Source: Rhodospirillaceae bacterium | Lineage (GTDB): Bacteria; Pseudomonadota; Alphaproteobacteria; Thalassobaculales; Thalassobaculaceae | DNA length: 33,765 bases | Direction: 5' to 3' | Assembly (NCBI GenBank): GCA_002722775.1 | Contig: PBMU01000005.1 | Location: forward strand, 1-33,765 | In this document: positions 1 through 33,765 of the stretch, one piece after another | Layout of the letters: every line of letters starts with the position of its first letter | Numbering within the stretch: position 1 is the first letter of the stretch | Notes under the pieces: generated by a model | What the model was told of the DNA's origin: nothing | Seen by the model: the letters and a program-made list of their open reading frames with translations, nothing else | Database searches by the model: none | Position numbers and translations under genes: made by a program

Positions 1-825
1 GTCCAGGTCACCCAATCCACCCGCTTCGGCTATCTCATAGGGCGTATGAGCCGCCAGGGTGGCAAACAGTGGCACCCCCAACTGCTGGGCGGTCTCTAGT
101 GCCAGTATTGAGTCCTTACGCGCATTGGTGACCGACATGCCGCCGGAATAGTCCGCACCTTGCATGCGTTCCTGAACCCGGTGTAAAAGCGGGCGCAGCA
201 GCCCTTCCTCACGTTTTAATATATCGATCATGGTCTGGCTCGGCATGCCGAGCCTGTTCGACATAGCGAAGGCTTCGATGAGCACTACCATCAGAGCATG
301 CATAACGCCGTTATTAACTACCTTAGCGCCCATGCCCGCGCCGACTGGTCCAAGGTCGTAAACCCCATCAGCAACTAGATCAAGGATTGGACGCGCCATA
401 GCCTTAGCCGCTTTGTCCCCGCCCAGAAAGAAAGTGACCTGACCTGCTGCCATGCTGGCAACGCCGCCCGCGATTGCCGCATCGACATAGGCGGTCCCTT
501 TAGCTTTACAACACTCGTAACACGCGACGGCGGTTCCTGGTGTCACAGTGCTTGTTTCGATAATTAGTTCCAGTGGTGTAGCATTTCCCATGAGGGTCTC
601 GACTACGCCAATAGAGATCTCAGGCCTGGGTAAGGAAAGGATCAGACGACTTGTTCGTTCCGCCACAGCTTGCGGCGAAGCAACGCAGTCAACCCCATGA
701 CTCGCGGCGGCGGAACTGCGCTCGTTGCTCGGATCATGGCCCACCACCTCCACAGACTTGGCCAGCGCACCTGCAACCGCACCTCCTGCGTTGCCGAGTC
801 CGATTACCCCAATCACATCTTGCAT
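1..825 (-). CDS. 3-hydroxyisobutyrate dehydrogenase-like NAD(P)-dependent oxidoreductase (3' end off window)
   Basis: Beta-hydroxyacid dehydrogenase family, enzymes that oxidise or reduce 3-hydroxy or 2-hydroxymethyl acids with NAD(P). About 275 residues are visible. The N-terminal Rossmann motif GLGNAG lies at residues 9-14, the substrate-side ETST-TP segment at about 90-95, the DAAIAGG segment at about 115-121, and the family GxxGxGxxxK signature GPVGAGMGAK ends at Lys168, the expected catalytic lysine, followed by Asn171-Asn172. The family is usually 285-300 residues, so only the last few tens are missing. I chose the ATG at 825 because GGGGGA sits about seven bases upstream; an in-frame ATG at 837 would add four residues. 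It is divergent from the amidase at 949, with 123 bases between. The substrate is unknown; succinic or tartronic semialdehyde reductase are alternatives within the same family. Confidence 0.88.
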   Translation of the reverse strand, partial: MQDVIGVIGLGNAGGAVAGALAKSVEVVGHDPSNERSSAAASHGVDCVASPQAVAERTSRLILSLPRPEISIGVVETLMGNATPLELIIETSTVTPGTAVACYECCKAKGTAYVDAAIAGGVASMAAGQVTFFLGGDKAAKAMARPILDLVADGVYDLGPVGAGMGAKVVNNGVMHALMVVLIEAFAMSNRLGMPSQTMIDILKREEGLLRPLLHRVQERMQGADYSGGMSVTNARKDSILALETAQQLGVPLFATLAAHTPYEIAEAGGLGDLD

Positions 826-866
826 AGGATCCCCCATCACCTGTCAGCTCATCGCTATCTAGGATT

Positions 867-906
867 GATCATTCCGTTGCCGAAACGCGCAATACTTTGG
901 ATCATT
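867..906. promoter_or_regulatory. Divergent intergenic region with a direct repeat GATCATT
   Basis: The 123 bases between the dehydrogenase (minus) and the amidase (plus) must hold both promoters. GATCATT occurs twice, at 867-873 and 900-906, with start points 33 bases apart (about three helical turns), which is a possible regulator binding pair. The repeats are short and could be chance. No strong -35/-10 pair is evident. Confidence 0.2.
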
Positions 907-948
907 AATTACGTTGGATCCACGCCCATTCCATAGGGAAATTTCAAT

Positions 949-2355
949 ATGAACGAACCGCTTCACTACATGACAATCCTTGAACTTTCAGACTTGATCA
1001 AACGCGGTGAGATTTCTCCCGTCGAAGTGACAGAGGCTCAGCTCGCACGGATTGAGGCAATCGACGGTCGCTTAAAGTCTTACGCCACCATCATGGCCGA
1101 GCAGGCAATGGAGGAAGCCCGATTGGCAGAGGCCGAGATTGTCCGGGGCGGTCATCGTGGCCACTTGCACGGTATCCCGGTCGCCGTAAAAGATCTTTGC
1201 TATACCAAGGGCGTGCGGACCATGGGAGGCTGCCAGGTTCTAGCGGACCATGTGCCGGACTTTGACGCCACAGTTGTCGAACGGTTCCGCGAATCGGGAG
1301 CCATCATGCTTGGCAAACTTAATCTCACCGAAGGCGCTATGGCCGGATATAACCCGAACTTTCCAATCCCCGAGAACCCCTGGGCCGAGGCCCATTGGCC
1401 CGGCGCCTCCTCTAGTGGGTCTGGTGCCGCCACGGCTGCGGGCTTGGCCTACGCAACCTTAGGTAGCGACACAGGTGGATCGATACGCCATCCGGCCGCC
1501 GTCTGCGGAACGGTAGGTCTGAAACCAACCTGGGGACGTGTCAGCCGGCATGGTGTACTCGACCTTGCTCAGTCACTCGATCACGTGGGACCACTTACCC
1601 GATCAGCAGCGGATGCAGGGATCGTTATGCAGGCGATTTCCGGAGCTGATCCAAGCGACCCAACCACCTTAATCGAGCCGACACCCGATATGCTAGCGGG
1701 GCTCAAGGTCGGCGTTAGGGGACTTAGGGTCGGGTGGGACGCTCGCTTTAGTTTCGAGGACTTAAAACCTGACTTCGCTGCTGCGGTCGAAGCGGCAGTC
1801 ATGGTCATGGGCGAACTAGGCGCCGAAATTGTTCCCGTGCGCATGCCTGCGCGATTGCGGGAATATCTGGAAGCCTGGCCAGTTCTATGCGCAGCCGAGG
1901 CGGCGGATGCCCATCGCGACTACTTTCCCGAACGCGCCAATGATTATGGCCCTTGGTTTCGCGAATGGCTGGTCCGCGGCGCCGGGTTGAAAGCCGCGGA
2001 TTACGCCCGAGGTCAGGAGGCGCGTCACGCATGCAACGGGGAACTTAGGCGTACAATGGCCGAAATCGATGTCCTGGCCTGTCCCAGCACGCCGCGTTCG
2101 GCCTATCCCTACACCGAGGAGCAGGCCTACGGTCCGATACCGACAGACCGTGACCCGTGGGACTCGCGATTTACAGTACCAATGGACTATGCGGGCCTAC
2201 CGACAATCTCGCTGCCCTGTGGGCTGAACCTGGATGACCTTCCCCTATCACTCCAGTTCATCGGCCATCCACGCTCGGAACCCTTACTCATCCAAGTGGG
2301 AGCAGCGTTCGAGAGTGCCACGGAATGGCATCGGCTTCATCCACCCGGATGGTAA
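949..2355 (+). CDS. Amidase (amidase-signature family)
   Basis: Hydrolyses a carboxamide to acid plus ammonia, probably in the cytoplasm; no signal peptide is visible. At 468 residues it has normal family length. The Ser-cisSer-Lys triad can be placed: Lys81 in the VAVKD segment, cis-Ser154 in GASSSGSG, and nucleophile Ser178 in SDTGGSIR, with the usual 24-residue spacing between the serines. The conserved GLKPTWGRVS stretch follows. The start is supported by AGGGAA about nine bases upstream of the ATG. It is divergent from a hydroxyacid dehydrogenase and about 800 bases upstream of a ThDP enzyme. GatA is a homologue, but no gatB or gatC is near, so a catabolic amidase or hydrolase is more likely. 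A second amidase of the same family lies at 29201-30598. Confidence 0.92.
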   Translation: MNEPLHYMTILELSDLIKRGEISPVEVTEAQLARIEAIDGRLKSYATIMAEQAMEEARLAEAEIVRGGHRGHLHGIPVAVKDLCYTKGVRTMGGCQVLADHVPDFDATVVERFRESGAIMLGKLNLTEGAMAGYNPNFPIPENPWAEAHWPGASSSGSGAATAAGLAYATLGSDTGGSIRHPAAVCGTVGLKPTWGRVSRHGVLDLAQSLDHVGPLTRSAADAGIVMQAISGADPSDPTTLIEPTPDMLAGLKVGVRGLRVGWDARFSFEDLKPDFAAAVEAAVMVMGELGAEIVPVRMPARLREYLEAWPVLCAAEAADAHRDYFPERANDYGPWFREWLVRGAGLKAADYARGQEARHACNGELRRTMAEIDVLACPSTPRSAYPYTEEQAYGPIPTDRDPWDSRFTVPMDYAGLPTISLPCGLNLDDLPLSLQFIGHPRSEPLLIQVGAAFESATEWHRLHPPGW

Positions 2356-3157
2356 CCCCTTCTATCCAGCCCGCTAGGCCACGAAAAAGTGATCGTGTTT
2401 GTCACAAATAGTCTCTCGTCAGCACCCAATTCGAAAATCTCATGACCATGCGCAGGACTGGGATTGTCTGCGCCCGTAGGTCGCACAGCTCGCCATAATC
2501 CTCCAAATATAGATCAACCCTCGAAACGCAACGGCGCGGAACTCCTCTCCGCGCGCTAGAAACCCGTCCCCCGCCTACTAATTCGTCAACTCAAAATTTG
2601 AAAATTCGAAACACTACGTTCAGCCTGGATAAAAACGGTTTACTCCGGCCTCATCAACACCGCAGCGAGCTCTTCAACATCTTTCATGTTCATAGAGTTG
2701 ACGACCTTTTTTGCCATATTCAGTATGTCTACAGACGAGACACTGGGTTGTGGATCACTAGATAATTGGCATTATCGTGCAGCAACACTGAGCGATAGAA
2801 ACCAGCATGTCCACCGGGTCAAGTGACGAAAAAATCCCTTAACCCACCTTAACCATAGAAAAACTTGTCGGTGAATGTTCTTACGAACATCAACATCCAC
2901 CGTCCCCGACAGACCAAATAGACTGTCGTCACCGACGGTTACCTGCATGGTTCCAAACCCAAATTGGGCCTGATCCTCCTTCAACCCAAAAGAAGCGAAA
3001 CGAGCCAACCAGCCAAGTCTCATATTCCCATAATTCATCTAAAAACTGCCTAAATTCCAATCTCTTCATCACAAGCGCGAGCATCGTCAGCCTCGCCGTT
3101 CTCTTGCCCAACAGGTAGCATTGACGGCATAAAAGACATGCACGGGAGGCATGGAAC
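2356..3157. other. Long gap without a supported gene; possible decayed gene on minus strand
   Basis: About 800 bases contain no gene I can support. On the minus strand a frame closing with a TAA near 2641 reads VDILNMAKKVVNSMN then MKDVEELAAVLMRPE, which looks like a real protein C-terminus but is closed upstream by a stop near 2774. A second minus-strand open stretch in another frame (2772-3038) lies just upstream. Together they could be a frameshifted remnant, but I recognise no family. A 7-bp GC-rich inverted repeat (GCGCGGA 2534-2540 / TCCGCGC 2548-2554, 7-base loop) has no T-run. The promoter of the ThDP enzyme gene should be in the last part. Confidence 0.3.
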
Positions 3158-4786
3158 ATGAAGACCGTTGAGGCGATATGCGAGGTACTGAAACGCGAGG
3201 GGGTGGAGCACATCTTCGCCTATCCTGTGAACCACATCATCGAATACGCCGCACGTGTCGGGATCCGCCCGATCATCGTACGTCAGGAGCGCATCGGTCT
3301 TCATATGGCAGATGCAATATCCCGTCTGTCCTCTGGCGAAAAGTTCGGTGTCTTTGTGATGCAACATGGACCCGGGGCCGAAAATGCATTTGGGGGCGTC
3401 GCACAAGCCTATGGCGAATCCGTACCGATACTGGTAATGCCGATGGGCTATGCACGTCACTTGGCCCATTTAGATCCGAACTTCAACTCCGTGCACTCCA
3501 TGGCCTCGGTCACCAAATCAGCTGAACCACTGGTCAGCGCTGAGGAGGTTGGCCATGTGCTACGTCGTGCGTTTCAGAATCTTAAGTCTGGCCGCGGGGG
3601 ACCAGTGCTCGTGGAAGTTCCCACGGATCTAATGCTGGCCGAAGCCCCTGATAAGTTAGACTACGTCCCACCCCAGCCCATCCGCTACGGCCCTGACATG
3701 AAAGACGTCAAGGCTGCCGCCCGGATGCTCGTCGATGCGGAGCGCCCTTTGATCTATGCCGGCCAGGGGGTACACTACTCCAAGGCGTGGCCTCAATTGA
3801 AAAACCTATCAGAATTGCTAGCAGCTCCCGTCACCACCAGCCTAGGCGGCAAGAGCGCATTCCCCGAAGACCACCCACTGTCGCTCGGCTCCTGTGGGCT
3901 CGCGATCCCCTTGAATGTGCGCCGCCATCTTGAAGATGCAGATCTTATCTTTGGAATTGGCTGCAGTTTCACGCGTACCAGCTTCGGAACCGCCATGCCT
4001 AGGGCTACGCCGATCGTACACGCAACTCTGGACCCGATGCATATCAATAAGGATGTTCCCGTCGCGCTAGGCCTCGTCGGTGACGCGAGTTTGACCCTGG
4101 ATACACTTATCCCCGAGGTCGACACTCTGATTCACGGCACCCGAGACCAAGGGCCGGTGGTCTCGAAAATTGCGCGTCTCAACGAAAAGTGGTTGGCTGA
4201 ATGGCGACCACTCCGGGACTCGGGCGAAGTGCCGCTCTCACCCTACCGCGTGCTGCGCGATCTCGAGACCACAGTCGACAAAACGAATACCGTTATCACC
4301 CATGACGCAGGTTCACCGCGTGACCAGATCTCGCCGTTCTGGCGGTCGACCGAACCTTTAAGCTACATCGGTTGGGGCAAGACCACGCAACTGGGTTATG
4401 GCCTAGGTCTCGCCATGGGGGCGAAACTCGCGCATCCCGACAAACTTTGTATCAATGTGTGGGGCGACGCTGCCATCGGCTTTACCGGCATGGATTTCGA
4501 GACCGCGGTGCGCGAGCGGATCCCAATCCTGTCGATCCTTTTAAACAACTTCTCCATGGCGATCGAATTGAACATCATGCAGGTGTCCACCGAGCGCTAC
4601 AGATCAACCGACATTTCCGGCGACTACGCTGCTATGGCCCGAGCGTTCGGAGGATATGGGGAAAGAGTGACGGAACCCAACGAGATAATCCCGGCGATAC
4701 GACGAGGCATCGAGCAAACCGAGAAAGGCACCCCAGCCTTGCTTGAATTCATCACGACCAAGGAAACCCGTGTCTCCCGAATCTGA
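3158..4786 (+). CDS. Thiamine diphosphate-dependent enzyme, acetolactate synthase-like
   Basis: ThDP enzyme of the acetolactate synthase / benzoylformate decarboxylase superfamily, which makes or breaks C-C bonds next to a keto group. At 542 residues the three-domain layout is complete: the Pyr domain with the catalytic glutamate Glu44 (VRQER), a central domain at about 185-325, and the PP domain with the ThDP/Mg motif starting GDAAIGF at 436 and closing at Asn463-Asn464. GGGAGG eight bases upstream fixes the ATG. No regulatory subunit gene (ilvH) is adjacent, so it is probably not the biosynthetic acetolactate synthase; a 2-hydroxyacyl-CoA lyase, keto-acid decarboxylase or catabolic lyase are alternatives. 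It seems to be a single-gene unit facing a converging permease operon. Confidence 0.9.
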   Translation: MKTVEAICEVLKREGVEHIFAYPVNHIIEYAARVGIRPIIVRQERIGLHMADAISRLSSGEKFGVFVMQHGPGAENAFGGVAQAYGESVPILVMPMGYARHLAHLDPNFNSVHSMASVTKSAEPLVSAEEVGHVLRRAFQNLKSGRGGPVLVEVPTDLMLAEAPDKLDYVPPQPIRYGPDMKDVKAAARMLVDAERPLIYAGQGVHYSKAWPQLKNLSELLAAPVTTSLGGKSAFPEDHPLSLGSCGLAIPLNVRRHLEDADLIFGIGCSFTRTSFGTAMPRATPIVHATLDPMHINKDVPVALGLVGDASLTLDTLIPEVDTLIHGTRDQGPVVSKIARLNEKWLAEWRPLRDSGEVPLSPYRVLRDLETTVDKTNTVITHDAGSPRDQISPFWRSTEPLSYIGWGKTTQLGYGLGLAMGAKLAHPDKLCINVWGDAAIGFTGMDFETAVRERIPILSILLNNFSMAIELNIMQVSTERYRSTDISGDYAAMARAFGGYGERVTEPNEIIPAIRRGIEQTEKGTPALLEFITTKETRVSRI

Positions 4787-4826
4787 ATATCGTTATAGTT
4801 ATCCCCATCATGCGGCCTGACTGTTT

Positions 4827-5702
4827 CTACCCCGCCACCGCGATCAAAATCACAGCAGGGACCACGAGGAAGACAGCGGCGACAATGCGCGCGGTGATCC
4901 GTTCGCGTCGGAAGACCAATACAGTCAAGAATAACGTGAAAATCGGTGAGACGGAGACCACAGGCACGACCTTAACGACCTGACCCGTCATGAGTGCCTG
5001 GTTCAAGGCCAATATTGCCATGCTGTAGCAACAGCTCGCGGCCATGAACCACCGCGCACCATCGCTCAACCAAAGTATCGGTTGGGCATCTCGACGTGCC
5101 TTATGGATCAGTAGTGTGACGACAGCCGAAACGACGAATCCCACGAGCCCCGCGAAATACGGGTCAGGAATAGACTCCATGCCAACCTTCGAAAGCACAT
5201 GCCCAGCCGACCGGATCGCGGCCGCCCCAATCGGCAGCATGAGGGCCCAAAGCGGCCAGTTCGTAACCGCCTTACCATCGCGTTTGGTCAACATCATGAC
5301 GGCACCGATGATGATCACAGTTCCCATAGCCGTAGGCCAAGTCAACACCTCGCCTAGCCATAGGATGCCAAACGCAGCCCCAAACAACGGCGCGGTTGAA
5401 GTCAAGGTCGAAGACAGTGTCGGCCCAAGGAATTTCATTCCGGCCAACGCGAGGTTGGCCGACAGAGACGGACGAAAAAGCCCTACAGCCACAAAGATCA
5501 GGGATGCAGGGTGCAAGAGATAGGACGGTTCGAGAAAGGCAGGAGAAGCAAGGATGAACAAGGCCGCCGAAGTGGTGATAGTAATCGCGGCACCACTTCG
5601 CGAATCCATGTGACCCAGACCAATGTTCTGGAACTGAGCTCCCACCGCAAAAAGGAAGGCGGCTAGCAGAGAGAAAAGAACAGGAAAGATTTCGAGTGTC
5701 AC
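4827..5702 (-). CDS. EamA-family (DMT) permease, downstream copy
   Basis: Drug/metabolite transporter superfamily membrane protein with two EamA repeats and about ten hydrophobic segments. Such proteins often export amino acids or metabolites. The open frame extends to 5993, but the extra N-terminus is Cys/Trp/Arg-rich and overlaps the upstream gene; the GTG at 5702 gives 291 residues, matching the 293-residue neighbour. It starts 44 bases after that neighbour's stop. The two proteins align from end to end (shared landmarks: QFQN near the start, DSR-GAAI, GLFRPSLS-NLALAGM, VFRRERIT near the end), so this is a tandem duplication that has diverged. The SD before the GTG is weak, so translational coupling is possible. 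Confidence 0.88.
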   Translation of the reverse strand: MTLEIFPVLFSLLAAFLFAVGAQFQNIGLGHMDSRSGAAITITTSAALFILASPAFLEPSYLLHPASLIFVAVGLFRPSLSANLALAGMKFLGPTLSSTLTSTAPLFGAAFGILWLGEVLTWPTAMGTVIIIGAVMMLTKRDGKAVTNWPLWALMLPIGAAAIRSAGHVLSKVGMESIPDPYFAGLVGFVVSAVVTLLIHKARRDAQPILWLSDGARWFMAASCCYSMAILALNQALMTGQVVKVVPVVSVSPIFTLFLTVLVFRRERITARIVAAVFLVVPAVILIAVAG

Positions 5703-5746
5703 GGAAGGGAACCAACCTTTCGAGCCAGAGGCGAGAGCGACCAGTC

Positions 5747-6628
5747 TCAGCCAGCCAAGGCAATCAACATAACCGCCGGCACCACCATGAACACGACGGC
5801 AAAGGTCCGGGGCGTGATTCTTTCGCGGCGAAAGACGAAAACGCTCATCAGCATAATGAATATCGGTGACGCAGAAACCAATGGAACGACTTGAACCACC
5901 GTCCCGAGTAAGAGCGCCCCATTCAACGCCATCACCGCCAAGCTGAACAGAAAACCAGCGGCCACAAACCACCCAACGCCCGGTCCATACCAAGCAACCG
6001 GCGCCCCGTCACGGCGCAGGCGATGGATTGCAGTCGTGATCACAGCAGAGACCGCAAAGGTTACTAGGCTAGCAAGGTACGGGTCTGGTACATGGTTCAT
6101 GCCGAACTTCGAGAGTACGTGGCCACCAGATCGAATCAAAGCGGCGCCTAGAGGCAACAATAACGCCCATACCGGCCAGTCCGATTGCGCGCCGCCGTCC
6201 CGCTTAGCCAAGATCATGATCGCGACCACGATCACTAACGTGCCAACCCCGGTCTCCACCGTGAGAGCCTCTCCAAGCCAGAGCAAGCCCATGGCCGTCG
6301 CAAAAAGCGGTGAGGTCGAGGTCAAGGTCGTTGCTAAGGTAGGACCCATATGACGCATGCCGGCAAGAGCCAGATTTATCGATAAACTGGGTCGAAACAA
6401 GCCGATCAGGGCGAATATCAGAACAGCCGGATGAAACAACGCATCTAGATCAAGCCACCAGGGCGTGAGGGCTAGGAAGAACAAAGTTGAGGCGCCGATC
6501 GAGATCGCGGCCCCCGCGCGGGAGTCGAGGTACGCTAGACCTTGGTTCTGAAACTGATCACCGAAAGCGAATAGCAACGCCGAGGCGAGTGCGAGAAGCA
6601 CTGGCAGAAGGGTGGAGCTCTCAAGCAC
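5747..6628 (-). CDS. EamA-family (DMT) permease, upstream copy
   Basis: Ten-segment DMT permease of 293 residues with two EamA halves, paralogous to the gene directly downstream. The start is a GTG at 6628 with AAGGG about eight bases upstream. The first hydrophobic segment begins at about residue 7, so the N-terminus is complete. Conserved stretches include DSRAGAAISIG, GLFRPSLSINLALAGM and FVFRRERIT. It lies in a minus-strand run after fadH and a possible small ORF, with short gaps that suggest one transcript. The substrate cannot be read. The pair could work as two independent carriers or as a heteromer, as seen for small DMT proteins, though ten-segment proteins usually act alone. Confidence 0.9.
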   Translation of the reverse strand: MLESSTLLPVLLALASALLFAFGDQFQNQGLAYLDSRAGAAISIGASTLFFLALTPWWLDLDALFHPAVLIFALIGLFRPSLSINLALAGMRHMGPTLATTLTSTSPLFATAMGLLWLGEALTVETGVGTLVIVVAIMILAKRDGGAQSDWPVWALLLPLGAALIRSGGHVLSKFGMNHVPDPYLASLVTFAVSAVITTAIHRLRRDGAPVAWYGPGVGWFVAAGFLFSLAVMALNGALLLGTVVQVVPLVSASPIFIMLMSVFVFRRERITPRTFAVVFMVVPAVMLIALAG

Positions 6629-6638
6629 GCACCGGCCC

Positions 6639-6806
6639 TTAGAGAGACAAATGGGTCATGTCTAGGTTTTGGGTGTCGCCTTCATAGGAACAGACGGCCA
6701 ACAGCAGTTTGTCGTGTTGAATTCCGGACCCGGGCTGTTGTTTCAGTAGACGACAATACTGTTCTATCCAGCGAACGGAGTATACCTTGATGCGGGTAAG
6801 TTTCAT
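6639..6806 (-). CDS. Possible small protein (55 residues) between fadH and the EamA genes
   Basis: A 55-codon frame opens at an ATG at 6806, 16 bases after the fadH stop, and ends with TAA ten bases before the EamA GTG start, so it fills this operon gap almost exactly. The predicted product begins MKLTRIKVYSVRWIEQYCRL and is soluble, basic at the N-terminus and acidic near the C-terminus. No family is recognised. The ribosome binding site is poor, so it may be read by coupling to fadH, or it may be a chance frame. Its position and lack of overlap are the only support. Confidence 0.33.
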   Translation of the reverse strand: MKLTRIKVYSVRWIEQYCRLLKQQPGSGIQHDKLLLAVCSYEGDTQNLDMTHLSL

Positions 6807-6822
6807 TAGCCAGCTTAATCGC

Positions 6823-8862
6823 TCAAATTCTTGCAGCCAAGCGCACCGCTTGGTCTATTGCCCGTTGGGCGTCGAGTTCGGCGGATCCATCCGCCCCGCC
6901 GATAAGATGGACCGGGACACCAGCCGACTCTAGACCGTCTTTGAGATCACGCAAGGGTTCCTGCCCGGCACAGACCACGACGGTATCGGCCTCGACGAGT
7001 CTTTCCTCGTTGCCTATCTGGACGTGTAGACCATCGGCATCAATGCGACAGTAAGCAACACCGCCAAGGAACTTGACACCCTTCATTTGCAGTGCCGCTC
7101 GGATCGCCCAGCTAGTAGACTTTCCGAGCGTGCGCCCGAAACGTGCCTCAGAGCGCTGGCAGAGCGTGATGTCTCGGGCCGAGCGCATCACATGGCGATT
7201 CCGGCTCACCCCGCCAGGTTCCGTAAGGCCTTGGTCCACGCCCCATTCGGTGAGAAAGCCAGCAATATCGCTATCATGAACCAAATTCCCCGGTTCATAC
7301 ATCTGGGTCAGAAATTCGGCCACGTCAAAGCCGATGCCGCCGGCTCCGATAATGGCGACCCGTTTCCCGACAGGTTTTCTTGCTGCGAACACATCGATAT
7401 AGCTAAGCACATTCGCCCGTTCAGCCCCCTCGATCTCCATCTTACGCGGCACCACCCCAGTCGCAAGGATCACGCCATCAAACTTACCGTCCACCAAGTC
7501 TCCTACCGTCACCCGCATCGAGAGGTGAACCTCGACCTCAAGCCGATTCAGCGTGGCAGAAAAATAACGTGTCGTTTCTCGGTAATCCGCCTTACCAGGA
7601 ACCGCTTGAGCCATGTTGAATTGACCGCCTAGTCGGTCCTCTGCCTCGAAGAGCGAAACTGCATGACCACGCTCAGCCAACGTCACCGCCGCCGCCACCC
7701 CACCTGGACCGCCCCCTACCACAGCATAGCGTCTAGGTTTACCAGCGATTTCGATGTTGAGCTCGGTCTCGCGGCAGGCACGGGGGTTGACTAGGCAGGT
7801 CGCTATCCGGCCTGAGAAGATATTGTCGAGACAAGCCTGGTTGCAGGCGATGCAAGTGTTGATTTCATCTGCGCGTCCCGTAGCTGCTTTGTTGACAAAA
7901 TTGGAGTCGGCAAGAAACGGTCGCGCCATGGAAACCATATCCGCGTCACCGGCGGCGATTATCTCCTCAGCGCGCTCTGGCGTATTTATCCTATTGGAAG
8001 CAATCACCGGGATCGAGACCGCCTGGTTGATCCGTCGGGTCGCCCAGACGAAGGCGTTACGTGGTACCGAATGCATGATAGTCGGGATTTGCGCCTCGTG
8101 CCAGCCGATGCCGGAATTTAGAATATCAGCGCCGGCACCTTCCAGGGATTTAGCAAGATCGATGATCTCTGCACCCGTCATCCCGCCTTCGACCAAATCG
8201 ATTATCGAGACCCTGGCCATCAGAATAGGCGCCGGACCAGTTATCTCGCGGGTCCGACGCACTATCTCTATGAAAAACCGCTTACGGTTCTCCCAGACAC
8301 CACCCCATTCGTCTTCACGTTTGTTTGTACGCGGGCAGAGGAATTCGCTCACCAGATAGCCCTCGGAGCCCATCAGCTCCACGCCATCATAGCCGACCTC
8401 TGTCGCGCGAACTGTCGCGGTCGCAAAATCCTCTATGGTCTGGCCGATTTCGTCTCCGTTCAGCTCGTGTGGCACAAATTTGTTGATTGAGGCACGGATC
8501 GCCGACGGGGCAACCAAATCAGGCTGTTTAGAGTAACGTCCGGCATGTAGAAGCTGGAGCAGGATCTTGCCGCCCTCAGCACGTACTGCGTTGGTCACGG
8601 TTCGATGTTTTTCAGCGCAGTCAGGAAAGGCCCTTTCTCCCTCTCCCAGGCCAAGTTTGCCTTGGGCGTTGGGTGAGACCCCACCGGTAACTAGGAGAGC
8701 AACCCCTCCACGGGCCCGTTCCGCGTAAAAAGTCCCCATCCGAGCGTAACCGTTGGTCGCTTCCTCCAAACCGGTATGCATCGAACCCATCAGGACCCGG
8801 TTCTTAAGTTCCGTTTGTCCAACTTTGATCGGAGAGAGTAGGTTTGGATAAACGTCAGACAT
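6823..8862 (-). CDS. fadH: 2,4-dienoyl-CoA reductase (FadH family, FMN/4Fe-4S/FAD)
   Basis: Reduces 2,4-dienoyl-CoA intermediates of unsaturated fatty acid beta-oxidation using NADPH. The 679 residues comprise an old-yellow-enzyme barrel (about 1-330), an iron-sulfur loop, and FAD/NAD(P) domains from about 375 (VVGGGPGG). Catalytic residues match E. coli FadH with a constant offset of three: Tyr169 (MGSEGYL) and His255 (GIGWHEA). The 4Fe-4S cysteines are Cys337, 340, 344 and 356 (C-x2-C-x3-C-x11-C). The C-terminus keeps the TEWG, LGK-T-W and CAGQEP landmarks. I chose the ATG at 8862 because AGGGG lies about nine bases upstream; an ATG at 8880 would add six residues. Trimethylamine-dehydrogenase relatives share the fold, but the catalytic pair favours FadH. 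It leads a minus-strand run into the EamA genes. Confidence 0.92.
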   Translation of the reverse strand: MSDVYPNLLSPIKVGQTELKNRVLMGSMHTGLEEATNGYARMGTFYAERARGGVALLVTGGVSPNAQGKLGLGEGERAFPDCAEKHRTVTNAVRAEGGKILLQLLHAGRYSKQPDLVAPSAIRASINKFVPHELNGDEIGQTIEDFATATVRATEVGYDGVELMGSEGYLVSEFLCPRTNKREDEWGGVWENRKRFFIEIVRRTREITGPAPILMARVSIIDLVEGGMTGAEIIDLAKSLEGAGADILNSGIGWHEAQIPTIMHSVPRNAFVWATRRINQAVSIPVIASNRINTPERAEEIIAAGDADMVSMARPFLADSNFVNKAATGRADEINTCIACNQACLDNIFSGRIATCLVNPRACRETELNIEIAGKPRRYAVVGGGPGGVAAAVTLAERGHAVSLFEAEDRLGGQFNMAQAVPGKADYRETTRYFSATLNRLEVEVHLSMRVTVGDLVDGKFDGVILATGVVPRKMEIEGAERANVLSYIDVFAARKPVGKRVAIIGAGGIGFDVAEFLTQMYEPGNLVHDSDIAGFLTEWGVDQGLTEPGGVSRNRHVMRSARDITLCQRSEARFGRTLGKSTSWAIRAALQMKGVKFLGGVAYCRIDADGLHVQIGNEERLVEADTVVVCAGQEPLRDLKDGLESAGVPVHLIGGADGSAELDAQRAIDQAVRLAARI

Positions 8863-9034
8863 AGCGTTACCCCTGCTCATTGAGCCTTGGTCGTGGTCCT
8901 AGCACAAGTTCTTGCACTTCTCGCCGGAACTTTTCCCATGACTGGAAGATCACAACTGTGCGGACCGGGATGATTGCATTCGCTGGCGCGATGAACCAGG
9001 CTTCTAGCATCTCTCCGAGAAGGACGTTCCCACC

Positions 9035-9880
9035 ATGGAATACGAAACCCTTGAGGTGAATCCGATTTCGGGGGCGATGGGCGCCGAGATCGCAGGTATC
9101 GACCTGGCGCAACCTCTTGACAACCAGGCCTTCGACGAGATTCATCGGGCATTCTTAGAGTTCCAAGTGATAGTGTTCCATGATCAGAAACTCGACCCAG
9201 TACAGTGCAAAGCGTTCGCCCGGCGGTTCGGAAGACTTGAGTTCTACCCATTTGTGAAAGGCCTGGACGAACACCCAGAGATTTTCGAAATTCGCAAAGA
9301 GCCCGACGAGAAGAAAAATTTCGGCGGCAGCTGGCACTCCGACATGTCATTCACGGAGGCTCCACCGGTCGGCACCATGCTTTACGCAATCGAGATGCCA
9401 CCCAAGGGTGGTGATACAATGCTGACCAACCTCTACGAAGCCTACGACGCTCTGTCTGATGGCATGAAAGATTTACTCGACAAAATGACGGCTGAATACT
9501 CCGCCGCTTTGAAACATTCTGGCGGGCGCGCTGCAGTAATGAACCGCACCCCGTTCGCCATCAATCTAGATCGCGCCGAGGAGGCCTCGATACACCCGAT
9601 CGTGCGCACCCATCCCGACACCGGTCGAAAGGCACTCTACATCAGTGCTGGCCACCTGACCCGGTTCGCCGATATGACCGAGGAAGAAAGCAAGCCGCTG
9701 CTTGACTATCTGCGCGATCACGCGGTCCAACCGGACTTCACGTGCCGGGTTCGCTACCGCGCCGGCACATTGGCACTTTGGGACAATCGCTGTACCCAGC
9801 ATCGGGCTTTGAATGATTATCATGGTGAGCGTCGGGTGATACACCGGATCACTATTGGCGGTGGTGACCGACCAAACTGA
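9035..9880 (+). CDS. TauD/TfdA-family Fe(II)/2-oxoglutarate dioxygenase
   Basis: Uses O2 and 2-oxoglutarate to hydroxylate a small organic acid; known members act on taurine, phenoxyacetates and related acids. At 281 residues it is full length. The iron ligands are His101 and Asp103 (SWHSDMSF) and distal His256 (CTQHRALNDY); the 2-oxoglutarate-binding arginine is probably Arg271 (VIHRI). The ATG follows GAGAAGGA at a suitable distance. The gene is divergent from fadH (172 bases between starts) and 50 bases ahead of a ketopantoate-reductase-like gene, probably in the same transcript. The substrate is unknown, and taurine is not specifically indicated because no tau transporter is present. Confidence 0.92.
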   Translation: MEYETLEVNPISGAMGAEIAGIDLAQPLDNQAFDEIHRAFLEFQVIVFHDQKLDPVQCKAFARRFGRLEFYPFVKGLDEHPEIFEIRKEPDEKKNFGGSWHSDMSFTEAPPVGTMLYAIEMPPKGGDTMLTNLYEAYDALSDGMKDLLDKMTAEYSAALKHSGGRAAVMNRTPFAINLDRAEEASIHPIVRTHPDTGRKALYISAGHLTRFADMTEEESKPLLDYLRDHAVQPDFTCRVRYRAGTLALWDNRCTQHRALNDYHGERRVIHRITIGGGDRPN

Positions 9881-9930
9881 CAGTTTCGTCGCCCCACCGA
9901 ACGGATTGGATACTCGAGAGAGGTAAATCT

Positions 9931-10983
9931 ATGGGAAATCGGATCGCTATAGTTGGCGCTGGTGCAGTTGGCGCTTATGTCGGCGGCTACATGGCGCGCG
10001 ACGGCGAAGACGTTATCTTCATCGACCCCTGGCCCGAGCATGTTAGGGCAATCAATGAAAAAGGATTGTCTTTGTCGGGACTTACTGAACCCGAGTGTTT
10101 CACCACCCGCGCCCGCGCGTTTAGCCTAACTGAAGTGCAGTCGCTTGCCCGAGAAAAACCCATCGACATAGCCTTCATTTGCATGAAGTCTTATGATACC
10201 GCCTGGGCTACCACGCTGATCAAAGACTATCTCGCGCCAACCGGATTCTGTGTCTCGCTCCAAAATTGTATTAACGAGGAGACTATTGCCTCCGTAGTCG
10301 GCTGGGGCCGGACCACCGGGTGCATCGCGGCCAAGATCGCAGTCGAGCTAACCGGCCCCGCTGAGGTGCGTCGTGGCGTGCCACTAGGTGGCAACAAGCA
10401 TACAGTGTTCAGGGCCGGCGAGGTGCACGGCCGGATCAGCCCTCGTATTATGGAGATCGTGCGCCTGCTTTCCGCTGTCGACAGTGCCAAGGCAACCGAA
10501 AACCTTTGGGGTGAACGCTGGTCGAAGCTGACAGCGAACGCGATGCGCAACGGGGTCTGTGCTGCCACCGGATACGGGGCGAACGCTTGCGATCGCGAGA
10601 CCATAACGCGTCGTCTTTCGATCCGGCTCGCTGGGGAGTCTGTCAAAATCGGCAAAGCGCTTGGCTATGAACTCGAGACCATTAACAAGTTTGCGCCGGA
10701 CGACTGGGTTAGGGCCATGGAGGGGGACACCGCGATGATCACCAAGATGGAAGCCGACATGGAGGCGAGCTCGGTTGGCCGCAGTGACGACTCACGCCCG
10801 TCTATGGCACAAGACATCGCCAAACAACGACGTACGGAGATCCTCGCAATAAATGGTTTTGTCGCCCAAAAGGGCAAAGAGATCGGGATCGAAGCCCTGG
10901 CTAATGCCGCGCTTGTAGAAGCTGTACGCAAGGTTGAGATTGGCCAGTCGAAACAGAGCCTCAACCTAATACGAGGGATCTAA
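9931..10983 (+). CDS. Ketopantoate reductase-family (ApbA/PanE) oxidoreductase
   Basis: NADPH-dependent 2-ketoacid reductase family with 350 residues, longer than E. coli PanE (about 300). The Rossmann motif GAGAVG is at residues 10-15. The C-terminal all-helical domain starts with the RWSKLTANAMRN segment, where Lys199 and Asn203 correspond to the catalytic lysine and following asparagine. GAGAGG upstream of the ATG is a good ribosome binding site. It follows the dioxygenase gene by 50 bases and converges on the MFS gene. Long ApbA/PanE homologues in catabolic clusters often act on acids other than ketopantoate, and the context (dioxygenase partner) suggests that here, but this is inference. 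Confidence 0.88.
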   Translation: MGNRIAIVGAGAVGAYVGGYMARDGEDVIFIDPWPEHVRAINEKGLSLSGLTEPECFTTRARAFSLTEVQSLAREKPIDIAFICMKSYDTAWATTLIKDYLAPTGFCVSLQNCINEETIASVVGWGRTTGCIAAKIAVELTGPAEVRRGVPLGGNKHTVFRAGEVHGRISPRIMEIVRLLSAVDSAKATENLWGERWSKLTANAMRNGVCAATGYGANACDRETITRRLSIRLAGESVKIGKALGYELETINKFAPDDWVRAMEGDTAMITKMEADMEASSVGRSDDSRPSMAQDIAKQRRTEILAINGFVAQKGKEIGIEALANAALVEAVRKVEIGQSKQSLNLIRGI

Positions 10984-11210
10984 CAAGGGCAACCTGCAGA
11001 CTTTGTCGTTGGGCCTCCGATACGCAGACATCCCAACTTTCGATGCAATCTAGCGCACGGCGAAACCGGATTTAGACACAACGTCCCCGTCAACGTGGGA
11101 TTGTTTGGTAACTTATGCTTGGGATTAGTTGTTGGCGTCGCGTATGGACGTTGCATCCTGCGCGCTGCACCTGTCCCAGCCTATCGCGCCAGATGCCGCC
11201 TAGATTATGT

Positions 11211-12815
11211 TCAGGTCTTCGGGCGGTGGCCTCGCGGCGGCCAGGCGATCAACGCCACGAGAGGGTAGACGAGCAAGGACGTCCATAAAAACAAGTTGAA
11301 TACGTTTATATAGCCGATATTGGTCGCTTGGCTCGCCACCTCTCCCACGATTCCCATCATGCCAGCCGTGCTTTCCATATTGAAACCGGCCACCACGCCC
11401 CCGAGGCTGAGCCGTTCACCATAGGGGTTGATCCACTGGACTAATTCGCTGTAGCTCATCTTTTGCGTGTGAAAGATCACCACAAAGCTCGCCGATATGT
11501 AAAAGCTAGACCCCACGCTTCGGACAAAATGAAACCAAGCCATTCCTTCCGCTGACCGCCGCGGGTCGAAGTTAGAAACGGTAACCAATGTCATTGGCAC
11601 CCATAGGCAACCGACCCCGAATCCTTGAATCACCAGCATCCAGGAAACTTCGGAAAGCGATACGTTCATATCGAAACCGGCCATTTCCAGGCCCGCATAG
11701 GTGTGCGTACCGAATCCGATCAAGAACAGAAAACGGGGATCCCAACGGCTCGCAAAAGCAATCATCATGATCTGCGAGATCAACGTTCCAATACCGCGAA
11801 TAGCAATTAGCGCTCCAACTGTGAACTCCGGAGCGTCCCTAAGTTGCTGAAGCATCGCCGGCATCATCACCATAGGCGTAACAAACAGCATGCCGAATAT
11901 CGTCGAAATTCCTATCCCCAATGCGAAATTGCGTTCCAGCAAAAGACGTGGGTCGAGAAATGGGCGGTCCGTGGTAAAACTATGCGCTAGGAAAATCCAG
12001 CCGAACAAGAGCGCTCCGGCGCACTCTAGGATGATCTCGATCGACCCGAACCATTCCTCGCGCTCACCTCGGTCGAGCATAAGTTGAACGCACGCAATCG
12101 CCATCGAAAGGCTAAGGAATCCGATCCAATCAAGCTTTTGTTGGTTCTCGCGTGGGGGATCCGGTTTTACGAACATCAGCAATCCAGCCAACGCGATTAC
12201 TGCGATAGGAATCAATATGAAAAAGACCCATCGCCATGAGATTTCCTCGCTCACATAGCCGCCCACCATGGGTGCGATTGTTGGAACGATACTCACGCCC
12301 GTGGTGAAGATCGCCGTCGCCCGCGCACGCCTGTCTCCAGTGAACTCGTCGATTACAACCGAATGGGCGATCGGGGTCAGCGGGGAGCCAAAGGCCGACT
12401 GAAGAACACGCCAAAAAACGAGTTCGGCAAGCGAATTTGAGAACCCACACATCAATGTGGTTGCGCCGAAACCCAGGACCCCCCAGATCATTGACCGGCG
12501 CCGACCGAAGCGGGCGGAGATCCAGCCGGCCAAGGGGATCGTCACGGCCGTTGCGATCAAGTTGGCAGTCACGACCCAGGCGACCTGATCAGGACTGGCC
12601 GACAATGCGCCCTGTATCTGTGCCAACGAGACATTGGCAATGGTTATCGTGGTCGCGTACAGCGTCGTAACCAGAGTGCAGGTGATAATCAGCCACATGG
12701 TGCGCTGGCGGGTCCGACGGTGTTGACTGAAATAATGGTGGTCACGGCGGCAATGGGACACAACCGATATAGACAAACATTGGTTCGGGCAATCGTCTAG
12801 GTCCACGAAAATCAT
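11211..12815 (-). CDS. DHA2-type MFS multidrug/solute exporter (EmrB/QacA-like)
   Basis: Proton-coupled efflux protein of the 14-segment DHA2 group, about 500-535 residues. Family marks include ITIANVSLAQIQGALS in the first segment region, GRRRSMIWG in the loop after segment 2, and the motif-C-like TIAPMVGGYVSE. It ends in a short cytoplasmic tail rich in Pro/Arg. The start is uncertain: a TTG at 12830 has AAGG just upstream, ATGs are at 12815 and 12698. The 12698 start would put Met directly at the membrane and lose the Arg-rich cytoplasmic lead (HRRTRQR), so an upstream start is preferred. No membrane-fusion partner (emrA-like) is adjacent. It converges with the ketopantoate reductase-like gene. 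Confidence 0.87.
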   Translation of the reverse strand: MIFVDLDDCPNQCLSISVVSHCRRDHHYFSQHRRTRQRTMWLIITCTLVTTLYATTITIANVSLAQIQGALSASPDQVAWVVTANLIATAVTIPLAGWISARFGRRRSMIWGVLGFGATTLMCGFSNSLAELVFWRVLQSAFGSPLTPIAHSVVIDEFTGDRRARATAIFTTGVSIVPTIAPMVGGYVSEEISWRWVFFILIPIAVIALAGLLMFVKPDPPRENQQKLDWIGFLSLSMAIACVQLMLDRGEREEWFGSIEIILECAGALLFGWIFLAHSFTTDRPFLDPRLLLERNFALGIGISTIFGMLFVTPMVMMPAMLQQLRDAPEFTVGALIAIRGIGTLISQIMMIAFASRWDPRFLFLIGFGTHTYAGLEMAGFDMNVSLSEVSWMLVIQGFGVGCLWVPMTLVTVSNFDPRRSAEGMAWFHFVRSVGSSFYISASFVVIFHTQKMSYSELVQWINPYGERLSLGGVVAGFNMESTAGMMGIVGEVASQATNIGYINVFNLFLWTSLLVYPLVALIAWPPRGHRPKT

Positions 12816-12857
12816 AAATCTGGACGCCAACGGCCTTATAGAAGTAAAAGCCCGTGA

Positions 12858-13343
12858 TTAGGCACCGGATGTTCGTTCCGCCAAACGCGTAACCGTTCCG
12901 CCCGTCAGCGTCATTAGTATTTTCGGATCGACCGCGAAGACCGTATGCGGCGTGCCGGCCGCAGCCCAGACGGTTGAAAACATAAGAAGCGTCTCGTCAA
13001 TCCAAGTCGGCAGGGATGCTTGGTGACCTATTGGCGCAACCCCGCCAATGGCAAAGCCGGTCACGTCCCGCACCAACCGCGCATCGGCTCGGTCCAGTGC
13101 TTCGCCGACTAGAGCGGCGGCGAGAGCCGTATCAAGTTGGTTGTCACCTGAGACAAGGAACAGTTTGAGACCGCCACTCTCCTGACCCTGAAAGATCAGC
13201 GATTTAACGATCTGGCCGACTGCGCATCCACAGGCCTGGGCCGCCTCCTCCGCCGTGCGGGTGGGGTCGGCCATAGTGACTATCTCGATGGTAACGCCAA
13301 CCGCCTTGGCCGCCGCTTGGACCCTACTCACGCTCCTCTGCAT
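12858..13343 (-). CDS. YbaK/EbsC-family aminoacyl-tRNA deacylase
   Basis: Small trans-editing enzyme family that removes misattached amino acids from tRNA (Cys- or Ala-tRNA(Pro) and related). At 161 residues it is the normal single-domain length. The conserved lysine is Lys47 (GQIVKSLIF), and the substrate-loop signature GGVAPIGH is at about 100-107. I chose the ATG at 13343, where homology begins, with GGAG about ten bases upstream. The reading frame stays open far upstream to beyond 13667, but that part encodes an OsmC-family remnant, annotated separately. The exact tRNA specificity (YbaK, ProX or another clade) cannot be told by eye. The gene is divergent from the TRAP operon. Confidence 0.88.
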   Translation of the reverse strand: MQRSVSRVQAAAKAVGVTIEIVTMADPTRTAEEAAQACGCAVGQIVKSLIFQGQESGGLKLFLVSGDNQLDTALAAALVGEALDRADARLVRDVTGFAIGGVAPIGHQASLPTWIDETLLMFSTVWAAAGTPHTVFAVDPKILMTLTGGTVTRLAERTSGA

Positions 13344-13367
13344 CGTCCACACTCCATCACTAAGCCG

Positions 13368-13740
13368 TTTCCAATTCGGGATCTCAAGACTGGTCTTGAC
13401 CGTCTTGGACAACATCGTTGACGCCGAGCAGTATTTCTCACCCGAGAGGAAGATCGCTTTGGAAACTAACGCCCTAGAAAATACTGGGCCTGCAACGGCG
13501 TGGATGATGACACTTTGGCGCATGTATCCGAGGATATAAACCACGTCAGCGCCCCAGTGTCCGCTTGGCCTCGGCAATAGCATTTCCAAAGGGATTGGAC
13601 CCGGAGATTTTTCCAACGCTCCTGCGCCCGAACCATCCATGGTCTCGCAGTCCCCATCTTCCGGCAACGCCGAAAAAGCTTTGGCTCGAACACCATATTG
13701 CTTTCGCTGCCATTCCCGCCATTTACGGTCCGAAAGAGGA
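13368..13740 (-). pseudogene. Decayed OsmC/YhfA-family gene, in frame with the YbaK-like gene
   Basis: The open frame upstream of the YbaK-like gene carries the order of OsmC-family landmarks: MDGS, then SPGPIPLEMLL (compare GPSPMELLL), then ADVVYILGYMRQSV (compare DVVSILEKMRQ), then AIFLSGEKYCSASTMLSKT (compare AIELS-TKYCSASAMLGKT). The first redox cysteine segment (LGGC) has become PRPSGHW, and about 25-30 residues between MRQ and the C-terminal helix are missing, so a working peroxidase is unlikely. The second cysteine (KYC) remains. There is no stop before the YbaK-like ATG, which leaves one long open frame. Identification is from memory of the family; it is a fragment, not a gene I would expect to be expressed. 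Confidence 0.7.
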
Positions 13741-13894
13741 TTGTCCGAGTTGTTCGATTGTCTAAATCAATCCTGGCCGACCGTCGACGGCGTTAATCCT
13801 GTAGCCGTGTCTGGACGTGTCTGTTAGAAATCCGTTGAAAACTAGCAAAAACAAGATCAAACCGTGTCAATTTTCGCATCCAGGGAGGATAACG
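13741..13894 (+). promoter_or_regulatory. Leader and probable promoter region of the TRAP operon
   Basis: These bases separate the OsmC remnant from dctP. An AGGGAGGAT ribosome binding site lies just before the dctP ATG at 13895. The stretch is AT-richer near 13835-13875. No convincing -35/-10 pair or operator was found by eye, although the promoter must lie here or inside the remnant. Confidence 0.3.
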
Positions 13895-15061
13895 ATGCTT
13901 CATTTTAAGACATTGAGATTTCCGAAACTAGGCGCGTTGACCGCGATCGTCGGCGTGCTGTCACTGGGCGTTAGCAGCGCCGGAGCCGTAGAGCCTGTCA
14001 AGCTGCGCTGGGCGTCCGACCACACCGGACCGCCGCATCCAGCAGGTATTGCGGAAGTCTATTTCGCTGAACAGGTAGAAAAGCGGATTCCAGGCAGTAA
14101 AGTACAGATCTATTGGGCTAAGTCGCTTTACACCGTTCCGCAGGGTGTAAAGGCGTTGACCCAGGGCAACCTGGAGATTCTCACCGGGCAGTTTGGCAAA
14201 ACCTCGAGCATCGAACCACTGGCCAACGTATTACTTGGTGCAGGGAAGCTGACCACCGTCGGGGCCATCGATGCCGTCGACACGACCAAAACCTTCAAGG
14301 AATTGGCGGCGCATTTCAACAAAGCTCATGACATCACTATAATGGGTGCCGGTCACTTGAGCATGTATATGGGTGCCGGCGCGGTAAAGAGCCGCCTTGT
14401 CGGTCCCGCCGATTTCGCCGGCAAAAAAATCCGTTCCATGGGGCCGGCCGAGAACGCGCTGCTTAGCGCACTTGGCGCCAACCCGCAGGCCATGGCCTTT
14501 GGCGACGTCCCGCCAGCCCTTCAAACCGGCGTCATTGACGCCCTATTGACGTCTCTTGGCGGGTTCAACGCTACTAAGGAACAGGCGCCCTACTTCACGG
14601 TGGCAGGCTTGAACGGGATCGTCGGCGACTACTACTGGATCGGCGTATCCAACCGCTGGTGGAGCAAACTCTCCAAAGCGCAACAAGATATCTTGAGTGA
14701 TATCATCAAGAATGACTTCATCCCGTTCCAGCGCATCATGAATTACTGTAACGACAAGCGCACGCTGGATAAGTTTGTCACCACCGACAAGTCTGCTCCT
14801 GGCATCTACGTTCTCTCAGCCCAAGAAGCCAGCGTGATAAAAAAGGCAGAAGCAGGTGCTACCAACCGGTGGATCAAGTCCAAGGTAAACGACCAGGGCG
14901 ACAAGTGGGTAGATCAGTTCAGCCAAGAGGCCGAGAAGCTGGTGGCGGCCAACCCTCCAGGCTCGCACGCGCTAGAAAAAACCAACTGCGCCGACTATGA
15001 GAAATATTTCGCAAAGTACGGCAAGGGTAGCGAGCTCTATAAGGCTAAGAGCCGAAAGTAA
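13895..15061 (+). CDS. dctP: TRAP transporter solute-binding protein, DctP family
   Basis: Periplasmic protein that captures a carboxylate-type solute and delivers it to the DctQM membrane complex. The 388 residues start with a classic signal peptide (basic start, hydrophobic core about 12-26, SAGA cleavage site after about residue 31), followed by VEPVKLRWASDHTGPPHP, typical of DctP proteins. The mature part carries the VPQGVKALTQGNLEI and YWIGVSNRWW stretches of the fold. An in-frame start at 13817 exists, but the ATG at 13895 has a strong AGGGAGG site and precedes the signal peptide. The protein is longer than the usual 330 residues, mainly at its C-terminus. It is first gene of the operon, with an intercistronic hairpin after it. 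The ligand is unknown. Confidence 0.93.
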   Translation: MLHFKTLRFPKLGALTAIVGVLSLGVSSAGAVEPVKLRWASDHTGPPHPAGIAEVYFAEQVEKRIPGSKVQIYWAKSLYTVPQGVKALTQGNLEILTGQFGKTSSIEPLANVLLGAGKLTTVGAIDAVDTTKTFKELAAHFNKAHDITIMGAGHLSMYMGAGAVKSRLVGPADFAGKKIRSMGPAENALLSALGANPQAMAFGDVPPALQTGVIDALLTSLGGFNATKEQAPYFTVAGLNGIVGDYYWIGVSNRWWSKLSKAQQDILSDIIKNDFIPFQRIMNYCNDKRTLDKFVTTDKSAPGIYVLSAQEASVIKKAEAGATNRWIKSKVNDQGDKWVDQFSQEAEKLVAANPPGSHALEKTNCADYEKYFAKYGKGSELYKAKSRK

Positions 15062-15085
15062 GTATCTGTCTTATAGGTATTTCCG

Positions 15086-15111
15086 GGGGCTGTCTCTGAT
15101 GTGACAGCCCC
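15086..15111 (+). terminator. Hairpin between dctP and dctQ (RNA-stabilising or partial terminator)
   Basis: Perfect 9-bp inverted repeat: GGGGCTGTC at 15086-15094 and GACAGCCCC at 15103-15111 with an 8-base loop, 25 bases after the dctP stop. Only two T follow, so it is not a strong intrinsic terminator. In binding-protein transporter operons such a hairpin commonly raises binding-protein mRNA above that of the membrane genes. Confidence 0.7.
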
Positions 15112-15148
15112 TTGGTAGCTGAATGAAAATCATTTTCTGGAGGCGGGA

Positions 15149-15700
15149 ATGGACGGTTTTCTCGCGTTCTCTGCGCGTGTCAAGAACCTGATACAATTAG
15201 TATTAGGTTGGATCGCGTCCTTCACCCTCCTTATACTAACGTTGTTCTCGCTACTCGAGATCGTGCGCCGCTACATTTTTGGCCTCGCTTACGAATGGGG
15301 GCACGACGCCAGCGTTGTCGGCATGATTACCGCCGTCGCTTTTTATTTCTGCGTAACCCAGATCCAGCGCAACCACTTAGTGATGAACGCGATCGTGCAG
15401 TTGGCTTATTCACGCGGCTACCACAAGGCGGTCGCCTGCGCGAAGATCTTTGTTTCGACCATCATCGTCCTATTTTGTGGCTCAATCGGCGTAACCGGCT
15501 GGCCCACGCTTAGCTACGCGTGGAACAGGGATCTCTCGACATACAGCCTAATTATACCGCTTTGGCCATTCTATCTGATCCTAATGATTGGTTTGCTGCT
15601 AATGGCCTTCGTCGCACTTCTCCAACTTATCGAGGATGCCAATAGTCTGATCAGCGGCAAGTATGTCGATGAGGAATTTGAGGCTATAACTGATGTCTAA
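15149..15700 (+). CDS. dctQ: TRAP transporter small membrane subunit, DctQ family
   Basis: Small integral membrane subunit that joins DctM in the inner-membrane TRAP complex. The 183 residues have four hydrophobic segments (about 15-38, 50-67, 93-112 and 130-158), the arrangement expected for DctQ. TGGAGGCGGG sits before the ATG. It lies 87 bases after dctP, past a strong hairpin, and 30 bases before dctM, so it should be co-transcribed with both. Confidence 0.9.
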   Translation: MDGFLAFSARVKNLIQLVLGWIASFTLLILTLFSLLEIVRRYIFGLAYEWGHDASVVGMITAVAFYFCVTQIQRNHLVMNAIVQLAYSRGYHKAVACAKIFVSTIIVLFCGSIGVTGWPTLSYAWNRDLSTYSLIIPLWPFYLILMIGLLLMAFVALLQLIEDANSLISGKYVDEEFEAITDV

Positions 15701-15730
15701 CCTCTGGGTCGTGAGATTGGGAGCGGCGTT

Positions 15731-17014
15731 ATGTTCGGATTAGCGCTGATCCTTTTTGGATTACTCTTCGTTGGCGTACCGATCGGAATCTCTCTAGCCG
15801 GCTCCACCTCGATGATGGTGTTGTTTGACGATTTCCTCTCGTTCGGCACGGTGTTTGAGGCGTTTTTTAACTTCATCTACAAACCCACACTGATCGCGAT
15901 CCCGTTCTTCATTTATGCGGGATTCCTGATGGAAAAGACTGGTTTAGTGCGCGGCCTATTCAATTTCGCGGACGCCTTAATTGGCTGGGTCCCAGGCGGC
16001 TTTGCCTATGCAACACTTCTAGCGGCAGTTCTTTTCGGCGCAATCTCTGGATCCTCGACTGCGATGGCCGCGGCGATGAGCGTCATCGCGTACCCCGAGA
16101 TGATAAAACGCGGTTATCCGACATGGATGGCGGCCGGCGTGATCGCCTCGGCCGGAGGGATCGCGCTTCTCATCCCGCCCAGTATCACGCTCATCCTATT
16201 CGGCGTGATCACCGAAATCTCGATCGTCGACTTGTTCTTTGCCGGCGTTGTGCCTGGCATCATGCTCGCCATCAGCGACGCGGTGATCATTGTCTCGGTG
16301 TCAGTCTTCATCGTCAAGCTACCCGCTGGCACCTTCGAACTCGCCAAAGTCAGGGGGGCGTTTCTCGAAGCTCTACCAGCGCTATTAATGCCGGTTATCG
16401 TCTTGGGAGGCCTTTATGGTGGCATCTTCACGCCAACAGAAGCTGGCGCGGCGGCAGCCTGCTACGCTCTGGCATATGGCGTGTTCTTCCAGCGTGGCCC
16501 ATTCATCCGTGAATTGATGAAGGTAACCCACCGTGCCATGAACCTGACGGCGCTGATATTCTTCCTACTTGGGTGCGTGGGCATCTTCCAATTCTACTTG
16601 GCCAACATGGGTTGGCCACAGGAGATCGCCGCATGGGCAGGCTCACTCGGTTTTTCGAAACTTGGCTTTCTGTTCGCACTCATGGCGACACTCTTGGTGC
16701 TTTCAATGTGGTTGACGGGTGTCGCAATACTGGTGCTAACCGTGCCTATTTACTTCCCGGTTGCACTTTCACTAGGCGTAGACCCCGTCCATCTCGGAAT
16801 TTTAACTGCGCTTTGTATCGAAATTGGCAGCGTTATCCCGCCGGTCGGGTTAAACCTGTTTGCGGTCAGCGGTGTAACCAAATTGCCAGTAACCCAGGTG
16901 ATAAGAGGATCATTCCCATTCTGCATTTCAGACACCGTTGTGTTAATTATCGTACTGCTGTTCCCTTTTCTCGCACTGTGGCTGCCGAGCCAACTGATCA
17001 CCTCGCACTTCTGA
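15731..17014 (+). CDS. dctM: TRAP transporter large permease subunit, DctM family
   Basis: The sodium-coupled transport channel of the TRAP system, about 12 membrane segments in 427 residues, the normal length. Family marks are the GAISGSSTAMAAAMSVIAYPEM stretch split around residues 99-120 and the IPPSITLILFG region, and the C-terminal IGSVIPPVGLNLF repeat-like segment. A GGGAGCGG site precedes the ATG by a short gap. It is last gene of the operon, followed after 38 bases by a candidate bidirectional terminator. Confidence 0.92.
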   Translation: MFGLALILFGLLFVGVPIGISLAGSTSMMVLFDDFLSFGTVFEAFFNFIYKPTLIAIPFFIYAGFLMEKTGLVRGLFNFADALIGWVPGGFAYATLLAAVLFGAISGSSTAMAAAMSVIAYPEMIKRGYPTWMAAGVIASAGGIALLIPPSITLILFGVITEISIVDLFFAGVVPGIMLAISDAVIIVSVSVFIVKLPAGTFELAKVRGAFLEALPALLMPVIVLGGLYGGIFTPTEAGAAAACYALAYGVFFQRGPFIRELMKVTHRAMNLTALIFFLLGCVGIFQFYLANMGWPQEIAAWAGSLGFSKLGFLFALMATLLVLSMWLTGVAILVLTVPIYFPVALSLGVDPVHLGILTALCIEIGSVIPPVGLNLFAVSGVTKLPVTQVIRGSFPFCISDTVVLIIVLLFPFLALWLPSQLITSHF

Positions 17015-17051
17015 TGAAGTGAGCGGTTGGCTGTTCTCGCCACCACGTTGT

Positions 17052-17558
17052 TCAAAACCGATAATTCCTTAGGCGGTTTTGACATTTGCCAATTGCGCCG
17101 CTTTGTTTTTTCAGATTAGCGACATGAGACTTCCAGAAAAATTTGTTTTTATTGATCTTTCTTGCTCGGTAGACATTGCCATCGCTTGTGGAGTGGAATG
17201 GGTTTCGCCCGTCGTTGATGTCGCGAAGCATCGTTTGTTTCTCAATCAGGAGCTTGTTAAGCTCAACTCTAGTGTTCGTTAGAATGCGTTCCTTGTGGAA
17301 TAATTTGTAGGCTGAGTTGAACCAAGCTAATTCGCAGGTTACCGGGTTAAGCGTCACCGTGTAGATCCCAGTTATAAACTTGATTACCAGCACGACGACG
17401 ATAACCGACGCGATAACCAACTGACCCTTGAGACCGAATAGTTTTCGATAGGGGTAATCGAGGATCCGATCGATCAATTGAGGCTTCGGGGCTCTGCGGC
17501 GGGGCGTTTTCAACCCTTCCGAAGGCCGTCCGATCGTGTGGCGTGGTTTAATGGCCAT
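17052..17558 (-). CDS. Hypothetical one-pass membrane protein
   Basis: I recognise no family in this 168-residue product. The N-terminal 40 residues are very basic (KPRHTIGRPS, then TPRRRAPKPQ), and a single strong hydrophobic segment lies at about 46-66 (LVIASVIVVVLVIKFITGIY). A charged region of about 100 residues with one or two helices (ERILTNTRVELNKLLIEKQT) follows, with a basic, Asn/Lys-rich end. Basic residues before the segment suggest the N-terminus is cytoplasmic. The ATG at 17558 has AAAAGG about seven bases upstream; the frame is open to 17696, but that part lacks support. Its last codons lie inside a hairpin shared with the dctM 3' side. It could be a chance frame. Confidence 0.45.
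   Translation of the reverse strand: MAIKPRHTIGRPSEGLKTPRRRAPKPQLIDRILDYPYRKLFGLKGQLVIASVIVVVLVIKFITGIYTVTLNPVTCELAWFNSAYKLFHKERILTNTRVELNKLLIEKQTMLRDINDGRNPFHSTSDGNVYRARKINKNKFFWKSHVANLKKQSGAIGKCQNRLRNYRF
17053..17081. terminator. Candidate bidirectional terminator after dctM
   Basis: Perfect 8-bp inverted repeat CAAAACCG (17053-17060) and CGGTTTTG (17074-17081) with a 13-base loop, in the convergent junction 38 bases after the dctM stop. The T-rich arm on each strand gives the look of a two-way terminator, although the stem has only three GC pairs and T-runs are short. It overlaps the last codons of the unknown minus-strand gene. Confidence 0.45.
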
Positions 17559-18055
17559 GTCAACCTTTTCATCCTCATTGCCAGCAGTGTAGCTCACGAA
17601 CGGTCCCAGGTCAGGTCGGAATGATGAGACGGAAACGGACACCAGGAACAGCCAACGGGCCGTCAGAAAACCTTGGCCCGAGAGTTCAAACCCCAACTTC
17701 CAGGACTATTAGGTGCCGACGTTGATCGGCAGGCCGAGGCTGAAGTGCCGGCTTCGTCAAAATGATCCTCGAATAGGATTTCACCGCAGGGTGAACGTAA
17801 AGCCAGTTTAATACGACAAACAAAAGCGATTATTGCCAGGTCATTTAGACCATCAACCCTTTATTAACCTTAAGCAGTCCACGGAAACTGATGCCGGATC
17901 GGAGGCCTTGGCGTTTCAGGGTCGCTCCAGCCACTCGAATGCATGGCCATCGCCTCCACGATATAGCGAGACGCCAGTCCACAAGGCATGGGCGGCTCGA
18001 ACGTCCCGCCCTATTCTGCTCCTTAATCAAATCGGACAGGAAAGGACATGACGAG
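17559..18055. other. Divergent gap before the SDR gene; no supported gene
   Basis: About 500 bases between the unknown membrane protein (minus) and the SDR gene (plus) show no protein family on either strand. It must hold the promoter of the SDR-GST-alcohol dehydrogenase operon. A short 5-bp repeat (ATCCT/AGGAT near 17764-17778) is too weak to call. Frames that extend the SDR gene upstream to 17891 lack family similarity. Confidence 0.4.
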
Positions 18056-18850
18056 ATGAACAATTTGAACGGCAAGGTGGCTCTTATCTCCGGTGGGGCG
18101 CGAGGAATCGGTGGTGCCACCGCCCGACTTATGGCCAAAGTTGGTGCCAAGGTTGTTATCGGCGACGTGCTCGAAACCCAAGGCCGTGAAACGCAAGGCG
18201 AAATCGGCGACGCTGCTGTCTTTACCATCCTCGACGTAACCGCGCCCGAAAGCTGGGACGCTGCCGTGGCTCTGGCAGAGGAACAGTTTGGTGGGCTCGA
18301 CATCCTGGTCAATAATGCCGGGGTGTTCCTAGGCCGCGACTTTATGGAGGTGACCATGGAGGAATGGGAGCGCCTGGCCAACGTGAATATGACCGGTGTC
18401 TGGTTGGGAACTAAGCAATGCCTCCCCGCTCTAAAGCGGGCCGGGGAAAAGAGTGCGACAGGTAGCGCAATCGTAAACACCGCCTCGATCGCCGGGCTTG
18501 TCGGCTCGGAGCTCGACGCTCTCTACTCTATGACCAAAGGCGGGGTGACACTATTCACGAAGTCCACGGCCCTAAATATGGCGCGAAAGGGCTATCCGAT
18601 CCGTGCGAATTCCGTACATCCAGGTGTGATCCAGACCGACATGGGGGCACAGACCTTTGTTGCCCGGGCCGAACAGCACGGTACCAACGACGTCGACAAC
18701 GCGCGCGACGCAGCACTATCCACCCATCCGATCGGCCGCCTCGGCGTGCCTGATGACATCGCTAAAGCGATAGTTTTCCTCGCCTCCGACGACTCGAGCT
18801 TTATGACCGGATCAGCCATGGTCGTCGACGGAGGTGTGACAGCAAGGTAG
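18056..18850 (+). CDS. Short-chain dehydrogenase/reductase (SDR)
   Basis: Classical SDR, an NAD(P)-dependent oxidoreductase of alcohols or ketones. The 264 residues hold the cofactor motif SGGARGIGG (12-20), NNAG (86-89), Asn111, catalytic Ser144, Tyr157 and Lys161 (YSMTK), and the usual HPGVIQTDM segment and C-terminal SFMTGSAMVVDGG. GGAAAGGA upstream supports the ATG at 18056; frames opening earlier lack homology. It is first of a three-gene operon: GST follows after seven bases and the zinc alcohol dehydrogenase after that. The substrate is unknown; 3alpha- or 7alpha-hydroxysteroid dehydrogenases and 2,5-dichloro-diol dehydrogenases belong to this broad group. Confidence 0.92.
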   Translation: MNNLNGKVALISGGARGIGGATARLMAKVGAKVVIGDVLETQGRETQGEIGDAAVFTILDVTAPESWDAAVALAEEQFGGLDILVNNAGVFLGRDFMEVTMEEWERLANVNMTGVWLGTKQCLPALKRAGEKSATGSAIVNTASIAGLVGSELDALYSMTKGGVTLFTKSTALNMARKGYPIRANSVHPGVIQTDMGAQTFVARAEQHGTNDVDNARDAALSTHPIGRLGVPDDIAKAIVFLASDDSSFMTGSAMVVDGGVTAR

Positions 18851-18857
18851 CGGAAAG

Positions 18858-19457
18858 ATGCATGTTACGCTTTATGAGCACGGGACGAATAGGTCCGCGC
18901 GGGTGCGTTGGACGGCGCTCGAAGCGGGAATCGACTACCAAGCGATCAGTCGGCCAGACCTGATTGGATCAGACGAGCTACGTCGAGTGCATCCCCTGGC
19001 CAAACTACCAGCCGCTGAAATCGACGGCAGGCCATTGTTCGAGTCGACCTCTATCTGTACCTATCTTGCTGACCACGCACCCGTGATCGACTTGATCGCG
19101 AATCCCGGAAGCTGGGCCCGAGCCAAACACGACCAATGGGTGGCCTTTACCCTTGCAGAGATGGATGCGTGGCTTTGGAACACTGCCATCAATAAATACG
19201 TCCTGCCCGAAAACCAGCGGATGGACGCAGGTTTCACCCAGAACAACAAAATGTTCCAGCGTTCAGCCGCGGTCCTCGACAGGGTGCTGAGCCACCAGCC
19301 ATTCCTGGTTGAGGACCGGTTCACGGTGACCGATATTATCGTTGGTTGGAGTGTGAATTGGGGCCGACGCACCGGCAATCTAAAGGGCTTCAATAACCTA
19401 AAGGCCTATCTCGATCGCCTGTTTCAACGCCCATTTTGCACGCTGAACCCGGACTGA
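18858..19457 (+). CDS. Glutathione S-transferase family protein
   Basis: 199-residue two-domain GST: a thioredoxin-like N-terminal domain (about 1-75) with LYEHGTNRSARVRW at the start and a short FESTSICTYL (glutathione gamma-glutamyl contact, Glu-Ser) segment, and a helical C-terminal domain with VTDIIVGW at about 156-163. It may conjugate glutathione, isomerise, or dehalogenate a pathway intermediate. GCGGAAAG precedes the ATG. It starts seven bases after the SDR stop and ends before the alcohol dehydrogenase start, which lies 35 bases on. The clustered order SDR-GST-ADH suggests one pathway; the specific reaction is not visible. Confidence 0.88.
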   Translation: MHVTLYEHGTNRSARVRWTALEAGIDYQAISRPDLIGSDELRRVHPLAKLPAAEIDGRPLFESTSICTYLADHAPVIDLIANPGSWARAKHDQWVAFTLAEMDAWLWNTAINKYVLPENQRMDAGFTQNNKMFQRSAAVLDRVLSHQPFLVEDRFTVTDIIVGWSVNWGRRTGNLKGFNNLKAYLDRLFQRPFCTLNPD

Positions 19458-19492
19458 AATATTCTTCTCCATACCGAAGCACCAGGAAAATC

Positions 19493-20554
19493 ATGCGCGC
19501 CGCAATCCTCCAGGGAAGTAGCATCACCATCGAAAGCCTGAATGACCCCAGGCCAACTTCGGGTCAGATTCTTGTTGCCCCGATCCTGTCCGGGATCTGC
19601 GGGTCTGACTTACACTTTCGAGCGCGCGCAATCGAAGCGGAGGTACGGACCCCTGTGGAACGGCGACACACACTGCCTAAAATCGTGCCGGGACATGAGT
19701 TCTCTGCCACCGTAATTGAGTTAGGACGGGAGACGAAAACACCACTACGCCCAGGTGATCGGGTCGCCACCCTCCCATTCACCCATAGCGTTTCTGGTTT
19801 CGAGGTGATTGGTCTCTCACCTCTCCATATCGGTGGGCTATCAACGTTGTGCCTAATCGACTCTATTCGGGCGTTCAAAATTCCCGACAACGTCCCAAGC
19901 GATGTCGCAGCGCTCACAGAACCGATGGCCGTAGGGTTGCATGCGGTCAACCTTGCCAATCGTAACCACGGCCCCAACGTAGTAATCGGCTGTGGCCCCG
20001 TTGGACTGGCTGTGATCACTGCCCTCGCCAACCAAGACCGGCGACCGATAATCGCGGCGGATTTTTCCACGACGAGACGCAAGGCCGCGGAGACTCTGGG
20101 CGCCGACATTGTCATCGATCCATCGCAAGAATCCCCCTTCGATCGGTGGGAAGATTTGAATTTCACGCCCCAACCCCCCTCGCCCCTCTTAGAACGGACA
20201 TTCGATGGTTTCTTACATGGGGCCAATATTTTTGAATGCGTCGGAACTCCCGGACTGATCGACCGCGTGGTTAAGTCAGCACCGCGCCATTCGCACGTCA
20301 TTGTGGTCGGCGTTTGCGCTCACCAGGACAAGTTGACGCCTCGTGAAGCAATCATCGGCGAGTTAACACTTGAATTCAGTTTCGCTTATCGGCCTGTAGA
20401 ATTTTACGAAGCGCTAAAGTCGATCGCCAAAAACTCTGAACAAACGGCTGCGATGATCACCAGTAGACTGCCTTTGGTCGAGACCCCATTCGCCTTCGAA
20501 CGCCTCTCAAACCGCCCAGAGGAGATCAAAATTCTTATTGACCCACATGCCTGA
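19493..20554 (+). CDS. Zinc-type alcohol dehydrogenase (MDR family), lacking structural zinc lobe
   Basis: Medium-chain dehydrogenase of 353 residues with a GroES-like N-terminal part and a Rossmann domain (GCGPVG at about 166-171). Catalytic zinc ligands are visible: Cys36 (GICGSDLH), His68-Glu69 (PGHEF) and Glu143 (TEPMAV). The four-cysteine structural zinc lobe normally found around residues 90-115 is absent; only one cysteine occurs there (Cys120). CCAGGAA precedes the ATG at 19493, where homology begins. It is third gene of the SDR-GST operon. The likely role is oxidation of an alcohol or polyol intermediate; sorbitol/threonine-dehydrogenase-like homologues are the closest by eye. Confidence 0.88.
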   Translation: MRAAILQGSSITIESLNDPRPTSGQILVAPILSGICGSDLHFRARAIEAEVRTPVERRHTLPKIVPGHEFSATVIELGRETKTPLRPGDRVATLPFTHSVSGFEVIGLSPLHIGGLSTLCLIDSIRAFKIPDNVPSDVAALTEPMAVGLHAVNLANRNHGPNVVIGCGPVGLAVITALANQDRRPIIAADFSTTRRKAAETLGADIVIDPSQESPFDRWEDLNFTPQPPSPLLERTFDGFLHGANIFECVGTPGLIDRVVKSAPRHSHVIVVGVCAHQDKLTPREAIIGELTLEFSFAYRPVEFYEALKSIAKNSEQTAAMITSRLPLVETPFAFERLSNRPEEIKILIDPHA

Positions 20555-20805
20555 AATCTAAACGTCAAAACAATTAAATGGGCCATCGGCCGAGCCAACC
20601 ACTTAAAATATTACCGCTGAGCCGAATCGGTAAGTGGGTTCTCGGCAAGAGCCGTTGACGCAAATGGTCGTGCCTGCCAAATCCTTTTAGTCAATCCAAT
20701 CGGCAGCCGGATCACAGTGCCAGGTCTTGGCCTCGACAATCGGACTGTGTAACTCTGTTCCACATGGTCGCGGCACGACCGATTGGGCGCGAAGGGGGAA
20801 TTCTC
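20555..20805. other. Gap before the CoA-transferase gene
   Basis: These 251 bases hold no gene. A 6-bp repeat TTACCG (20611-20616) and CGGTAA (20628-20633), with flanking CCAC/GTGG that can extend it across a bulge, is a possible hairpin, but no T-run follows, so I do not call a terminator. The promoter of the CoA-transferase gene is probably in the second half. Confidence 0.3.
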
Positions 20806-22044
20806 ATGTCTGATAACGTCACGGATTTCAAATTTCTGGAAGGTGTAAAGATCGTCGATCTAACCCAGTTCGAGGCCGGCCCGTCCTGCACCGAATCCCT
20901 CGCGTGGTTGGGGGCTGAAGTGGTAAAGATCGAAAATCCACGAATGGGTGACCCGGGGCGACGTCTGAAAGCCAACATGCCGGACGACGACCCATACTAT
21001 TTCCACATGTTCAACGCAAACAAGAAGTCGGTGACGGTCAACCTCAAGAATGAGGAGGGTCTAGATCTAGTCAAAGACATGATCCACGAGGCGGACATAA
21101 TGATGGAAAACTTTGCGCCGGGCGCGATCGAAAGGCTTGGGCTATCTTATGATGTGGTCAGACAGATCAACCCTGGAATTATCTATGCCCAAGTGAAGGG
21201 CTTTGGAGAGGGTAGCCCGTTCGAAAAAAACCTTTCATTTGACATGATTGCCCAGGCCTGCGGGGGAACCTTTAGCGTCACCGGTGCCCCCGATGGTCCG
21301 CCAACCCGTCCTGGGATAACCATCGGTGATACTGGCACTGGTATGTTGATGGCCATCACAATTCTCGGAGCCCTTTACAAACGCCGCGAAACGGGCGAAG
21401 GCCATCGGATTCAAGTCGCAATGCAGGATGCGATGTTGCACTACATGCGGGTAAATTTCGCAACCCAGGGACGCACCGGGAAGGCGGCCCAGCGGGGCGG
21501 CGGGAAGGTGCCTGGCATCACAAATGCGCCAATGGGGCTCTACCCCTGTGCCCCAGGGGATCAGAATGACTATGTCTACATCATGACAAGTAGGGCTAAC
21601 CCCGAACACTGGGATCGGCTTTTGAGCGTTATCGGAAGGGAAGATCTAATTGGGAATACGAACTATTTGACGCCAGGTGACCGTGTTGAACGTTCGGACG
21701 AAGTTGACGAGATCATCTCGGCGTGGACCAGGACCCAAACCAAGCAAGACGCCATGCAGTTAATGGGTGAGGCGGGCATCCCAGCGGGCGCGGTACTAGA
21801 CACCGATGAATTAAACAACGACAAGACGTTCGAGGACCGCGGCGTGATGCAGACTATGGCTCATCCTGTTCATCACGACTTTAAAATGCCGGCCTGGCCA
21901 GTGCGGGTCGACGGCAAGGCCTCACGGCTCAAATCCTCGCCTGTTTTGGGAGAGCACACGGACACAGTGATTAGCGATTGGCTTGGTTTGAACGACGCGG
22001 CTATCGACGCACTTAAGTCTAAGGGTGCGATTGGACCCCAGTAA
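20806..22044 (+). CDS. Family III CoA-transferase (CaiB/BaiF; formyl-CoA transferase-like)
   Basis: Moves CoA between carboxylic acids, allowing an acid to enter CoA-dependent breakdown. The 412 residues fit the family's interlocked-dimer fold. Asp175 in ITIGDTGTGM aligns with the catalytic Asp169 of formyl-CoA transferase (GDSNTGM). A glycine-rich RGGG segment occurs where the Frc loop lies. Further matches are VDLTQFEAGPSC near the start, KGFGEG and SPVLGEHTD near the end. GAAGGGGGAA precedes the ATG at 20806; an earlier in-frame start at 20764 has no support. It stands alone after a 251-base gap. Frc proper needs an adjacent oxalyl-CoA decarboxylase, and the ThDP enzyme at 3158 lies 16 kb away and is not clearly one. 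Confidence 0.9.
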   Translation: MSDNVTDFKFLEGVKIVDLTQFEAGPSCTESLAWLGAEVVKIENPRMGDPGRRLKANMPDDDPYYFHMFNANKKSVTVNLKNEEGLDLVKDMIHEADIMMENFAPGAIERLGLSYDVVRQINPGIIYAQVKGFGEGSPFEKNLSFDMIAQACGGTFSVTGAPDGPPTRPGITIGDTGTGMLMAITILGALYKRRETGEGHRIQVAMQDAMLHYMRVNFATQGRTGKAAQRGGGKVPGITNAPMGLYPCAPGDQNDYVYIMTSRANPEHWDRLLSVIGREDLIGNTNYLTPGDRVERSDEVDEIISAWTRTQTKQDAMQLMGEAGIPAGAVLDTDELNNDKTFEDRGVMQTMAHPVHHDFKMPAWPVRVDGKASRLKSSPVLGEHTDTVISDWLGLNDAAIDALKSKGAIGPQ

Positions 22045-22138
22045 ACTACCCGGGGAGCGGCATCTCGATCCATATCTTCGGGTTTCGTAGGCGAGATTCC
22101 CCCCGAAGCGGCGATGCAGTTCGGTACTCGAGAAGCGT

Positions 22139-24169
22139 TTAGGTCTCCCCCCTAACCAAGGCTCTGACTAAGAACCTGCTTGGCGAAACTGCAAGCGCTA
22201 CGTCGCGTTCAACTGGCCAAGGTTCGCCAAACATCTGGCTTGCCAAAATCTCGGCCGCCAACGGCGCGGTCATCAAGCCGCGAGATCCGAGCCCGCTCAA
22301 CACGTATAATCCTTCTTGGAGTGGTGAAGTTGGTGGAAATTGTCCCTTGGGGCCATGCTGGAGCCGTCTATAGGCATGCCGGAACCTCATGGGATCCACA
22401 ACGGCGCCAACCACTGGGAGCCTGTCTGGGGTCATACTGCGTATGCCGGCGCGGCCCGACCAGTGGCAGACAGCCGCCTGCCCGACCGCCTCGCCCAATA
22501 CCCCATCCAGTGCCAAGGGCAATCCCAAGAGGTTTTCGACGTGAGCCTCGACCGTGACAGGAACTGGCCACCGACCAGGATCAAGTCCCGCACGAGTATG
22601 CGTCGCACCGACGATATGACACCCGGCAAAGGTCGGGGTCACATAACCGCTTTGAAGCACGCTCAACGCCAAGTCAGCACTCCTTAGCGTTGCAGGGACA
22701 ATGGAAAGCTGTCCTACCACTGGTTCCAGCTCCAACCATTTGACTTGGTTGTGATCCTGGCACGCATGACCGGCGGCGATGACAGCGATATCGGTCTCCG
22801 TAACCGTCCGACCGTCCAGATCTTTCATCAACCAGGCGTCATCATGGGTTTCCAATTTCGCTACTTCACGGGCGCCTATGAAACCAGCATTGTCCGCGAG
22901 GACCTCCGCATATTCAGTCGGACGCAACACGCCTGCTGAAGGCACCAATAAGCATGCTTTGGTAATTGAAATTCCAGCCCTTCGCGTTGCCTCTTTCGCT
23001 TCCAACGCCTCGACCGCGCCCAGCCAAAGACCGGCCTGGCTGGCCATGATTTGATCACTCCAAACCGTCTCCGCTTCCATCAATGGGCGCAAAATACCGC
23101 GTGAGAGCCAGGAAATCTGAGATTCTTCGATTGACGCAAGCGCCATGCGATAGGCACGTGCGTGGAAATGGGCTGCATTCGTGTCTCCAGAGTCGAAACG
23201 CGGAGCGATGAGAGCCCCTGGGTTGCCGGAGGTCTCGCCAGCAATAGCGTCGCGGCGGTCCACCAGAACCACCTCCCGACCTCGGCGGACTACAGCATGG
23301 GCGATGGCACATCCCGCAATGCCGGCACCCAACACCCCCACCGACCGAGTGTCGGCACGGCCCGGCGCGCGATACCAAGGGGCAACATAAGACACCGCCG
23401 AAGGGCCCCTAAACCGCGCCACCAACATCTCACGTTTCGTACCGAACCCAGATTTCTTCTCAACCGAAAATCCAGCACGTTCCAGGTTCCGGCGAACCCT
23501 AGAAGATGCGGTATAGGTCGCGAGGCGCGCCCGTGGTGCGCTCAACCGCGCGATCTCAGCCATAACTTCAGCCGACCACATGGCTGGATTGCGCGCCGGT
23601 GCGAACCCGTCGAGGAACCACGCGTCGACTTGAGCCTCGGCCTCCGCGAGGATCATGCCCACTTCTCCAACCAATAGTGTAAGAGACACTAGGCCCCGGT
23701 CCAACCAGACTCGATGAAATCCAGGATGAATGGGCGGATAAACGCTTCGCAAAGCCTTGGCGTAGGGCTCCAACTCAGGCCAGGCAGAATGCGCCCGTTC
23801 AAGCGCATCAATCGAAAGCGGAAAGCCTTCCACGGACAAGTAATGCAACCGAGCATCGGCTGATGCGCTCTCCCGCCAAAGCCGCCACGTGGCGAGAAAG
23901 TTCAGTCCTGTGCCGAATCCAGTCTCACCCACAACGAAGATGCGGCGACCTTGCCAAGCCCCGGGAAGGTTCGTTCCCTCCAGAAAGACGTGGCGAGCCT
24001 CCGCTAACCCATCACATAGCGAATAATACGTATCCGCGAACCGTTCGGAGTACGGAACAGCACCGCCGCGCCATTCAATTTCGACGGCGAGATCCACAAG
24101 GCGTTCGCGGCGGAAACGCCTAGTATTTGGTTGGTAAAACTCCAGTCCAGTGGGTGGGGTGACTTTCAT
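22139..24169 (-). CDS. mnmC: tRNA 5-methylaminomethyl-2-thiouridine biosynthesis bifunctional protein MnmC
   Basis: Completes the wobble-uridine modification mnm5s2U34 in tRNA. The 676 residues comprise an N-terminal SAM methyltransferase (GETGFGTG at 81-88, DGFAPARNPAMW at 187-198) and a C-terminal FAD domain (GAGIAG at 281-286) that removes the carboxymethyl group. This two-domain fusion is known from proteobacteria. The start is uncertain: I use the ATG at 24169, where homology begins; in-frame ATG at 24184 and an upstream start at 24247 have no clear ribosome site. The gene is divergent from a small unknown protein whose start lies about 58 bases away. It is a core translation gene among catabolic operons. 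Confidence 0.93.
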   Translation of the reverse strand: MKVTPPTGLEFYQPNTRRFRRERLVDLAVEIEWRGGAVPYSERFADTYYSLCDGLAEARHVFLEGTNLPGAWQGRRIFVVGETGFGTGLNFLATWRLWRESASADARLHYLSVEGFPLSIDALERAHSAWPELEPYAKALRSVYPPIHPGFHRVWLDRGLVSLTLLVGEVGMILAEAEAQVDAWFLDGFAPARNPAMWSAEVMAEIARLSAPRARLATYTASSRVRRNLERAGFSVEKKSGFGTKREMLVARFRGPSAVSYVAPWYRAPGRADTRSVGVLGAGIAGCAIAHAVVRRGREVVLVDRRDAIAGETSGNPGALIAPRFDSGDTNAAHFHARAYRMALASIEESQISWLSRGILRPLMEAETVWSDQIMASQAGLWLGAVEALEAKEATRRAGISITKACLLVPSAGVLRPTEYAEVLADNAGFIGAREVAKLETHDDAWLMKDLDGRTVTETDIAVIAAGHACQDHNQVKWLELEPVVGQLSIVPATLRSADLALSVLQSGYVTPTFAGCHIVGATHTRAGLDPGRWPVPVTVEAHVENLLGLPLALDGVLGEAVGQAAVCHWSGRAGIRSMTPDRLPVVGAVVDPMRFRHAYRRLQHGPKGQFPPTSPLQEGLYVLSGLGSRGLMTAPLAAEILASQMFGEPWPVERDVALAVSPSRFLVRALVRGET

Positions 24170-24226
24170 GACCACAGCATGCATTGTGTTGGTGGAACCA
24201 TCAATTGAAGCTGGACCGTACGATTG

Positions 24227-24484
24227 ATGTCGAACATGGACCAACACCTCCTGCCCGAAGACGAGCAGAAACGTCTAGCTCTGAGAATGATCCTGGAGAC
24301 ATGGGATGATGTATTAGCACAGGGCGTCGCGCCGGAAATGATTGCATCATCGTCAATCTTTGCCGCGCTAACCGACATGATCGAACATTACGGCGAGGAC
24401 ACAGTGGCCGAAATGGTGGCCGAATGGCCGGACCGTATTCGTAACGGTGAATTCACACTGGCCGAGGATGCGAGGCACGAATGA
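24227..24484 (+). CDS. Small conserved-type helical protein of unknown function (85 residues)
   Basis: An 85-residue product predicted to be almost all helix, acidic near the C-terminus, with hydrophobic positions repeating every three to four residues (LALRMILETW, IFAALTDMIEHYG, VAEMVAEWPDRI). There is no signal or membrane segment. It resembles small proteins I have seen next to alphaproteobacterial tRNA or SDR genes, but I recognise no named family. The ATG at 24227 is preceded by GGACC; an in-frame ATG at 24236 is an alternative. The stop TGA overlaps the start of the SDR reading frame (ATGA at 24481), so the two were translationally coupled. It is divergent from mnmC. Confidence 0.7.
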   Translation: MSNMDQHLLPEDEQKRLALRMILETWDDVLAQGVAPEMIASSSIFAALTDMIEHYGEDTVAEMVAEWPDRIRNGEFTLAEDARHE

Positions 24485-25233
24485 CCCGTATCGACCTGGA
24501 GGGACACGTCGCCGTGATTACTGGAGGCGCGAGGGGAATCTAGTTCGCGACTCCAAGAATGATGCTCGATTATGGCGCACGCGTGGCGATTTGGGATGCA
24601 GACGAACCCGCGATGGACATGGCCCTACTGGATCTTCGAGCAGGCGATACAGCGACCGGGACCCAGGTCGATGTTATAGACGCCGCCTCGGTCACAGGAG
24701 CAATCCGGGGGGCTCTCAGCGCCCATGGGAAAGTCGACATTCTAATAAATAGTGCCGGGATCTTGGGTGCTTCACAGGCCGCGGTCGATTATTCTTACGA
24801 TACGTGGTGCCAGGTGCTCGACGTAAACCTCTCGGGGACATTCTTGTGTTCAAAGCTAACCGCACCCAGAATGGTAAATGAAGGTTGGGGACGGATCGTA
24901 AACATCGCCTCCCTCGCAGGTAAGGAAGGCACCCCGGGCCTTCCGGCCTATAGTGCCTCGAAGGCGGGCGTGATTGCGCTCACCAAATCAATGGGCAAGG
25001 AACTAGCAATTACTGGGGTCTTGGTGAACTGCATCGCGCCCGCAGCGATCAATACGGAAATGGCGGCGAACGCCGATCCTGTGCAACTTAACCTTATGAT
25101 CGAGAAGAGCCCAATGCGACGTTTGGGGACGACCGAAGAATGTGCAGCCTTAGTTTGCTGGCTAGCCTCCGAGCAAATGAGTTTTAGCACCGGCGGCTGC
25201 TTCGATGTCTCAGGTGGTCGTGCGGTTTATTAA
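24481..25233 (+). pseudogene. Short-chain dehydrogenase interrupted by an early in-frame TAG
   Basis: An SDR reading frame opens at the ATG at 24481 in the ATGA overlap with the preceding gene. It reads through VAVITGGARGI and meets TAG at 24541-24543, exactly where the third glycine of the TGxxxGxG cofactor motif belongs. After the TAG the frame continues undamaged to 25233 with NSAG, an Ser/Tyr/Lys set (SLAG, then YSASK) and the C-terminal FDVSGG motif. A restart at 24559 would lack the nucleotide-binding motif and should be inactive. TAG is an ordinary stop elsewhere in this window, so read-through is unlikely. This is a recent pseudogene or a sequence error. Intact relatives would be about 250 residues and FabG-like. 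Confidence 0.82.
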
Positions 25234-25491
25234 AATCAGCTAAGGCTTGCGCGAACGAAGGATCGTGCACCGGGGCGACCCAGTAACACTCGTGGTTGCG
25301 AGCTCGCATTCCGACATGGCTTCGTAATAGTGTTCCAGATCCAGCTCGCCAAATCCGTCAACACGGTACCGCTGACCCGTGACTATGTTTATGATTTCGA
25401 GCGCAACCAAGGGGTGAAGGTTTCCGCGGACCGCAGATTGAGCGCGGCTGGCGATTGACCCCAGACCGCGGCCGGGGTTTGTTATCCAATC
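25234..25491. other. Gap between the broken SDR and the SCP2-like gene
   Basis: 258 bases in which I see no recognisable gene. A minus-strand open frame covers it (to 25734), but it overlaps the real SCP2-like gene and has no family similarity. The promoter for the following operon should be here; I find no clear -35/-10 boxes. Confidence 0.35.
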
Positions 25492-25872
25492 ATGTTCGAC
25501 ACGCTTGCCCATTCCGTGAATAACGACACATTTCTGGTTCGTTTGGGTTGCCGCATGACGGCGGCCTTTCTGGTCCAGGTCGGTACTCGCGAATTTTTCG
25601 TTACGGTAGATCGCGGTCGGATCTCCGCAATCGACGAAGGCCAATTTCGCATGCGCGGCTGGAGTTTCGCCGTTCGCGCGACAGAGGAGGTTTGGAGAAC
25701 ATTTTGGCTGGCCTGCCCTCCACCCGGCTATCATGATATCTTCGCAATGTCACGGTTTGGGCATTGCCGCCTGGAAGGTGACTTGAGCGTTCTACTATCG
25801 AATCTGCGTTACGTTAAAGAAGTCCTGGCTATTCCGAGACGCAAGGCCGACACGGGCGGAGGAGATGGCTGA
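25492..25872 (+). CDS. SCP2-like (sterol carrier protein 2 fold) small protein
   Basis: A 126-residue protein resembling the SCP2-like domain proteins that precede alpha/beta hydrolases in proteobacterial operons; they are thought to bind a lipid or hydrophobic ligand. By eye: beta strand FLVQVGTREFFVTVDRGRISAI, then FAVRATEEVWRTFW, PPPGYHDIF and FGHCRLEGDLSVLL, in the order of those domains. It ends with a helical segment and a basic, Gly-rich tail. The ATG at 25492 has only a weak ribosome site. Its end overlaps the start of the following hydrolase by eight bases (ATGGCTGA), so coupling is likely. The assignment rests on pattern and context. Confidence 0.72.
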   Translation: MFDTLAHSVNNDTFLVRLGCRMTAAFLVQVGTREFFVTVDRGRISAIDEGQFRMRGWSFAVRATEEVWRTFWLACPPPGYHDIFAMSRFGHCRLEGDLSVLLSNLRYVKEVLAIPRRKADTGGGDG

Positions 25873-26713
25873 ATTCGAACCCATGGTCGGACGTTATCTG
25901 ACATTGACGGTCGAGGGGAGGGACCATCGGATTTATTTTGAGGAAGCGGGCTCGGGCATCCCCCTGGTCTGTCTGCACACTGCTGGCGCACACGCTAGCC
26001 AATTTCGGCACATTTTGTGCGACCCTACGGTTACGGATTACTTCCGGGTCCTCGCTTTCGATCTACCCTGGCACGGGAAATCGAACCCGCCGGTAGGATG
26101 GCAAAACGAAGATTATCAGCTTACCAGCGAATTTTACGCCGCGACGGTCATGGGGTTCGTCAATGCCTTGGAATTGGAGCGCCCCGTAATCATGGGCTGT
26201 TCTATGGGCGGTCGCATGGTGATCCGCCTAGCAGTCGAGCAAGGGCCGCACCTAACGGCGGTGATCGGGCTCGAAAGCACTGATCGACCCACCCCATGGT
26301 ACGATGACAACTGGACGGACCATCCCGAATTCAAGAATGGCGACTTTTGCGCCGCTCTAGTCTCCGGGTTGTGTGCCGCTTCAAGCCCTAACGAATTTCG
26401 CTGGGAAACGCTCTGGCACTATTACCAGGGTGGAACCGGCGTGTTCAAAGGCGATATGTACTTCTTCAGAACCGACTCCGACTACGAAAGCTTGAGCTCC
26501 AGAATCGACTCCGAGCCCTGCCCGGTCTATCTTATGACCGGTGAATATGACTTTTCGTGCCGGCCGGAGGATACCATTCGCACCGCAAATCGAATTCCAG
26601 GTGCCGAGGCAATTATCATGAAAGGTCTCGGACACTTTCCGATGAGCGAGAACCCGGAAGCTTTTCGAGAGTATCTACTTCCGATTCTGGACCAGATTAA
26701 GGTCGGCAGGTAA
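25865..26713 (+). CDS. Alpha/beta hydrolase
   Basis: Hydrolase of the alpha/beta fold with 282 residues. The nucleophile is Ser113 in GCSMGGR, the acid probably Asp229 (GEYDFSC) and the histidine His257 (GLGHFPMSEN). An oxyanion-type LHTAGAHA segment is at about 37-44. No signal peptide is visible, so it acts in the cytoplasm, probably on an ester or a ring-cleavage product (C-C hydrolase relatives share the GLGHFPM-EN pattern). It overlaps the SCP2-like gene by eight bases and sits 13 bases ahead of the class II aldolase-like gene, indicating one transcript. Confidence 0.9.
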   Translation: MAEFEPMVGRYLTLTVEGRDHRIYFEEAGSGIPLVCLHTAGAHASQFRHILCDPTVTDYFRVLAFDLPWHGKSNPPVGWQNEDYQLTSEFYAATVMGFVNALELERPVIMGCSMGGRMVIRLAVEQGPHLTAVIGLESTDRPTPWYDDNWTDHPEFKNGDFCAALVSGLCAASSPNEFRWETLWHYYQGGTGVFKGDMYFFRTDSDYESLSSRIDSEPCPVYLMTGEYDFSCRPEDTIRTANRIPGAEAIIMKGLGHFPMSENPEAFREYLLPILDQIKVGR

Positions 26714-26726
26714 GGAGATAAAAGCG

Positions 26727-27512
26727 ATGAACCAGTTACAAGTCGATTTCAAAGTCGACCGCTCCACGATGAGCGATACCGAATGGGATCTTCGCGTCCA
26801 ACTCGCCGGCGCCTATCGGCTAGTCGATCATTTTGACTGGACGGAGTTGATCTACGGCCACTTGACTGCTCGGATACCCGGCGCCGAACCTCATTTCCTT
26901 ATCAACCCTTTCGGACTTAACTACGACGAGGTTACAGCCTCAAACCTGGTGAAGATCGATGTCGATGGCAACATCATTGATGACACACCATTTGGCGTAA
27001 ACCATGCGGGCTTCGTCATTCACTCCGCTGTCCACATGGCCCACTCCGAACAAAATCAGGTCGTGATGCATACCCACACTCGCGCCGGCATGGCCGTTGC
27101 AGGAATAGAAGAGGGCCTGTTACCAATCAGCATGTTTGCTACCACGTTTCACAAACGCCTCGCCTATCATGACTACGAGGGCCCCAGTCTGTTTCTCGAC
27201 GAGCGTCAGCGCTTGCTTGATTCACTAGGGGAACATCGGGCGATGGTCTTAAAGAACCATGGCCTCTTGACCGTTGGCCGCACCGTGCCCGAAACATTTC
27301 TAAGGCTCTATAGACTGGAGCGTGCCTGTCAAATTCAAGTCGATGCGGGGGCTGCGGGCACGCCGAGCATGCTAGGTGACAACATTGCGACCAAGTCTGG
27401 CAATGAGGTCGACGGATACGCCGAAACCTTCGACGACAGCGGATATGGCCAACTCGAGTTCGCAGCCCTGATGCGCAAGCTCGACAAAATCGACGCTAGC
27501 TATCGCGACTAG
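26727..27512 (+). CDS. Class II aldolase/adducin-family protein
   Basis: Zinc lyase-fold protein of 261 residues. Metal ligands are His115 and His117 (MHTHTRAG) and His178 (KNHG). The catalytic glutamate of fuculose-phosphate aldolase (FucA Glu73) aligns with Gly95 in [12 protein letters not shown], so a standard FucA-type lyase is unlikely. Homologues with this [12 protein letters not shown] segment are often annotated adducin-like and have unknown substrates. A strong AAGGAGAT site precedes the ATG. It follows the hydrolase by 13 bases and precedes the cysteine-cluster gene by 13. It may use a product of the hydrolase, but the reaction is not shown by sequence. Confidence 0.88.
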
Positions 27513-27525
27513 AGAACTTGAAATT

Positions 27526-27987
27526 TTGGAGTCGGAAACCCAAAATCCGGAGCGTCCATTCTGGCAGGTAAAGAGCTTGCGTGAGATGACCGTGCAGGAA
27601 TGGGAGTCGTTGTGCGACGGTTGCGGCAAGTGCTGCCTGATCAAACTGATTGACGACGTGACCGACGAGTTGCACTTCACAACAGTTGCCTGCCGGCTTC
27701 TGGATTGCTCCTCCTGTCGATGCGGTGACTACGCCAATCGCAAAACCCTGGTGCCCGACTGCGTGATGCTTTCACCTCGTATAGTGGAAGAACTGCAATG
27801 GATGCCTTCAACCTGCGCATATCGGCTGCTGCGTGAGGGTAAGGAACTTCCTTGGTGGCACCCATTGGTTTCTGGCCGAGCGGAAACTGTCAACGAGGCT
27901 GGCGTCTCGGTGCGGGGCCGCGCTGTTTCGGAACGCGATGTGCCCAACGAATCACTCCCTGACTACATAAGCGACTGGCCAGAATGA
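27526..27987 (+). CDS. YcgN/UPF0260-family cysteine-cluster protein
   Basis: Conserved small protein family of unknown function present in most gamma- and alphaproteobacteria. The 153 residues match throughout: [12 protein letters not shown] near the start, the cluster CDGCGKCC (Cys30, 33, 36, 37), then a second Cys-rich segment [33 protein letters not shown] and a C-terminal part. The cysteines could hold a metal or iron-sulfur centre. It starts with a TTG at 27526, 13 bases after the preceding stop; an in-frame ATG follows at about residue 21, but the WQ-K segment is conserved, so the TTG is preferred. It is likely a hitchhiker at the end of the hydrolase-aldolase operon. Confidence 0.9.
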
Positions 27988-28066
27988 TTATTGTACTCCT
28001 GCGGCTTCAAACCGGATTTCCGCATAAAAACTCTCCATTATCTCCAACTCTGGCGGGAATAATCCG

Positions 28067-28252
28067 ATGAACCGTTCCATGTGGATTTTGGCGGCGCTCT
28101 TCGCTGTGATGGCGATCGCCTTGGTCTATCAGTCCGAATTTGATAGCGGGGTTGAACGGCCATGGAACGATTGCAAGGAAAACCTTTTACAACAAATGTT
28201 TTCCAATTCCTGCACACCACGTACCGGTGGTGTGAGTATTCAGACCGAATAA
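28067..28252 (+). CDS. Small membrane-anchored or secreted protein (61 residues)
   Basis: The product starts MNRSMWILAALFAVMAIALV, a one-segment signal anchor or signal peptide, followed by an acidic 38-residue tail with two cysteines (Cys36 and Cys49), which could form a disulfide in the periplasm. GGCGGGA precedes the ATG by a good distance. No family is recognised. It follows the cysteine-cluster gene by 79 bases and ends at the edge of an AT-richer gap. Confidence 0.55.
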   Translation: MNRSMWILAALFAVMAIALVYQSEFDSGVERPWNDCKENLLQQMFSNSCTPRTGGVSIQTE

Positions 28253-28702
28253 ACTGCGTTACAACGCGATTTGCCTGATTTTAACACTGTTTCAGTCGGG
28301 CAACACATAAAATCGATGGTAAATAAGACCAGCTCGTGTCCAATGGAATGTGGACGCGTGGTATGATATCGTTTGAACGAAGGTCGAATTTAATTCTCTA
28401 ACAACATGGCCAATAGGCATCTGTCGCACCCAGCTTCACCTAACACTACAATTCCTGGGCAATTTTCAGCTAGGTGCTCTCTTGCCCCAACTTGCTAAGG
28501 CATAAGTCGTAAAATCCGATAATTTACTATCCTATCTAGGGAATCACAGCCTGGCATGACACGAATATCACTAACCTTATTGCGAGAAAATAATAATGAC
28601 AGCGCTGATGGTAGACTGAAAGGTCAAATACGATGACACATTTTGTAATATTTATTGACTGATGAAATAGACAATTCATCTTTGGTTGCGAAGCGCACGA
28701 AA
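28253..28702. other. AT-richer gap without a gene; candidate orphan transcript region
   Basis: About 450 bases, visibly richer in A and T than the surrounding genes, show no coding family on either strand. It contains no tRNA-like, SRP, RNase P, tmRNA or 6S RNA landmark. The right edge runs into two intrinsic terminators, so a short transcript could come from here, or it may be the 3' region of the upstream operon. A TTGACT at 28655-28660 has only a poor -10 candidate 17 bases on. Confidence 0.35.
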
Positions 28703-28705
28703 CTT

Positions 28706-28740
28706 AACCAGCAGATGCTTTCATTCAGCTGGTTTCTTTT
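28706..28740 (+). terminator. Intrinsic terminator, first of two
   Basis: 7-bp stem AACCAGC (28706-28712) / GCTGGTT (28728-28734) with a 15-base loop and a T-rich tail (TTTCTTTTT overlapping the stem end to 28741). The stop point precedes a second terminator by eight bases. Confidence 0.65.
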
Positions 28741-28748
28741 TAAGGTTT

Positions 28749-28772
28749 AGCCTCTCCGAGGCTTTTTGTTTT
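28749..28772 (+). terminator. Intrinsic terminator, second of two
   Basis: 6-bp stem AGCCTC (28749-28754) / GAGGCT (28758-28763) with a three-base loop, followed by TTTTGTTTT (28764-28772). It lies 30 bases before the VOC-protein ATG, so transcription of the VOC/amidase pair must start between here and 28803, or depend on read-through/antitermination. Confidence 0.78.
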
Positions 28773-28802
28773 ATCTCCGTCGCGTTTTCTGGAATTACCC
28801 AT

Positions 28803-29204
28803 ATGAGACCGCTTTTCACCCAGCAAGTCACTTTCATCTACACACGTGATCTGGACACGGGTTCCGCTTTTCTTGGCAAAATTCTGGGACTGCGGCGGGT
28901 TCTCAACCAAAGTGATCTCTGCCACATCTATGAGGTCGTGCCAAATGCCTATCTGGGAATTTGCGTCGACCACGAGCCGCCCAAAAATCCTGGATTGACT
29001 TATAGTTTTGTTTCGGACGATGTCGATGCTCATTACACATTGCTAGTTGAGCGGGGTGTCGAATTCGAAGCGCCACCGGCTTATTCAGAAAAATTCCAGG
29101 TCTATTCGGCCTTTTTCCGTGGCCCCGAGAACTATCGATTCGAACTACAGACTTTCCGCGATCCTGATTGGACTACCAAAACGACCATCACGGAGCCGAC
29201 ATGA
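28803..29204 (+). CDS. VOC (glyoxalase/bleomycin resistance/dioxygenase) superfamily protein
   Basis: A single-domain vicinal-oxygen-chelate protein of 133 residues with two beta-alpha-beta-beta-beta modules: the first opens with VTFIYTRDLDTGSAFLGKILGL, split as FIYTRDL and AFLGKILGL, and the second includes YSFVSDDVDAHYTLLVERGVEFE. Candidate metal ligands would be Glu/His residues, but a standard HxE set is not obvious; His84-like residues are not clear by eye, so the metal site is unproved. The ATG at 28803 follows CTGGAATTAC. The stop overlaps the amidase start (ATGA at 29201), showing translational coupling. It may bind or convert a small amide-related compound. Confidence 0.8.
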   Translation: MRPLFTQQVTFIYTRDLDTGSAFLGKILGLRRVLNQSDLCHIYEVVPNAYLGICVDHEPPKNPGLTYSFVSDDVDAHYTLLVERGVEFEAPPAYSEKFQVYSAFFRGPENYRFELQTFRDPDWTTKTTITEPT

Positions 29205-30598
29205 CCAATGATCCAGACCTCCTAAGCGCAACCGAACTAACGCAAGCCTACGCGCAAGGAACATTGTCACCAGTAGAAACAACCAAGAGCGTGCTCGCAC
29301 GGGTTGACAGATACGACGGTGCCTTGAATGCATTCCGGCTGATCGACGAGGAGAACGCTTTAGAGGCGGCCCAGAAATCGGAGGCACGTTGGACCAAAAA
29401 AGAACCCGCCGGTCCCGTCGACGGGGTTCCAGTCACGATCAAAGACCTGACGTTAACCAGAGGTTGGTCAACCCTGCGCGGATCACTTGTTACTGACCCC
29501 GATGCTCCATGGGAGGAGGACGCCCCTCTTGTGAAACGCTTACGCGAAAGCGGTGCCGTGTTGCTGGGTAAGACCACGACACCGGAATATGGCTGGAAAG
29601 GCGTGACAGACAGCCCCCTTACCGGAATCACGCGCAATCCGTGGGACACAGCTATGACACCAGGCGGTTCATCGGGAGGAGCCGCCGCCGCTGCAGCAGC
29701 TGGCATGGGCGCGCTACATCAGGGGTCCGACGGTGGGGGCTCTATACGTATACCGGCGGGATTTACCGGCGTCTACGGAATCAAACCAACATTCGGACGT
29801 GTGCCAAGTTGGCCGGCTAGCGGGTTCGGCACGCTGTCCCATCAGGGACCGATTACGCGGACCGTCACAGACGCTGCATTAATGCTAACGGTGATGTCTC
29901 GGCCGGATCCTGCCGATTGGTACGCTCTACCTTTCTGCAATAAAGACTGGCGCAATGCTCTAAGCCAATCTATTTCCGGTTGGCGAATTGCCTTTAGCCC
30001 CGACCTTGGACACGCTGTCGTGGACGTAGAGGTAGCCAAGTTGGTCAGGGCGGCCGCCGAGAGTTTTGCCGCGCTTGGCGCGCATGTGGAAGAGGCCGAC
30101 CCGGGCCTCGGCGACCAGCACGATATCTTCCGTATCCACTGGTTCACTGGCGCGGCCCGCTTGCAGCGAGCCATGACCGAAAATCAACTCGCCAAACTTG
30201 ATCCTGGTTTTCTCGAAGTGGGGATCGAGGGAGCGAGAATCACATTGGACGATTATCTGGACGCGACGCAGGCACGCGAAGCGACCGGAAGCAAGCTCAA
30301 CCATTTTCTAGATAGCTATGACATTTTGCTCACACCTACGCTTCCGATCACGGCATTTGAAGTCGGCGAGGAAGTACCCGTAGGTTCCGGCATGGACCGT
30401 TGGACCCGTTGGACGCCATTCACCTATCCGTTCAATCTTGGACGTCATCCGGCGGCGACCATCCCCTGTGGATTCTGCTCGAACGGATTACCAGCGGGCT
30501 TGCAAATAATCGGACAAATGAACCAGGATGGTAAAGTCTTGGCCGCGAGCCGCGCATACGAATCTATGCACCCCATCATTCTACCAAAGCTTGATTAA
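29201..30598 (+). CDS. Amidase (amidase-signature family), second copy
   Basis: Hydrolyses an amide to acid and ammonia. It has 465 residues with the full triad: Lys81 (VTIKD), cis-Ser157 (GGSSGG) and nucleophile Ser181 (SDGGGSIR), the serines 24 apart as usual. The glycine/alanine-rich SSGGAAAAAAAG segment and GIKPTFGRVP follow. CGGAGC precedes the ATG at 29201; frames opening earlier at 29168 sit in the VOC gene. It is coupled to the VOC protein by an ATGA overlap. It shares family and length with the amidase at 949-2355, but the sequences are clearly different, so they are not recent copies. No gatB/gatC is adjacent. Confidence 0.92.
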   Translation: MTNDPDLLSATELTQAYAQGTLSPVETTKSVLARVDRYDGALNAFRLIDEENALEAAQKSEARWTKKEPAGPVDGVPVTIKDLTLTRGWSTLRGSLVTDPDAPWEEDAPLVKRLRESGAVLLGKTTTPEYGWKGVTDSPLTGITRNPWDTAMTPGGSSGGAAAAAAAGMGALHQGSDGGGSIRIPAGFTGVYGIKPTFGRVPSWPASGFGTLSHQGPITRTVTDAALMLTVMSRPDPADWYALPFCNKDWRNALSQSISGWRIAFSPDLGHAVVDVEVAKLVRAAAESFAALGAHVEEADPGLGDQHDIFRIHWFTGAARLQRAMTENQLAKLDPGFLEVGIEGARITLDDYLDATQAREATGSKLNHFLDSYDILLTPTLPITAFEVGEEVPVGSGMDRWTRWTPFTYPFNLGRHPAATIPCGFCSNGLPAGLQIIGQMNQDGKVLAASRAYESMHPIILPKLD

Positions 30599-31144
30599 TT
30601 TGCTAAAGAACACCTCTCGCTAACGCCTCGTTTGCCAATAGTTCTGCAATCCACGGCATCGTTGCCAGGACCAAATCATTGGAAAATTAAAATCAAGCTT
30701 CAGGCTCCCGACGATGTACTTAATCTGTGGGTTACACATGTTATTGGGAAACTCAATATCCTGCCAAATAACAGGTCTCCCGCCAACAAAACCATCAGTT
30801 CTTCTGCGATATTTTGTATGCCCCAACTGATAGGCGTGCGGCGCTGGTTGAGAATCACCAACAGCTTTATCGGCTCCTACTGCGCCCACGGCTCCGAAGT
30901 CGACAGGGCAGTCAACAGCCTTTCGTTCGGTGGTTTACAGGCAGCATTTGGGTCCAAATACACCCGTGGGGCTGCGTCTCGAATTTCCGGTTTGGATCTC
31001 ACTCATAATCAAAGGAAACATGGAGGCCGTCTCAAACAGAAACGATCACGCAGCGTTCGTGCAACTTAACTACCGTTGGTGGATCTTCCCTCGTCCCCTG
31101 TGGTTTGCCTATTGGGATTGAAGGGTGTGGATTTGGGCGCCCGC
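30599..31144. other. Gap between the amidase and the PadR-like gene; nothing certain
   Basis: About 550 bases hold no family I recognise on either strand. A 33-codon frame starting at an ATG at 31020 with AAAGGAAAC upstream ends at 31121 (product starting MEAVSNRNDHAAFVQLNYRW, very Trp/Phe/Pro-rich at its end), but it is too short and unsupported to call as a gene. Two minus-strand open stretches (30620-30889) have no similarity I know. There is no clear terminator after the amidase. Confidence 0.3.
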
Positions 31145-31684
31145 TCAGTGGCGATCTAGCTGTTTGCCACACCAGGTGATGCGTTGATCCAGAAGGCCGA
31201 GCTCAAAAGTAAGCCAATCTGGCATCAAGCCAGCCGACCAATTATCGTATGTCACCAGATCCTGGAGCCTGGCGCGTTCACCTTCATACATACTGCGCAA
31301 ATTCTCGAGTTGATCACGGCGCTGTTCAGGCCCCAAAATATCAATAAACCGGAGTTTCAAAGCGATCACTAGTTTGTTCAGATCCGAGACGCCGGGACGC
31401 ACCGTTGAACTCAAATATTCCAACAATGCCGCTCGGCCGCTATCAGTGAGCCGCAAAACCTCGTCTCCACTTCTTCCCGCCGGCTTAGCGGTCTCTATCA
31501 GACCTTCGAGTTTTAGGACCTCGATCGAAGTTCCTAAGAGATCCAAGGAGGGGCCGACTATGCGGGCTGCAAACTGACGCACGTCGCTCGCTACATCGGA
31601 ATAGACCCGGTCTTGTCCCACCAGCGCGCCGAGGGCGGCCATTCGCACAGCTTCCTTAGGGATTAAAGAATTGTCGCGATACAT
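31145..31684 (-). CDS. PadR-like winged-helix transcriptional regulator
   Basis: 179-residue protein with an N-terminal winged helix (about 1-80: VRMAALGALVGQ, then TSIEVLKLEGLIET and VLRLTDSGRAALL as recognition and wing segments) and a C-terminal helical part (KLRFIDILGPEQRRDQLENL) that matches the PadR C-terminal dimerisation region. It probably represses a nearby gene in response to a small ligand. It starts at the ATG at 31684 with a weak GAG site. It lies on the same strand just downstream of two ABC permease genes, 91 bases from the second, so it may belong to that operon or be transcribed alone. A 5-3-5 dyad sits upstream. Confidence 0.75.
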   Translation of the reverse strand: MYRDNSLIPKEAVRMAALGALVGQDRVYSDVASDVRQFAARIVGPSLDLLGTSIEVLKLEGLIETAKPAGRSGDEVLRLTDSGRAALLEYLSSTVRPGVSDLNKLVIALKLRFIDILGPEQRRDQLENLRSMYEGERARLQDLVTYDNWSAGLMPDWLTFELGLLDQRITWCGKQLDRH

Positions 31685-31710
31685 TTGACTACTCGAAAGG
31701 ATCTATCTAT

Positions 31711-31723
31711 TACCAAAATGGTA
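31711..31723. promoter_or_regulatory. Dyad TACCA-AAA-TGGTA upstream of the PadR-like gene
   Basis: A perfect 5-3-5 inverted repeat ends 27 bases upstream of the regulator's start codon, a likely place for an autoregulatory operator. It could be chance in an AT-rich stretch. No matching copy was noticed upstream of the permease genes. Confidence 0.25.
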
Positions 31724-31775
31724 GAAGAAACTGCGAAAGTCCAGTAATTTACCGTTGGCTGAATTAACGGGCCAA

Positions 31776-32627
31776 TCAACCGGGCGACATGCCACGTAGA
31801 CGCTCGCTGCGCCGGCGGAGTAATTCGACCGTGGTCAATAGTGCTATCGAGATACAGACAAGGATCGTCGCGACGGCCAGGATCGTAGGGCGGATTTCCT
31901 CCCGGATCCCCGAGAACATCTTCCATGGAATTGTCCGCTGCTCAACTGAACCGACGAACAGGACCACAATTACCTCGTCGAAGGACGTTATGAAGGCGAA
32001 CAGCCCACCCGAAATAACGCCTGGTAGGATCAAAGGCACGATGATTTTATAGAAGGTTCTTATCGGACTGGCCCCAAGACTAGCGGCTGCGCGGGTCAAC
32101 GAATGATCGAAGCCAACTAGCGTCGCGGTTACCGTGATTACTACAAAAGGGGTCCCAAGCGCCGCATGCGCAAGAATCACTCCCAGATGGGTCGAGGAGA
32201 TCCCGATCCGAGTATAGAAAAAATACATGCCGGCGGCAGAGATGATTAGCGGAACAATCATCGGCGAGATCAGGATCGCCATGATGGTGGACCGAAACGG
32301 CATGGTCGACCGACTTAATCCCAATGCCGCGAGAGTTCCGAGCCCTGTCGAGATTAGGGTCGCAAAGACCGCGATCAAAAAGCTGTTCGCAACCGCATCC
32401 TTCCAGGACTGCTCGCTGAAAAACTCGACGTACCACTTGGTAGAATACCCTGCCGGATCTAAAGCCAACATCTCAGGTGTAAAGGTGAAGTATGGTAGTT
32501 CATTAAAGCTCAGAGGAATGATCACAAAGATCGGGCCTATCAAAAAGACGAAGATTGCAGCGCAGATGGTCCGGTAAGCGTAATACCAAAGCCGTTCTGC
32601 AGCCGAGGCATAAATTGGCGGCGCCAT
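31776..32627 (-). CDS. ABC transporter permease, PotC-like (polyamine-type)
   Basis: Inner-membrane subunit of a polyamine- or opine-type importer. The 283 residues have a long hydrophobic N-terminal segment (about 19-40) and about six membrane spans. The EAA loop contacting the ATPase is AASLGASPIRTFYKIIVPLILPG at residues about 175-197, split here as AASLGASPIR and IIVPLILPG. TGAGGAATCG precedes the ATG. It starts 12 bases after the partner permease stop, a tight operon. The binding protein and ATPase genes are not in view and probably lie beyond the right edge, as the order in this family often is ATPase, binding protein, permease, permease. The substrate (putrescine, spermidine or another) cannot be told. 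Confidence 0.9.
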   Translation of the reverse strand: MAPPIYASAAERLWYYAYRTICAAIFVFLIGPIFVIIPLSFNELPYFTFTPEMLALDPAGYSTKWYVEFFSEQSWKDAVANSFLIAVFATLISTGLGTLAALGLSRSTMPFRSTIMAILISPMIVPLIISAAGMYFFYTRIGISSTHLGVILAHAALGTPFVVITVTATLVGFDHSLTRAAASLGASPIRTFYKIIVPLILPGVISGGLFAFITSFDEVIVVLFVGSVEQRTIPWKMFSGIREEIRPTILAVATILVCISIALLTTVELLRRRSERLRGMSPG

Positions 32628-32639
32628 CGCTTCGATTCC

Positions 32640-33765
32640 TCAACCAAGCTTCATCTTATCTATTCCAACGATCTTGTCGTAGAGCATGTAGAGTGCCAAC
32701 ACCAAGCCAAGTAACAGCACTCCCAGCGCGGCCCCCAAACCCCAATTCAAAGTGTTGCTAATGTGCGATGCGATGAAATGCGAAATAAACGTACCAGTCC
32801 TCCCACCGACCAGGGCCGGGGTGATGTAATAGCCGATCGAGAGGATGAATACGAGAATGCAGCCTGCACCAACGCCCGCGACCGTGTTTGGCATGTAAAC
32901 ACGCACGAAGGCCGTGAAGGGCGTCGCACCCAGCGAACGCGCTGCGCGAATATAGGACGGCGAGATCGTTTTCATCACCGAGTAGAGCGGCAGGATCATG
33001 AACGGCAATAGAATGTGGGTCATAGCCACGAACGTACCGATCTTGTTATGAATCATTTGCAAACGATTATCGTCTGAAAGAATACCAATAGCGACGAGGA
33101 GGTCGTTCAACACGCCCTCGGTCTGCAATAGGGCTATCCAAGCAGTAGTTCGCACCAGGAGCGATGTCCAGAACGGCAGCAAGACCAAAATCATCAACAG
33201 ATTACTGGTCCGAAGAGGCAGGGTTGCTAAGAGATAAGCTGTCGGATAGCCGAGCAAGACACATAGCAACGTAATTAACCCACTCATCCACAAGGTCTTC
33301 CAAAACAGCTGAAGGTAAACTTGTCGATTTTCAGGCTGCCAAGTAACTATCCCGAGGTCGTCGAGGCGCATATCGATCGAAGCGAGGAAATAACTCGATG
33401 TGAGAGTGCCGGCCTCCCGCTTGATCAGACGCCAGGTATTGATGTCGCCCCACTTTTTGTCAATTTTCTGGATCATCTGGTCGGCATAGGGTGGTTTGGT
33501 GATCTTGAGCGAGCGGCGCCCCGATTTGCGCAGCAGGCTAGCCATTCCAGGTTTTTCATAATTTAGTCGCCGGCCGACACGGCCAAGCGTTTTGGCCTTA
33601 AACGCAACCCCGATGTCCTCCACCGCCGCCTGGAACACAGCATCCGACGGGAGCCGGTCACCGGTTTCATCCCAATTGGCGATCGCTACGACCGTCTTCG
33701 GCAGCACCTCTGCTACAATTTGGTTCTCCACGCTGCGGTAGAGCATGTCAAAGATCGGTAGTATG
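32640..33765 (-). CDS. ABC transporter permease, PotB-like (5' end off window)
   Basis: Partner permease of the polyamine-type ABC importer. The reading frame is open to the right window edge, reading ILPIFDMLYRSVEN, so the first membrane segment is cut off; an ATG at 33746 lies inside that segment's tail and is not the true start. About 375 residues are visible. A long loop of about 130 residues (about 10-140) after the first span sets this group of permeases apart from short PotB. The EAA loop is RAARSLGATPFTAFVRVYMPN. It precedes the PotC-like gene by 12 bases. Confidence 0.88.
   Translation of the reverse strand, partial: ILPIFDMLYRSVENQIVAEVLPKTVVAIANWDETGDRLPSDAVFQAAVEDIGVAFKAKTLGRVGRRLNYEKPGMASLLRKSGRRSLKITKPPYADQMIQKIDKKWGDINTWRLIKREAGTLTSSYFLASIDMRLDDLGIVTWQPENRQVYLQLFWKTLWMSGLITLLCVLLGYPTAYLLATLPLRTSNLLMILVLLPFWTSLLVRTTAWIALLQTEGVLNDLLVAIGILSDDNRLQMIHNKIGTFVAMTHILLPFMILPLYSVMKTISPSYIRAARSLGATPFTAFVRVYMPNTVAGVGAGCILVFILSIGYYITPALVGGRTGTFISHFIASHISNTLNWGLGAALGVLLLGLVLALYMLYDKIVGIDKMKLG

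Follow-up and report, generated by a model that had tools for sequence, protein, structure and literature searches.

Intrinsic (Rho-independent) terminators occur in tandem at operon ends, as in the T1-T2 pair of Escherichia coli rrnB, and transcription attenuators occur in 5' leaders. Leaders in E. coli are reported to undergo premature termination widely (PMC7815308), and small RNAs are reported to be expressed from intergenic DNA in the reduced genomes of Rickettsia (PMC4683814). A search of the literature on tandem terminators, in which papers were mostly judged from their titles and the beginnings of their abstracts, returned no matching case, and no claim of absence is made from it. Here we describe two tandem intrinsic terminators located directly ahead of a VOC-amidase gene pair, and weigh what they may do there.

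The window, which is the whole 33,765-nucleotide stretch of DNA analysed, is a contig (C5) of a draft genome (G000; 2.57 Mb, 70% complete) that is the sole member of its genus among the 36 family genomes compared. The genes on the two sides of the terminators are co-directional, and a tRNA search of the window found none. The features of the locus are the following.

26727-27512, plus strand: aldolase II superfamily protein gene (PF00596; NCBIfam NF005451)
27526-27987, plus strand: YcgN family cysteine cluster protein gene (PF03692; NCBIfam NF003501)
28067-28252, plus strand: conserved 61-aa ORF (P0001), the last same-strand ORF before the spacer
28253-28705, no strand assigned: AT-rich spacer, in which no gene, no Rfam family above threshold and no convincing relative was detected
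28706-28741, plus strand: T1, intrinsic terminator with a 7-pair stem, a 15-nt loop and the tail TCTTTTT
28749-28772, plus strand: T2, intrinsic terminator with a 6-pair stem, a 3-nt loop and the tail TTTTGTTTT
28803-29204, plus strand: VOC (Glyoxalase) protein gene (PF00903), its start favoured by ortholog matches
29201-30598, plus strand: amidase gene (PF01425; NCBIfam NF004815)

A preceding sequence-only reading had placed the terminators before a gene with no gene upstream, which missed the same-strand ORF ending at 28252, present in 29 of the 36 family genomes (own genome counted); T1 begins 453 nt past its stop codon. This ORF has no match in Pfam or NCBIfam and probably encodes a conserved small protein, to which neither collection assigns a role. 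Its N-terminal part includes a hydrophobic segment, a block near ERPWxxCKENLxxQM is also present, and the ORF lies on the same stretch as the YcgN-like gene in 22 of the 25 loci compared. Counted in the same way, the YcgN-like gene occurs in 31 and the VOC gene in 20 of the 36 genomes, and a protein search of genome contigs with VOC found one distant locus (L002, 27%), which was set aside. The VOC stop codon overlaps the amidase start codon (ATGA). In the upstream direction the VOC frame has no stop as far as a TTG at 28686 and spans both hairpins, and a long-start reading would therefore make both of them part of the gene. The ATG at 28803 is favoured over the TTG as the start, since the matches to orthologs set in at residues 1-6 of the ATG form.

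Both hairpins and both T-runs that the sequence-only reading had reported, within 67 bases and 30 bases before the VOC start, were confirmed where it had placed them, as compact predicted terminators in tandem on the plus strand. The stem arms of T1 (28706-28712 and 28728-28734) form seven pairs, four of them G-C, around a loop that contains an inner 4-pair helix, and are followed by the tail at 28735-28741; its minimum free energy is -10.0, or -10.4 with flanks, and none of 200 shuffles was as stable. The arms of T2 (28749-28754 and 28758-28763) are followed by the tail at 28764-28772, its energy is -7.9 kcal/mol with 2 of 200 shuffles equally stable, and it ends 30 nt upstream of the VOC start codon. 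Each site thus has the G+C-containing hairpin of an intrinsic terminator, with a loop of 3 nt in T2 and of 15 nt with the inner helix in T1, and a U-rich tract directly 3' of it. A relaxed scan of the spacer found nothing besides T1 and T2 on the plus strand, and its sole match on the minus strand was the stem of T1 itself, with the poor tail AAGTTTCGTG.

We read T1 and T2 as a doubled terminator that shields the VOC-amidase pair from upstream transcription, an interpretation to which we give about an even chance. RNA polymerase would arrive by read-through from the aldolase II, YcgN-like and 61-codon-ORF genes, which may form one operon, or alternatively from stray initiation within the AT-rich spacer, and working T1 and T2 would halt it before the overlapping VOC-amidase pair. 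VOC would then be transcribed from a promoter of its own, which would sit downstream of T1 or overlap T2.

How far such a pair exceeds chance depended on the scan and on the scale. A general terminator scanner, whose loop limit of 8 lists T2 and misses T1, gave 17 sites in 13.8 kb against 15.5 in shuffles (sd 4.3), and because the site count is no higher than in shuffles this relaxed consensus scan carries no evidence alone. Using a strict scan (at least 6 pairs, at least 4 G-C and at least 6 T of 8) on the plus strand of the 551-nt spacer, two sites were found, while 8 of 1000 shuffles had at least one and none had two. Across 392 kb, the strict scan returned 27 sites and one tandem pair, compared with 15-19 sites in five shuffles made in 1000-nt chunks, two of which contained a tandem pair. 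Across 768,011 bases (41 stretches, about 30% of the draft genome), it returned 51 sites and one tandem pair, namely T1/T2; in 25 shuffles made in 500-nt chunks the number of sites averaged 35.2 and was at most 49, and three of these shuffles held a tandem pair, non-overlapping in two. A looser energy-based scan of the 392 kb listed 461 sites and 23 tandem pairs, T1/T2 included, and the uniqueness of the pair therefore depends on the strictness of the scan. T1/T2 is locally far beyond chance, only modestly surprising across the whole sample, and no strong genome-wide outlier. That the two sites are a product of AT-rich DNA without any role is accordingly very improbable in our judgement: tandem pairs do arise in shuffles of both samples and conservation was not seen, but no spacer shuffle yielded two sites and the genome sample exceeded even the richest of its shuffles in site number.

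Comparison with related genomes indicated that gene order is mostly retained, and that the content between the small ORF and VOC/amidase varies. In four relatives (G022, G002, G013 and G004) this position holds 650-754 nt with a PAS_5-like gene on the opposite strand, which passed the Pfam cut-off in three of the four (G002 scored 21.6 against 22 bits). G015 carries a TauD gene and then a same-strand PAS_5 gene (on two contigs, each with the PAS_5 gene at its end). In G006 (L046, 1675-2646) the end of a PAS_5 gene, broken into two frames, precedes the amidase, and no VOC match was found in this genome; the same gap additionally carries an ORF without a Pfam match. In G003, VOC begins 4 nt past the small ORF, the YcgN-like gene is on a different contig, and no amidase match was found downstream of VOC within the stretch examined. 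In seven others (G016, G007, G008, G032, G028, G025 and G017), the amidase lies within about 60 nt of the small ORF with no intervening VOC. Since related genomes carry different genes at this position, gene turnover at the spacer is likely, and the spacer may be what an earlier gene left behind, a place in which a remnant of PAS_5 or TauD was not convincingly detected. PAS_5 (PF07310) matches numbered 0 in G000, 9 in G015, 1 (with a stop) in G006, 3 in G023, 15 in G004, 28 in G003 and 0 in G007, in a set in which several genomes are incomplete and G000 is 70% complete; the lineage of the window may have lost the family. In the stretches after the small ORF of 14 other genomes, no plus-strand terminator was found even by the relaxed scan, and therefore no conservation shows selection on the terminators.

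An element TCGAC[AC]-N17/18-TAAG[CG]T stands upstream of VOC in 7 of 19 orthologs (L005, L006, L008, L009, L011, L018 and L021), agreeing at 11 or 12 of its 12 positions and with 37-49 nt between its second hexamer and the VOC match; its consensus was derived from these same orthologs and is a description, not an independent test. None of four amidase-only loci reached 11 matches; G006, one of the four, reached 9, with an exact TAAGCT. VOC thus seems often to be separately initiated in relatives. In the window, the best match of the spacer to the element is 9 of 12. By an approximate sigma-70 matrix, the score of the best candidate promoter near VOC (second hexamer at 28735 or later) was 4.65, whereas the element scored 7.87 in four relatives, and no convincing VOC promoter was found with this matrix downstream of T1 or overlapping T2. 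This is the weak point of the shielding interpretation, as T1 and T2 would silence VOC, not insulate it, if VOC had no promoter downstream of them.

The description of about 450 AT-richer non-coding bases before the terminators held up: the spacer has 41% G+C against 55% across the window, and no gene was detected in it; 99 spacers of at least 150 nt in 21 stretches, delimited by rough ORF-based gene calls, have a median of 49%. Several candidate contents were tried and rejected. As mobile DNA, the spacer matched no phage or plasmid and had no second copy in the G000 assembly (70% complete). As a broken gene, it gave no Pfam match in the three of six frames scanned (X at stops). For a decayed PAS_5 gene, a 6-sequence profile run without a shuffle control found nothing, and with profiles of 7, 32 and 39 sequences, 191, 177 and 56 of 300 shuffles, respectively, scored at least as high as the real sequence; for a decayed TauD gene, BLAST was the one method applied, and 220 of its 500 shuffles were equally good. 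Among eight neighbouring proteins (seven PAS_5-like and one TauD) compared with the spacer by tblastn, one query beat its 500 shuffles, the PAS protein of G004 at 25.4 bits, where the best shuffle reached 22.3 for that query and 25.0 over all queries. This match was set aside, as it runs through a frame with stops, lies on the plus strand when the gene itself lies on the minus strand of its own genome, and is unsupported by the profiles.

A spacer of this kind could also be the body of a lineage-specific small RNA, started from a promoter within it and ending at T1 with T2 as backup, which we consider doubtful. The distance of the terminators from the last upstream stop codon, across DNA without detected genes, speaks for such an RNA, as do the small RNAs reported from Rickettsia. 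Candidate promoters are present in the spacer, including an extended -10 TGGTATGAT at 28359-28367 (7.77) and TTGACT-N16-CATCTT at 28655-28682 (7.80), the best scoring 8.02, but these are ordinary values, since the best candidates per 555 nt of window score 6.9 in the median and up to 11.08. Nor did homology single out an RNA: Rfam gave nothing above threshold for the spacer (a sub-threshold STnc420 match had an E of 2.2), its DNA had no relative in 60 other related genomes, and in 384 other genomes of the class just three weak matches of 26-55 nt (E 0.002-0.003) were found. The conservation of 28253-28702, on which the sequence-only reading had suggested judging the question, was therefore negative among genomes that include no second member of the genus, a set in which a genus-specific RNA would escape the search. 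Folding of the spacer pieces was ordinary (z 0.39 and 0.26, -1.44 for the piece with T1, and -0.46 for 28254-28745 as a whole). A small RNA ending here is thus possible and unsupported by an Rfam family, a convincing relative, unusual folding or a standout promoter.

The terminators could instead belong to the leader of the VOC-amidase pair and be conditionally bypassed, by attenuation or processive antitermination, which we regard as unlikely. With a start near 28690, both hairpins would lie in a 113-nt leader reaching to the VOC start whose folding is stable (z -2.59; 1 of 200 shuffles as stable), but this value counts the terminators themselves. Candidate promoters upstream of the terminators, from which such a message could start, have ordinary scores, as given above. 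In the predicted folds of RNAs ending at 28775, T1 was formed at 0.94 or above in leaders starting from 28580 onward and at 0.10-0.47, being displaced, in those starting at 28550 or further upstream; it was as low in 4, 6, 5 and 4 of 100 shuffles for starts at 28550, 28450, 28300 and 28254, respectively, and in 35 of 100 for the start at 28580. The displacement was weaker in RNAs ending at 28745, where T1 was formed at 0.94 or above for starts from 28600 on and at 0.03-0.79 in longer leaders, and was as low in 5-18 of 100 shuffles (starts 28580-28254), or in another run in 82, 13 and 9 of 100 (starts 28600, 28500 and 28400). T2, by contrast with T1, was formed at 0.95 or above in all 13 predicted leaders of differing length, and hence no predicted fold disarms both, while T1 itself stays at 0.94 or above whenever transcription starts at 28600 or later; among the known riboswitches and leaders of Rfam, none came up at the threshold. 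The leader folding that the sequence-only reading had proposed as a search for antiterminator structures would leave room for a competing structure at T1 in long leaders and for none at T2. Because T2 is untouched, the comparison of T1 displacement with shuffles leaves the odds of the readings unmoved, and attenuation control of the pair finds little support here. The widespread premature termination reported for E. coli leaders speaks in its favour.

Among the three options that the sequence-only reading had left standing, shielding of the VOC-amidase pair from the upstream operon fits best. It is the least demanding of the readings, an ordinary arrangement, and the most likely. The strong local plus-strand signal, the seemingly separate initiation of VOC in relatives and the differing genes at the site support it, and the promoter gap near VOC, the lack of a site in relatives, the lack of a gene remnant in the spacer and the displacement of T1 in long leaders count against it. 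A more elaborate scheme, which we think quite improbable, is that after gene loss the former gene site turned into a lineage-specific RNA element, either a small RNA or a long leader that displaces T1 and is antiterminated at T2, which has replaced the promoter of several relatives and controls VOC-amidase. If it were true that a spacer RNA replaced the promoter, the family would give a usable series for regulatory change, with versions of one site that carry a promoter, a gene, a broken gene or nothing.

Set beside the described systems, the locus resembles each in part. With the intergenic small RNAs reported from Rickettsia (PMC4683814), it shares a spacer in which no gene was detected and which ends in a terminator, possibly after gene loss, whereas the spacer of the window shows neither conservation nor a standout promoter. 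The significance of the terminators beyond this locus is little; they may exemplify gene turnover followed by new transcription boundaries. As in transcription attenuators, terminator hairpins stand immediately ahead of a coding sequence, but the window has no riboswitch or leader family, and a competing fold is predicted for T1 in long leaders only and for T2 in none. Compared with rrnB T1-T2 of E. coli, the pair is alike in that two stem-plus-T-run sites lie near each other on the same strand, and it differs in position, the last stop codon being 453 nt upstream and the next gene on that strand starting 30 nt downstream.
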